Source: Bolinopsis microptera (Eukaryota; Ctenophora; Tentaculata; Lobata; Bolinopsidae). Taken from it: a stretch of 64,000 bases of DNA. A program made the translations under genes and the position numbers. The stretch covers positions 6,527,675-6,591,674 of the forward strand of contig NC_087078.1 of the NCBI RefSeq assembly GCF_026151205.1, read 5' to 3'. The notes under the pieces were generated by a model. It was not told the origin of the DNA. It made no database searches and was given only the letters and a program-made list of their open reading frames with translations. Positions within the stretch are counted from its first letter, which is position 1; every line of letters begins with the position of its first letter. This document shows positions 1-64,000 of this stretch, piece by piece.

Positions 1-357
1 AGGACCGGTTTAGTTTCAGCGTGTTGGTTAGTTTCCGGGCCGGTCCAGCAGTGTGGCAGCTTTAATGTGTATAACATAGTGTTTATAATTAAGTAATTAG
101 TGTCAGGTGTTTTATTTACCTGTTTGCTTTCATTATTTTGTTCGACATCCATGCGGTAGGTCTTAATTTTTATAATAACTAATTTTATAGAATTATTGCT
201 ATTAGCGATTTTACAGCTATTTTAGACTGCGATTACGTGTGACTAACATTAACTGCTCTTTTCTGTTTATCTTACAGTTACTCTGAGAGGTTTTCTTCAA
301 TAAATTAAACAACCATATAAGGTAACATGATAACACTACCATATAAGGTAGTTGTAC

Positions 358-3300
358 CTGTCCGTTAGCCACGTTTACCCCAGTCCAGACTCTCCCAGTC
401 TGAGCGGTTATGCTCAGTTTGTCTCCCATCCCTAAAGTCAGGTATCCGTTACCTCCGGGGTAATTCTGAGAAGTGAGGGATGTTAGTTTGCTTCGAATTT
501 TATTACCTTTGGTTAAATTATTATGACGGGCATATATCCGAGGTTTAATTAATGGTCAAGGACTTAAATATGGCAGTATTTCTATAACTATTCGCCAAAA
601 TAATGTGAAAGTAATTCAAAGTATATTGGTTCATTATTTTCCAGCTTTTATTGAGGACAGATTAAGCTTTCATAATCATTTGTTTATAACTGCAAACTAA
701 TAAGTGCTACTATCGTAAAAACTGTAATATAATAATCCTTAAGCTGGCTGTGATCTTAAACAAAATGAGTAATAACTAGCCGTGATGGATACGTGAGTAA
801 AGTCGGTCGATTCCGCCAACTTCACCCTTGCTTTCCCATCTTCCTGAGAAACATATTGATTGAAATCTGTTCCGTTGCACTTTCACGTTATCAACCTACA
901 AGAAGTAATCTACGAGAGGTTTAGAAATCGATCAAGAGAAATCTTTTGAAGTAACTAAAGATCCACAAATATATAGGGAGTAGCTGATTTGATTAAACGC
1001 AGCATTCACGTTATCATGTATTCATGGATAAGCTGCAGTTCGTAAGGCAGTGCTTCATATAACAACTTCTACAGGTCAACATACAAACTGTTGTACTCCT
1101 TCAAAGGTCAGGGTGCTGTTTTCTTTGCTGAGTTTGCCCAACATCTTAGCGTCTCTCATGTACTTCTTCTTGCCAAGATTGTCCACCTTTGTTTTGAGAG
1201 GAGCGAAGAGGAGACTCTTGTCAAGGTCTATGTAGGTTACCTTACTGTTCTTTCTCTGGGAGTTTATGTAGGCAATGTTATTGATTTTTCTAGATGCAGG
1301 ATTGATATATTTTCAATTAAATTGTAATCAAGTCATCTGATCAGTACCACCACTATCATCAAATTAAATTAATTACACAGGGCCATGAAACAAGTAATAT
1401 TCACCGTACACTATTACTACTCTACAAGTGGTCGTCATTATAAATGAACCATGTTGCTGACTAATCTGGATATTGTAAAGTATTACCCCTCCCTCTTCCC
1501 TCTTATCCCTCCTTACCCTCCACCCTCCCTCTCCCCTCTTATCCCTCCTTACCTCCACCCTCCCTCTCCCCTCTTATCCTTCCTAATTACCCTCCGGCCT
1601 CCACCCTCCCTCTCCCCTCTTATCCCTCCTTACCCTCCACCCTCCCTCTCCCCTCTTATCCCTCCACCCTCCCTCTTCCCTCCTTACCTCCTTACCTCCT
1701 TACCTCCACCCTCCCCTCCCCTCTTATCCCTCCTTAGTCCTTACCCTCCACCTTCCCTCTCCCCTCTTATCCCTCCTTACCCTCCACCCTCCCTCTCCCC
1801 TCCTCCCCAACTAAAAATGTTTACTACAACAGTCTCACAGTTTAGTAACTTTACCTACATTAGTAGTAATAGCAGAGAAAAGCTCGTCAATCTGAGCGGC
1901 GTGCCTAAAATTCGGTTCCGTACTAACAGTGACACGTGCAGCATCTATCCAGCTAATAGCTAGGTCTTGTGAGTTTGTTTTGTTCAAGGCGTAGGCACAG
2001 TTGTACTCGCACATCGCCTTGTGGAGCTTGAACCGCATGCCAAGCTGGGCGTAGCTTACCTCACTACGGATCTTGAACTGCTGCGATGCCTAGGAAAGAA
2101 ATAATTGTAGGCTGTGATGGAATCAGAATAGCAGAATTTTCAACTTACCGTTATTTTTTAGCATTATTCGGAATATAAATTTTGAATAATTTGATATATT
2201 GCATATAATGTTTTGCACAATATTTGTTTTTTGCACCCGTTTGCTTATTTTTGTATGTAAAAATTCAGCCTCTGGTATCAAGTAATAGTATTAGTATTTT
2301 GGTAATAGCTATAACTTTTGACGTTTTAGGTGCTCTAGAGATTGCACCATCTAAGGTATTTGCTCGTTGATCCTTGATTACCATGGATCGTTTAAAAAAA
2401 AGTCAAGTGTCTGCACATGGATTGTTGCACCTTGTAGTTGTCTGGTAGCCTATAATTGCCTATATGATATGTGTTTACTGTTTTAGCACCTTAGAGTGAA
2501 CTCTCCAAGACTTTGGTATGTGGTGGGAAGCAAGACGGGGTACTGAACCTAAAGTGTTTATACCTAAACCAATTAAACTGGTGATCACGTGAGCCATCAT
2601 CAGCTAATAGCTCGTCACTTAACTGCAGTTTGATTTAGAGAAATGCGCAATACCATTGCCGCGATATTTGCGTTTTTTGCGTTACTCTACAATAATACGC
2701 CTTTAAAAATAATATAACAATAGATCGTACGGTTTTAGATGAACAATCTAAAAGATACATTACAGTACATTAATAATTAATGGGCCCGGGAAAGTTGTTG
2801 ACATTAAATGTACAAGAACCCACCATCTTACACCTATGGTTATACATTATACAATGTATAAAAAACATCTGAAAAAATGTTCGATTAATTCTGAATCACG
2901 CAACACAGTGAGTCTCAGTCATGAAGTAAAACTAAAATGTTTGGAATTTCTTACTCGTTCAAAGTGTCCGGGTGCTTCTTGTGCTTTTCCTTTAGCCTCT
3001 AAACAGATGATACCTGCAAGTTAGCTGTTTTAAACAGTGTTTATTGCAAATCTAACTAAGTCTAACCGTAATAAACTCTAACCTGAGATGACAGCCATGT
3101 AAACCTTCCAGCTTTAACGTTGACATTAAGTCTTAACGGCTGGTGCACCTACGTCATACACTGTAAACCGCTTACCCTTTTCACCAATAAAGTACAATTT
3201 TACTGATAATAACTTATTCGCCGACCACATATTTTCTTCCACATATTTCTCCTGAAGACAATGCCGTGCTGCAACTATGTTCTAAACCTAATAAAAGCTT

Positions 3301-5251
3301 GGAGACGATACAGATCAAACAAAAGAAAATAATTGCCCTGTGCTCAGAACAATCTATAAACATATTGCTTGGGAAATTTTCTTGTGAAATGAACTGTGTA
3401 CTTCAGAATGTTTCTTAATCTGCATGTTTCTAAAATGCATAATATAATGCAAATAGGCTATATTTGATGTCATTATTCTAATGCTTTATCTTTTAAATCG
3501 AAAGATTTTCTTTCTTTACGTAATTTCTTGTTCGTCAGATTTTATTGAAAAACTAATCTATAAGACCGCATTATCAATAATTTGTCAAAAATCACTAAAA
3601 CAAATTGTGGATCTACTAAATAGGTTGGTTCAGGTTGACGGCTGTGCCAAACTGTGAGCTGCTTAATTTTACAATTTTAAACAGAAAATTTTTTATTATT
3701 TCCTGCCGACTAAATTACCGCTGATAAAGTGAATTGTATAACACTGAATAAATCGTAAATACTGAACTGATAGGGACTGTATAAGTATTGGAAGCCTGTA
3801 ATGTGTAATGTCTATCTTATCTTTCAAATATAAAATGCTGTATACCTAATTGAATTTTCCACAAATGTATGATAAAGGTGCAGCTACAGCCTACGTTTAA
3901 TTGGTATTAGGAGATAAAAAGGTTAAAATGACGACCATTGCAATTTTCTGAATCTCTTGCTAGTCGAAAGTGAAGAAAACAGCAGCATTAGTGATTTTTG
4001 ATAAATTTCTGGTTGCAATTTATTTTCCGGAGTTTTGTTCTTATAGATATAGGAGTAGCTGCGCACTTTCAAACTGCAAGGGATGAGTACGAATAAGTCC
4101 CCGCTGCTTGTAACCTCTGATGGTCCAGAATCTCGTGGTTATTACGGTTCTTATCCGATAAACCGGGATGAACTACACGATTATTCTATATTGGTAAGCA
4201 GATTTCTTGTTTAACAGCACAATTATTTTAAACAATAATTATACAATATATGAAGGAATCACATTTATTTGATATTATCATGGATGATGACAGGTCGACC
4301 ATTGTAAGGCTGGACCTGGTTGGTTCATAACTATAAGAGGATAGCATAAAGATGCTTTGCCTACCTCTTGGATGTGGCATCCCTCCAAGGAGATGATGCC
4401 GGAGAATTCTATGTGAAAATGAGGGGGGTACTAAAAGTTACAAACTTACCCAACAGAAAGTGAGCGACAGCTAGATGAGGGTCATGTTCTATTACACTCA
4501 GTAAAGCTTGGTAAGCACCTGTTAGGTCACCCATAGCTCTACACACTACTCCTATACTGTACAGCGTCTGTAGGGATATTATACAGTGTCACAATCTTCT
4601 TTATAGTGTCACAATCTACTTTATAGTGTCACAATCTACTTTATAGTGTCACAATCTACTTTATAGTGTCACAATCGACTTTATAGTGTCACAATCTACT
4701 TTATAGTGTCACAATCTATTTTATAGTGTCACAATCTGTTTCATAGTGTTACTATTTCATGTTATAATTTTAAGACTTACACTGAAATTTGACAGTAAAT
4801 GTTTTCAAAACGTTCGCTCAAATATACTTGACCAAAAAGGGTAAAACAAATTGTAAGCTACCTCATAAGATTTAAGTTGACCAGGATTTAATAAAATCAC
4901 AGACCACAGTAAATACTACCATCCCACACAATATTAATATCATATGTACCTTAATATTATCTTTTTTTAAATGCTTTCAACACTACTATGTATAACAAAT
5001 TATAAATGTCACTGAAGATGACAACATGTTTGACGATAGCCTGTAAATTGATAATTTGATCTCAGTATTTACAACAAATCAGCTTGATTGATTCAAAGGG
5101 AGAACAAAATTCCTCTGTTTCATACCTTAGCTGTTTGATGGTCGTCAGGAATGCTCCAAAGAGCAGAAAAAGCTCCATTATAATCCTTCTCCTGGAACTT
5201 GGTCACACCCTCCTGCCAAGTCGATATAGTGTCTTTGTTCAGTGATGCCAT
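358..5251 (-). CDS. NCF2-like: p67phox/NCF2-like NADPH-oxidase activator, 7 exons, 3' end off the window
   Basis: Cytosolic regulator of NOX-type NADPH oxidases (family knowledge). Minus-strand exons: 5251-5126, 4567-4450, 3013-2955, 2089-1859, 1255-1085, 843-793, 465-358. They sum to 864 bp (288 codons) and all phases agree. Exons 1-4 (aa 1-178) read as p67phox TPRs, for example WQEGVTKFQEKDYNGAFSAL and LAVAHFLLG, matching the human order. Exon 5 (aa 179-235) contains LFAPLKTKVDNLGKKKY, which lines up with the human activation segment LFRPNERQVAQLAKKDY; the Val thought essential for NOX2 activation is kept. Exon 7 (aa 253-288) is the first part of an SH3 domain (GYLTLGMGDKLSI, then W). The rest of the SH3, and the PB1 and second SH3 expected from the family, would lie left of position 358. 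Start: ATG at 5251, with a stop just upstream in frame. The 51-bp exon 6 is the least certain. No TSS motif was recognised. Confidence 0.85.
1483..1806. repeat. pyrimidine-rich 36-bp minisatellite in p67phox intron 4
   Basis: Degenerate repeats of a C/T-only unit of about 36 bp (CCCTCCCTCTCCCC, then CTTATCCCTCCTTAC). The plus strand is almost purely pyrimidine over 320 bp. The p67phox transcript is read from the other strand, so its intron carries the purine (GGAGGG) version, beginning about 50 bases after the exon 4 donor. Apparent reading frames through it are repeat artefacts. Confidence 0.9.
4083..4193 (+). CDS. possible first coding exon of an unidentified gene, inside a p67phox intron on the opposite strand
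   Basis: An ATG opens 37 codons (begins MSTNKSPLLV, then GYYGSYPINRDELHDYSIL) and ends exactly at a strong donor, TTG|GTAAGC, in phase 0. The composition looks like a short cytosolic N-terminus with a dileucine (SPLL) and tyrosines. I could not find a following plus-strand exon, so this may be a chance open stretch. It lies within the intron between p67phox exons 2 and 3. Confidence 0.3.
4581..4745. repeat. 20-bp tandem repeat next to the p67phox exon 2 splice acceptor
   Basis: About eight copies of TTATAGTGTCACAATCTACT with few substitutions. On the coding (minus) strand the array ends 14 bp before the exon 2 acceptor (TATCCCTACAG), so it occupies the place where the branch point should lie. 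Confidence 0.93.
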
Positions 5252-6673
5252 GACCAACTCCTCTACACTGATAATACCCAATTTTTTCTGCTCTGTGCAC
5301 CCTTCAGCGCTACGAGGGGAATAGTATAAGAGTTAATTTAGACATTAGAAGATTTAGATACCTAACGACTTGCCTAATGCCTATCGATACAATGCCGTGG
5401 AGGGGGAAGGGTAAAAGTTTAGTAGGCCCCGAGCCTTTCATTATTCATGTGGGCTCCCAATTCCCATAAACAACACATCCTAGTAAGAATCTAGCCCCTT
5501 TAAATTTCTCATCATTCCCACAATTGTTGTTTGATATGTCTCGCGACTCGGTAGATCAGCACATTCATTAATAATTTATGTAAGTTACGGCCGGACTTTT
5601 GGATCACCCTATAGAAGATTATGATTTGACGATCAATAACAAACATTTGACTCTTGGGGAAATTAATCAAGGTTTCACAGGAAAAAAAGTTAATAAAATC
5701 GTACGTGCACAACGTAATATCTACGAACAGAAAACTATAACTAGTGCAGTAAGTTCACGCAACATGGTCGTATTATACAAGGTAGGTACTGGCAGCTGGC
5801 AAAACCATGTTTATTATTGTTGTATCGTTATACACACATACAGTCTTGATGTTTACTCACATGATGAATAATGCGACTGAATATATTTCTAAATCATGTA
5901 TTTGATGACCAGTACTTCTATAGTCAGGAACTAATCTGATTAACTTGTACAGTGGGGTGTCATATAAATTATAATAAATTCCTTATTTCTGGTCGTTGAT
6001 TAACAATTCTTATGGTTTTTACATTAATGAGTTAGGAAATTAGTTAGGTATCGGCACCACACACAACGTTCCGTTTAACTTAATGATTGGTGCCGGCTAG
6101 TATTACCTCACTGCTGATCAACCAAGGTGACATGTTAGAGATGGTCATTAATAATAGCTTCATGGCTGAACCTGATTGATTCTATGAAGAAAACGCAACA
6201 TTTTCCTGAAAAAGCACCCAGACTTTTTGATTACTTCGCTAATTTCTTTAATGTGTTATTAAATTTTGTTCCATTTGGTCAGAGATTATATTACTACATC
6301 TTCTTATTTAAGATTTAGAAGAGATGTAAGCAAAACTGCTCCTAGTTCAAGGAGAACTTATATTGCCAATCTAGGACTTAACTAGGACTAACTATCGGTG
6401 AATCACGAATTTTGTTTATTGATCCCAGTATCTTGTTATGTTCATTACGCTGATTTCCAGTAGCATACTCTTTAAGAGAACATTTAATTCTATGGTGAGA
6501 TCATGTTCATGTCACGTACAAGCCGTCTCCCCGCAGAAAGGTTTGGTCGATTATTCCCAATGATCCCAATATAGTTTAGATATGTGCGGTTTAAAAATAT
6601 CTTACTCCATTTCACTTACCTCCGTGCTGTGGTGTACCCTAAACTGCTGGTATCTATTAATTGGTATTAGTAA
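5252..6673. other. intergenic; two transposon-end fragments
   Basis: No supportable gene. Positions 5591-5613 read on the minus strand as TA(G)GGTGATCCAAAAGTCCGG, an end typical of IS630/mariner-like elements. Position 5950 starts a CAGTGGGGTGTCATAT end after a TA, matching the MITE at 10011-10682. Neither fragment has a recognisable partner end nearby. Open stretches here show no splice context or family resemblance. Confidence 0.5.
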
Positions 6674-7610
6674 TAATCCCAAGGTGTTTATGAACACTGA
6701 ATCCTGAGATCCCCAGGTGTTTATGAACACTGAATCCTGAGATCCCCAGGTGTTTATGAACACTGAATCCTGAGATCCGCAGGTGTTTATGAACACTGAA
6801 TCCTGAGATCCCCAGGTGTTTATGAACACTGAATCCTGAGATCCCCAGGTGTTTATGAACACTGAATCCTGAGATCCCCAGGTGTTTATGAACACTGAAT
6901 CCTGAGATCCCCAGGTGTTTATGAACACTGAATCCTGAGATCCCCAGGTGTTTATGAACACTGAATCCTGAGATCCCCAGGTGTTTATGAACACTGAATC
7001 CTGAGATCCCCAGGTGTTTATGAACACTGAATCCTGAGATCCCCAGGTGTTTATGAACACTGAATCCTGAGATCCCCAGGTGTTTATGAACACTGAATCC
7101 TGAGATCCCCAGGTGTTTATGAACACTGAATCCTGAGATCCCCAGTTGTTTATGAACACTGAATCCTGAGATCCGCAGGTGTTTATGAACACTGAATCCT
7201 GAGATCCCCAGTTGTTATGAACACTGAATCCTGAGATCCGCAGGTGTTTATGAACACTGAATCCTGAGATCCCCAGGTGTTTATGAACACTGAATCCTGA
7301 GATCCCCAGGTGTTTATGAACACTGAATCCTGAGATCCCCAGGTGTTTATGAACACTGAATCCTGAGATCCCCAGGTGTTTATGAACACTGAATCCTGAG
7401 ATCCCCAGGTGTTTATGAACACTGAATCCTGAGATCCCCAGGTGTTTATAAACACTGAATCCTGAGATCCCCAGGTGTTATGAACACTGAATCCTGAGAT
7501 CCGCAGGTGTTTATGAACACTGAATCCTGAGATCCCCAGGTGTTTATGAACACTGAATCCTGAGATCCCCAGGTGTTTATGAATCCTGAGATCCTGAGAT
7601 CCCCAGATAA
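6674..7610. repeat. 33-bp minisatellite, about 28 copies
   Basis: Head-to-tail copies of a 33-bp unit (GTGTTTATGAACACTGAATC followed by CTGAGATCCCCAG) with very little divergence. Common variants are CCGCAGG and CCCCAGT, and single-base losses occur near 7212 and 7486. The period is 11 codons, so the array stays open in several frames and yields a spurious INTWGSQDSVF repeat protein on the minus strand. It lies about 1.4 kb upstream of the p67phox start. Confidence 0.97.
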
Positions 7611-10010
7611 TCAAATTTGACTCTGACAAACTTGACATATTGTTACGTTTAATATGTCTTCACCTGTCCCGGGACGGTCAATATAGAGCAATCAATCGCA
7701 ATAATTCGTGATCATTTGACCATTCCTAGAATCTCAGATTCTGGGAATCGATTGAGTTGTAGTATATATAATATTAATATAGTGGACAGGAGTATTTCTA
7801 AGGAACTTTGCCTGTTAAATAAATCTATTAATACCTACGCCCGTATAACTTGGCCTCTTAAGAGAACAAAATATATACTTATATTACGAATATGTGGATA
7901 TTGGAGAAACGTCTTGGAATATTCCGATTCTCTACTGTGTCTACCATATCTGATATCGGCCCTTTTACGAACGGCCCCTTATTTTAGAAATTTGCTCTTT
8001 ATAATGTTCACAATTTTGGTTACTCAATGTGTCCAACCATAATTTAGGATCACACAATTTTTTACAATACATCCATGCTTCTTTGCGTTTATGAGGATCA
8101 CGACGTGAGACAACCTTATTGCAGACATTATTTAACCGGACATTGCGTTAACAGACATAATTCTGAACGGACATTAAAATGAACGCTAGGGTCTCCAGCG
8201 TCCAATTGATGTTCGTTCAAATAGTCAGCTCACTTAATAATAATAATATTGAATACAAAAAATTCGTTAGATCCTTCCTTGTCCTTTCTGGTAACTGATA
8301 AACAGGTCCTCAGTCAGCCATGGCTGACTGAGGACCTGTTACCAGACACTGACAGGACAAGGAAAGATCTAACGAATTTTTAAAATTGAATAGTTATCAG
8401 TTCTGAGCGACGGTGAACGATCACTCAATTATCATTAAAGACGTTCCTAAATATGATCACTTGATTTTTGACGACGCCGGTCTTCTTACCGGTCTTCTTA
8501 GTTTTGAACGATTCTTTGAATCTTTGTCTTATTGTTTACGCACCTGTTTTCTCAATCGATGAGATTCTATTGTTATAATCGGTATTTGCTCCAAATAAAT
8601 AATTTTAAATCTTCAAATTTACATTTTTAATAATCTAACCATTCAATTTCAAATCTCATCTTTAATTTGTAATCGTAAAATTGATATTTTGGATAGCCCA
8701 ATTTTTCCTTGATTAAGTCTAAAAATTTAAATTTGACACTTTCATAACATACGAGTGACGATAGACGCTATAATATTTGAAACTATATGTAAAATACCAG
8801 GGTCTAGGTCATTCGCCCGGCACATATAAGTGAGCTCTTTGCTCTATTGGGCCAGTATTAAGCTTTGTTGGCCACCTGTTATATATAGTGTAACAATTAG
8901 CCTCAAAAACAGGTCTCCCCAAACCACACCAACGTAATTCGTGATGATCTTGTCTCTAGTTCTCCCTTTCATGGTCAAGTACCCTACATGTGTGTAAATA
9001 TTTAATCGTTACATCCCTATCCCCCTCCCCGGCCCCAATCCCGTCCCCTTACCGTCCCTTGGCCACCGATCAGACTAATCCACTGAACCATCAGACTGAA
9101 TTAACATTTTCATTGTTCCAATCAGGTGAGCATTGAGCAAAGGACTAATGATTAGTTATAAGCTCACCACGGTCCATATAGACCTGTAATCTATATTTAG
9201 TGCAAATTATAAGGTTTAAAACTACATTTAATTTTTGGAGCTCTCTGTTTTGTGGTGGTTGTGTTCCTCAAAAATCACTATTAGTTACCACCTGCTCCCT
9301 CTTCACATACCTCCCCCCCCCCCCATTTACCCCCAACTATACTGTAGCGCGAGTTCATCAGATTACATCCAGTTTAGCAACAACATGATAGAGCTTGTTA
9401 GTCCTTAGTCCATGTTAATTTACTTCACTTCCACTATAATAACGTACCGCACGTGTGTGCTGACTGCTGTGCCATATAGTGCACCAAATTTAACCATGAT
9501 TATCACTTCTGCACCATGTGTACTGGTACTACACCCAGTTCCACTGCTTCTACCATTACTTCAGACTAGCTAGCCAGCAGCCGTGTATTTGCATTTTGAA
9601 ATCCACATGCTCTTGTTTGGCCATACTGCAGGGAATGTGTGGCCCCTGGGCCCCAACACACGAGATCTTTAGCTGCTCCTCAGACAGTGGCTAATGCTAT
9701 GTGGTGATGAGTTTGCAGTTCCAGTGGCTGAATTAGGCCCTAATTACTATAGGTTCAGGGTACTTATCATTGGAAATTGGCCATAAGTATACCGTCATGA
9801 TATGGCCGCTGTGTTTATAGTGCCAAGTGCTATTATAATAGGACCATGTGGGCCACACGGAGGTGTTTTTGTAGTTTATAGGCTTCTTGTGTGCTGGACA
9901 AGGGGTATTATTGTGCTCAGTTGTGCTAGAGTTAGTTTAGTTGTTTTTGTGATGATTATAATATAATCGCAGTTCAAACGATTGGACGATCGTTTATAAA
10001 CGAAATTTTA
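7611..10010. other. intergenic, no gene recognised apart from the palindrome at 8257-8383
   Basis: AT-rich sequence with scattered stop codons. Near 9311-9324 is a run of Cs. The reading frames that exist (for example 7716-8042) lack splice signals and resemble no family I know. Confidence 0.5.
8257..8383. repeat. large palindrome / fold-back element
   Basis: The centre, 8302-8339, is a perfect 38-bp palindrome: ACAGGTCCTCAGTCAGCCA followed by its reverse complement, centred on CCATGG. The symmetry continues outward, with small gaps, to AAAAATTCGTTAGATC on the left and its complement on the right. The whole forms a hairpin with arms of about 60 bp. This looks like a small fold-back MITE or the relic of an inverted duplication. 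No TSD was identified. Confidence 0.9.
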
Positions 10011-10682
10011 CAGTGGGGTGCCATATGTTTTCATCATTTCTGAATGCGTGCGAGTTTGTGTCCACGTCACGTGATATTGTTAGCAGTGAGTGTAATTACG
10101 AGTCTGAAAAATTTGTCTAGTACAAGGCCCAGACCCTTTGGCGTATCTATAGTAAATATTGTGGCGATGTAACATCTCTGACACCACTTAAAACTGAGGA
10201 ACAGGGTGTTCACAATATCCAACTCAGCATAGTAAACTTATGATATCTCTGGCTGCAGACTGATAACTCCGACGGTATACTATTTATTTAAATCAACTGA
10301 GAAACATTTGGTCTCGTTACCTTGTGAATTTCATCGAAATCGAACAATGTAGTACTATACAAAGATATTCCGTTTTAAACTTCATGGCATTGTCAAAGTA
10401 GAGAAAAATTCTTCACTTGCTATTAAAACATGTGCTCCTTCATAAATATTATCATTATCGTGATCAAACCCCTTATTTATGGGCCTGCCAGTCTCTTCTG
10501 AAGCACGAATGACCATAATTTCTAACGGTTCGAGAAAAGTTCAGAATTATCTCTAAACACCCATTTTTGAATTTTGTAAATCGGTGGTCCGGAAGCGGAG
10601 TTATGGTTCAATGAAAATTGTTAGTTTAACACTGTTTGTATTGTCATTATCAGAAATGACAAAAACATATGGCACCCCACTG
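10011..10682. mobile_element. MITE with CAGTGGGGTGCCATATG terminal inverted repeats
   Basis: The two ends are inverted copies of about 32 bp, beginning CAGTGGGGTGCCATATG. The left end follows TA; the right flank (CAGTAG) does not clearly repeat it. No transposase is encoded. The CAGT start and TA context suggest the pogo/Tc1-mariner group. A second solo end of the same family occurs at 5950. Confidence 0.75.
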
Positions 10683-12726
10683 CAGTAGGTAGATAGTTTT
10701 TTAGTAGTTTTTCATTTTTCTCTCTACTCTCTCTTGGTGAACAGATACCCCAGGAATGGAGCCGGATGAAAAATGCATGTAAAAAATAACTTTATTGATT
10801 TCGACGGTCTTTAAGTTTAAAAGCACTCTAATTTTGACGGGACCGGTGTGATATCTCATATCTTAACCTTGGCAGTGCAGTTGGCAGTTGGCACCTACAA
10901 TAAATGGATATGCCACGTGCAATCTTAATGACATGAAATACACTGACAGTAAGGTCAATAAAATCTTTATTTGACATTTTAAGGAGAGAATCTTGCTGAT
11001 ATCGCGTTAAATAAAACTATTGTCGTCACTTTAAGTTTACAGGAACACGTTCCATTTAATGCACTTCAAAAGAAGAAGAAAGAGTTGTCACTTTTCAGAG
11101 AGTAGTGACAGTGTAATAGCCATAATGTTAGTGTTATAGCCATAATGTTAGTGTTATAGCCATAATGTTAGTTGTGTATAAAACAGGCTATTGGAATACC
11201 TCATCCTTTGAATTTTTAAATGGCGAGTTTTCGATAACATTAACATTTTCGTCGTATACTGCCGCGTAATGATTTATCGATTATTATCATTACGAGATTA
11301 GCTGGACACACATTGACCTAGCATGAAGTACTGATCATTGTCGTATTTTGCTAGGTTTCGATACCTAAAACCTCCACTCTCAATGTTGCCGGATTACTCA
11401 CTTCTTTATTACCCAGTGTAGTGGAATATGTATGTACTATAAAGGCTTTATTTATTGTATTCGTTATATAATTTTATAAGAGGTTGAATATATAGAGACA
11501 AATTGAAATGATCAATGAGCGACCTGCGACAGTCGTCCGCGTCAAAATGTTGAATAGATTTCCAATTTAATATTAAAATGCTCTCATTTATACAGTTTGG
11601 TTGGAGAGCTAGTGTGGGCTATAACGTATTTGAATGTACTGAGTTCACGATATGCCTCCTCTCCAAGTGCACAGTGTGTACTGTGTTAACTGTGTAATCT
11701 TTTGATTTATTTATTCATCTAGTTTATTCAAATATATATTACAAACTTAACAGTTATAAAACTTACGTTGTGACAGGATAGCTAAATTTGTTCCTCCGAG
11801 CCAGTGAGCATTGGTATTTTGTCTCTAGCGGAAACTGTAAAATTTGCTAAACATTCTCCGATTCTCACACAGCTCCGCTTAATTTGACTATTACCTGTGC
11901 TGCATATCATAAAGTTCTGGTATAGTATTGGTAAACGATGGCCCCCTTAACTACTGCAAATTATACCTGCAAAATGGTTTTATCTTAACTACTGCAATTT
12001 ACGTGCAAGATGGTTTTATCTAATTGGGTGGTTTGTACAACACTCAATAAATCCTTCCATGCGAGTGCAAATGTTTCTCCCTTCCGATTTCTTCCCCTTT
12101 GTATCACTTTTATATTTTTGTCTCTCTGTACAGGCCTCACTCACCTTTAAGATGTTGTCACGAGTATCTCGATTTATGGTTTATGTTTAGACAACACCTT
12201 TTAATCTGTATCACCTCTGTGAGCCCCAGGATCCCTTGCCATGCTTTCGTTCTGTGTGTCTCCAGATACTTATTCCAATGATTGTTATCGTTTTAGATTA
12301 TTGTGGATGAGAGGTCTTGATTATGGGTACAAATTTGAATCTGAAGAGAAGAAGGAAGATTTCTCTGTGGCTTCTTTATTGTTCCTTCTTTAAATCTTGT
12401 TTCATTTGGTCCGAGCTCAGAGAACTGTAGATTACACTGAGGTTGTGGGGCTTCCCTTGTATATTCATATTGTATAATGTATAGTGGATTCATTGGTCCT
12501 GATAATCTTATACCGTTAGCAATTGAGCCCAAGATCACCATGGAGTTTGATCATGTTACGTGTATAGCCCATTTCATTTTAAGCATATACAAGTAAATAG
12601 CTGTTAAATTAACAATTAACTGAGCTAACAGTAACAATTAACTTCAGGTTCACAAACTTTATACTGTGCTTTAGTAGTTTGAATTATAACTATATTTTAA
12701 AGCCTAACGTCGTGTTTTATTTGAAG
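10683..12726. other. intergenic with a small 22-bp tandem repeat
   Basis: Positions 11112-11172 hold three copies of GTGTTATAGCCATAATGTTA. The rest is AT-rich and contains no exon I can support on either strand. Confidence 0.5.
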
Positions 12727-15700
12727 GATATTTTTTTTTTTTTCCCAAAAAACCAAATTTAATTTTTTAAAAAAAAAGGGGGGAAAAAAAAAATTTTTTC
12801 CCGGGGGGGGGGGGGGAAAAAAAAAATTTTTTTTTTTTTTTTAAAAAATTTTTTTTTCCCCCCCGGGGTTTTAAAAAAAGTTTTTTTTTAAAAAACCCCC
12901 CCTTTTAAAAAAAAAAAAATTTTTTTTTTAAAAAAATTTTTTAAAAAGGGAAAGGGGGAAATTAAAAAAAAATTTTTTAAAAAAAAAAAGGAAAAACCCT
13001 TCCAATTTTTTTTAATTTTTTTTTTTTAAAAAAACCCCCTTTCCCTTTTGGGGGTTTTTCCCCCTTTTTTTTTTTTTTGGGAAACCCCTTTTTTTTTCCC
13101 CTTTGGCCCCCCCCCCCCAAAGTTTTTTTTTTTAAAAAAAAAAAAAAAATTTTTTTTTTTTTTGGGGGGTTTTTTGGAAAAAATTTTGGGGGGTTTTTTT
13201 CCCCTTTTTTTTCCCTTTTTTTTTTTGGGAAAAGGGAAAAAAAAAAAAATTTTTTTTGAAATTTTTTGGGGTTTTTTTTTTAAAAAAAAATTTCAAAAAG
13301 GCCCTTGGGGAAAATTTTTTTAAAAAAAAAATTTTTTTTTTTTCCCCCCTTTAAATTTTTTTAAAAAATTGGGAAATTTTTAAAAAAATTTTTTTTTTAA
13401 AAAATTTTTTAAAAAAATTTTTTTTTAAAAAAAAAGAAAAATTTTTTCAAAAACCTTTTGGGGTTTTTTTTGGGAAAAAAAAAAAGGGGGTTTTTTTTTT
13501 TGGGGAAAGGGGGGGGGGGGGGGGGGGAAAAAAAATTTTGGGTTTAAATTTTTTTTTTTCTTTTTTAAGGGGGGGGAAAAAAATTTTTTGGGGGTTTTTT
13601 TTTTTTCCCCAAAAATTTTTTTTTTGGGAAAAAAAAAAAAATTTTTTTAAAAAAAACCCGGGGTTTTTTTTTTTTTTTTTTTTAAAAAATTTTTTTTTTT
13701 TTTAAAAAAATTTTTTTAAAAAACCCGGGAAAAAAAAGGAATTTTATAAAAAATTTTTTTTAAAAAAAATTTTTTAAAAAAGGTTTAAAAAAAAACCCCA
13801 ACTTTTTGGGGGGGGGGGTTTTTTTTGGGGGGAAAAAGGGGGGGAAACCCAAAAAAGGTTTTTTCCCCAAAAAAATTTTTTTTTTTGGAAAATTAAATTT
13901 TGTTTTTTTTTCCTATTTTTTTTTTCCTTTTCCGTTTTTTAAAAAGGTTAAAATTTTAGGAATTTTTTTTTTTCCCGGCCCCAAAAGGGGGGTTTTTAAA
14001 AGGGAAAAAAAAAAAAAAAAGGGTTTTTTTTTTAAATTTTTTAAACCCCTTTTTAAAGGGTTTTTTTTTTTTGGGGGTTTTTTTTTCCCCAAAGGGGAAT
14101 TTAAAAAATTTTTTGGGTTTTTGGGGGGGAAAAGGGGGGGAAAAAAAGATTTTTTTTAAAAAAAAAAAATTTTTTAAAAAAATTTTTTTTTAAAAAAATT
14201 TTTAAAAAAAAATTTTTTTTTTAAAAAAGGGTTTTTTTTTTTTTAAAAATTTTCCCCCCCAAAAAACCAAAAAAAAAAAAAAATTTTTTAAAAAAACCCC
14301 CAAAAAAAAAAATTTTTAAAAAATTTTAAAAAAAGGGGGGGTTTGGGGGGAAAAAAAAAGGGGGGGTTTTTTTTTTAAAAATTTGGGGGCCCCCCCCAAA
14401 AACCGGGTTTTTAAAATTTTTAAAATTTTTTTTTAAAAGTTTTTTTAAAAAAAAAAAAACCCCTTTCCCCCCCAAAAAAAAATTTTTTTTTTTGGTTTTT
14501 GTTTTTGGGTTTTTAAATTAAATTTTTTTAAAAATTTTTTTTTTTTTTTAAAAAAATTTTTTTTTCCAAAAATTAAAAATTAACCGGGAAATTTTTGGGA
14601 ATTTTTTTGGAAAAAATTGGTATTAAAAAAAATTTTTTAAAAAATTTAAAAAAAAATTTTAAAATTTTTTTTTTTTTTCCCAAAAAAATTTAAAAAAGGG
14701 CCCCGGGGGTTTTTCCCCCCAAAAAAAACCCAAAAAAAAAATTTTTTCCCCCCCCCTTTTCCCCCCGGGGGAAAAAAAAAGGGTTAAAAAAAAAAAACCC
14801 CAAAATTTTTTCCCCCCCCCCTTTTTTTTTTTAAAAAGTTTTTTTTTTTTTTTCCCCCCCCCTTTTTAATTTTAACCCTTCCCCAAAGGGGGGAAAAAAA
14901 AATTAAAAAAAAAAAACCAAAAAAAAAAAAAACCCCCCCCCAAAAAAAAAAAAAGGGGGAAAACCCCAAACCCTTTAAAAAAATTTTAAAATTTTTTTTA
15001 AAAAAAAAACCCCCCAAAAATTTTTTTCCGCCCCTTTTTCCCCGGGGTTTTTTTAAATTTTTACTTTTTTTAAATTCGGGTTTTTTGGGGGAAAAATTTT
15101 TTTCCCCCCCAAATTTTTTTTTTTAAAAAATTTTTTTTTTCCCTTTAAAATTTTTCCCCCCCTTTTTTTTTTTAAAAAAAATTTTTTTTTTTAAAAAAGG
15201 GGAAAAAAAAAAAATTTTTTTTTTTGGGGAAAAAAAAAAGGGGGTTTTTTTCCCCCCCCCTTTTTTTTTTAAAAAAACCCCCAAAAAAAGGGGGGTTTTT
15301 TTTTTTTGGGGGGTTTTTTTTTTTTAAAATTTTTTTTAAAAAAAAGGTTTTTTTTTAAAAAATTTTTTTTTTTTTTTGGGTTTTTTTTTTTTTGGGGGGG
15401 GGGGCCTTTAAACCCATTTTTTTTAAAAACCCCCCTTTAAGCCCCCCCAAAAAAAAACCCTTTCCAAAATTTTTCCCCAAAAGGCCCAAAAAAAAAAAAA
15501 AAAAGTAAAAAAATTTTTAATAAAAAAAAAGGGGGAATTTGATTTTTTTAAAAATTTTTTTAAAAAAAATTTAATTTTTTTTTTAAAAAAATTTTTTTTA
15601 AAAATTTTAAAAGGGGGGGGGGAAAAAAAAAAAAGGGTTTTTTTGGGGTTTTTTTTAAAAAAGTTTTTTTTTTTTTTTTAAAAAAAAAAAAATTTGGAAT

Positions 15701-16091
15701 TTCCCCTCCCGGGGGTTTTTTTTTTTTTCCCCCCCCAAAAAAAGGGGGAGAAAACCCCCAAAAAAAAAAAACCCCCCAAAAACCCCCCCCCCCCCCCCCA
15801 AAAAAAAAAAAAATTTAAACCAAAAACTTGGGGGGGTTTTAAGGGGGGGAAAAAAATTTTAAAAAAAGGGTTTTTTTTTTTTTTGAAAAATTTTTAAAAA
15901 AAAAAAAATTTTTCAAAAAAAAAAAAAAAAAAAAAAACCCTTTTTAAAAATTTAAAATTAAATTTTTTTGGGGGGAAAAAGGGGGTTTCAAATTAAAAAA
16001 TTTTTTTTTTAAAAAATTTTAAAAAAAGGGAAAAAAATTTAAAAAAAAATTTTTTTTTTAAAAAAAAAGGGGGTTTTTAAAAAATTTTGGT
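12727..16091. other. homopolymer-run block, probable assembly or base-calling artefact
   Basis: For about 3.36 kb nearly every base sits in a run of 3-20 identical bases (A, T, G and C runs in irregular order). The sequence returns to normal at about 16092 (ACACAGATTAATG) and is normal before 12727. No natural dinucleotide mixture, repeat period or codon structure is present. Any reading frame here is rich in F, P, G and K and meaningless. The simplest explanation is a failed consensus or gap filling. The true sequence and length are unknown, and exons could be hidden here. Confidence 0.85.
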
Positions 16092-18710
16092 TTTAAAAAA
16101 AACACAGATTAATGTCGAATTTTAAGAAATGCACTAGTGCCAGAAGATTTTTAATAAATTCAAAGATAATTATATTTGTTGAAGCTAGTATAATTGATAT
16201 GTAAAATGTCGGTAATGTAGAATGCCAATGATTCTCTTTCTTCGCACTCATGTGGTTAATTGCGGTGCAGTGCATATTGTAGCGCCAATATTCATGATAC
16301 ATATATGTATTAAATTGTTATTATTGTTATATTACAGATGACACAATTCATGTTCAAACCTTATTTTTACGTTTCATGACAGAAAAAAAAACAACCCAGT
16401 TTTGTTTGTACCAACACGGAACATGAAAATGCACCACATTCCTCAACAATAGCTGCATTAAATTGACCACAACTGCTCAGGTCTTAGTTCCAAAGATCAG
16501 CTGAAGTAATTTATACGTAAAGACACAGACAAACTGACCACTAAAGAACGTTCCAGACTCCAGAGACTGTGGAAAGCGGTTGCTATTCCAATTTAATACA
16601 CGAGCTAATGAATAGTTTGTAGGGCAAAATTAAACATTCACAAATTTCAAAGTCGAATTGCGTGCCAGGAATACGAGATCTATCACAATGTAGAATGTAA
16701 CCGCTGTTGTGACCAGTATTCTCTAAATACTTAAATAAGGTGACTCTTCGTTCATTATCTTCTCTGACGAGAACAGTGATCAGTATTCTACAGTTTTACA
16801 TGGGGATATTCGATACAAGGCTACCCAGTCTGTTATTATCGTAGCAATGGGCGATCAAGCGAGGCTGAGTAGTAAGCAGCTCACCCTCCAGAGATACATT
16901 TACATCGCCTGGCTAGCGGATAACAAAGGGGCAAAGGACACCGAGGTGCAGCGTTCCGGGCGAGGAGAAGGATATAATGAACAGTGGGCCACTTCTATGA
17001 GATTACAATATCACCCCTTATATGAAAGGTTTGCTACACCGTGAACACGTCATGGTAATCGGAAAATGTTGGGCAAATCATTGATGTCGACTCACGACAG
17101 TCTCGCTTTGACACCCAAAGTAAGACAATAAATTATTATCTTTGTAAAATTAGAGATCATTTTATGAGAGGTTAAACAATGATCTGGTTTCATTGTTCAT
17201 TCCCATACACCAGGGCATGAAGTCGTATTAAAATAGGCGGATATTCGAAATTTGGCATATAACCAGTGGGAAAGCGGTTGCGCGCGTTAAAATGCGCGTC
17301 TCAAAGTACGTACAAATAACAGAAAATATCTCCGCGTGTTCCAAATCCGCAGTCGATAAATCAACAAATTACGTAAATTATGCGGTATGCTGTCATAATA
17401 TGCAACAGATGGCTTCATATGATATTTACGCTAAACAGTTTTTTCGGTATATATCATCGAGACAATCTACCTATTAAACATTATCAGTATAATAATGTGA
17501 CATTAGCTTATAAGTGATCATGACTCATGAGTCGTGAACAAAACTGTTGTCAAAACTTAATCTCATAAAAGATTTAATTACGAAAAGTAATAAGCACTTG
17601 ATGTGAACGTTGGTGTCAGGTTGGATGTACAAGTATGCAGACAAAAGCAAATTTTTAACTCATAAATGCTCGTGAAATTTCTCTAAGAAAAGATATGACG
17701 TAATATTAACATTCGTGATAATCCTGTATCTGTCCGTGACAAATACTTTCGCTTCAAATTAGATACATGCTTTGACCGCGGTAAATAAATGTATAAATTA
17801 AACTCGAAACATAATGAAAACTCAGATCAGAAATGCATCTAAAACACTTTTGTCCTGTTGAAGAATGCACCACTGTGTCTTATCTCTCGTCGTCAAAGAA
17901 GCAATTGGAAACACGATGGTAGATCGTTAACTATTATCATTAACTCAAATGTCTGGTCGCACTCTGTAAGTCAACACCAGGGGTAAATCCTGGGGAAACT
18001 TTTGTTAAAATCTGGGGACAAGGACACGTTTTAATGTTATCTCCGGGAAAATTATTTATTACTCGCATGTTTCTGTCGAATTTCTGATATTCGAATATAA
18101 CTGAGTGTTCACTATTTTTATAGTACCAACTGCAACACTACTTGAAGCCAACTACGAGAATGTGTGAACATAAATTAACATATAATGTGCCGGTGCCCCC
18201 CCCCCCCCCCCCCCCCCCCCCAATTCGATTATAATGTCATGTCATGTCAGATTTCGACATATTATGGTCCAGTAGAAAGCTAGATAGCTTTTAGTACCTG
18301 ATTAAATTTGTTAGATACAGTGACTAGCTTAATTAAGATTCGACATGTTGACTGTTGAGCACACAACTTGCAATTCAACATTTGCTATGTTCGATATATA
18401 TAGTCAAATTAAAATATGTCATACTTACATTAAATCTATTTATTGTTAGTATCTAACAATCACGCACGATGTTAATTAATTGTGCATTTATTATGAATTA
18501 TTTGTAAGAATAAATCAACTTTTTAAAAGGAGCATTCATGAAATCGTATCATATTTTTGATCATAACAATCATAATGATTAAAGAAATTGTGTTCAGAGG
18601 ATTATGATAAAGGTAACTGGTAACGCCCTACTTCCAGTGGGTTAATAAACCCACTCTTAATATACACAGTATAAATACTATAACTGTTTATAAATACTAT
18701 AACCGTTTAC
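16092..18710. other. no gene supported; poly-C run at 18196-18222
   Basis: This lies downstream of the last PCGF exon I can find and should contain that gene's terminal exon and 3' UTR, but I saw no convincing match to the family's C-terminus. Positions 16847-17044 (plus, 65 codons) and 17292-17477 (plus, 61 codons) are open but unsupported. Confidence 0.4.
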
Positions 18711-21700
18711 CTTAGTTCTCCATCTCGTCATCTTGATAAACTCAAGAGTATGGTCTTTACCCAGTATCTCATCATTACACAATATGTCCAACTGAAATGT
18801 CATGATATTAATGCTTTTCAAACAAAGTTACAACGAATTCTTCAGGTAGTGCATCCTGGGTTTGACAGGATATGCCCGTTTAAAATATTTCCATCACGTT
18901 ACATTATATAATTCTCAATAAATGTAATAGATTTGTAGTGTTGTAATTAGTTTAATTAGAGTTCCAGCTATGTAAAAGTAGAGTAGATAATATTGGTAAA
19001 TATAATTTACTCTGATATTATATCAGTAGTAGATAAATTAATAATATTATCTAGGTACTCTAATACTATATTAGTAGTAGGTAGTATAAGTAGTAGATAA
19101 TATCTACTCTAATTACTAATACTATATTAGTATTAGATAATATTAGTACTGAGTGAAGCTCTAGATAGCGTCCAGTTGACTGATGGCCATCGACACAGCT
19201 GTGGAACAAGACACCAAAAGAAGGTTAATGGATGGGCGGGATAAGTTTACAACTATGTGATGTGTGTTCTGCAGAACACATGTACAGTAAAAGCCCGGTT
19301 TACTGCGGAGTTTGGGGAAAGGAAACATCCGCGGTAAATCGGGGTTTTGTTTTTTAAATATACATGTACATGTTACCGTAAGCTCTATTTGGGGAAAGGA
19401 GATGGCTGCGGTAAATCTGTGTTTGCGGTAAATCTGTGTGCGCGGTGAATCGGGGCGCGGTAAATCGGGGTTTTACTGTAGTAACTAGCATGTCAGGACA
19501 TTGTTTAATGTTTACATTCCTTATAATGCCCATTTGTTGTTACATTACAATTATCATGTTTACTAACAACTATCATCTACTAGAAACCCGCTAGTCAAAA
19601 GCTTTGTTCGAGGAAATCTAAAAAATCAGTCATGATTTGATTTCTCTTCATCGTCTAGCTCTTTATTGTACAAAGTATACATATTTTATTTGACGATGAC
19701 GACATATATAATGTTGCTAGAATTCCCCTCCAGTGTGATAGTAGAATTAACGTCAGTGGAGAAAACAGCACTTAAAATAGTTCTTTCTGGGAAATGTCTA
19801 ATTGTTTCTGACTTAACTCAGTGATAACAATGTTATACTGGGGGGTAACAGGTTACAACATACAACGTAGTATTAATTAATACTCTCAATAAATTTATTT
19901 ATTTGTAGTTGTGATATTGGTTTAAAACTTAAAATAAACTGTATCAAAACAACTTCAAATTCATTACATTTATAAAAATTAATGTGGATTGTGGATCATT
20001 ACAGTTATCCTCAAGTTCCACTTGCTGACTTCGCATTACAGAAAGAAAACCTTTAAAAATGAAGAAAAAATGATTTGAGACCAGAACAAGTTCACTTTGC
20101 AGCACTTATACTGTGATTCTGGCTTCACAATTGAACTGCATTTTGTTCAAGATAGCGAAATCATAATCGAGAAACAAGTGAAAGAATAAATTCTTCACAT
20201 ATTTTAATCATCATGAAAGTGTTGACTGTTTGTTAGCTAGGTCGTCTCCACAATTATAATCGCACTCAATTCTGAGTATTTCTCTTAGCAAGTGTGTGAA
20301 CTTTCGAGTAGGGTAGAAATAATCTCATTCGCAAATTTGCCGTGTAAAGATTATATTACTTATTCACGTGTGATTACACGTAAGAATGCCATAGTTATTC
20401 CCCTAACGCCAGAACTGGGGTTTGAGTAGTTATTAATCATATGAACGACTGACAAAGTCTATTTTCTATGTTTGAAACGATGCCAAAAATCAAAGTTATA
20501 TATTCTAACTTGGTATTCGTAAATGTTACGATGTATAAGTGCGTAGTAACCATTCATTTAGTAACCATTCGTTTTAAACCCTTAAGCCATAGCAAGCATA
20601 ATCTGCACAGAATACTTTCTATTTAAGGTATTGTAACTTATTCTCCGCAGTTGAATAACGTTTCTCTGCATCGCAAGTTGCAGAGTTAGTTTACTTTTAA
20701 GGTACTTAATTAACTATATAATATACATTGTTCAAATGATTGATCAATATGAAATATTGAACACCAAGATAAATGCAATCTTCAACCAAAAATACGCAAA
20801 CAGGAAATATAGTCAGTCTCACATCTTCCTGCTGAACATTGAGTTTAGTCTGGACGAACTTCTTGATAACTCTGATGGGGCACCTAGCCGGACAACCAAG
20901 GATTGGTTTAGAGAGCTCCTGTAGTGTTCCGTTCTGGGGGAAGTTTAGTAAAGTTTAGTAAAGTTTAGTAAAGTTTAGTAGTAATAATAACTAAGCAGTT
21001 ATTGACTTTAGTGAGTTGGAAAAGTAAACATCATTAAACCTATAGATTCAATTTATTTATAGCGTCTTGTTTTTGTCTGTGAACACATCATCACCCAATT
21101 TACACAGCACACAATAGTACAGTTTCTGTTTCATGTACATTCCACACATTCAACAGTAGTCACCCACATTCCGTACATACCTTGTCCTCCATCTCAGAGT
21201 CACTGCTGCTGTTACCATTCACAGTGGTCTTGTGAGGATCTACTTGTACTGGTACAATGTAGTCACATGTGTTGTGTAGTGGTGGTAGCGGCGACCTGTT
21301 ATAGAGGAGTAGTTAGTAAGGTAGTCACCAGTAGTCACTGATAGTCACTAGTATATTATAGTAGTCACTAGCATAGTAGTCACTAGTATAGTAGTCACTA
21401 GTATAGTAGTCACTAGTATAGTAGTCACTAGTATAGTAGTCACTAGTGTAGTGGTTCTGGTAGAGGTGACCTGGTTAGTAAGGTAGTCACTAGTAGTCAC
21501 TAGTAGTCACTAATAGTCACTAATAGTCACTAGTAGTCACTAGTAGTCTGCATTATTTTGTAGCTGTAAGTGTTAGATAAAAATACCAGTAATTACTCTC
21601 TTAGTGGTAGAGGCCACGTGATAACATATGTGGTTTTAGAAAATTAGTCTGTAGTATCATACTGTATGTTAGTCTGTAGTATCGTATATATATATATATA

Positions 21701-24700
21701 TAATATACTGTATGTTAGAAGTAGAATAATACTTATTTTTATTATCTTATCAAGTAGAATGTAGATGTTAATTAGCACAGGACTTGTTTAAGTGGACTCT
21801 TTATAAGGGACTCGATAGAAGGGACTCATTTTCAGTAAAAATTTGGGACAGATGCTCAATTCAGATGTGCAAGGTTATGTTAATGTTAAATTGCTATGTA
21901 TGGCGTTGCTATTCTTAAATACCTCTAAATTAGTCGTTCAATAAGCTATCAAAATAGCTACTAGACATGACAAATGACGATATAATTGCTCTGCTTGCCC
22001 ACCAAGTTTCTGTAATGTTAAATACCGTTGTCTACGTTATCGGCCCCGAATATATTTAGCGCAAGTTGACCTCACAAAATGATTCTTTTAAAGGTATTGT
22101 CGGTATTTATAGCCCCGTTTTGGTATTTACGGTATAGTATTTCAGATTTCTAGGTATTTATAGCATAGCTATTAGTTTGGGTATATATTGTTCTCGCATG
22201 ACATGACAGATATATCATAATATATAATATATATTTAAGAAAGTAAAGGTATATGCGTATGCAAGTATTAAAAGATAATTGAAAGTAATCTAAAGTAATC
22301 AAAAACAATCAAAAGTAGGTATTTGTAGGAATTTGGAGGTTTATTCAGATTATTGTCACTTCTGTTTGGCGATTGTTTCAACGTTAAATATAAATATGAC
22401 AGAGTTTGACAGCACTAAGCATTATTCGTGACTGAACACAATACGGTACTATATACCTAGAAAAGTATTAACACAGGTGGTAATATTCCCCACAGCGGAT
22501 TAGGTAGCTAATAGTATTTAATATCATCAGTGTCCGGTAACATCTCTTAACTTCCTCCTGATAAACAATGTACAATAATAACTGGGCTATGTGGAGTTGC
22601 ACCAGATAACATTGTTTATAAACAGTATTGTTTAGTTTAAGTGATATTTAATATTCCAGAAGATCTGTGCGTCTGTCACCAGCAAATGACCAAACAATAG
22701 AGCAAACAATGACAGAACAATGGACCAAACAATAGCTAGTATTAAATAGCAGACCGTTTACTGGTGGGGTTTTTGGTGAATAAGATTTTGCTACAGAGAT
22801 AATCGTATTAATGAACCGGTGACATTTGAGCGGTGTGGGATCTCCTTAACGCAGTTTATCTATAACTAGCAGGAACCCGTCTAACCCTAAAATGGTGTCA
22901 AGACTCAAGAGACTAAAACAATTATTACCTATTTAATTCGCGTTTTTGACACCACTTGGGGTACCAAATTTTGGGCTCTAAAACTCCTATTTTTTGGCCA
23001 ATTTTTTATTTTTTCATGCTGATTTGGAGGCCATTAAAGCATTTGACCCAGTCAAAAAAGTTTCAGGTGTATATCTTTGACGGTTTTTGCAGAAATTCGC
23101 GTTAAAGTTGATGCCGTGGTGTCAGTAAAATGGCACAGATAAATATATATATATATCGTCTCGCTTTATATATAGTAAGATAGCTGGATTAGCTGGTGAG
23201 ACGTTTTAGTAATGTGATTAGGTAGTGTTCTATTATTAGGTAGTGCTCTATTAGTGTTCTATTATTAGGTAGTGCTCTATTAGTGTTCTATTATTAGGTA
23301 GTGCTCTATTAGTGCTCTATTAGTGCTCTATTATTAGATTAGGTAGTGCTCTATTACTAGAATGTTTATTGCAGTGGAAGGTATGATAAAACAGATTGAA
23401 ATAATGTGATGTAGCGATATAATGAGAAATACCTGTAACTGAATATTAACCGTTAAGGAATCAAGTTTTAATATGTACAATGAAATATATATAGCAATTC
23501 AGAGCTGTTCTAAATTTTCGTGTTTTAATTCCAACATAGGTCCTTTCATTAATTTACGGTTATACACGTTGCAGCTAGCCTAGATATGATGCATATTTAT
23601 ATTATGTAATACATATTATGTAATATTTATGTTGTATTATATAGTGGCGTTAAAACGGCGCTCAAGAACCCTTTTCCAGATAGATAAAATTATTAGAGCA
23701 AAACTAATAACTATACTCTGCTAACTTAATCAAAACATGATCTTGAACACATTTCAGGTTTAAAGCTAATTAATCACAGAGTTATTCATTTAATCAGGTT
23801 GTCAGTGATAAGTAAATAAATTATGATATCAACAATATCAAGTTAACAAATTCCACTGAAGCCCAACTAACCTGGCGCGGCGGGGAGGAGATTTACCATT
23901 AGTATCACCATTACATTCCTCACCATCCGACCCCTTATCAGAGGGGGGAGTGTTGGGAACCTCTGGGTGGGTGGACTCATACTCTGCTCTCTGATCATCT
24001 ACCTGCTTCTGGAGTCCTGGTACTACCTGTTATACGAGGAAGTGTTATTTGGTGTTGTGGTGAGGTATGGGCCCCAAGCTCACGTGGTGTGGCCCCACGG
24101 TCACGTGGTATGGGCCCTACGGTCACGTGGTGTGGGTCCCACGGTCGCGTGTCTAGTGGTCCCATTCTGACTTATACCCTGGATTTCTCTCCAAAGGTTT
24201 TGTACTTAGTTTTGGGGTTGTGTTCTACCTGGCACAGTGAAATCTGTACCGAAAAGATCGAGGCTATAATAAAATCAAAGGAGAAATAGTTGACACAATT
24301 TTAACTTAGAAGTTCAACTTATGACCAGACTGTAGCACTAAATACAGTATGGCTCAGCCTGCTTGTTCAAATTTACAAATAGTGCATATAGCGACAATAT
24401 TACTCAATATTGAGGATATATTGAATAAATTAAAAAGATATTTTTAACAGTGACCAGCATGATATTTTGTTACAAAATTCACATGAAACAGTTATTTCCA
24501 AGTACTATACCAGATAAATCTAAGTAACGAAAACGTAGCGATCACCCTCATAGTTTCAAAAAAATGTAGAAAATAGCAAACCTTGTATACAATAGATTGG
24601 AGGGTTCTGTCGTATCTAATGTGCTCTTTGGGATGCGACTGATGTATTACTTCATTGCATTTGGGGCACGTGTTGTGTTCATCGAGATGCTTGACAATAC

Positions 24701-25087
24701 ACGTTTTGCAAACTGAAAAAGTTACTCAATTAATTATGATATTAAACCGATCTCCAATTATGATTGTTATTTATTGTATGAAGTTTAGCTGTTACCGTAC
24801 CTGTTTCACAAACAAACATAATCAAATTTGTATTGTGAAGATTAACATTTCCTTGCTTCATTAGCAATCATTTAAACTATAATATAAAATTGATCAATAA
24901 GTAGTATAAAAGAGATCACCAACTCCACTATAAATATGATCATTATGATTAGAAATATGAAAATACCATTTTGTTTACAAACTTACATGTGCACAAACAT
25001 TCAATGACAGTAGTAGCATCGATGAGATAACCAAAACACAGGCTGCATGTTATATTTTCGTTCAAGTCTTTCAGCTTCGGCTTCATG
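18711..25087 (-). CDS. PCGF3/5-like: Polycomb group RING finger protein, PCGF3/5-like, 6 exons (last exon not found)
   Basis: Subunit of PRC1-type H2A ubiquitin ligases in the nucleus (family knowledge). Minus-strand exons: 25087-24988, 24712-24582, 24026-23872, 21295-21181, 20933-20823, 18791-18711. They total 693 bp (231 codons), all in phase. Aa 14-52 form the RING: C14-x2-C17, C30-x-C32-x2-C35-x2-C38, C49-x2-C52. [13 protein letters not shown] and [15 protein letters not shown] are close to PCGF3 and PCGF5, as is the following [15 protein letters not shown]. Aa 95-167 are a low-complexity acidic/proline linker. Aa 168-231 are the RAWUL domain, with [18 protein letters not shown] and TRWRTK. 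The position normally His in the RING (C-x-H-x2-C) is Cys32. The family ends about 12-15 residues after this point, so one short terminal exon is missing. It may lie in 16.1-18.7 kb or within the homopolymer block. Confidence 0.9.
19283..19480. mobile_element. MITE, pogo/Tigger-like ends, in a PCGF intron
   Basis: A 198-bp element bounded by TA, with inverted ends ACAGTAAAAGCCC at left and GGGGTTTTACTGT at right. Inside are repeated GCGGTAAATC motifs. No coding capacity. Confidence 0.7.
20941..20983. repeat. 10-bp tandem repeat just upstream of PCGF exon 5
   Basis: About four copies of AAGTTTAGTA. On the coding strand they end within 10 bp of the exon 5 acceptor (CTTCCCCCAG). Confidence 0.85.
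21340..21545. repeat. tandem repeat of TAGTCACTAGTA units in a PCGF intron
   Basis: Two stretches of 10-15-bp units (GTAGTCACTAGTATA, TAGTCACTAG) separated by about 50 bp. It lies just upstream of PCGF exon 4 on the minus strand. Confidence 0.85.
23215..23355. repeat. degenerate tandem repeat, TATTAGGTAGTGCTC units
   Basis: Repeated TATTAGTGTTC and TATTAGGTAGTGCTC units within the large PCGF intron between exons 3 and 4. Confidence 0.8.
24064..24160. repeat. GC-rich ~28-bp repeat in a PCGF intron
   Basis: Three to four copies of a CACGTGGTGTGGGCCC type unit just upstream of PCGF exon 3 on the minus strand. Open frames here are repeat artefacts. Confidence 0.7.
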
Positions 25088-28000
25088 ACTATAAAAGCAT
25101 TATATTTAGCACTGTATACAGACGATTTATATTTGTATAATCACAATTTTAGCCTTTGATGGAGCATGCTAGAAATGAAGATTCAAGTTTCTTTATATTA
25201 TTCTCTGGCAACATATCGGCTCTTTAAGATATTTATCAATGTAATGTAGTTGTGTGGAAAGTAATGTAAAAATGTATGATTTAATGAGTAAATTAACGTA
25301 TCAACATTTGCGAGCATAGTTCGAACGTCAAGAAGTAATTTATAAACTGCTACATTGGACAGCCTTTACAGTGTACATGCTCCAGGCACAACCTTAAGTA
25401 CATCTTGTGAAAGACGTTTTGTGTAGCTGAGTTTCCTAAACTGCTCAACTCTCTGGTCTTGTTGTGCTGGAGGCCAAACAAGCAGCCTTACTTTAACTAA
25501 TAGCTTTTCTGTTGCACTTTTCTTTGTTTCTCCCTCATGGCATTTACTCATGTTCTAAACATCACATAGTGAAAATTGGAGAGCCATTTGCAGCTAACGC
25601 CTGTTACGCCGTATTCATTACAGGGATTTAGAAACAAGTGACTGGTTTCTTTGCCACTTCTTTTTGAGAGCTATTATATGAGTTGTTAACCAATTCTGTA
25701 CAACCTAGGATGTGCATACATCAGCCTGAAGAGAGAGATAGTACTGTGCTATATTGATGACACTCAATGAATAAATCCCTGTGGTGAGCTAAGACCCCCA
25801 TCCAGATCATTCAGTTGACTCCGCCTTGAAATCATGATTAAGGGTTAAATGAAAAGGGCCATACTGAATCAAATGATATTGAATCTTTTAAAAGTTACCT
25901 TTATAACACGATTATACGGACTGGCAGTTTGCATGTTCGGCCGATGGACTGTATTTCAGTGGCTGAGGAGCAGCATTTTGCACAGTGGTTAAGACTTTGA
26001 AAAGTGGTGGCCAGAAGCTTCTACAATTAACATCCACACAGATGCGTCATTTCACATAGATCCAATAGATTCTCAGATACTCTGTAGACTAGGTGATACT
26101 GGGATTCAAACATTAATAACAAATTGGTAATAACAGTTGAAATGTTCGAGAGGAGTGAAGGGAATATTGAAAATCCTTTCCTTCCCCAATTGGGATCCTT
26201 TATGATTGGAATATTAACGTAAACAAAAATAAGAGTAAGTTCAATAAAAACAAATTTAACGTCGAAACAATCTCTGAACGGATCAAATACCAATAATGGA
26301 TTCTGGGAAAGTCCAGACACATAGTATGCAGGACGATGAAATTATTTCAGTTTGACATAAGAAATCGGAGAACAGAAATTTTAGTGATTTGGATGAAATT
26401 TAAGACCCAACGAAAATTGCAGAGACAAATTTGCATAGTAGCAAAATTCGATAAAGTATCTCATGAACACTCCATATTCAATATTAAGTTATTCTATTCA
26501 ATCATTTTCCCCGATATTGTCTGATAATGGTAACTTCAATTCATCAGGAACAGATAATAATAAGTTATAAAAAGTCATTCAATCAATGAAAGTATTATGT
26601 AAGGATTATCGGTACCCTTTCAGATCGCAGTTCTTGCCAACAAGTGCAAACAATATATTATGACGCAATGAAAATATCGGACTACGATGTATGGGGACTT
26701 ACCAACCCATGGCAACATAGAAATATATTTGATATTACATCGTTTCCTGTTAATATAAAACTCCGTTACAAATTGAACTGGGAAGACTACACCTTAGATC
26801 AATAAAATATGATAAAGAAATGTATAACTAGACTTAAGTAAGAGTCTGATAGAATATAGAAAACAAAATAGTCTACTGCTTGAAAGCTTAATAATAAACT
26901 GTGAAAGAGAGGTTACCGTAAATAAAACTAATCCGATACAACCAAAAAATAGCTCTCACATTCAATGCCAGTGTGCTCATAAATTACATCACATAATCTG
27001 CAACTTGTCAGATTTCTCGGGCAACTAGTTTGCTAATTTATTAATAACTTTTGATGGATGATAAGTTTTAAATTTAAAAAAGGCAAAAAGCTGTTTTGTG
27101 GTGCGATGAATTTTTGCTGGTAGCGCGATGCACTATTGGGCCGTGCCGCGCAGTCACTAATGCTTCTCGCTAGATTGTAGATCGGCTAGATGCAACACTT
27201 AACTGGGCCTCACCGAGCTGTGAAGGATTGATATCGTGAATCAAATCAAATATATATTATCTTCAAGATTACTTTAAAACCAAAACTAATTCAAATCACA
27301 AAGTATAACAGCTCAAATATCGTTCTACAAGCCTGTCACGTGCGCGCGTCTGAAAAATTGTTTTTTCTTGATCATAACTTGTCAATAAATGATTTTTATG
27401 CTATTTTAAAGATCTTATTCGAAAACAGCGTTTGGTCACTGGTAGGTTATTTTTTATTTATTTGAAAATTCAATTAATCATTATATATATAAATCAAGCG
27501 TTACATTTCAGCCATGCAAAATTACAATGACATATTTTGATATGATGATGAAAATCTAAATATTATAGGCTACAATGAGCATTTTAGTAACAAATAGTAT
27601 GAAAGATCTGAAATTTAAAAAATAAAAACCCTAAAAATATTTACACCCCAAGTTAAAAATATAAATACTTTATTTCTAAAAACACTATCAAATAAGGTGG
27701 TTGATCAGTCACTTGTGTCATTACGACGACGTCGTTATATCAAGTCAAAATATTCCCCAAAATAATTTAAAGACGATTCCCGATCAAAAACGTTTTTGGT
27801 AGAAAAAGTTTTTCGAGTTACATAAATATTAATGGAGATGCAATTTTATAGATAAAATCAATAAAGCTTAAAAGTGAAGCCCAAAACAAAGTAACACACC
27901 CAACAATGGTTGAGATGTGATACATCCAAGCAGTCTAAGTCGACAATAATATCATGTGAGTTAATATAAAACTAGCTCCAATGTTCATGTAACCAGACAG

Positions 28001-28169
28001 GTTCTACCAATCCGAAGAGTAAAGTAGATTTCCATTCAGTCAGTAGTAAACAGTGTCTAGCACTGGTCGTCCTAAGAGGGACTCCCCATTTATTACAGGC
28101 CTGGGTAAGGCCGCGTACATACCAATGGATAGAGCATTGGCCGTCTAGTGTAGGGACTAGACTCCCCAG
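25088..28169. other. intergenic; no gene supported
   Basis: This lies 5' of the PCGF start. Positions 25551-25366 (minus, 61 codons) are open without splice support. Positions 26620-26805 on the plus strand have a short coding-like stretch (YDVWGLTNPWQHRNIF) that stops after about 55 codons and may be a decayed transposon frame. From 27100-27240 there is a dispersed repeat also seen at 29690-29790. Confidence 0.4.
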
Positions 28170-28895
28170 CTAGGCGTGGGTGGGCCCTGTAGAAATACAG
28201 ATCTTCCTTCTTAGCTTGAGGTCATCATTATTCACACATTCACTGCAGATTTGGATGAACTTTGGATCTCTGGAGCAGTTTAGGATCGCCAAGTGTGGAG
28301 TACCCAGATCTTCCAGATTGGAGACCTCGTTACCAATACTGAGAAGATATGAGGCTTGGTCCCTAAGGTCTTCGTCAACATGACCACAACTAGTCAGTAT
28401 ATGAATTGCAGTTTGTTCTTCATGACCACAGGAGCAATAGGGAGATGGCCATTTCAGTCTGTCAAGGACAAAAAGAAATGAGTTTAGAAGATTGTTTTTG
28501 TAAAACAAGCTCATGACTAGAACCTCAGTTTCTCTGCTAGTATGATAAGGGAACTTCAGGGGGGTGGTAGACACCACGGGGATTTGAGACCAGCCCTCCA
28601 TTTGTAACTGGTTCTTAATAGATTCCTGCCATACGAATTCAGTGAATTGTTTGATAGAGACCTTGGTGTAATGGCAGGCTTTCCTAGAGAGCTCGAACAA
28701 TTTCGAGGCATCATTCAGTCCAATTATTATTGCATCACCTGGCAGAACAGAGTCAGCATGTACTTCAACCTTCCACTTTAGAAATTTCAACACATCCCGC
28801 ATCTGGCCCAGAATTTTTGTGTTTCCGGATTTTTGATATACTAATTGATATATGGTACTGCAATATAAGTTGCTTATTGTTTGGCCGGATGACAA
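28170..28895 (-). pseudogene. 3' fragment of a non-LTR retrotransposon ORF2 (C-terminal zinc-knuckle region)
   Basis: 241 codons ending at a stop, with CSCGHEEQTAIHILTSC: the C-x-C...E..H....C pattern found at the C-terminus of many LINE reverse transcriptases. The polymerase and endonuclease parts are absent, so this is a 5'-truncated copy. The exact clade cannot be decided from this tail. Confidence 0.65.
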
Positions 28896-30253
28896 CTAAC
28901 GAGAAAAATAAACTTGATTACATAATAATTAATTCGGCTGAACCAACACATAGCTAAAGCCGCATTAACGTTGGGGCCGTATTGTTAATGTATAAACGTG
29001 TACACGTACAACAATCCCACAGTACAGAAATTACTGATAAAACAGAAACGTATAACATATAAGCATGCAGTATGATGTATTACACAGAATTACGGTCGGA
29101 ATTGAGAATCTAATCGCGCCCGTCTACAGTATTCGTGCATGCAGCATATGACATGGACATGTAATGCAATATTTAATTTGTAGTGCAGTGCCAAAAGGGG
29201 ATTTTACTAATTCTCTCGCCCAACAATTATTTTGTAGGTTTATAACCTACCAAGACGCGCGCTAAATTGTACGGTCTTGAAACAAATATTTTACGAGTAT
29301 CACCCCGCATTAAAAATTGTTATGTGACTTTGGTTTTTATTGTTTTAGCAGCCGAACAATACGGTTTTACATAAACCTTATATTAATCCCAAGCTTAACC
29401 CTAACCCGAGTCTTAAACAATCGAATTCGTGGTTTAATTAATAGCCTGTCACGTGACCAAAATGTTTTTTGCCCATAACTCTCCTATCCAGAAAAGTATT
29501 TTACCCAACGTTATGCAAGGTGAATGGTGATTCGTAATTGCAGCGTCCAAATAAACACCGAACTAAATTGCTGTCATACCTTTAGGGCCTCTTCACAATG
29601 ATTTAAAAAATTTGGACGAGCGATTTAGTGGGAGAGTTGTAGAGAGCGATGTAAAGAGCGTTGTAAAGAGCAATGCAGTACACACTACTATGCCGCGGCG
29701 CCGCGCATCAAATAATGCTTTTTCGCTAGATCAGCGAAATGCACCACTGGGCCTCGCCGAGCTGTGTAGGATTGACATCGTGAATCAATGCACAATGCAT
29801 GTGGGAGCGTTGACAGATGTTACTCGTCTAAATTTCTTCGAAGTAGCGCGCGCTGCTTTTTGTTTCTTTTCGAGGCAAGCTGCTACGAAGTACAAAATAT
29901 AAACACACGCCGGGCTAGTCCATTAACAATGGACAAGTGGGAGCGGCCACTGCCAACTTTCCTTGCTTCCAATTTCCAATTGTTTAGTATATATATATAT
30001 ATATAACTAGTTGTTGCTTGGTTTCCCAAAGAAAGTGTTCGACTGCAGTTAAGCAGGAGCATCATAACTCGAACAATTGAAACAAATCAAATTGGCGGGC
30101 AAACGATCCGGTTCATGGTATGTATAAAACAATACCAATCATCACTGATGATTGGCCCGACCCGAGATAGCCCGACCGCGCGCGACCACCCTTGTTCGTG
30201 AACAGGTGTTCGTGAACAACTTATGGCATGGTGGTTACCAGATAAAATGACTG
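28896..30253. repeat. cluster of dispersed repeats, first copies
   Basis: Positions 29290-29600 share order and sequence with 30300-30600: CACGTGAC, CCTAACCC-rich stretch, TCACGTGACC, then a GATTCGGAATCAGCG-like block. Positions 29615-29900 share TTACTCGTCTAAATTTCTTC and ATTAACAATGG with 31685-31800. No gene is supported; open frames such as 29612-29902 lie in the repeats. Confidence 0.6.
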
Positions 30254-31506
30254 TAGAGGCTCTTACGGGAGGGGATGATGATTAATCACTCTACACTCGA
30301 CTGTCACGTGACTTTTTAAACACGTTCTCTTGGTGGCCCTGAATGACTATTCGAAATCATAGCCCTCTAATCTGATCCCAACCCTAACCCTAACCCAATC
30401 TTTAACAAAAGCATATGCTGAAACCCTAACCCTAACGAGAAATTAGACTAACTTCCGTATATGGTCATATCACGTGATCAAGACAGTTTTTCGCCAATAT
30501 CTCGCTATGGGAGCATTTTAACCCTATGTCATGGGGGGTGATTCGGAATCAGCGTCCGAAAATACATCGAATGATGTTGGTCTGAACTGTCGGGGGGCCT
30601 TTTAGAAAAATTTCGAAAATCGACTGTAAAGTGATTTAGCACGCTCGTACGGGAGGCTCTTACGGGCATTGTCTGCACGATACGCTAGGGACCCCAGATA
30701 CACCTTACTAGACGTATTTTTGACCGTAGAATCGATTAAAAGTGGTTTCAAGATGATTGGACTGAGTTAGCGCGGTTAAAATCGCAAAAAACCGATTTTT
30801 GGGCCAAAAATAGGCCAAAAAACCATGTTTTTTGATAATTTGAGCAAGTTAATTTTGTTGGCATGTCGACAAAACTTGCATGAAGATAGCTAAAAGACAG
30901 CTGCACAAGATGGTATAAAAATAAAACAAATCCCTTTATTTTAGCGCAGTTAAAAATCCAAAAAAGTGGTAAAAACTTTGACTTTTTTGCTTGAAGTTTG
31001 AATAATTTTTTGCAGTTGTATTAAATCAACCCAAAAATAGTCACATCGTGTTTGCCTAAATTTTTCCTTTCCGAGAAGTACCCACTTCATATACTTTATC
31101 GAAGTTTGAATATTGTCACTCCGCAAGCGTTTTTTGCCAAATTTTCGACGCGCACTACGCGCAAATGCATTTAGTTGTTATCAATTGGCACCCGCGCGTT
31201 CGTCATAAATTTCAAACAGCTATAACTCAACGAGATTATGTCCGTTCTAGCTCATATTTTCACACCAAATAGAAAATAATGTGATCTTATTGCTGACAAA
31301 ATATGAATATAATTACTCTATTTGCCTTAGAGTAATAGACTGTCAAAGTTTAAAACGCGCATTGGTATAGCACGTGACTAATAAGGCCAAATTTATACTT
31401 CTTAACATATTATCGATCCTTAGACATCATACTATTGTGTCTAATTAGCGATTAGGTCTCTAAACTCGTAGCAGAATACACGTCTTTTTGCCCGTAAGAG
31501 CCTCTA
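30254..31506. mobile_element. TIR element with TAGAGGCTCTTACGGG ends and telomere-like stretches
   Basis: The left end TAGAGGCTCTTACGGG and right end CCCGTAAGAGCCTCTA are perfect 16-bp inverted repeats including TA. A third copy of GAGGCTCTTACGGG lies inside at about 30650, so the element may be composite. Positions 30379-30440 contain short runs of CCCTAA. No transposase frame was found. Confidence 0.65.
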
Positions 31507-32640
31507 CTAATAGTTAAATTCGGCGGAATGACAGGCTGAGCGCGGCCCAGTATTCACCTAACCATGTGCTTTCGATCGCGCCACTTCGGGCGCGCTTGTT
31601 TCATAAGTGAGGCGGGCGCGCGCTACTGCAAGCGCAAGGGCTCTGGATAGAGCAAGCCCAGTAAATGACTGCATAATAATTGACGGATGTTACTCGTCTA
31701 AATTTCTTCGAAGGAGCGCGCGCCACTTTCTTCTCGAAATGTTGGCCTGATGGCAAGTGCAGCTACGAAGTAGCGCGCGCCAGGCCAGATCATTAACAAT
31801 GGTCAACATAATAACAGTTTGACGTGATATCAGAGGCCTTCCTGCGTGTTGGTGTGGATTCCTGTTAGTGTTAAGGGATCCCTAAACATGTATGTGTGGT
31901 TGACTGTAGTCTAGTAGACAGAAGAGTACCATGTCAGGTATGGAATAGTTGTTGTTGTTGTTGATGATGATGATGATGGCAACTGATAATACTCCACCAA
32001 AAACGAACGACTTATATCGCTGCTACTTAATCGCTCTCCCAAATTTTAAGAAAATTCTTGTGAAAAGGCCCTTTGGGTATGAAATTGATCTAAATCGGTG
32101 TATTTTTAGACGCTGATTCCGAATCACCCCCCATGACGTAGTGTAAAATGCTTCCCTGGAGAATCGTCAATAGTTTGATCCAGCAATTTACTACGCTACA
32201 ATGAATGGCAAATTATGCTAATCGTAACTAATTGTATCCAAGATACCATACATACCATTCAATTTCATGATTGATTTGAACTGTTCACGTACAGTTGTTC
32301 GCGAACTGCCAAAAGGTTCTGAGGTAACAAAAATTGCAAAACATAAAAACAAATGTTTCCCATGCAGACCCAAGCAGGGAAAAAAAAATACATACACTGG
32401 ATATGATTATATTAGCAGTTTCAAGCTTGCTTTCCATTTTCCCACTTTTTTAGCAAAATACTTATATCATGTTTTTAAGAAACTCAATAAAACAAACGAA
32501 ATAGTCTAATTTGCATAAATAAACTTAAATACTAAAATAAAGAAATCTGCTCCTAGGATACTGAGTCACTAATCAAAATATGAAGTGAAGAACATACAAA
32601 TCTATATGATTGTGGCCTTTAGCTTAGCTAGTTGTGTTCT
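31507..32640. repeat. further dispersed-repeat copies
   Basis: Positions 32010-32150 are a reverse-complement copy of the block at 30500-30640 (GATTCCGAATCACCCCCCATG). Positions 31685-31800 repeat part of 29815-29940. No coding exon is supported. Confidence 0.55.
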
Positions 32641-32648
32641 ATAGCAAA

Positions 32649-32654
32649 TTTATT
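32649..32654 (-). terminator. candidate polyadenylation signal AATAAA
   Basis: AATAAA on the minus strand, about 200 bp after the stop codon of the ten-exon gene at 32851-38870. It is the first canonical signal I see in the likely 3' UTR. Confidence 0.45.
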
Positions 32655-32850
32655 ATTAACAAGCACCCAAATTATGTTTATAAAAGCTAAGTACAGTACT
32701 CAAAAGGCAACATCGTAGTATAAACAGTAGTGAGTAGACCATACTGTAAAACACCGAAGTTATTATTCAAGATTGCTAGTTCTTCTTACCGATAAATATT
32801 TGATTTCATCCATTGTAAGTTTGATTTTCCAAGTGTAACCACTTCAGTGA

Positions 32851-35800
32851 CTACACACTAAGGTTATTAATGAAGTTAACAGGTTTGATATTCATCAGAG
32901 GGTCAAGTTTTTGCTTGCTCGGTGGAGTGGCTATTGGCGTTGAAAGAAAAAGCCCGTAGCTAAACATATCTGGCTCTGGTTTACTCTCGTAGACGTCACA
33001 AATGCTTACTCCGTACATTTTTCGTTTCTTTTTCCCCGATTTGGAAGCTTGAAACCGATCGTACAAAGACTGAGCTCCTCCCTCCGAACGAAAACACTTG
33101 TCTGATTTTCTCAGTGGTCTTTTCTCCGTTCCCCGTCCATTGTGTGGGGAACCTCCTTGATCCTGTTTCTTACGATTCGCACGTACCGATCTCATCGCAC
33201 TAGGGTTTATCCTTTCCTTGATAACCAACTGTTTCAGATCCAACAACCGCCCCTTGCTCAGGAAATGGTCCTGGTTTGCAACAGATTCAGTCCTAAGGGC
33301 TGTCCCAGTGTACAACTGACCCGGTGAATTCCTCTTAGCCCTACCCTCCCCCGATACCAGGGCCAGAGAAGTTGTAGATCCAAGATCTACCGGAGCTTTG
33401 TCTATCTTGTAGTTTACCAGACTGTCAGAGGTAAGCGGACCTCCCCCCAGGTTCTTGCCTTGTATCTTTGAGTGCACTAGCGCAGATTCGGCGTCACTCG
33501 TATGATACTCAATGTTTGGTGGCCAATCTGAAGGGGTAAAAATCACAGGGAAGTGAAAATTTACAGTAACAAAACTTTGTGTACTACTTTAATGGCCATA
33601 ATTTTAACAGGTCTAAAGCTTGGTCACACAGGTCGATTTGGCAAAATTAAGAGTGACAAATGCAATTAATTTTGTTAAAGAATTCTTATTGGATTCAATC
33701 TCTTTTGTTGAATTCAAAACGTCAGTCTCAGCAGAATCTAAATGGAAAATTTCGACTGCATTATTTTTTTCTCGTCATAATAGAACTTTTATTTCTTAAC
33801 CGCAGATCAGCAGCTAAGCAGCTTGTACTTGTATATCTACTGCAACGTATCCCGCGAAATATGTTTAATAATAATGTCCATGTTATAGCTGTGACTTTAT
33901 TCTGAATGTATCATGCACAAGCTTGCCCAGTATAAAATATGAATGCTTCTATTGGTGGTATTACTATTACCTTTGCTGTGCGATGATATGCAGTAAATAC
34001 CGTTTCTAAGTGATGATATGCGTGGAAAAGTGGAGTGCACTGTGCAGTGTACTTGTATCAGTTATATTGAAAGAGTTACAAGTATACTTGTCTGGTGAAT
34101 TTAATCAGAGAATGACGATAGCTGCAAGATTTAGAGATACGGGCTTCAAGCTATTCTTTTCAGATAATCAAGTATGCTTTGAGAAGTCATGTTTTAAATT
34201 CTACTAATTCGACGATGCTTTGTTTTCTTCTGTTTGATATGTCGTGATGTGTGATCGATATTAGATAATAGATATTAGATAATAGATATTGGATAATCGA
34301 TATTGAATAATCGATTTTGGATAATCGATATTATGATCTATAATTTCCGTCAGTATAAGAGTAGATAATATAAATGTTACTGTTAGTATTAGTGATGCAA
34401 AACCGACAAAATTTGCTTCAGTTAAGATAGGACCAATCTTGAAGGCATAAACGTTCAAATGGATAATTTATTTCAAAACATTTAAATCAGATTATAATAA
34501 AATCTAATGAAAATCTGACAGAATAGATTAAAATTCAGTAGTGCTAGTACCTAATTTCGAATGGCTACAATCATTTTTGGCTGCGTCTTTTTCAGGGTAA
34601 AAAGTGGACCTTTTTCAGGACAAAAGAAACAAAGTGAAGATTGAAAAAAAGTAAAGGTTGAAATAAGTAAAGATTGAACAAAATAAGTAACTGAACTTTT
34701 TCAGAGACTGGTGTAGGATTACTAGAGAGAGATGTAGTGTTTTTGATCGAGAGGGCGGTGCTGAAATTATTTATAAGGGTATTTTATATGGGTGGTATGA
34801 AGGAATGCTGATACTTAGATTGCAGAAGGGTGTTGGAAGTAGAGGTAGAGGGAATGCTCAGTTTGAAGGGTATGATCTAAAAAAGGGAGGTAAGGAGTGC
34901 TGATACTTATCGTCAGAGAAAGAAGCTGTTTTAGGACACTAACCCGGCTCGAACAGTACGGGGGAAACGGTGCGACAAATCTCTGGCAGCATACTGAAGT
35001 GCTGGTTCTGCAGTTTCTCTGCAGACTTTGCCAACCTACTACAGTACTGTGTCTGCAGTTTCCGGGCAGACCCCTCGGCTGCAAAGTTGGACAATGGCAA
35101 ATGTGACATCTTGTACGTGTTATTTCTATTTTTGCTATGATTTATAATTTGTTAGATACTGAATATTCACGGTCTCATTTGTTTCAGATAAAAAAGTTCA
35201 GATCCTGAGGAAGTTGACTTGTGCAAATCGTTCTAAAGCTGAAAGTTAGTGCAATAGCATGCCAAAATCACATATTCTAGGGATGTTGAAATTATTCGCA
35301 CTTTACAAGCACTATGAACCGTGGACATGCAAGTTATCACAGGGGGGGGGGGGGGGGGGGGCGTATTTCAATAACTCCAATGCTTATTTTCGCTCAAAAA
35401 GGAACCATTTGACAACCATTTGACAACCATTTGACAGCCATTTGACAGCCATCTTACAATTATTAATCCCTTTGGCTTTCGACATTGATTATTAAAAAAA
35501 TTGTAGCTCTTCTTACATTTTGAACAGTTAATGTTCCTGAAAAATGTCCGTATAAGCATGAAATGATGCTGAAAATGAATTTGATAAACTGAATTCGTCA
35601 TTCATGCCTCTAGACTTCTCAATATGAATAAACGGGCATAAACTCGTTTTAAAACAAAACACCCATGCAATATGCATGCACTCTTGTAATACCGATATAA
35701 AAATAAACGGCATTAACCCTCACAAAACCATCCGACAGACATGTTCGCTGGTATCTGACTACAAACACAACAAACGAGGCATCAACCAACCAAATAGTGA

Positions 35801-38800
35801 CACATACTGTACTAAGATTTGTCGGAACAGATCACGTGACTACCATCTCACACAGAAACTGACGAACCTGATGCTTACCAGCTACTTGGAGACCCTCAAT
35901 ACAGATAGAGCACTTAAACTTGGTGCCCTGAGTAGACTCCTCGTCGGCTCCTTCTTCTGTCATATCTTCGGTGGAGTCAGGGTACCTTCTTAGTCTTACT
36001 CCTGGAGAGATTTTGTTACAGAATAATGAGTTATAGGAAAAGAAGATCTAAAAGAGATTATAAGTATATGTTTACAGGGGAGTGAAATTCGTTTGCATTT
36101 CACTTGTTGTAATTTCTTATTGTCACTTGTTGTAATTTCTGTGCTGTAAGTTTTCACTGTATTTGGTATTCTTTTTGCTGTTCTATTCCGAGGTTTATTT
36201 GTTTGTTTATAGTTCGTACCTGTTCTATCTGTTGTCCGTCTGTTTGTCCGTATTACAATATTATTTGTCTGGGTATATCTAAAAACCTGGTTTCCTACTC
36301 TTGTATCTGGGTGCACGAGCGGGTTGTAGGACTCCTCCTGGTCGTCCGTACAGTTGCTGCTGTTTAGCTACAGTTCTCTCTTGCTGCTCGGTCTTCTTCC
36401 TGAGGAAACAAGTTTTTGATTGGTGCCAGTTAGCAATTTAACGTGCTTACTTGTAAAAGTTATATCTGAACTGTTCAGTAACCAGATTACCAAAAGTTTT
36501 GTGTTGGGAAAGCTTTTTGAGGCTCGAAATAAAGACTTATTGTAACCATAGTGGTTCTGACAATAACCTTTCAGTATAGCTGTTGATATGAGAGTTTAAT
36601 CGCCTTGCTGGCACGTACGTTACGTTGGGGTCCATTCCGTATGTCTGGAGGTTCAGGTGGGTCGCGTCATTCTGACTGAAACACAAACCATTTTTCAACC
36701 CCAGGTGGCAAACTTCAGTCATATTTGATACGATACGAGAGAAACAATTCGAGAGAAATGTCATTTTAGAAAACTATCTACATTCCACAATGACGGTTTG
36801 GGTAAAATCACTATTATTTCATGCTTGAACCAGACTTTTCATCGGAGAAAATAAAATGCTCTTTTGGGGGCAGGATTGGGCCAGATGTGGAGGTTGACCA
36901 TATTTTTTTCTGACACGTGACAGTGATAAACCTACCAGCTACAAGCATCGATCATTCAAAACCCACTGCTACATAACAAGTTTTATAAACAAATAAGGTT
37001 CACCTACCGATCAGTTTCCAAATCTACATACCTGAGAATATTCCACGAGACGGGGAATTTATCAGGACTATCATTAGGACTCAACCCCTCGTTAGAGTTG
37101 CTCTTCTTAACTGATTGTTTCTGGTCGTTTTCAGGGTTGAGTGGTAGATCCACCGAACTTATCAGCTGACAGAGAGAGTAAGGAATAATATTCTGAAATA
37201 TAACCAAAAGATTGCCGATTTTATTTTTGATTTTTAATAACATTTTCTTTGATTTAGATCATGTGGTTTATTTAAACCAAAACTAAAAGTTGCAAAAAAC
37301 GCAATTACATATTTTCAATATTTAAAATTCATTTCAGTATTCATCTACTATAGTTATACCACATCAATCATCTACCACATCAATCATCATACAATACCAC
37401 AGTAATTTCAAGACTATAAATGTCTATACCGTACAAGTATAAATGAGACTAACCGCGACTTTAGATAATTGTGCAGGACAGGTAGCAGGTACAAAGCCAG
37501 GTTTCTGGGCCGAAGCCGTGGAGTATGATGATTTCTTGGTGTAAATACCCGGCTTTCTGTCGGCCCACTTCCTTATTCGTTCCTAGGATCAGAGAGATTG
37601 AATATTGAGGGGACACGTCTTTAAATCAAGTCACCTACTTATTGCTTTATTCATTAAACTATTAAACTACTGCCGTCAATATTCGGCTCAAATAAGGCTG
37701 AAATATACCGGTTTCATACATCATGCTGCTCATACTCCTGCTTATAATGTTCTTGCAAAATCAAGCAAAATACTCCTACTTATTGCTCATTACATTCGTT
37801 TTGTGTGCTCAACTATAACTATTTAAAGTGATCGGATACAAAAACAGAAAGGCTACAACAACTGAACAACACTGATACCTGAAGATGCCTTACAATGGTG
37901 GAGTTGTCTACTGGATTTGTATGTCGCATTCGTTTTGTTGGTCCCTTTTCCACCTGATGTCCCAGGTAAAAAACAAATTATGAAAGTATTACATCAGTAA
38001 TCAGTTATTTTAGTCCGCAGCAATACATCGAACTATTCAGATTTTCATCATTATATGTTAATCAAGGACCCTAAAAATGATAAGAAAATGTTCCAAACCG
38101 GTCGTTTGTCGACATATTTGGGGTAAGGAATGATGTCCTGCCATCCTACTGCGGTCTGCTCTAAGTCTCTAGTGTAAACAAGGGTAGACCATGCCTTCGG
38201 ATCCTCTCTGTCAGATAAATCTGAGAGTTTTGGTTGGAAATCAATCTTAGAACAAATAATGGTATGTCTAAACTTGAAAAACATCATTACTTGGGCAATC
38301 TAGGCAGTATGCACTATGCATGGGTAAATAATTTCGACATGCATGCCAGTAACAGACTGACAAGCTAATAGTAAGGATAATAAGTACAGTATTATTGAAC
38401 CTAACTACATTTTAAGTGCTCAAGTGGAGTAAGTTATTGAGTAGGATCTACTCGATTCTACTTTCTAATTATCAGTACTTCCTCTTTTCAAACCCCATCC
38501 GCGAAGAGAAAACCTTCAAAAAAGGAGGAGAGCCCTCTTGACCGATTCCCGTTCTAATCTCGATTAGACCGCTGGATTCCAGTGGTTCCAGTCACCCGAC
38601 AGGAATTGGGGACAGCCCAGAGACATTAGCAATACGTCTTACGTGTCAGCCCACAATCCAGGCTTACGTGACTCTGAGTGAACTTACTCACCCTTAACTA
38701 ACTCTCTCCTACTGATCCCGATATAACTAACCTATAAGTCTCTCTTGCAGTCTCTTATCATGTCTCCGGGTGATGAAGGTACAATCAGGGTTAGAACCAG

Positions 38801-38870
38801 GAGCTAGAGTGTCTCTGATGTCGTCTAGGATAAGATCTACCTCATTATCGTGGTGGTATTGCTTCACCAT
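32851..38870 (-). CDS. unrecognised protein, 593 aa, 10 exons, complete
   Basis: I do not recognise the family. Exons (minus): 38870-38732, 38220-38099, 37953-37879, 37582-37454, 37192-37032, 36675-36568, 36399-36287, 36001-35879, 35078-34944, 33527-32851. They sum to 1782 bp (594 codons with stop), and every junction agrees in phase. Start ATG at 38870, with an in-frame stop 15 bp upstream. The protein is hydrophilic: no signal peptide, no membrane segment. It is rich in K, R, S, Q and P. Notable stretches are DPKAWSTLVYTRDLEQTAVG (about aa 55-75), a basic Q-rich segment KKTEQQERTVAKQQQ (aa 245-260), an acidic run before C313-x2-C316, and KSGKKKRKM in the last exon, which could act as a nuclear localisation signal. 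Two cysteines alone do not make a RING. Splice sites are mostly strong (GTAAGC, GTATGT; TTTCAG). Nuclear or cytoskeletal roles are guesses only. Confidence 0.8.
34258..34330. repeat. 15-bp AT-rich tandem repeat in intron 9 of the ten-exon gene
   Basis: About five copies of GATATTAGATAATA / GATATTGGATAATC. Confidence 0.8.
35342..35361. repeat. poly-G run of 20
   Basis: Uninterrupted G run in an intron of the ten-exon gene; length is likely to be unreliable. Confidence 0.9.
35402..35452. repeat. 12-bp tandem repeat, CATTTGACAACC
   Basis: About four copies, drifting to CATTTGACAGCC, in an intron. Confidence 0.85.
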
Positions 38871-39476
38871 TACACACACCGTATGTCATTGCAGGCTTCC
38901 TTGTGTGTTATCAAGATTAAAGCAGTGGGGATGTAATTCGAAGATAATAAGCAAGACAGCTTTGTGATATATACTTATATAGCGCTGACAGTTTGATTAA
39001 TCAAACGGCCGATGAAATTTTAAACTCTTTGAGGACTGTGCGATGATCCAAATGTCATGATGCTATTCAAAGCATGGTAGCGCATGTTCATTTTGAAGGT
39101 GACCTCATAGGCAGCGAAGATCAAGTAAATTTGTATCTCTACGACTAAAACTCTAAAGTTAACAACATAACAACACTATTAAGATTCTGGAACAAAATTA
39201 AACGGTACGAATCCAGAAAACACATATTATCGGCGAGTATTGCAAGCGAAAAAGAAAACACAGCTCAGCGGTGAGAGCAAGCTATCGAGTGAACGAGTTT
39301 AAGTTTACTTGCTAGAATGGCAAGCAACGCCGAGAGATATACAAAACAATAGTTCTCTATTGTAGAGGAGACTGAGGAGTACAGATGACAATGCAGAGGT
39401 CTGTTCTAACCTTTTAAATAAAGTTACAGTTACACGTCATCTGCAGTCTGATCATGCATCATGTGAGGGTAACAAC
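38871..39476. other. upstream region of the ten-exon gene; nothing else recognised
   Basis: It contains the expected 5' UTR or promoter of the minus-strand gene. No TATA-like element could be assigned with confidence. Confidence 0.3.
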
Positions 39477-39972
39477 AACACCAACGGTAACTGTAACACT
39501 GGCTGTAACTGTAACACTGGCTGTAACTGTAACACTGGCTGTAACTGTAACACTGGCTGTAACTGTAACACTGGCTGTAACTGTAACACTGGCTGTAACT
39601 GTAACACCAACTGTAACTGTAACACCAACTGTAACTGTAACACTGGCTGTAACTGTAACACCAACTGTAACTGTAACACCAACTGTAACTGGTACACCAA
39701 CTGTAACTGTAACACTGGCTGTAACTGTAACACCAACTGTAACTGTAACACTGGCTGTAACTGTAACACTGGCTGTAACTGTAACACCAACTGTAACTGT
39801 AACACCAACTGTAACTGTAACACCAACTGTAACTGTAACACCAACTGTAACTGTAACACCAACTGTAACTGTAACACCAACTGTAACTGTTACACTGGCT
39901 GTAACTGGTACACTAATGACTAACCTTAACTGTAACACTGGCTGTAACTGTAACACCAATTGTAACTGTAAC
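39477..39972. repeat. 18-bp minisatellite with two interspersed variants
   Basis: About 27 units of TGTAACTGTAACAC followed by TGGC or CAAC. The two versions occur in blocks and alternations rather than at random. The period is six codons, so the array is open in several frames on both strands and produces spurious TVTVT and LQLVLQ proteins. Confidence 0.95.
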
Positions 39973-41619
39973 TGAAAAAATTCAGCGAATGTTGTTGAGA
40001 CTTGAGACTCATAGTGACAGCGGTAAAAGTTTAAAATAATTCTGACGATGACCGTAATCATGAAAATATGACTTGTACATCATAATGTGACGAGGTTTTT
40101 TTGAGAAAATAAAAACATATCGCAGATCGCTGTCTTAATAACTCAGAGTCAGACAAGTGATAACTATGCAGCGCAACAACAATAAGCTACTTCAAGTTGG
40201 TTTGAAAGCCTAAATATTCCGAAACTTGAATGCTACGTGTTCAAAAATGTTGGAAAGAGGTAACAATATGATCTCAAACGTTTGGATGGTATGGGAATGC
40301 ATTAACCCTACTTGAATATGTAGCTATGTAGGTTAATTAGTAGATCTGGTCGGATCTGGAAATTTGTATTATCTTATTACAAATTCAAACTTTCCATTCC
40401 CTCAGTATTTACAGCACTGAAGGTTAAAGGTAACAGTGGTATTAATATATAAAGGCTTCCGTAAATTTTATTATGATAACTACTCGTCAAGTAACATCAT
40501 AATTTATATATAATTTGTCACCGTCTTGTATCGCCAATTACGCTTTCAATTAATTATTAAAGACACAAAGTTACAGAAACTCAGAAAAATTTGAAGAATT
40601 TCTATTTGCAGCAGGCCACCAAAACTACTCTGTCGATTAGCTAGCATGTCGACATTACAGTTGTAACTTCGCACTACACACTATCCTGACCGGAGATGGA
40701 GTTACTAATTGTGGCTGAAGAGTGAGGTGAGTACAACATGTTATTTCTTTATTACGAACAATTTAAAATGTGCGCCGTGCAATCAGATCTCACTGGAAAA
40801 GTTAAAACTCTATTAGTTTATCAGATTGTAAATGTTTGAGAATATTCCACCAGCTAACAGTGTTTGGTGAGAAAGTACAGGAAAGTATAGAAGAAACCTG
40901 ATATAGCGGAAAATTACCCCTTTGTATAACCCAAATATATATATTATTGGCCCCGTAAATGGCGAGGTTGTTTCACCCGAAGTTCCAGCTAATCGAATGT
41001 CATGGTCTTCACTGGTTCAAGAGGAATTTAAGTGGAAGAAAAACGACTCCAGTAATTTGGTACAAGACACCTGGCGAGAATCCTGACACCTCTAAATTGT
41101 GGCAGCTATTTTGTGATGCAGTAAATTGAGTTATCGGTTATCGGTGCTACTGTTTCAAATTCAAAAGATGAGGTAGAAAAATAGTGTGATATTCATGCCA
41201 CATAGTGTTGAAACTGTAAAATATGATTGGGTCTGAAGAATTGGGATTCATTCATATTATTACAAAAATTACAGTGTCTGAATCAAATTAAAACTTTCAT
41301 GATGTGATTCAGACAATGTAATTTCTGACCGTTTTTGGCGTCAGATTACAAAATACTGATGAATAGTAACTTGTTGAATGACGGTTCAGTAATGGAACTT
41401 TACAAAGATAATCTGTTCATCCAACCTACGCTTTAATACTAATAGCGTAGTAGGTATACAGTAGTGATCTACTGTTCAATCTACCATATAGTGTTGAGCT
41501 ATACTACACATACCTTCATAATATTATGGCAATGGAACAAGTAGGTAATAAAGGAACTCGGATCTAGTTAAGCGTCCAGAATTTTTTGATCCACTTTGTG
41601 TTACAATAGATTCTTCAAA
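39973..41619. other. intergenic; one small open frame
   Basis: Positions 40959-41129 (plus) form a 56-codon ATG-to-stop frame starting MARLFHPKFQ. There is no homology I recognise, and a second overlapping frame looks equally coding, so neither is supported. The rest is AT-rich with nothing recognised. Confidence 0.3.
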
Positions 41620-41802
41620 TCACCATGGACAATTGACACCATCATCACTAAACATAATTTGCTCTATTTTATTGGATTGGCCAACTGCTCCATTATCGAT
41701 GCAAATGCTTTCAATGTAGCTATTAGATCCAACCAGGGATGCTATTGAATTGATAGTTTTTATAATTACATTGTTTATTGGTGATGTCAGGAGTTGGCCA
41801 TC
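41620..41802 (-). pseudogene. coding-like terminal exon, unidentified
   Basis: After a plausible acceptor (ATATATTTGTAG) 60 codons run to a stop: begins DGQLLTSPINNVIIK, ends FSDDGVNCPW. Further coding-like but interrupted frames lie upstream on the same strand: 42072-41923 (MNTYLIEFEDAELF, ends at a stop) and 42235-42133 (SEPIYVAVITNNSN, ends at a stop). They do not join by clear splice sites. Together they look like remains of a decayed gene with an extracellular-type composition. The family is unknown. Confidence 0.3.
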
Positions 41803-42871
41803 CTACAAATATATGCGAGATTAGTTCGGTTAGCTGTGATCACAATACGCAGATGAATGTGCCAGCCGTTAAAAATATAAAATTGAACATCCTGACGAGA
41901 CACTGACAGTCTCCCTTCAGTTGAAAAACCACAACGATATCATTCGCAGGTTATTCGGTGGTTCTTCTAAATCTATATAATCTATATAAAACGGAATGGT
42001 TTGACCATTATACTCCTCATTAAATAGTTCTGCATCTTCAAATTCAATCAAATAAGTGTTCATCATATTCTACCCATAGCACGCTCTATCTATCTGTACG
42101 AGCTCTATCAAATGATTGTTCAGACAGGAAATTAGGTGCCTGCTCCAACTGGTTCAATTGACAGAGCTGTGGTCATGCTACTGTTAAGCATGTTGGAGTT
42201 ATTAGTTATAACTGCAACGTAGATAGGTTCGCTAAGACTATTCGACCGTTATGGAGAACTTTGAGAATTTTGAAAATTTTGAGGTTCGTTTTTGATGGAC
42301 CTTTGAAAAATGCTCTGCTATAATTGCTGCTTATTGTTCGCTGATATTGTTAGCGCAAATATCAATATGGGAGTAATATGTGAGTATGATTATGGCGATA
42401 CTGGTTAAGGTCAGTTGCAGGTCACTAAAGTCATTGTGTCGGAGCACCAGCAGGACCATACAAAGATAACTAAAATAGATACATGCATTATGTGCTAGTA
42501 GGAACTGTGGGCTAACTAAAATAGAGAACTCACGGCCACGACATTGAGCATAATGGAAAGTTCAAGCGACTTAAACCTATTGTTGTTTTTGGGTCTCTTA
42601 CAAGCGGAAATAGAAAAATATCTACATTACAACATTTTAGTGGAGTATTGTGTTGTCTGCAGTTGCTTGATGTTTGCAGAAAGCTGTTCAACTACTTACG
42701 GAACGTTTTATCATTATGATATTTCCATCTATTACATTCTTGTTACTTTATTACCTAACCAAATCAATGCTATGTTTATAATTACAAGTCGTTCATACAG
42801 TGTAATTAAATTCTTTGTAAGCGTGATGTGTAAACTATACTTTCCTTGATTATTAATTTAATTTTTATAAT

Positions 42872-42883
42872 TTGTCGTGCAAC

Positions 42884-42887
<4 letters not shown>
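42872..42887. repeat. LINE target-site duplication, 3' copy
   Basis: TTGTCGTGCAACTATT directly abuts the T run. An identical copy lies at 46873-46888 beyond the truncated 5' end. Confidence 0.9.
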
Positions 42888-42930
<43 letters not shown>

Positions 42931-43429
42931 GAGGAACCTGCCAAACCCCAGGACACCAGGAGGATACCACCGGCAAAGCGGCTAATAGTACCCTCCGGTC
43001 TGTGTTGTACCGAAGAAGCTGAGTTAATCGATCAAGACTCGGCTTACCAGCCAAGAGGCAAAATCTGAGCGGCACCAAGGGTTCAGAGAGTGTCATTTCA
43101 GCTTCTCCGGTGCTGGATGCCCTGGGGTTTCACATGCACCGTAGCAAAATAAATATAAAAACACACGCACACAATTTTTTTTATTCTTTTAGATAATACG
43201 TCGAATAAAGTCAGTGGATATAGAGTAATAAAATGCACATAAGATGGAGAGAAAAAGGAGAGATACTACTGGTTTTAAATGTGACTCTATATCAATACTA
43301 GTAGTGGAGATAACTCCACTGGCTACAACTTGTGAAATAAAGGGTAAAGGTAAGGCACGGCTGTAATTTCGAGAGAATAAATAAACAAGAGTGTATAGTG
43401 GATCCAGAACTTTGGGCATAAAATGGTCA

Positions 43430-45409
43430 TCAAGGTATAGCGTCTTTAAGGCACCGTATAATATCCGGTTTTTCACCTAATAAGAAAAGCTTAAGATGTT
43501 TAAGATATCGCTCCCAGAATAGGGGTTCCTTGTTCTGGAAACTCCTTCCAATAAACCAACAGCAAACCGAATTTATGAAGTTAACACTTTTATCTCTGTG
43601 ATTTAAGCAAATCAAATAGTGGCGATATGGGTCGTCATAATTTGCGTCAATATTCGATCTAATAAACAGATTTACTCCCTGTAGGAAAGAGCTTGTGGCT
43701 GGACAGTCAATAAATATGTGAGAGATAGTTTCGAGGTTGTGATTACATAACGAGCAATTTGGACTATCTTTTTCAATCTTCATTTTATATCTCATGTACC
43801 GACAAGTACTAATCCGGTGAAGGAGCTTATATTGGTACTGAATAAGTTTGAAGTTATTTGAGAAAGAAGTAAAAATATCCGTAAAAATACTAATCCAATC
43901 AATATCCGTTAAGGAGAGGTTAGCACTCCAGTTCCTCATTGGAGGAAGGGTGCTGGGATCTAAACGCTTAGACATGGTATCTCTAATGTTTCTACCTTTG
44001 ATAGTGAGAGGAGTATCTCTAGAGTTGGGGGTATTCCTACCTCCCCAAAAGCGAAGTGAAAGTTGGGTATCGATAAATGTAATGTTACTTGTAAACGTAT
44101 CGGTATTATTAAATCGACGTATTCCCAATTTTATACTCGCATATTGAGTCGAAGAGATTATACTACTTGTTTGGCCCCACTTTCTCAGAAATTGCTGAAA
44201 ACTTAAGAGGTTACCTTCCTCTGAAACGAAATCAGAAAGATAGATGATATTTCTATCAATAAGAATATCGTTCCAGAGCTTGGAGCCAATGTCCGTTATT
44301 ACGTCGCTTCCCCACACACAGTGGTTGACTGTACTCTTACTTGACTGTGAAGAAATAGACTTCCAAAGCTTATAATGGCGAAGAAGGTTAAAGGTAAAAC
44401 CAGTATTCTTTAATGTGAGACAGTTTTCTATACACACAGTTGGTATATTTGGGTGTAAAAGCTGATTGATGATAATATTTTTCCAGGCATGTTGGAAATT
44501 AGGATCGATAACTTTTCCTATAAGTGACACTTTTAAACCTATAATAAAATCGTTAGTATAGAAGAGACCTAGACCCCCACATTCACGAGGAGAAGTAACA
44601 ATATCGCGTTTCAACTTATCCCTCTTACAACCCCACAAGAAGTGAAATATCATAGTGTCTATTTTACTGATGGTGTTAGTATCAGGAGTTTCTAGTGGTA
44701 TGATAAGGTAAGTGAACTGGGAAAGAATAAGAGATTTAATAATTGTACACTTTCCTATCAGAGTTAAGTCTCTCTTACTCCAGGTGTTGATAGCGGAGCT
44801 GGCGTTACTAAGTTTACTGTGGTAGTTCATTTTGCAGAGATCAGCTCCACTAGACGTGTTGTCGAACTTGACTCCTAATGCTGTAAACTCGTTAGCTACC
44901 ATGTCTTCCCCGTATGTACTGGTAAGGTAATTTCGAAGACTAGTGTTGTCTCTGGTAGCTCCTAAAGGTATGCACTTAGTTTTACTGATGTTGGGCTTAC
45001 AGCCTGAGTGCTGACCGAACAGGTTGAGCTCTAGGATAACTGCATCTACGCAAGCCTGGGAGGGATCCAGGTACAGATCCGTGTCATCAGCAAACAGACT
45101 CATGAGTATGTCGATACCATTAATGCTGAGGCCTTTAATATAAGGGTTATACTGTAGCTTATTACTAAGTACCTGGGACACTAGGAGGAAAAGAATTGGG
45201 GAAAGGGGGCTCCCCTGATGGACGCCACGAAGTATGTGAACAGGGCTGCTAAGGTGTCCGTTAACGTTAGCGTAACTCATACCAGCGTGAAATGCCACTC
45301 TCACCAAGTTGATTAAATAATTTCCAAACCCCATACCTTCCAAGACACTGAAAAGAAACTTATGTTCGACCGAGTCGAAAGCCCGTTGGAGGTCGACCTG
45401 CATAATCAT
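43430..45409 (-). pseudogene. LINE reverse transcriptase, C-terminal 659 codons
   Basis: Open frame with RT motifs in order: VDLQRAFDSVEHKF, GVHQGSPLSPILF and the catalytic FADDTDLY. A thumb region with SKRDLTLIGKCTIIKS follows, then the cysteine pattern CSLCNHNLETISHIFIDC near the end. The frame is open upstream of the first Met to 45452, where the nested element begins. It resumes in frame beyond 46844 (KSTSDNLILM). It cannot be functional because the first part of the polymerase is missing. Confidence 0.88.
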
Positions 45410-45452
45410 ACCAGTATCCTCTTGGTTATCATGGTAATGTTCTAAGGTTAGA

Positions 45453-46844
45453 TACAGGGTGGTAATTCGTCTTCAAATTGCACCAAAATTTCAGAGATTA
45501 TAGATATGGGTCAAACTTAGATTTCCTGAAAGTTTCGTAAGCCACGCTCAATTACAGTGGGCGTGGCGTGACACTGCCTCTTTTTCACTATTGCCTTAAT
45601 AAAATGAGAACGCTTTAAGCTAAGAACTCCACATTTTTTGCACACATTTGGCTTGATAATTTAAAACCTTTCCCAAAGTTTCAAGTTCATTGTTTAAAAT
45701 TTGGCTGAGTTATGACCATTTCAAAATTCATCGGATACGTGATCCGAGCACTCAGTCAGTGATCTCTGCACTTGGTTAATGGCCTGTTTGGCTCACATGC
45801 ACCGCTTGATTGGTTGCAGGGCTTGTTAGCCCTGCTAGTCACAGGTTCGTTCCTTACAATCGATAAAAAGGAATGAACTATCCATTGAATCATCGAAAAT
45901 GGTTCACTATCCTCCCTATACTGCGGAACAACGATTGTTTGTCTACCTGAACAAAGAGAATGGGGAGTTCTGCCCTCAGCTTAAACGACAATTTCAAATG
46001 AAATTCAACCGACCATCCCCTTGCCGGAAAAGCTGCTTTGATATGCATCACAAGATCAAGTTCACTTTTTCTGCAAAAGACGAACTGCGAGGACCGAAGA
46101 AAACATCACCATGGTTGTTTGTGACGTGATGGATACCTAAAATTGGCACCCGAAAACGAGCTCCTACCTTAGACCTCAGCAGAACATCCCTTCAACGAAT
46201 CCTAAAGCGAGATCTTTCTAACCGGGCCTATCGGATCACAAAGAAACACCAACTTTTAGACCGTGATTCACGATCTGGTGCGCCATCAGTTCTCGTGGAA
46301 TCCTAGGACCTTACTTTTACGAAGAATTTGGTGTTTTCCTGTCTAGCAAAGTCATTATCGGTATCCAATCAATCATGATCAGGTCGTCATCTCCTCAGTA
46401 TGTTTGGTAAAGCCTAATGAACCTCATTAATACACGCTAACGCCTTACTCTTGATCAGATTGGGTGACGAGATCACTGATTGAGTGCAGAGATCACTGAC
46501 TGAGTGCTCGGATCACGTATCCGATGAATTTTGAAATGGTCATAACTCAGCCAAATTTTGAACAATGAACTTGAAACTTTGGGAAAGGTTTTAAATTATC
46601 AAGCCAAATGTGTGCAAAAAAATTAGAGTTCTTAGCTCAAAGCGTTCCCATTTTATGAAGACAATAGTGAAAAAGAAGGAGTGTCACGCCACGCCCACTG
46701 TAATTGAGCGTGGCTTACGAAACTTTCAGGAAATCTAAGTTTGACCCATATCTATAATCTCTGAAATTTTGGTGCAATTTGGAGACGAATTACGTTAGTT
46801 ATTAAGAGGTTGCGTGTGGGTAGTCACTTTTGGGCCACCCTGTA
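45453..46844 (+). mobile_element. IS630/mariner-like element with ~330-bp inverted repeats, inserted in the LINE
   Basis: Bounded by TA on both sides. The right end reads inward as TACAGGGTGGCCCAAAAG; the left is TACAGGGTGG with about 50 bp deleted after it. Arms 45455-45780 and 46455-46842 are inverted copies with few differences. Between them is a decayed transposase start. The ends and TA target are typical of IS630-Tc1-mariner elements. Confidence 0.85.
45899..46320 (+). pseudogene. transposase N-terminal remnant
   Basis: It begins VHYPPYTAEQRLFVYLN (the N-terminal helix-turn-helix wording of DUF4817-like transposases) and stops at 46129. It continues in another frame with DLSRTSLQRILKRDL, a second helix-turn-helix region (ends about 46320). 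The DDE catalytic part is missing. The ATG at 45899 is in context, but the frame is broken, so this copy is dead. Confidence 0.65.
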
Positions 46845-46939
46845 CATTAAGATCAGATTATCGCTGGTACTCTTGTCGTGCAACTATTAACATTTATATA
46901 CCATCGATTACATTTGTTATGATTCATCACAATGGTTCA

Positions 46940-48327
46940 CGTACTGTAGTGCGACACGTACTCTAGTGCGACATGTACCCTAGTGCGAAACCTCCAAGAT
47001 CGACACTGTCGCAGTAGAGTACGCTACCTGGATCGTAGTGCGACACGTACCCTAGTGCGACAGAGAATTTTCAAGGCCGACACTGTCGCACTACAGTGCG
47101 CTACCTGGACTGTAGTGCGACACGAACTAAAGTGCGACAAAACACTTTACACATTCAATAAAAATTTAGTCAGCAAAGGAATCCATCTCCGGGGGAAGGG
47201 TTGCTTTCAGCTGCGTCCAGGTATCCAGTACGTCTCCAAGGTCCACGAAGGCAATAGCACCGATCATCTGAAAGTACTTCCGTACTGCTGAGTTCTCTGC
47301 GTTGTATTCCGGGACTAGGTCATGTTGCTGCATCTTCCTCCAAAGTGCTTGCTTGTGGTGGAAGAAGCATCATCTCTTGGTGAAGAGCTGCACAGGAGTA
47401 GGAGGGTGGGAATGGGTCTTCGTACTGGTCACAGTAGTGTCGTTCATCAGACTGAGACGTCCGGAGCAGATCTTCTCAGTGCATCGCCAGTAGGTCCTGT
47501 CGTCGCGCTTCTTATCCAGGCAGTAGCGGTATCCGTTGTGGATAACGTTTCTTGAACCAGTAGTGCGTCCAGGAATGAAGGTGATTCAAGAAGACATGTT
47601 GATGTTGTTCGATGCTTTGGTAGAATCATCGTGACCTTATATATGGCCCAAGCATATGAACTTGTTATCCAAATCGGAGATATACCTTCATACGATGCGT
47701 GTGATAGGAATGAGGATCATATGCTGCTTACGAGTTACCCGGTGGATCACACACTGCATACGTGGCTTGAACTGACCCGAAGGAAAGGAATTGTGATCAG
47801 TGGATCACTTCGAAACACGTAATGTGAACCGACGAATCGTATTCGCAAGATCACTTCGAAATAAGTGACGTGAACCGACCCGACGAATCACTTAATGGTC
47901 CATAAGAAGGATAGGATGTGACCTGAACTTGGAAATAAGTCAGGATATTTTGTCGCAGTAGAGTACGCTACCTGGATCGTAGTGCGACACTTACCCTAGT
48001 GCGACAGAGGGTGTTTTTGTCGGACTTCGCACTAGAGTACGTGTCGCACTAGAGTACGTGTCGCACTACAGTACGATTTCAATCGTGATCGTATTCGCAA
48101 GATCACTTCGAAATAAGTGACGTGAACCGACCCGACGAATCACTTAATGGTCCATAAGAAGGATAGGATGTGACATGAACTTGGAAATAAGTCAGGATAT
48201 TTTGTCGCAGTAGAGTACGCTACCTGGATCGTAGTGCGACACTTACCCTAGTGCGACAGAGGGTGTTTTTGTCGGACTTCGCACTAGAGTACGTGTCGCA
48301 CTAGAGTACGTGTCGCACTACAGTACG
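46940..48327. mobile_element. TIR element built of TGTCGCACTAGAGTACG repeats, with a FLYWCH remnant
   Basis: The left end starts CGTACTGTAGTGCGACA and carries three related 17-bp units. The right end is the exact inverse (TGTCGCACTACAGTACG). The subterminal regions hold more such units in both orientations, some forming small palindromes. The inside carries a zinc-finger remnant at 47370-47579. FLYWCH fingers are common in Mutator-like transposons, so a MULE origin is the best guess. No 9-bp TSD was seen. Confidence 0.7.
47370..47579 (-). pseudogene. FLYWCH-type zinc-finger fragment of a transposase
   Basis: Minus-strand frame with FIPGRTTGSRNVIHNGYRYC, then TYWRC, C-S-G-R and a later H-S-H-P. 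This is the G-Y-x-Y, YWRC...C-x-x-R...H-x-H pattern of FLYWCH fingers. It ends at a stop at 47370. No DDE domain follows. Confidence 0.7.
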
Positions 48328-48334
48328 ATTTCAT
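47838..48334. repeat. 252-bp direct tandem duplication inside the TIR element
   Basis: Copies 47838-48089 and 48090-48334 are nearly identical, starting CGTATTCGCAAGATCACTTC. Each contains the palindromic TGTCGCAGTAGAGTACGC region. Confidence 0.92.
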
Positions 48335-49312
48335 TTTTACAGTACGACTTCATTTTTTACTTTTGATATATTTACTCTAGAAGTTTAATGTATTTCAGGA
48401 GTGCCCATCAGGTTTTTTATTTTTCAAACTGCTTATTATCATGTATGTAATAAATTATTCAATTAGAGACGGCTCCCTTACGACAACGAGGGGCCTTCAA
48501 TCAATCCAACTCATAAAATCACGTCAAAAACTCTCGCAGCAATGCATCTACGCGATCAATATAAACCAAGATGATTTGTCTCACAGATCTTCTGCAGACT
48601 TTCCGCGTTTCTCATTTTACTATTTTATTATCGCTTACTTTTCCACAAAAACGTTCCACGTGTACAGTAAATCGAATATAACCACCTTGAGCAATATTTT
48701 AATTTTGCTCGATCAAACCTAGTAGACTTGACCATATAGAGCAGGCATGCGGAGATTTATCTCCATTTTTAGTTTTAAATACTCCACATATCTTTTACTG
48801 TAGTTTCCAGTGGTTTTCTGGTTGTCTCAAAATTAAATCCTTGAAATGGCGAATCATAAGAATTATAGATTTTAGAGGAGTACGTACAACCAATCCTACA
48901 CTATAACTGAGATCTGATTAACGTGGGACAAATCAAGCTGTCAGTCTGCACCGCATTTAATCGATTTAAATTTATAAAGATTACATTATATTTTATTTGT
49001 GCCTAAGTGCAAGTTTTATTCGCTGATACGGTTAATATAAGACTTGTGACTTTTAAAAAGTCCATAAAAATACGATTTAATTTAAATTATTGAATGCACG
49101 TCTCCCATAGTAAGAACTGAGTTTATCATACCACTATCATCCCGCATTTCCATTTGGAAAAATAACCTGCTAGCTGTAAATAAATAAAAAGCTTCACTGT
49201 TCATTAAAATTTGCCCATCTAAAATTTGTTCACTGCAGTTACATTAAAAGCATTTATTTAAGTTACATTAAAGCCCCGTTACATCGCCTATTTGGTGACG
49301 TCATCAAATAGG
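48335..49312. other. intergenic; nothing recognised
   Basis: AT-rich. Positions 48441-48722 are open on the plus strand but show no splice context or known motif. Confidence 0.4.
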
Positions 49313-51660
49313 CCATTAGTACCTGTCTAATACTACCAAGCCAGTAGTTTTACATCAAGTTGTTTTATTTGGTTGGCCAATCGTGATTATAATACGTATT
49401 TGTCCTTTTCAGTCAAATTCGTTCTTGTTGCTGTCTCCAGATTTCAATAATGATATGTCAGGATATATGATCGGAGTGACGGACTGCACCCGTTTAATGT
49501 GTATAATATTTGCGGTTTATGGAATGCTATCCCCTGCACTGGTTCAGTTAAAATCAAATATCATGGATAACCTAAGCAAGCTCTTATATTCATATATATA
49601 ATAATTGTTTTGTCAAAGATATTATAACATTCGAGTTCAGTAGAGCTGTTCGTTGTAAAATGTCTAAAACTGCTACAGAGCGATATTTGCAAGCAAGGAG
49701 ATGTTTTTCATCGCATGGGGTCATAGCTAAATCATCATCAAGGGGTGTGATGCTTAATTAATTTCATCAGCTAATAATAAGGTCTCCCGTTCTGCATTAC
49801 CATTTCACTGGTTAAGCTGTTAGTTGCTACATTACACCATTAAAGGATGTAAGGTACGGAGAAATAGTTCAAGGCAGTCTCAATCAAATCATGAGCACTG
49901 GATCAGATGAAACAGTTTTACTTGCCTTGAAGTAGATGAATAGTTTTACTTGCTAAACCTTAATACAAAAAACACATTTACTGCTAATCCACGAGAGAAC
50001 TAGCTCATATTATTGAAGAAACCATTAACCATTAACCATTAACCATTAACCGTATATAGTGAACGAGGCTTGATAAAATCGTCCATTACAACCTGTCAAA
50101 ATACTAACAAAGCAGTGCCTAGCAGTCTTACATTTAGCTGTTTTATTTGGTATAATCGGATTTATTACAGCTGGGATACAACAAACTAAGTTTCACACAT
50201 CAGTTCTAATTTTGGGTCTTAACAATCATGATTATAACACGTATTTCTTTTTTGAGTCAAATTCGTTCTTGTTGCTGTCTCCAGATTTCAATTATGATAT
50301 TTCAGGATCTATGATTGGATTGCCGGGCTGCAACCGTTTAATCATTAATGCATATATTTGCCGTTTACGGAATATTATGCCATCCCCTCCATTTTATATT
50401 CATACTGGTTTTCTCAATGATATTAGAATATTCCAGTTCTGCAGAGCTGATCTTTTTAAAATGTCGTATATTTTTATATGATATTTTTAATATTTATACT
50501 TTTCCTCTCTGAACTGGGAGTAATTATTAACTTTTCCTATTGATCACACTAGTGGACGTTTCGACTGCAAATTTAAATCGAATTTAACGCAATTTCACTC
50601 AATCTTCAAATCCGTGTATTTCAAGCAAAGTCAAAGATCGTCCTACCAAACTAGAGTTATGGCAAGCAAGAACAAAACCACCCCAGTTCCAGTAGAGACT
50701 CCTCTAGTAGAGGACGTGGAGATAGACCAGGTAATAACAGTTTCAGAACCTAGAGTGAAGATATCAGAGGGTCTTGTGGAGAGGAGGATGAACACGCTGC
50801 AAAAGAGAGCTACTGGTGTTCTGAACCACGACAGCAGTGATCCTGAGGATCAGGGTGGAGACGAGGGTGGAGAATGTGGAGTTACTCCACCCCTGATTGA
50901 TCTAGACAATGAGATGGATCAAGCTGGGAACTCTCCCACTTTACCAAGTCCTCCAGGATCACTGAGTCTAGGTGTTGACTCACTCTCAGAAAGTGACCAG
51001 GACCTGGAGACGGTCTCACCGTGTGAGAGAGTACAGGAGCCCTCTAAACTGGAGGTCCTTCACTACCAACCTGATCCGGAGGTTATGAGGGCTCTGGATG
51101 AGATGGCTGCACCTGCTGCTGAGATGGAAGACATGGTGGACACAAGTGAATGGAACTACAAGTCTGAAGTAAGATATCCAGCTGACTGATTGGTATGGCT
51201 AAGCAACGACACCAAGAAACGATATGAACAATGCTAACTGCCACAGATCGATATTTGCAAGCAAGAAGATTGTGTTTTCTCATCTGTTCGCATGCAGGGT
51301 CTCATCATCATCAACGAATCTGATGCTTAATTAGTATCATCAGCTAATAATAAGGTCTCCCGTTTTGCATTACCATTTCACTGGTTAAGCTGTTAGTTGC
51401 TACATTACATCACTAACAGATGCAAGGTACGGAGAAATAGTTCAAGGCAGTACATCTCAATCAAATCATGAGCACTGCATCAGATTAAATAGTTTTACTT
51501 GCCTTCAATCAGATGAAATGGTTTTACTTGCTATAAACATGAATGCATACACAAAACACATTTATTGCTGATCCATGAGAGAACTATCAGTAGTTCATAT
51601 TATTGAAGAAATTACATGATCCGAATCGTTGCGTTCATATTAACCATTTACCGTAAACGA
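49313..51660. repeat. diverged tandem duplication of a ~770-bp unit, the second copy carrying an extra ~760 bp
   Basis: Unit 1 (49313-50085) and unit 2 (50086-51660) share two blocks. Block A is 49383-49660 and 50225-50470 (CAAATTCGTTCTTGTTGCTG). Block B is 49680-50085 and 51240-51660 (CAGCTAATAATAAGGTCTCC). In unit 1 the blocks are adjacent. In unit 2 they are separated by about 50471-51235, which contains the acidic reading frame. A small CCATTAA repeat lies at 50025-50050. Confidence 0.8.
50659..51189 (+). CDS. acidic, hydrophilic exon or small gene, unidentified
   Basis: From ATG 50659, 176 codons run to a TGA; the frame is open 45 bp further upstream. Composition is rich in E, D, S and P (DSSDPEDQGGDEGG; SPTLPSPPGSLSLG), with no signal peptide or TM segment, and reads as a disordered regulatory region. 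A donor-like GAA|GTAAGA near 51166, in phase 0, suggests that the exon may end there rather than at the stop. Aquaporin exon 2 begins in phase 0, so it could be an alternative first exon of the aquaporin; it could equally be an independent gene. Confidence 0.5.
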   Translation: MASKNKTTPVPVETPLVEDVEIDQVITVSEPRVKISEGLVERRMNTLQKRATGVLNHDSSDPEDQGGDEGGECGVTPPLIDLDNEMDQAGNSPTLPSPPGSLSLGVDSLSESDQDLETVSPCERVQEPSKLEVLHYQPDPEVMRALDEMAAPAAEMEDMVDTSEWNYKSEVRYPAD

Positions 51661-51821
51661 GTTATGAGAAGCAACTTCATTTACTTATGGCCTAGTGCTT
51701 AAGCGACAGCATTTTTCAAATATTAAAGAATTTGAAATAATAAGCTGCAAGCTGCATGCAAAGTACAAATACAAGCATCATCTCCTGATCGGAAAATAAG
51801 CGTCATGGATTTCCAGCAGCA

Positions 51822-51981
51822 GTAGCTGCAGTAGCCGCAGTAGCCGAAGTAGCTGCAGTAGCTGCAGTAGCTGTAGTAGCTGCAGTAGCTGAAGTAGCTG
51901 AAGTAGCTGCAGTAGCTGAAGTAGCTGCAGTAGCTGAAGTATCTGAAGTAGCTGCAGTAGCTGCAGTAGCTGCAGTAGCTA
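51822..51981. repeat. 9-bp tandem repeat GCAGTAGCT upstream of the aquaporin
   Basis: About 17 units of GCAGTAGCT / GAAGTAGCT, ending 85 bp before the aquaporin ATG. They may lie in its promoter or 5' UTR. Frames through it on the minus strand (SYCSYC, ATAATA) are artefacts. Confidence 0.9.
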
Positions 51982-52066
51982 ACCGATATAACTGAAAACA
52001 ACGTCTCAGGGTCGCAGTGTCACAGAGACAGAACACGGAACTGTTGCACAGAACGTCGCTATCAAG

Positions 52067-55000
52067 ATGCCAGAACTTCGGGAAACGGGAGGTCCTTGCG
52101 AGGTTAAAAGTTCCAAGGTTGGTACTACTTATTTTAAATCTCCAATGTGCTCTATTGTTGAGAAAAGGCTACTGACTCTTAGCAGCGACAGATTTGTCTA
52201 TCTGTCTTCAGATAATACACCTCTAAGCTGACAAATATTTGTGTTCCAATTTACTAACATATCAGCGACCTCTACACCTACCAACCCTTTCCTCAGCGAG
52301 TGTGGTTGTTTTCAGAGAAGAACGCTCGAGCTCTATTCCGTGACTGTGTAGGGGAAGCAGTAGGAACCTTCTTCCTTATCTTGGTGTGTGTGGGAAGTGC
52401 TAACTCCAGGGCCCTCGTGGGACTCACTCCTGGAGAGCCTGGCGCTGTACAGTACGCTCCACTCTACTTTCTTACCATCTCTTGTGCTTTCGGGTTCGGT
52501 AAGGGCACATTGCGTAGTGTTGAATCAATCATCTCTATATCGTCCAGTTAATTTCGTTGCAAATTTCAACTTTATAATTTAGTGTCCTGCGATTAACGAA
52601 TTTTTGAATGGACGAAATATTGCTGAAATTTATAATAATTGAAGCATTTTTTACGTTTTTCATTCGGAGCTGAATCCAGCAACCATGTACCCCCCCCCCC
52701 CCCCCAGCAACCATGTAACACCCCCAGGTATCGGAGGTATAGTGCACTTGTTGAGCGCTACAAGCGGTGGTCACGTGAATCCAGCAGTCACGTGGGCTCT
52801 CTTCCTCGACAGGAGGATCAGTGTGGTTAGATTTGTGCTGTACATTCTGGCTCAGTTTATCGGAGGGTTCGCTGGAGCAGGTATGTTTACTGACCATTGA
52901 TGTAACATCCTGGTTCAGTCACAATTGTCATTGATTGATAAGTGTCTTGGTTTAAATTGCTACACGTTTTATCCGAAGGGCCTATTCTTGATCTCCGGAG
53001 GATATTGAATATCATCTTTAGCTTTCATTTGATTTTTTTCTGTTTCTGCATTTCTTGTGTTAGGAAACAGTTACGAAATATTTAAGGTGCATTTCAAATC
53101 AGACAGATCCCGTAAAAAACCAAACTGCAACTACAATTACTACATTTATTTCAAGTAACTCTCACATTTCAACTCCAAATTAAATTCTCAGGAGCTCTAT
53201 ACGGTCTTGGATCCCACAAAGAATTACACGAGGACATCAAGGGAGGAAACAGCTACGACAGCACTTACATCAGCCACGGAGATGCGTTTGTTCTGGAGGG
53301 ACTGGGAACCATGTTCCTGGTGCTGACTATTCTCTGTTCTATTGATGAGCAGAGAGGTCATGCTGCCTCGCACCTACAACCTCTTGCTATTGGTATTGCT
53401 ATACTCGTCATACACATCTGGCTGGTTCGTGAACACTTTATTTCTTTAGTTTAGTAAATTGTAAATACACGATATAAGACTACCTTATCGGACGTTATTT
53501 GACTTTAGTTTAGTACTATACCTTACTCGGGATTATTATAACCGGGATAAAGTGGTGGGTTTTGGAAGATTCCGCCATATTTTTCCCGGTCAAAAATTTT
53601 ACCAGTCATAAAAAAACCCGCCGACTCAGATTATGGGGTTCCAAGGCCAAGGGGGTGGTGATCATCATATTTTACCTGAAGTCTCATATGTGCTAGAGAA
53701 GACTTTTGAAGCAGTGGATGGAGGGCTGTAACTTTATTGGCGGTTGCTACCATAATTTCGTTATAAAAATCACAATTTGGTTATAGAAATCAGATTTCAG
53801 GGTAGACCGTGATTCTCACTTTTCTTGCCCATGAAGTGAGTAAACTGTGCCACTATTTCATGGTCCACGGTGGATTGATTACTGGAGCAGTTGAAGATGC
53901 AAAGCCAAGACGTTCCCCAATACCAAGCGGTGGGCAGGAAATTAAGCTCCGGCTGACCTTCAGAGCAGTAGCCCCATTAGCGGACAAAATGAAAGTCTTG
54001 TTAAGACAACAATACAACTTCGAATTTGACGGTCAGCAGCAGGGGGATATCAATAATGATAATGGAGGGGACATTAGCGATAATGAGAATGAGAATACGC
54101 TTTAATGAAGATTTGACTTATTATTGCTATAGATTTATTTTCCTTTAAATACTAGACGTGTCTTTTTTTCTATTTCTGAGTAATATCAGTAACTGTAAAT
54201 TGAAATAACTTCTTTAACAAGTAACAAAAACAGAAATTTCGGTTGAAAATTTGTTGACCTCTGAAAAAAAACTTGAAAGGTCGGCCACCGGTAAATACAT
54301 GACCGGGATAATTTGGCGGGTTTTGGGAAAGTCCGCCATATTTTTCCCGGTTATTAATTTTCCCAGTTATAAATTAACCCGCTATAATATTCCCGAGTAA
54401 GGTAAGTATAAAATATAAGACTTATAGTTAATTTTTAGTTTGGCTTAATCTTATACTCGGATTTGAGGCTTGAATCGGTTGCATCTGCTATCGATATGGC
54501 ACAGGATAACAGCTCCTAGATAACAATTAACTTCCTTAATTATGTTATCTTCTTGAATACATCTGCGACAAAGTTTAAATCAAACGTTGTGTGGTTTTAT
54601 GATAAATTCGACGAAATACCAGATATAAAGGAACCATATCGACGCAGCTAGGAAAGTAAATTGTATTTTATTTCACCCATTATATTACTTCAGAGTTCAG
54701 ATACCATATCTACGCAGCTAGGAAAGTACAATGTATAATGAATAATGTATATTGTACAATGTATATTGTATTTTATGATAACCCTTACTTCAGATACCGT
54801 ACACTAACTGTGGTATAAACCCGGTGAGAGGAGTAGTTTGGAACATTGTTATCGGACAGGCCACCTATCAAACACTGGTCAGTGACGAATTTAGAAATTT
54901 TATTAGATCAAAAATGTACTTATTTTTAAAAATCGTATCATTTACAAGCTGTTATCTACCTTAATTCGATCAAAATAAAAATATAGAAGTGAATGGAAAT

Positions 55001-55568
55001 TTACTTTGTATCGCAACTTAACTTAACTTAATTTTACAAACATTCTTTAATGCATAACTGTTAATTATTTGCATTTACACGTCAAGAGTTTGGAGAGTTT
55101 ATGTATTTCCACAAATCAGGAATCTTGATGTGTCGGTCGCACAAAATAAAACTTAAGAACTTACATTCCATTGTTAAATATCCACATTAAAGAGCTCTCC
55201 AGCTCAGTTTATACACAATTACTCTATATTAACTCATTAACTTATCAACTTATTAACTTATTAACTTATTAACTTATTAACTTATTAACTTATAAACTTA
55301 TTAACTTATTAACTTATTAACTTATTAACTTATTAACTTATTAACTTATTAACTTATTAACTTATTAACTTATTAACTTATTAACTTATTAACTTATTAA
55401 CGTATTAACTTATTAACTTATTAACTTATTAACTTATTAACTTATTAACTTATTAACTTATTAACTAACTTTAGTTTTTATTTTCAGGTGTTTCTGTTTG
55501 CTCCGTTTGTAGGATCAGGGTTCGCTCTAGCTATTTTCCATCTCGTCCTGAAACCCTGCCCCTGCTAG
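52067..55568 (+). CDS. orthodox water-type aquaporin, 267 aa, 6 exons, complete
   Basis: Six-helix membrane channel of the MIP family. Exons: 52067-52117, 52297-52498, 52728-52880, 53192-53424, 54794-54877, 55488-55568. They sum to 804 bp, phases agree, and all introns are GT/AG. The first pore motif is a normal NPA at aa 102-104 (SGGHVNPAVTW). The second, aa 222-224, is NPV (NCGINPVRG). The four selectivity-filter positions, aligned to mammalian AQP1, are F82, H210, C219 and R225: the set of a water-selective channel, with the Cys at the mercury-sensitive position. The conserved loop FIGGFAGAGALYGLG and helix 4-5 FVLEGLGTMFLVLTILCSID are intact. The protein ends KPCPC. Introns 4 and 5 contain a TIR element and an octamer array. 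Exon 1 (17 codons) is the least certain part, since an alternative 5' exon may exist at 50659-51166. Confidence 0.92.
53521..54402. mobile_element. TIR element with CCTTACTCGGGA ends in aquaporin intron 4
   Basis: Inverted ends CCTTACTCGGGA and TCCCGAGTAAGG lie between two TA dinucleotides. Both subterminal regions share GTCCGCCATATTTTTCCCGG. It encloses a 98-codon frame at 53809-54105. Confidence 0.75.
53809..54105 (+). pseudogene. possible transposon-encoded C-terminal fragment
   Basis: 98 codons: LTFRAVAPLADKMKVLLRQQ, then an acidic tail ISDNENENTL. It lies inside the TIR element, so it is probably element-encoded. I cannot place it in a transposase family. Confidence 0.35.
54633..54740. 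repeat. short direct duplication in aquaporin intron 4
   Basis: CATATCGACGCAGCTAGGAA recurs about 70 bp later as CATATCTACGCAGCTAGGAA, followed by A/T-rich GTATATTGTA repeats. Confidence 0.7.
55225..55465. repeat. octamer array (AACTTATT)n, about 30 copies, in the last aquaporin intron
   Basis: Very uniform 8-bp repeat with single changes. It ends in TTAACTAAC about 20 bp before the exon 6 acceptor (TTTTTATTTTCAG). Confidence 0.97.
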
Positions 55569-56783
55569 AGGATACTTTAACACTGATAAAAGTTGTGCCT
55601 ACGTTGGAAATGAGGCAGAGAAGTTTTAATGATATGACTATGACTATGATGGATATTGGATAGTGTATTTGGAGCGCAAATTGAGATAATACAGATTGCT
55701 GAAAAACATTAAATATTCTCCGTTGAGAAAGTAGCTGAAGCTCTTAATTATTTAGTTATTCGCTAAAAATAATAATCAGCGAGTTTTTGGAAACAAAACA
55801 GAAATTTTAACGCATGAGAGTATTTGCTGAACCTTTCAGTGTGAAGGTGGGAATTATATAATTTAATATCCCGTAGTATTTGATGGATGTATTAATTACA
55901 ATATTTATTTATTTATTTAATTTATCGTATTGTGTAATTGTGTTTCATCATAAAATATAGAATAAGGGTAGAACAAACAATTCAGCTCGAAATATTGGCT
56001 CTGTTAGAACCAGCATATTTTTGAAATAACTCCTTACAAAACAGATTATGGAACCATAATTATTATTGTATAATTATTGATTAAATCTAATACTCTATCA
56101 GTAGGTCAGTAGGACATTTCCATCCATCAAAGCTTTCTCCAGATATTCAGCTTACAGTACCTCGATTGGGACTTGCGTCACTCATACCTCACATATTGGC
56201 CGCACTGGTAAAAAATTTAGTCAAAATTGTGAAATTTCAATGAACCGGCAGAAATAAAGCTATTATTTAAAAATCTTCCAAAATGTCTCTTTTGATGATT
56301 TTCCGTTTATAAATCTATATCTCTGGTAACCTATCTTTCAGTACTTTGATTTTATCTTGTGTCATCCACAGTGAACTAATTAATTCATTAATGAAGAAAA
56401 ACGCAGTCAATGCAGTGAAATACACAGTGTGATACTAATTCTACCAGGTTAGGATGCAACTTTTGTAACTACACTCCAACCGAGCTGTCTGCTGTGTAAC
56501 AACTATAATTGTATAAATGTACCGGTTTACTTTACTTGTAACAATACAACTAGAGAGACAATGCTCATGTGAATAGTACTGAGTCGGACAAGACTTGCTC
56601 TAAGTTAGTAAACTACTCAAAATACGAAAACACAGTTACCCAGAACTTTTACATTGTATTGATTGTAAAGTAAGCTATATAATAGGATACGAATCTCACA
56701 TTTCACACTCGCACTGCGTTCTTCATCGATCAAGTTTTATTTGTGCATGTTTATCCTTTCTCGTGAAGTTGAAATGAATAAAA
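55569..56783. other. intergenic: aquaporin 3' UTR and upstream region of the DSL gene
   Basis: ATTAAA at about 55709 could serve as the aquaporin poly-A signal. No other gene was seen. Confidence 0.4.
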
Positions 56784-59700
56784 ATGCGTCTGAAATTTCT
56801 AGTTTTACAGCTGCTTCTCTTAACGGTAAGTTGTTTATTATATGCACTATATGCACTATACGCTGAGCGTGTTCAGTTTAGCAAAGGAACGGGAATTTGA
56901 AAAAAGGTATTGTATCATGATAGATGAAAAGTGGGCAACCCCTTCAATTGATCGAATTATAAACGATAATAGGTATGAACACATCTGTAAATTCCTTTTA
57001 AACTGATAATAGGTTATAACCATTAGTAACAATAGTTACGCACGAAACCATACTTCATATTACTCTTATTACCCACACAGGAGTACATACACTGCAGTGG
57101 AAAGGGGGAGATACAACTTTACAAGTATACAGACTCTTCAAACTGCGGAGACGAGTGTGACTTTTACTTTAAGAACTTTGTGATCCAGGATGAAGAAGGT
57201 AATGAATTTCTCAGAGTAGCAAAAACAGACGACACCGGTAACACCGATACTGTCTATTTCTCTAAGGTGAAGCAGCTTGATGAAGATATTCTAGTTAACA
57301 TCCATACTGGTAGGAGTATAACTATATCATTTGAAGTATGGGATAAAGACACGGATAAATATAATATTGATGATTATGAAAGAAATATATCAGATTTGGT
57401 GTTACCATTTTCAGACATTAGTTCAGGTGGAATCTGGTCGTGGAAATCCTTTGTAAGTAACACTAACGCTGAGGGTGACTACAGCAAAGCAACTCTTTGG
57501 ATAAGATATAGGATATTGAGCTGCGATAGCCATTTTACTGGATTAGGCTGTAACTCCTGCGTAGCTAACTACTACGGAACAGAGTGTGGTAAATACTGCG
57601 ACCCTAACCCCGGTTATTATGACTGTGACTCCACTGGAGAAATAGTCTGTGAAGAAAAGAGAACAGGAGATAGGTGTAATGACTGTAAGGAACATTTCGA
57701 GGGAGAAAATTGTGAGAGGTGTGTTGAGAGCTACTACCCTGAGGGAACCTGTGATGTGAAATGTCTTCCGCACCCACAGAAATATAACTGCACTAACAAG
57801 GGAAGTAAAGAATGCCTGGTAAATAGGGAAGGATATGACTGCGAGGACTGCGTCGTTAACTACTACGGAGAGGATTGCTCTAACTTCTGCCATGAGACTA
57901 CTAGCTACACTTGTGATGAATCAGGAGAGAAAGACTGTAGGGAACACTTCTACCCAGACGAGATATGTGACGCTTACTGTGAACCAGTGACAGGTAACTA
58001 TACCTGTAATAATACTACAGGAGACAAGATTTGTGCGGAGGGAAAGGAAGGAGGAGACTGTGATGAGTGTCAAAACAGAAACAAAGAAGGAGGAAATTGT
58101 GACAAGTGCATTGAAAACCACCACGGTGAGAATTGCACAGTCTATTGTAAGCCTGATGAGTACTTTGTGTGTTCAGAAATTGGTTACAAGGTTTGCGTGG
58201 ACAACTCAACCAGTGTTGCAAATAATTGCAGAGAAGGTAAGAACCTAGAAATAGCGAATAACAGCAATACAAGTCTGCTTTTTATTTATTATAATAATAT
58301 CATAATATTATAGGGTAAGGCACGTAATTTTGTCAGGGTACCTAATTTTGTCATTTTGCTCTGAAAAACTGCCTCGGCTCGGAATTTCAGCTTGAAAGAA
58401 AAGGTTTGTGTATAAAAAGAAAGCTTAGACTTTGCTGAAACTGCTCCTACAAAGTTTAAGTTCTAGCTCTTTTGCATCTGTGTCAAAAATGAAGGCGAAA
58501 CTGTTAACCCGAAAAATAAATAAGATCCTTAAGGTTTTCTTAAGGAATTTTCAAAATTTTGATTTATTGCTATTTCAAAAGTAATTGAGCTAGCTTCATG
58601 CCATTGCATATTTCAAATATCTTCTACAGCAGAAGTATACGTACAAATTTTCAAGTCTCTAGCGCAATTATTGTTCAAGTTACAGAGGGTGACAAAATTA
58701 GGTTCGATTTTGCCAAAAGTACCTAATTTTGTCAAAAAAATCGACCTTTTTCAAATTTCTTGTAAATCACAGATTGTGTTGAAAATGGCCTTATACAACT
58801 ATTCTGAAGTTTTTTTGCCCATAGGATATGTATAAGGCACTTATAATAGCATAACACTTATAATAGCATATTTTCGCCGAGAAATATAGATGATCTAATC
58901 TGATTTTTTCAATCTAAAATGACTAAAAAAATATTTGATGAAATTACTAAGCATGTGATCTATCTACAGACATGAAAATTTCAACCTAGACCTAGAACCA
59001 ATCGTTTTTTAAGATGCCAGTGGTTTCAGGGGCATTTGGGGGCTATTTTCTAAGATTAGATACCCAAATAGTGTCATCTTTTCATCAAGCTACAAAACTA
59101 TGAAAACATCATATCTTTGGGATTTTTGAGGTCAATGTTGGTAAAAAAGCGCTCGAATGATGCATCCAGGTAGTCTAAAATACCGAAAATCGGTTACTTT
59201 TTGCACAATCTTCAAGTGACAAAATTAGGTTCGGGGTGACAAAATTAAGTAAAGTCACCTAATTTTGTCATTTTTTCAAAATAATTTTTTTGAACATCTT
59301 CAACCCCAGCAATTTCGATCATTTTTGTGTTAGAACTTGCCTAGACTGTTTACTATAACATGGTGGAGGTTTCATCTAAATCGGAATTTCAGACGAGGTT
59401 AAAACCCATGGTTTATATCAGGCAGTCGGAAAATTGCCAAAAAATGACAAAATTATGTGCTTTACCCTATGTGCACCGAAAATGGTGTGGATAATTCAAC
59501 CAGTGTGGCAAACAAATGCAAAGGAGGTAATAATGCAGCTATCTTTAAAATAACAAATATAATCAGCCTTACACAATACACACTAATTGTAATCGGCTAT
59601 TATGTTAATCTTTTCATACTTTTAGGTACAACATTAATAACCAAGGCATTAAGCTCCCTTTATTTCTTTGGAGATTTTATGAGATAATGCTCCACCGTTG

Positions 59701-60193
59701 TTGAAGTAAAGAGTGTTATCGAGATTCGAGTTATTTACATTTTACGAATCTTAAAGATGTCTATCAATTCATTTTTGAATGGGCAATATTCCGGAAAGTA
59801 TAGGATATTTATTTTGTGGTACATAATTATAATATTAGCTATTTTTCAGGCAAAGCAGTACAACACAATATAGGAGTTTGGATATCGTCAGGGGTGGCAG
59901 CGGTTTTCTTCATAACATCAATAATAATGGCTGGATTGTATATCCTACACTTACGTAGAAAGCTGGAAAATGTCTCTGCCAGCAATGTGATCTACACTAA
60001 TACTGCAGTTCCCAAAATTGCTGAAACAATCCCTACGACTGAACACAACTACGACAATGTTGTTCTCCGAGTTACCTCGCCCAACAATGATCATCTCTAC
60101 AATGATGTCGTGCTACAAACTGAACCTGCTCTAGACGAATCAGCATACGATTACGTACGAATCGAGGATGTGGTGAGGCACAACATTAGATGA
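56784..60193 (+). CDS. single-pass receptor-like protein: Notch-ligand N-terminal domain, tandem DSL-like modules, tyrosine-motif tail; 513 aa
   Basis: Exons 56784-56825, 57081-58236 and 59850-60193 sum to 1542 bp with agreeing phases (0, 1). Aa 1-14 (MRLKFLVLQLLLLT) are the hydrophobic core of a signal peptide. Aa 15-160 resemble the MNNL/C2-like N-terminus of Delta/Jagged proteins (CDFYFK; ITISFEVWDKDT; LWIRYRILSCD). Aa 162-214 fit a DSL domain (CDSHFTGLGCNSC, then YYGTECGKYC and C...G..C). Further cysteine modules to about aa 397 repeat the pattern C-x2-C-V-x-N-YYG-x2-C-x3-C...C-x3-G-x3-C: about five in all, some missing a pair of cysteines. No EGF repeats follow, unlike Delta and Jagged. 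One TM helix (about aa 408-432) ends in LRRK. The 80-aa tail has YTNT, YDNVV, YNDVV and SAYDYVRI; the last fits an ITIM-type S-x-Y-x-x-V. Surface location follows from the signal peptide and TM helix. Binding to Notch or to any other partner is not shown. Confidence 0.85.
58311..59469. mobile_element. non-autonomous TIR element in the DSL gene intron
   Basis: Ends TAGGGTAAGGCACGTAATTT and its near inverse (ATTATGTGCTTTACCCTA), with TA at both sides. Several internal copies of CCTAATTTTGTCA in both orientations. No transposase frame. Length 1159 bp. Confidence 0.8.
59470..59560 (+). pseudogene. partial duplicate of the DSL exon 2 end
   Basis: GVDNSTSVANKCKGG followed by GTAATAATGC is a diverged copy of the exon 2 end (CVDNSTSVANNCREG, GTAAGAACCT) and the first bases of its intron. 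It starts right at the edge of the TIR element. It has no acceptor, so I treat it as unspliced relic DNA. Confidence 0.6.
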
Positions 60194-61025
60194 ACCAAGG
60201 TTTGGAAGAGTCGTGAATCGAAATTATTAATATTCCATATGAACTGATTAAGGAATCTGACTGTTGTCAAATTCTAAAGTATTATATTTTTATTACTGGT
60301 TTGAATTATTGTTTGCTGCAAGTGCAAACCTAACGAACTAAGGAACTTGGCGTGTTAATTATGTCAGTTTTTTCTTCAATGTATGTTATTAATTAGTATT
60401 TTGATCTTATTCTAGAATTTACTCGATGATTATCAAGAATTTTTTTACTATTACTTGTGAATATTTGAACATGTTTAAGACTAGATCCCATGTTTACTGT
60501 TTAGTACTTTCATTTGATAATTCCGTTTATAAAATCGGATATTACTGACACGTTTTCTGTATGTTTATCTAATGCATGTTATTACTATTGACAGTAGATT
60601 AGTAGTGGTTTGTTTAGTGATTACAGAATTATTGATTAAATTCTCCAGCGTATTATTTTGTACAGTTGAAATTAATTTAATATCGGCGACAGAACTAAAA
60701 ACAGTGTCAGAACTAGGACACTAAATTGTGACTTATGAAATCCCTATGATTGGAAGGTGATTCCAATAGGTTCTGACTCTTGAACTCTTGAGGAGACGTT
60801 CATAGAATTATTAATCGCTCACCTTGCCTGGTAAAAGGTATAAGCAGCAAACAAATATATGTTAGGTTTCCTTGAAAATTCGATAAATCTTAATTTGAGC
60901 TTACGAAAAACCTATTAAATTAGCATTTAACTTCCTGATCAATCTAAAATGAGGTTCCAGACACAAATTACCAATATACACCGTCCCTCCTCCTCCCGCC
61001 TGATCGATGTAAAACTTAATTTGTG
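60194..61025. other. 3' flank of the DSL gene; nothing else recognised
   Basis: AT-rich 3' UTR and intergenic DNA, with ATTAAA at about 60634 as a possible poly-A signal. Confidence 0.4.
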
Positions 61026-61097
61026 GGAGCAGACTGTGATGAATATGCTCCGAACATCTATCCTAATGGAACATGTGATGTGTTCTGTGAGCCTGAA
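61026..61097 (+). pseudogene. fragment of a second DSL-like module, cut by a LINE
   Basis: GADCDEYAPNIYPNGTCDVF then CEPE matches the C-x-x-Y-P-x-G/E-x-C-D-x-x-C-x-P modules of the gene at 56784-60193. It has a stop before it and no splice acceptor, and ends where the LINE 3' end begins (about 61098). Confidence 0.6.
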
Positions 61098-61294
61098 GTA
61101 CGACTTACTCGACTCGACTTAGGGCGGCTTCAGCGTCCGAACAGAAATAGTCTTCTTCCAAATCTGTCTATCCAGCATGAGTTTGTTGCTGTCGTCAAGC
61201 CCCGTGTCCTTCCGAAGGATGTCAATGTATGTGAGATGTGGTCTTCCCCTTCGACGATGTCCTTGAAGGGGTTCCCAGAAGAGAAGTTGATGAC

Positions 61295-62889
61295 TCAATA
61301 CTTCAATAGTTCTTCATGTCTGGCTAAATGACCTGCGAGTCTCATCCTCCGTGCAGCTATCTTATCAGATGCTCTGATGAGGTGTCCATACACCTTGGCG
61401 TTAGTCTGCCGCTCTTTCCAGTCAATGTTCAGTGCCATCCTCAGTATTCTCGTATAACATCCATCAATACGTTTTGCGAGGGTCTGGCTGACAGTCCATG
61501 TTTCAGAGCCATATAGAAGGATGGACTCGACTGTAGCCAGGAACAGTCGTATCTTGAGATCTCTACGCATATCCGACTTCCATACAAGCTTCATCTGGTG
61601 ACACGCTCCCCATGCCTTAGCTTTCCTCACTTCGAAGTCCTTCTCCGAACTCTTCATTCTACTACCCAAATATACGAAGTCATCGACTTTCTCAATGTTC
61701 TTCCCACTCCCAGCAACCAGGGTCGGGTTATCATCATCTCTTATGTTGATTCCCATGTACTTAGTTTTCCCCTCGTTGAGGTGGAGTCCGACTGAGTTGG
61801 CCGCCAGTTCCAGACCCGCCAGGAAATCTTGTGCCTCCGCGACACTATCTGTTACAAGAGCAAGGTCGTCAGAAAAGTCCGCATCAGTGACCTTGACTGC
61901 CGGATAGCGACGGCTTCTTCTAGGGTGTAGAGTAAACCCAAAGTCCCTTCCCTCTAGGGACACCCTCATAATGTAGTCAATTACGATTATGAATAGGTAG
62001 GGCGCCAAAGTGTCTCCCTGCATCACTCCTGCTAGAATGAAGAATGCTTCACTCAGACCATCCTCGGTAATCACACGAGCAAATGTATCTGCATACATTC
62101 TTTGTATCAAGCCTACAATCTCCTTGGGAATTCCATATGCCAGGAGGATCTTCATGAGGAGTCCACGGTGCACGCTGTCGAATGCCTTCTTGAAATCAAT
62201 GAAGAGCATTACCGCGGTCAGATCTTTATCCCGGGCTCCCTCAAATACCCTTCTTAGGCCAAGAATATGACTAGTTGTTGACCTACTCTCTCTGAATCCG
62301 TTCTGATTGATCCTTAAGATGTCTTCCATGGCAGGTTTGATCCTGTTCAGTATCATCTTATTGAGAGTCTTACTCACTATAGATGTCAGTGCAATACCTC
62401 TAAAGTTATCTACTTTGGTCAAATTCCCTTTCTTTGGAACAGGCACAATGGGTGCTTCCATTGGTCAGGAACATCGCCATCAACTAGTGCTTTATTGCAG
62501 AAGTCAAGGAACAAATCATCAACATCTACCCTCTTCAGTACTTCAGGGGCAACTCCATCCTCTCCAAATGCCTTACCTTCTTTAATCGATTTCGTAGCCT
62601 CCTCCAGTTCGGTCTTGGTGAACTTATCCACACTGATGTTTTGTGGTGGATGTACGACTGGTATGTCCACTTCTTCGTTTGGAACTACTGGAGGTTGTCC
62701 AAGTAGCTTGGTAAAGTGGTCTTTCCAGGCTCTCAATCTACCCTCTCTACTACCTCCTTCTACAAGACCACATGGCTTCTTCTTTCTCCCACTGACCTCA
62801 TTAACAAGATTCCAGCTCTCTTTGTTCTTGCATCTATCGGCTGCGTTTTCAGCTTTACTTATTTTCTGTTTAAGCAGCTCTTCCTCCAC
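61295..62889 (-). pseudogene. LINE reverse transcriptase with a frameshift near 62460
   Basis: The 62889-62419 part holds the linker and KTELEEATKSIKEGKAFGED; 62461-61295 holds IVPVPKKGN, NFRGIALTSIVSK, MLFIDFKKAFDSVH, GVMQGDTLAPYLF and the catalytic FSDDLALVTD (Ser where Ala is usual). Then YLGSRMKSSEKDFEVRKAKA and RIDGCYTRILRMALNIDW, wording typical of the RTE-related elements common in invertebrates. Confidence 0.82.
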
Positions 62890-62947
62890 AGTACGGTAGC
62901 ATGCAGAGAGAGTGTCTTTCTCCTCAGCAACTGTCTGTCTGTTGTCT

Positions 62948-63894
62948 TCACAAGTATCCAGATGGTAGGTCTCCTAGGTCAGAGCCCAGGGAATTGAAAG
63001 AGTTGCATGGCTCGGTGTTCTTTATTGAGCTCCTCCACTTCTTCCGTACCAGGACATAGTCAATCTGGCTCCTAGTTAGTACTCCATCTGAGAGGTGATT
63101 CCACTGCTTACCAGGACTCTTCTGAAAACGATGATTCGTCGCCTCTAACTCTCCCTCCAGCAGTGTATCCCTGAGCAGATGACCATTACGATTGGTCACT
63201 TGATGCCAGTACCATCCCGTATCTTCACCATTCAACTTGCTGAGGTGAGCATTAAGATCTCCTATTACAGGTAGTAGATGATGAGAGGGGACCTCCCTTA
63301 CTGCTGCTCTCAAGCAGTCGTGAAACTCTTCGGCTTCTTCGAAAGTTGCGGATTCCGTTGGACTATACACAGAGATTATGGTTAATCTTGGGTTTCCGTC
63401 CAACGACACAAGCATGCAGCGCTTACTATAGGTCTTGATAAGACTAACTGCATTAAAGGCTTGTTTAGTCAGCAGGAATCCCACTCCTCCTGTAGACGCT
63501 TGTGCTCTGTTTCTCCATGCTGAAGTTGTTATTAGGTGGACTCCCTTCTTGTGCCTCTCTATCTTGACTTCTTCATCATGCACAACTCGGTGTTCTTGTA
63601 TATTGCAAGGACAGATATCTGACTGCGCAAGAAAAGAGTAACCATTTCAAGCCGTTTAGAAAACTCCCTCACAGTACGGACATTAAGAGTCCCAATGATA
63701 CTCTTCTTTGTACAACTAACTACTCCTCCACTATTTTTTTGTTTTTTGATGTTTTCTGTTGGCTTTCTAGGATTCATAAACACATCATCAGCTGCCCGTC
63801 CACTATGTGGGTTTAGGACAACCGAGTCATAACTGTACTGATCCTCGATATGCCTGGTAGGGGCTTGAACCCTAGTGCTTTTGGTTGTAACCAT
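62948..63894 (-). pseudogene. LINE AP-endonuclease domain, one frameshift
   Basis: Motifs in order: GTLNVRTVRE, then in the shifted frame IQEHRVVHDEEVK, GGVGFLLT, ISVYSPTE, GDLNAHL (the conserved GDFNA position), and SQIDYVLVRKKW. The frame change sits at about 63600. This is the domain also found in craniofacial development protein 2 of vertebrates, itself LINE-derived. Confidence 0.8.
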
Positions 63895-64000
63895 ATCTGT
63901 TTTTCAAAAGGCTAAGTAACCCAGTGAAGTCCCCTTCACTGTGGCAAATGGTCACTAATCCCAATGCCACGCCACCGGAACATTGGGGAAAACCGCAGGA

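Follow-up and report, generated by a model that had tools for sequence, protein, structure and literature searches.

The window, the whole stretch of DNA analysed here, comprises 64,000 nucleotides of the Bolinopsis microptera genome (contig NC_087078.1, positions 6,527,675 to 6,591,674 of the forward strand). It harbours a gene on the + strand with three exons (56784-56825, 57081-58236 and 59850-60193), which are spliced to yield 513 amino acids and a stop codon. The features of the locus are (window positions):

56784-56825, +: exon 1, start codon and signal peptide MRLKFLVLQLLLLT, then a GTAAGT donor (splice translation)
57081-58236, +: exon 2, head and tandem DSL modules (translation, Pfam, genome matches)
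57081-57521, +: head, residues 15-161, MNNL/C2-like, with the candidate Ca2+-site aspartates D32, D41 and VWDKD
57522-58236, +: tandem DSL region from residue 162, five Pfam DSL stretches (Pfam)
about 57558-57680, +: best DSL stretch, residues 174-214 (Pfam)
58310-59470, no strand: element of 1161 bp, bounded by 26-nt terminal inverted repeats (92%), within intron 2
59487-59533, +: degenerate copy of 58197-58243, at the 3' end of exon 2, 83% identical over 47 nt
59850-60193, +: exon 3, juxtamembrane region, transmembrane (TM) helix, cytoplasmic tail and stop (translation, genome matches)
59894-59953, +: TM helix, residues 415-434, the 20-mer of highest hydrophobicity (VAAVFFITSIIMAGLYILHL; hydropathy)
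59954-60190, +: tail with YTNT, YDNV, YNDV, YDYV and YVRI (motif scan)
61020-61097, +: relic of another DSL-type copy (FVGADCDEYAPNIYPNGTCDVFCEPE), then retroelement-like frames (by eye)

Re-splicing reproduced exactly the coordinates of the 513-aa protein in the initial annotation, with a frame that ends in a stop codon. Both introns are bounded by GT-AG, and the three-exon layout of the tandem-DSL receptor is confirmed in the sequence. Within the protein, the signal peptide is succeeded by the head, five stretches matched by Pfam DSL, the TM helix and a tail with five tyrosines, and the translation of the three exons also bears out the annotated succession of signal peptide, TM helix and tail. 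In a scan of 20 loci with 22 heads, a signal-peptide-like exon with a GT[AG]AG donor was found 100-400 bp 5' of the head exon for all eight closest heads (L001, L002 (twice), L003, L004 (twice), L005 gene 2 and L008); at the same stringency, the 14 fetched heads that are more distantly related have none. The 1161-bp element in intron 2 is by appearance a non-autonomous DNA transposon. The nearby duplicate of the exon 2 end is also visible as overlapping L008 matches.

Matches in the 265-Mb genome number 117 for the exon-2 product and 19 for the tail exon; the gene architecture is therefore not a product of chance. A cnidarian or placozoan source was considered and rejected in favour of a ctenophore: ATP6-like matches lie on C6 and C11, two of four with stops, and ATP6 is nuclear in ctenophores; COX1 gave no match, and neither did zf-C4, a weak result since that search matched nothing anywhere. 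Counting by hand among the 117 exon-2 matches (query start ≤60, end ≥100) gave a genome-wide minimum of 29 head copies, 17 of them on C7 and 11 of these within C7:6.23-6.85 Mb. In 8 of the 29 cases, the head has a tail match of the window type within the next 2 kb of its own strand, and the matched stretches are free of stops in five. Two main tail types occur in the family, either long with many YxxI/L/V motifs or short like that of the window. Broken copies are found as well: the frame of L006 is interrupted and a stop lies within the tail match adjacent to L005 gene 2. The genome data support a lineage-expanded, clustered family of recognition-type receptors with variable heads.

One DSL domain and about four DSL-like modules had been annotated, in agreement with the five stretches matched by Pfam DSL (PF01414) in the window protein (6.9e-15, 55.5 bits, cut-off 24.2). 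EGF_laminin (14.8 bits, cut-off 21) and EGF_LMN_ATRN (15.7 bits, cut-off 27) stay below their cut-offs, other EGF models are absent at E≤1, and DSL alone reaches the Pfam cut-off in this protein. The distinction of the modules from laminin EGF repeats holds for the window protein, in which DSL is preferred, but not for paralog L009, in which laminin EGF (32.6 bits) outscores DSL (24.9 bits). Among six proteins, the window protein and five paralogs, EGF_laminin exceeds its cut-off of 21 bits only in L009. A solved-structure search with the DSL region of the window alone returned no Notch ligand and two weak unrelated matches.

The residues of DSL domains that bind Notch are located in an 11-residue loop. 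Such a loop is present in Serrate, in Jagged-2 and in the canonical DSL exon of B. microptera itself, a separate exon of the same genome with a Serrate match of 6.7e-10. Across 22 fetched ORFs (a count that excluded several shorter or second ORFs), the loop has a length of 7-9 residues in 122 of 123 DSL segments, and all five segments of the window have 7-8 residues. PRD/PRN was observed in the loop of none of the 123 segments and GHY in three. Since the 11-residue PRD/PRN...GHY loop is missing from the modules, a role of the receptor as a Notch ligand appears unlikely, and the Notch-ligand DSL face of the initial annotation is not supported.

For the head, the annotated MNNL/C2-like character is weakly indicated by profiles of solved structures but not by Pfam. 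A profile search of the PDB ranked Jagged-1 first (E 0.084) and DLL1 second (E 0.13), followed by C2 domains of PKC; every match is individually weak, and those to Jagged-1 and DLL1 are colinear across the head-DSL junction. Pfam MNNL matched none of 23 heads, even at E≤10, and the MNNL search of the genome gave no matches, which is a weak test, as the search matched nothing anywhere. Comparison of the head with JAG1/JAG2/Serrate by hhalign yielded a probability of 53.6% (P 1.3e-4) for the C-terminal half only, suggesting a remote similarity to the N-terminus of Notch ligands. In an alignment of 23 of the 29 heads, which excludes L013 (a near copy of L014), the unfetched C13:11776751 and the incomplete or damaged heads of L003, L007, L009 and L015, D32 and D41 are each conserved in 21 of 23 heads (alignment columns). 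Both loop-1 aspartates plus [WY]DxD are found in 19 of 23 (alignment read by eye). AlphaFold, run on the single sequence of the window head with the first modules (221 aa), resulted in a mean pLDDT of 36 and a pTM of 0.24, and this model was set aside. Two further Pfam candidates in the heads were rejected as sub-threshold or chance matches: Thiol_cytolys_C (15.3 bits, cut-off 23) and DUF6263 (four of the 23 heads, lowest E 1.7e-4; L011 18.1 bits, cut-off 26.7).

The TM 20-mer has a mean Kyte-Doolittle value of 2.21 and is followed by a tail of 81 aa. The five annotated tail tyrosines are present, but all five of them, rather than four, lie in YxxV/I or YxN contexts. Four are part of YxxI/L/V motifs, a number that shuffling the tail reached in 31 of 2000 trials, so that the motif excess of this tail is modest. 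The 16 scored tails (L008, L010, L016 and additional tails of L003, L015 and L018 were left out) contain 99 YxxI/L/V motifs in total, and the motif abounds in the majority of the paralog tails inspected. For 9 of 16 tails, no more than 2 of 2000 shuffles reached the observed count, and no clear excess was found for L018 (148 of 2000), L009 (166) and L014 (927). The strict ITIM pattern accounts for 9 of the 99 motifs, one of them in the window tail (SAYDYV), and a single NPxY was found. Strict ITAM and hemITAM patterns are absent from all 16 tails, that of the window included. Values of dN/dS for the tail range from 0.47 to 0.94 between the window and four close tails.

The concern that the tail exon might be spliced to another gene is answered by the genomic sequence of the paralogs. 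L009 contains head, DSL modules, TM helix and a window-type tail in one open frame, from which it follows that this tail belongs to the receptor, and L008, L010 and L016 repeat the exon order of the window. Comparison of L009 with L005 gene 1 gave identities of 95.3% upstream, 94.6% in the head and 96.4% in DSL modules plus TM helix, whereas identity falls to 42.0% in the tail and 47.0% in the 3' flank. Beyond the shared ectodomain, L009 carries the window-type tail, with 89.9% identity to the window from 59998 and 88.4% to L005 from 6224. The two genes thus combine near-identical ectodomains with unrelated tails, which is the one case of a tail swap found.

Head exons have also diverged faster than outer flanking sequence in two of the three recently duplicated pairs. 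Those of L010 and L016 are 89.0% identical, compared to 96.1 and 96.8% in the outer flanks; identities lower than in these flanks also occur in intron 2 (91.2%, 114 bases) and in the DSL part (93.0%). For L006 and L011, the head exon (87.7%) falls below the upstream flank (92.6%), as do the first DSL modules (90.5%). The third pair, L005 and L009, displays no head excess (94.6 vs 95.3%). In all 13 pairs compared, a set without mutual independence, dN/dS is higher for the head than for the rest. For the window copy, dN/dS is below 1 in comparisons of head and DSL region with six paralogs. As the head dS of L010/L016 is raised too (0.155), fast head divergence can stem from block exchange between copies. 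Codons 106-140 of exon 2 show 56.5 non-synonymous vs 6.5 synonymous changes among seven heads (P=0.0084), in one of five bins tested; the other four lack an excess (P 0.59-1) and transition bias was ignored.

To judge by these sequence features, the best reading, to which we give a roughly even chance of being correct, is a diversifying single-pass recognition receptor that signals by tyrosine phosphorylation. The C2/MNNL-type head, probably Ca2+-binding, would be carried by the tandem-DSL stalk and bind a surface or lipid ligand. Clustering driven by the ligand could lead a Src-type kinase to phosphorylate the YxxI/L/V (and YxN) tyrosines, and the phosphorylated tail may recruit SH2 proteins. 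The genome holds SH2 exons (33 matches) and a gene for a Src-type SH3-SH2-kinase (read by eye). Tandem SH2 exons on C102 were considered as Syk or SHP and rejected, the gene being, by eye, a Src-type SH3-SH2-SH2-kinase. Since one ectodomain has recombined with another tail type, copies with a nearly identical binding face but an exchanged tail might differ in their output, in the manner of paired receptors of immunity or allorecognition. Of the annotated function, cell-surface recognition with inward signalling is in line with the TM helix, the tyrosine-motif tail and the variable-head family, but the Notch-ligand face is not.

With ITIM/ITAM paired receptors the family shares YxxI/L/V tails and, in one case, near-identical ectodomains with different tails. 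It differs in that canonical ITIM, ITAM and hemITAM motifs are mostly missing (9, 0 and 0 in 16 tails), and paired receptors have Ig or lectin ectodomains, whereas the window protein has only DSL at the Pfam cut-off. The ectodomain of Hydractinia Alr belongs to the Ig superfamily. The passages on Botryllus fester co-receptors and Hydractinia Alr report ITIM, hemITAM/ITAM or core Y-x-x-I/L/V motifs, and in Botryllus, with Ig-superfamily ectodomains, one motif is exchanged for another via alleles or splicing (PMC12065747). Neither system is known to have DSL domains, and the switch in the window family is a genomic tail swap between copies. Independently evolved, DSL-based paired-receptor arrays with diversifying heads and exchangeable tails, serving ctenophore immunity or self/non-self recognition, are a tentative proposal that we consider possible but rather doubtful. 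If true, a DSL-based recognition family in a ctenophore would extend this convergence, place a paired-receptor system in a possible sister lineage of all other animals and provide a concrete candidate for a recognition locus of comb jellies.

An engulfment or scavenger receptor similar to CED-1/Draper/MEGF10 is an unlikely alternative with several points of contact. Its head would bind exposed phospholipid with Ca2+ and its YxxI/L/V motifs would start phagocytosis; dying cells or microbes would be the targets and the cysteine-rich stalk a spacer. CED-1/Draper/MEGF10 feature an EMI domain, a cysteine-rich stalk of laminin-type EGF repeats, a TM helix and a YxxI/L tail, and are not known to have a C2-like head. 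The cysteine-rich repeat stalk, TM helix and tail motifs are thus shared, and the conserved aspartates of the C2-like head and the laminin EGF score of the L009 modules fit as well. However, the window family differs in its C2-like head and DSL stalk, EMI was matched by Pfam neither in the window protein (E≤1) nor in five paralogs (E≤0.01), and NPxY occurs once among the scored tails. The tail swap and the head divergence would also be unexpected for a conserved engulfment receptor.

We regard as improbable a molecule for cell-type identity or adhesion, putatively homophilic and Dscam- or Alr-like, acting in tissue or neural patterning and not in defence. A large clustered family with variable tips would be in line with it, whereas the switching of tails points to graded signalling output. 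Decay or silencing of the window copy is very unlikely: the inverted-repeat element and the duplicated exon end in intron 2, the broken copies elsewhere and the tail dN/dS values point in this direction, but the window frame is complete, its GT-AG sites are intact and dN/dS stays below 1 in head and DSL comparisons.

Least probable of all, and barely credible given the shortened loops without PRD/PRN, the lack of EGF repeats and the separate canonical DSL exon, is a Notch ligand or cis-inhibitor whose head and first DSL bind Notch and whose tail adds reverse signalling, despite the Pfam DSL match, the two top-ranked PDB profiles and the Notch LNR exons in the genome (4 matches). Delta/Serrate/Jagged resemble the window protein in the signal peptide, the C2-type N-terminal domain leading into DSL and the single TM helix. 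They differ in having one DSL followed by EGF repeats instead of five DSL stretches, in the 11-residue loop, and in lacking the tyrosine-motif tail and multigene arrays of the window family.

The annotated contrast with Delta/Jagged, said to carry a single DSL, is incomplete. Nematostella genes with 1-11 DSL repeats, one with MNNL and three DSL, were described in 2009, in passages whose authors left undecided whether the tandem-DSL genes are true or misassembled (PMC2770060). By description, tandem DSL, once with an N-terminal domain, is shared with the window family; unlike the data presented here, these passages describe no tail or family evolution. The tandem-DSL family bears on this question of whether such genes are real. 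Capsaspora possesses, according to the passage concerned, a Delta-like receptor tyrosine kinase that carries two DSL domains (PMC4810162). It likewise couples a DSL ectodomain to tyrosine phosphorylation, but has its own kinase domain and tandem EGF repeats, whereas the window tail is no more than a candidate substrate. A literature search, limited in library and terms, found no account of a family of tyrosine-tailed receptors with tandem DSL modules, and a paper on the Mnemiopsis immune repertoire mentions neither DSL nor Notch in its main text. Mnemiopsis is stated in one passage to have no diagnostic Delta domains (PMC4810162), a statement on which the related B. microptera genome bears with at least 72 DSL matches, the canonical one included, among 150 scored of 214 candidates.

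The three-exon receptor model of the initial annotation was confirmed exactly to the base, with 513 aa and GT-AG boundaries at both introns, and is supported by relatives in the same genome. Its features are:

56784-56825, forward strand: exon 1, signal peptide alone (MRLKFLVLQLLLLT)
57081-58236, forward strand: exon 2, head of about 147 residues and cysteine-rich stalk
59850-60193, forward strand: exon 3, transmembrane (TM) segment and tail

The stalk matches Pfam DSL in five stretches (55.5 bits, cut-off 24.2), while laminin-EGF models remain below cut-off in the window protein. Pfam DSL was above cut-off in 5/5 paralogs scanned, with 12 stretches (243.5 bits) at locus L011. For the modules of L009, laminin EGF (32.6 bits) scored higher than DSL (24.9 bits). 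The original assignment of the modules to DSL is supported for the window gene. By eye, aquaporin-like exon frames were observed upstream of the receptor gene (52258-53454, forward strand). LINE-type frames resembling reverse transcriptase/endonuclease, also identified by eye, occupy 43430-45472 and, after a relic DSL fragment, 61295-63903 (both reverse strand).

The window corresponds to C7:6527675-6591674 in an assembly of 264.65 Mb. The exon-2 product yielded 117 matches genome-wide, of which 29 are heads (hand count; query start ≤60, end ≥100), two of them with stops. Contig C7 holds 17 of the 29, with 11 within 6.23-6.85 Mb and 5 within 1.64-1.74 Mb. Of the 22 fetched heads, 8 (L001, two genes of L002, L003, two of L004, L005 gene 2 and L008) have a similar signal-peptide exon with a GT[AG]AG donor, placed 100-400 bp before the head exon; its start codon is displaced in the second L004 gene. 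These are exactly the eight heads closest to the window head (52-75% identity); at the same stringency, the exon was absent upstream of the 14 more distant fetched heads. A second type of signal-peptide exon (MKLIFLLTKLLLLT followed by GT[AG]AG) was seen behind the genes at 1.71-1.72 Mb, at L002:4013, L002:8269 and L003:3945, the last before a truncated head copy. Downstream of this cluster, C7:1726512-1734056 features four copies of one broken stalk fragment with exact 2425-base spacing and identical scores and stops, evidently a tandem array. The loci L006/L007 (C7:6.231-6.244 Mb, forward strand) and L005/L011 (C7:6.454-6.473 Mb, reverse strand) show mirror-image gene order at about 87-95% identity and represent an inverted duplication. 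The 12-DSL gene is split by about 1 kb in L006, both parts forming a single frame in L011.

The window tail exon has 19 matches in the genome. A tail match follows within 2 kb on the same strand at 8 of the 29 heads and is stop-free in the matched stretches at five (window, L008, L009, L010, L016); the remaining copies are solitary or broken. L009 encodes all of head, DSL modules, TM and window-type tail in a single open frame of 436 aa. Judged from these sequences, the tail exon is part of the receptor. Comparison of the window tail yielded dN/dS values of 0.47 (L008), 0.76 (L009), 0.28 (L016) and 0.94 (L005 and L006 copies, identical over the compared codons). Most relatives carry a different tail of 121-499 aa with 5-25 tyrosines (L001, L003 to L007, L011, L015, L018, and two each in L002 and L012). 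Used as query, one tail of this long type gave 12 genome matches, 10 within fetched family loci and two (C7:8694928, C7:8695249) adjoining a short stalk match.

The 16 tails scored contain 99 YxxI/L/V tyrosines, a motif named 'core tyrosine motif' in a Botryllus review (PMC12065747). Nine of the 99 fit the strict ITIM pattern, and strict ITAM or hemITAM occurred in none of the 16. The motif count was attained by at most 2 of 2000 shuffles in nine tails, and by 12 (L012_875), 14 (L015), 23 (L007) and 31 (window) in others; L018, L009 and L014 showed no clear excess (148, 166 and 927).

Identity between L009 and gene 1 of L005 is high upstream (95.3%), in the head (94.6%) and through DSL plus TM (96.4%). 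Past the TM it falls to 42.0% (tail) and 47.0% (3' flank). From position 5640 on, L009 instead resembles the window-type tail, including 3' flank, at identities of 88.4% (L005 from 6224), 85.2% (L006) and 89.9% (window from 59998). The junction lies within a 17-base gap just inside the membrane. Since the ectodomain DNA is about 95% identical and the tails are unrelated, recombination replaced the signalling end beneath a near-unchanged binding end in this single case.

The head had been annotated as MNNL/C2-like; its resemblance to the N-terminus of Notch ligands is remote. Pfam MNNL matched 0 of 23 heads at E ≤10. Against 177,635 distinct PDB sequences, the 23-head profile ranked Jagged-1 first (E 0.084) and DLL1 second (E 0.13), weak values with alignments colinear over the head-DSL junction; four PKC C2 sequences followed. 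Comparison with a Jagged-1/Jagged-2/Serrate profile gave a probability of 53.6% (P 1.3e-4) over 76 columns in the C-terminal half. None of these matches is decisive singly, but in combination they speak for an MNNL/C2 domain that has diverged. Exon-2 positions 18 and 27 each carry Asp in 21/23 heads, and [WY]DxD occurs in 19/23 (counted by eye); from the PKC alignment and known C2 features, we read these as putative parts of the C2 calcium loops.

In 13 of 13 pairs, which share sequences and possibly pair stalk modules non-orthologously, dN/dS was higher in the head (0.41-0.98) than in the remainder (0.17-0.56), which in pairs without the window gene may include TM and tail. Of five codon bins compared on a 7-head tree, only exon-2 codons 106-140 had an excess of non-synonymous changes (56.5, versus 6.5 synonymous; P 0.0084). 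Three pairs of recent duplicates were compared. In L010/L016, identity in the outer non-coding flanks (96.1% upstream, 96.8% downstream) exceeds that in the head exon (89.0%), but also that in intron 2 (91.2%), which is short, and in the DSL part (93.0%). In L006/L011, head exon (87.7%) and first DSL modules (90.5%) fall below the upstream flank (92.6%). L009/L005 showed no head excess (94.6 vs 95.3%). Head divergence is compatible both with selection on heads and with block exchange of segments.

The DSL loop holds Notch-binding residues. Serrate, Jagged-2 and the canonical DSL exon of L021 have 11 residues between two cysteines, with PRD or PRN and GHY. Among 123 family loop segments (22 fetched ORFs), 83 have length 8, 37 length 7, two length 9 and one length 11; PRD/PRN occurs in none and GHY in three. 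Because the loop is shortened and PRD/PRN absent, Notch binding by the family appears disfavoured.

Tandem DSL itself is not new, given earlier reports. Gazave et al. 2009 (PMC2770060) list Nematostella genes of DSL domains only (1-11 repeats) and one MNNL + 3 DSL gene, leaving their reality undecided, and a review (PMC4810162) mentions that Capsaspora has a receptor tyrosine kinase in which two DSL domains are present. The main text of a Mnemiopsis immune-gene paper lacks the terms DSL and Notch (PMC11797021). In the literature searched, we found no description of a family of receptors whose heads vary, whose tails are of two types and in which a tail has been swapped. The sequences demonstrate the receptor architecture, the existence of the family, the linkage of the tail to the receptor, a single tail swap and the loss of the loop. 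In the proposed mechanism, the head would bind a ligand, a Src-type kinase would phosphorylate the tail, SH2 proteins would be recruited, and the two tail types would give different outputs. We infer an immune or self-recognition role; that the family instead comprises engulfment receptors seems rather improbable.

L021:2852-3061 (C3:8.855 Mb) is a canonical single DSL exon (CVPRDSRAGHYTC; Serrate match 6.7e-10), preceded by an open stretch (2403) with an MNNL-domain-like end, by eye. L021 is probably a true Delta-type ligand of the genome. According to the review cited above (PMC4810162), Pleurobrachia has a Delta orthologue and Mnemiopsis lacks diagnostic Delta domains, a reported absence on which L021 bears. 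L023 and L024 (C4:3.6 Mb, C13:9.63 Mb) represent a second tandem-DSL type, rich in introns. Its last exon among those fetched ends with a TM-like stretch and a short tail that lacks the tyrosine motifs; C1 and C8 hold DSL matches that may be of this type. L022 (C3:3.44-3.45 Mb) shows a further DSL combination, with DSL exons adjoining exons that look sushi-like by eye. L025 (C102:19000-27172) features, by eye, a Src-type gene with an SH3 exon, kinase exons and two adjacent SH2 exons, which may be alternative or tandem; a second copy lies on C107.
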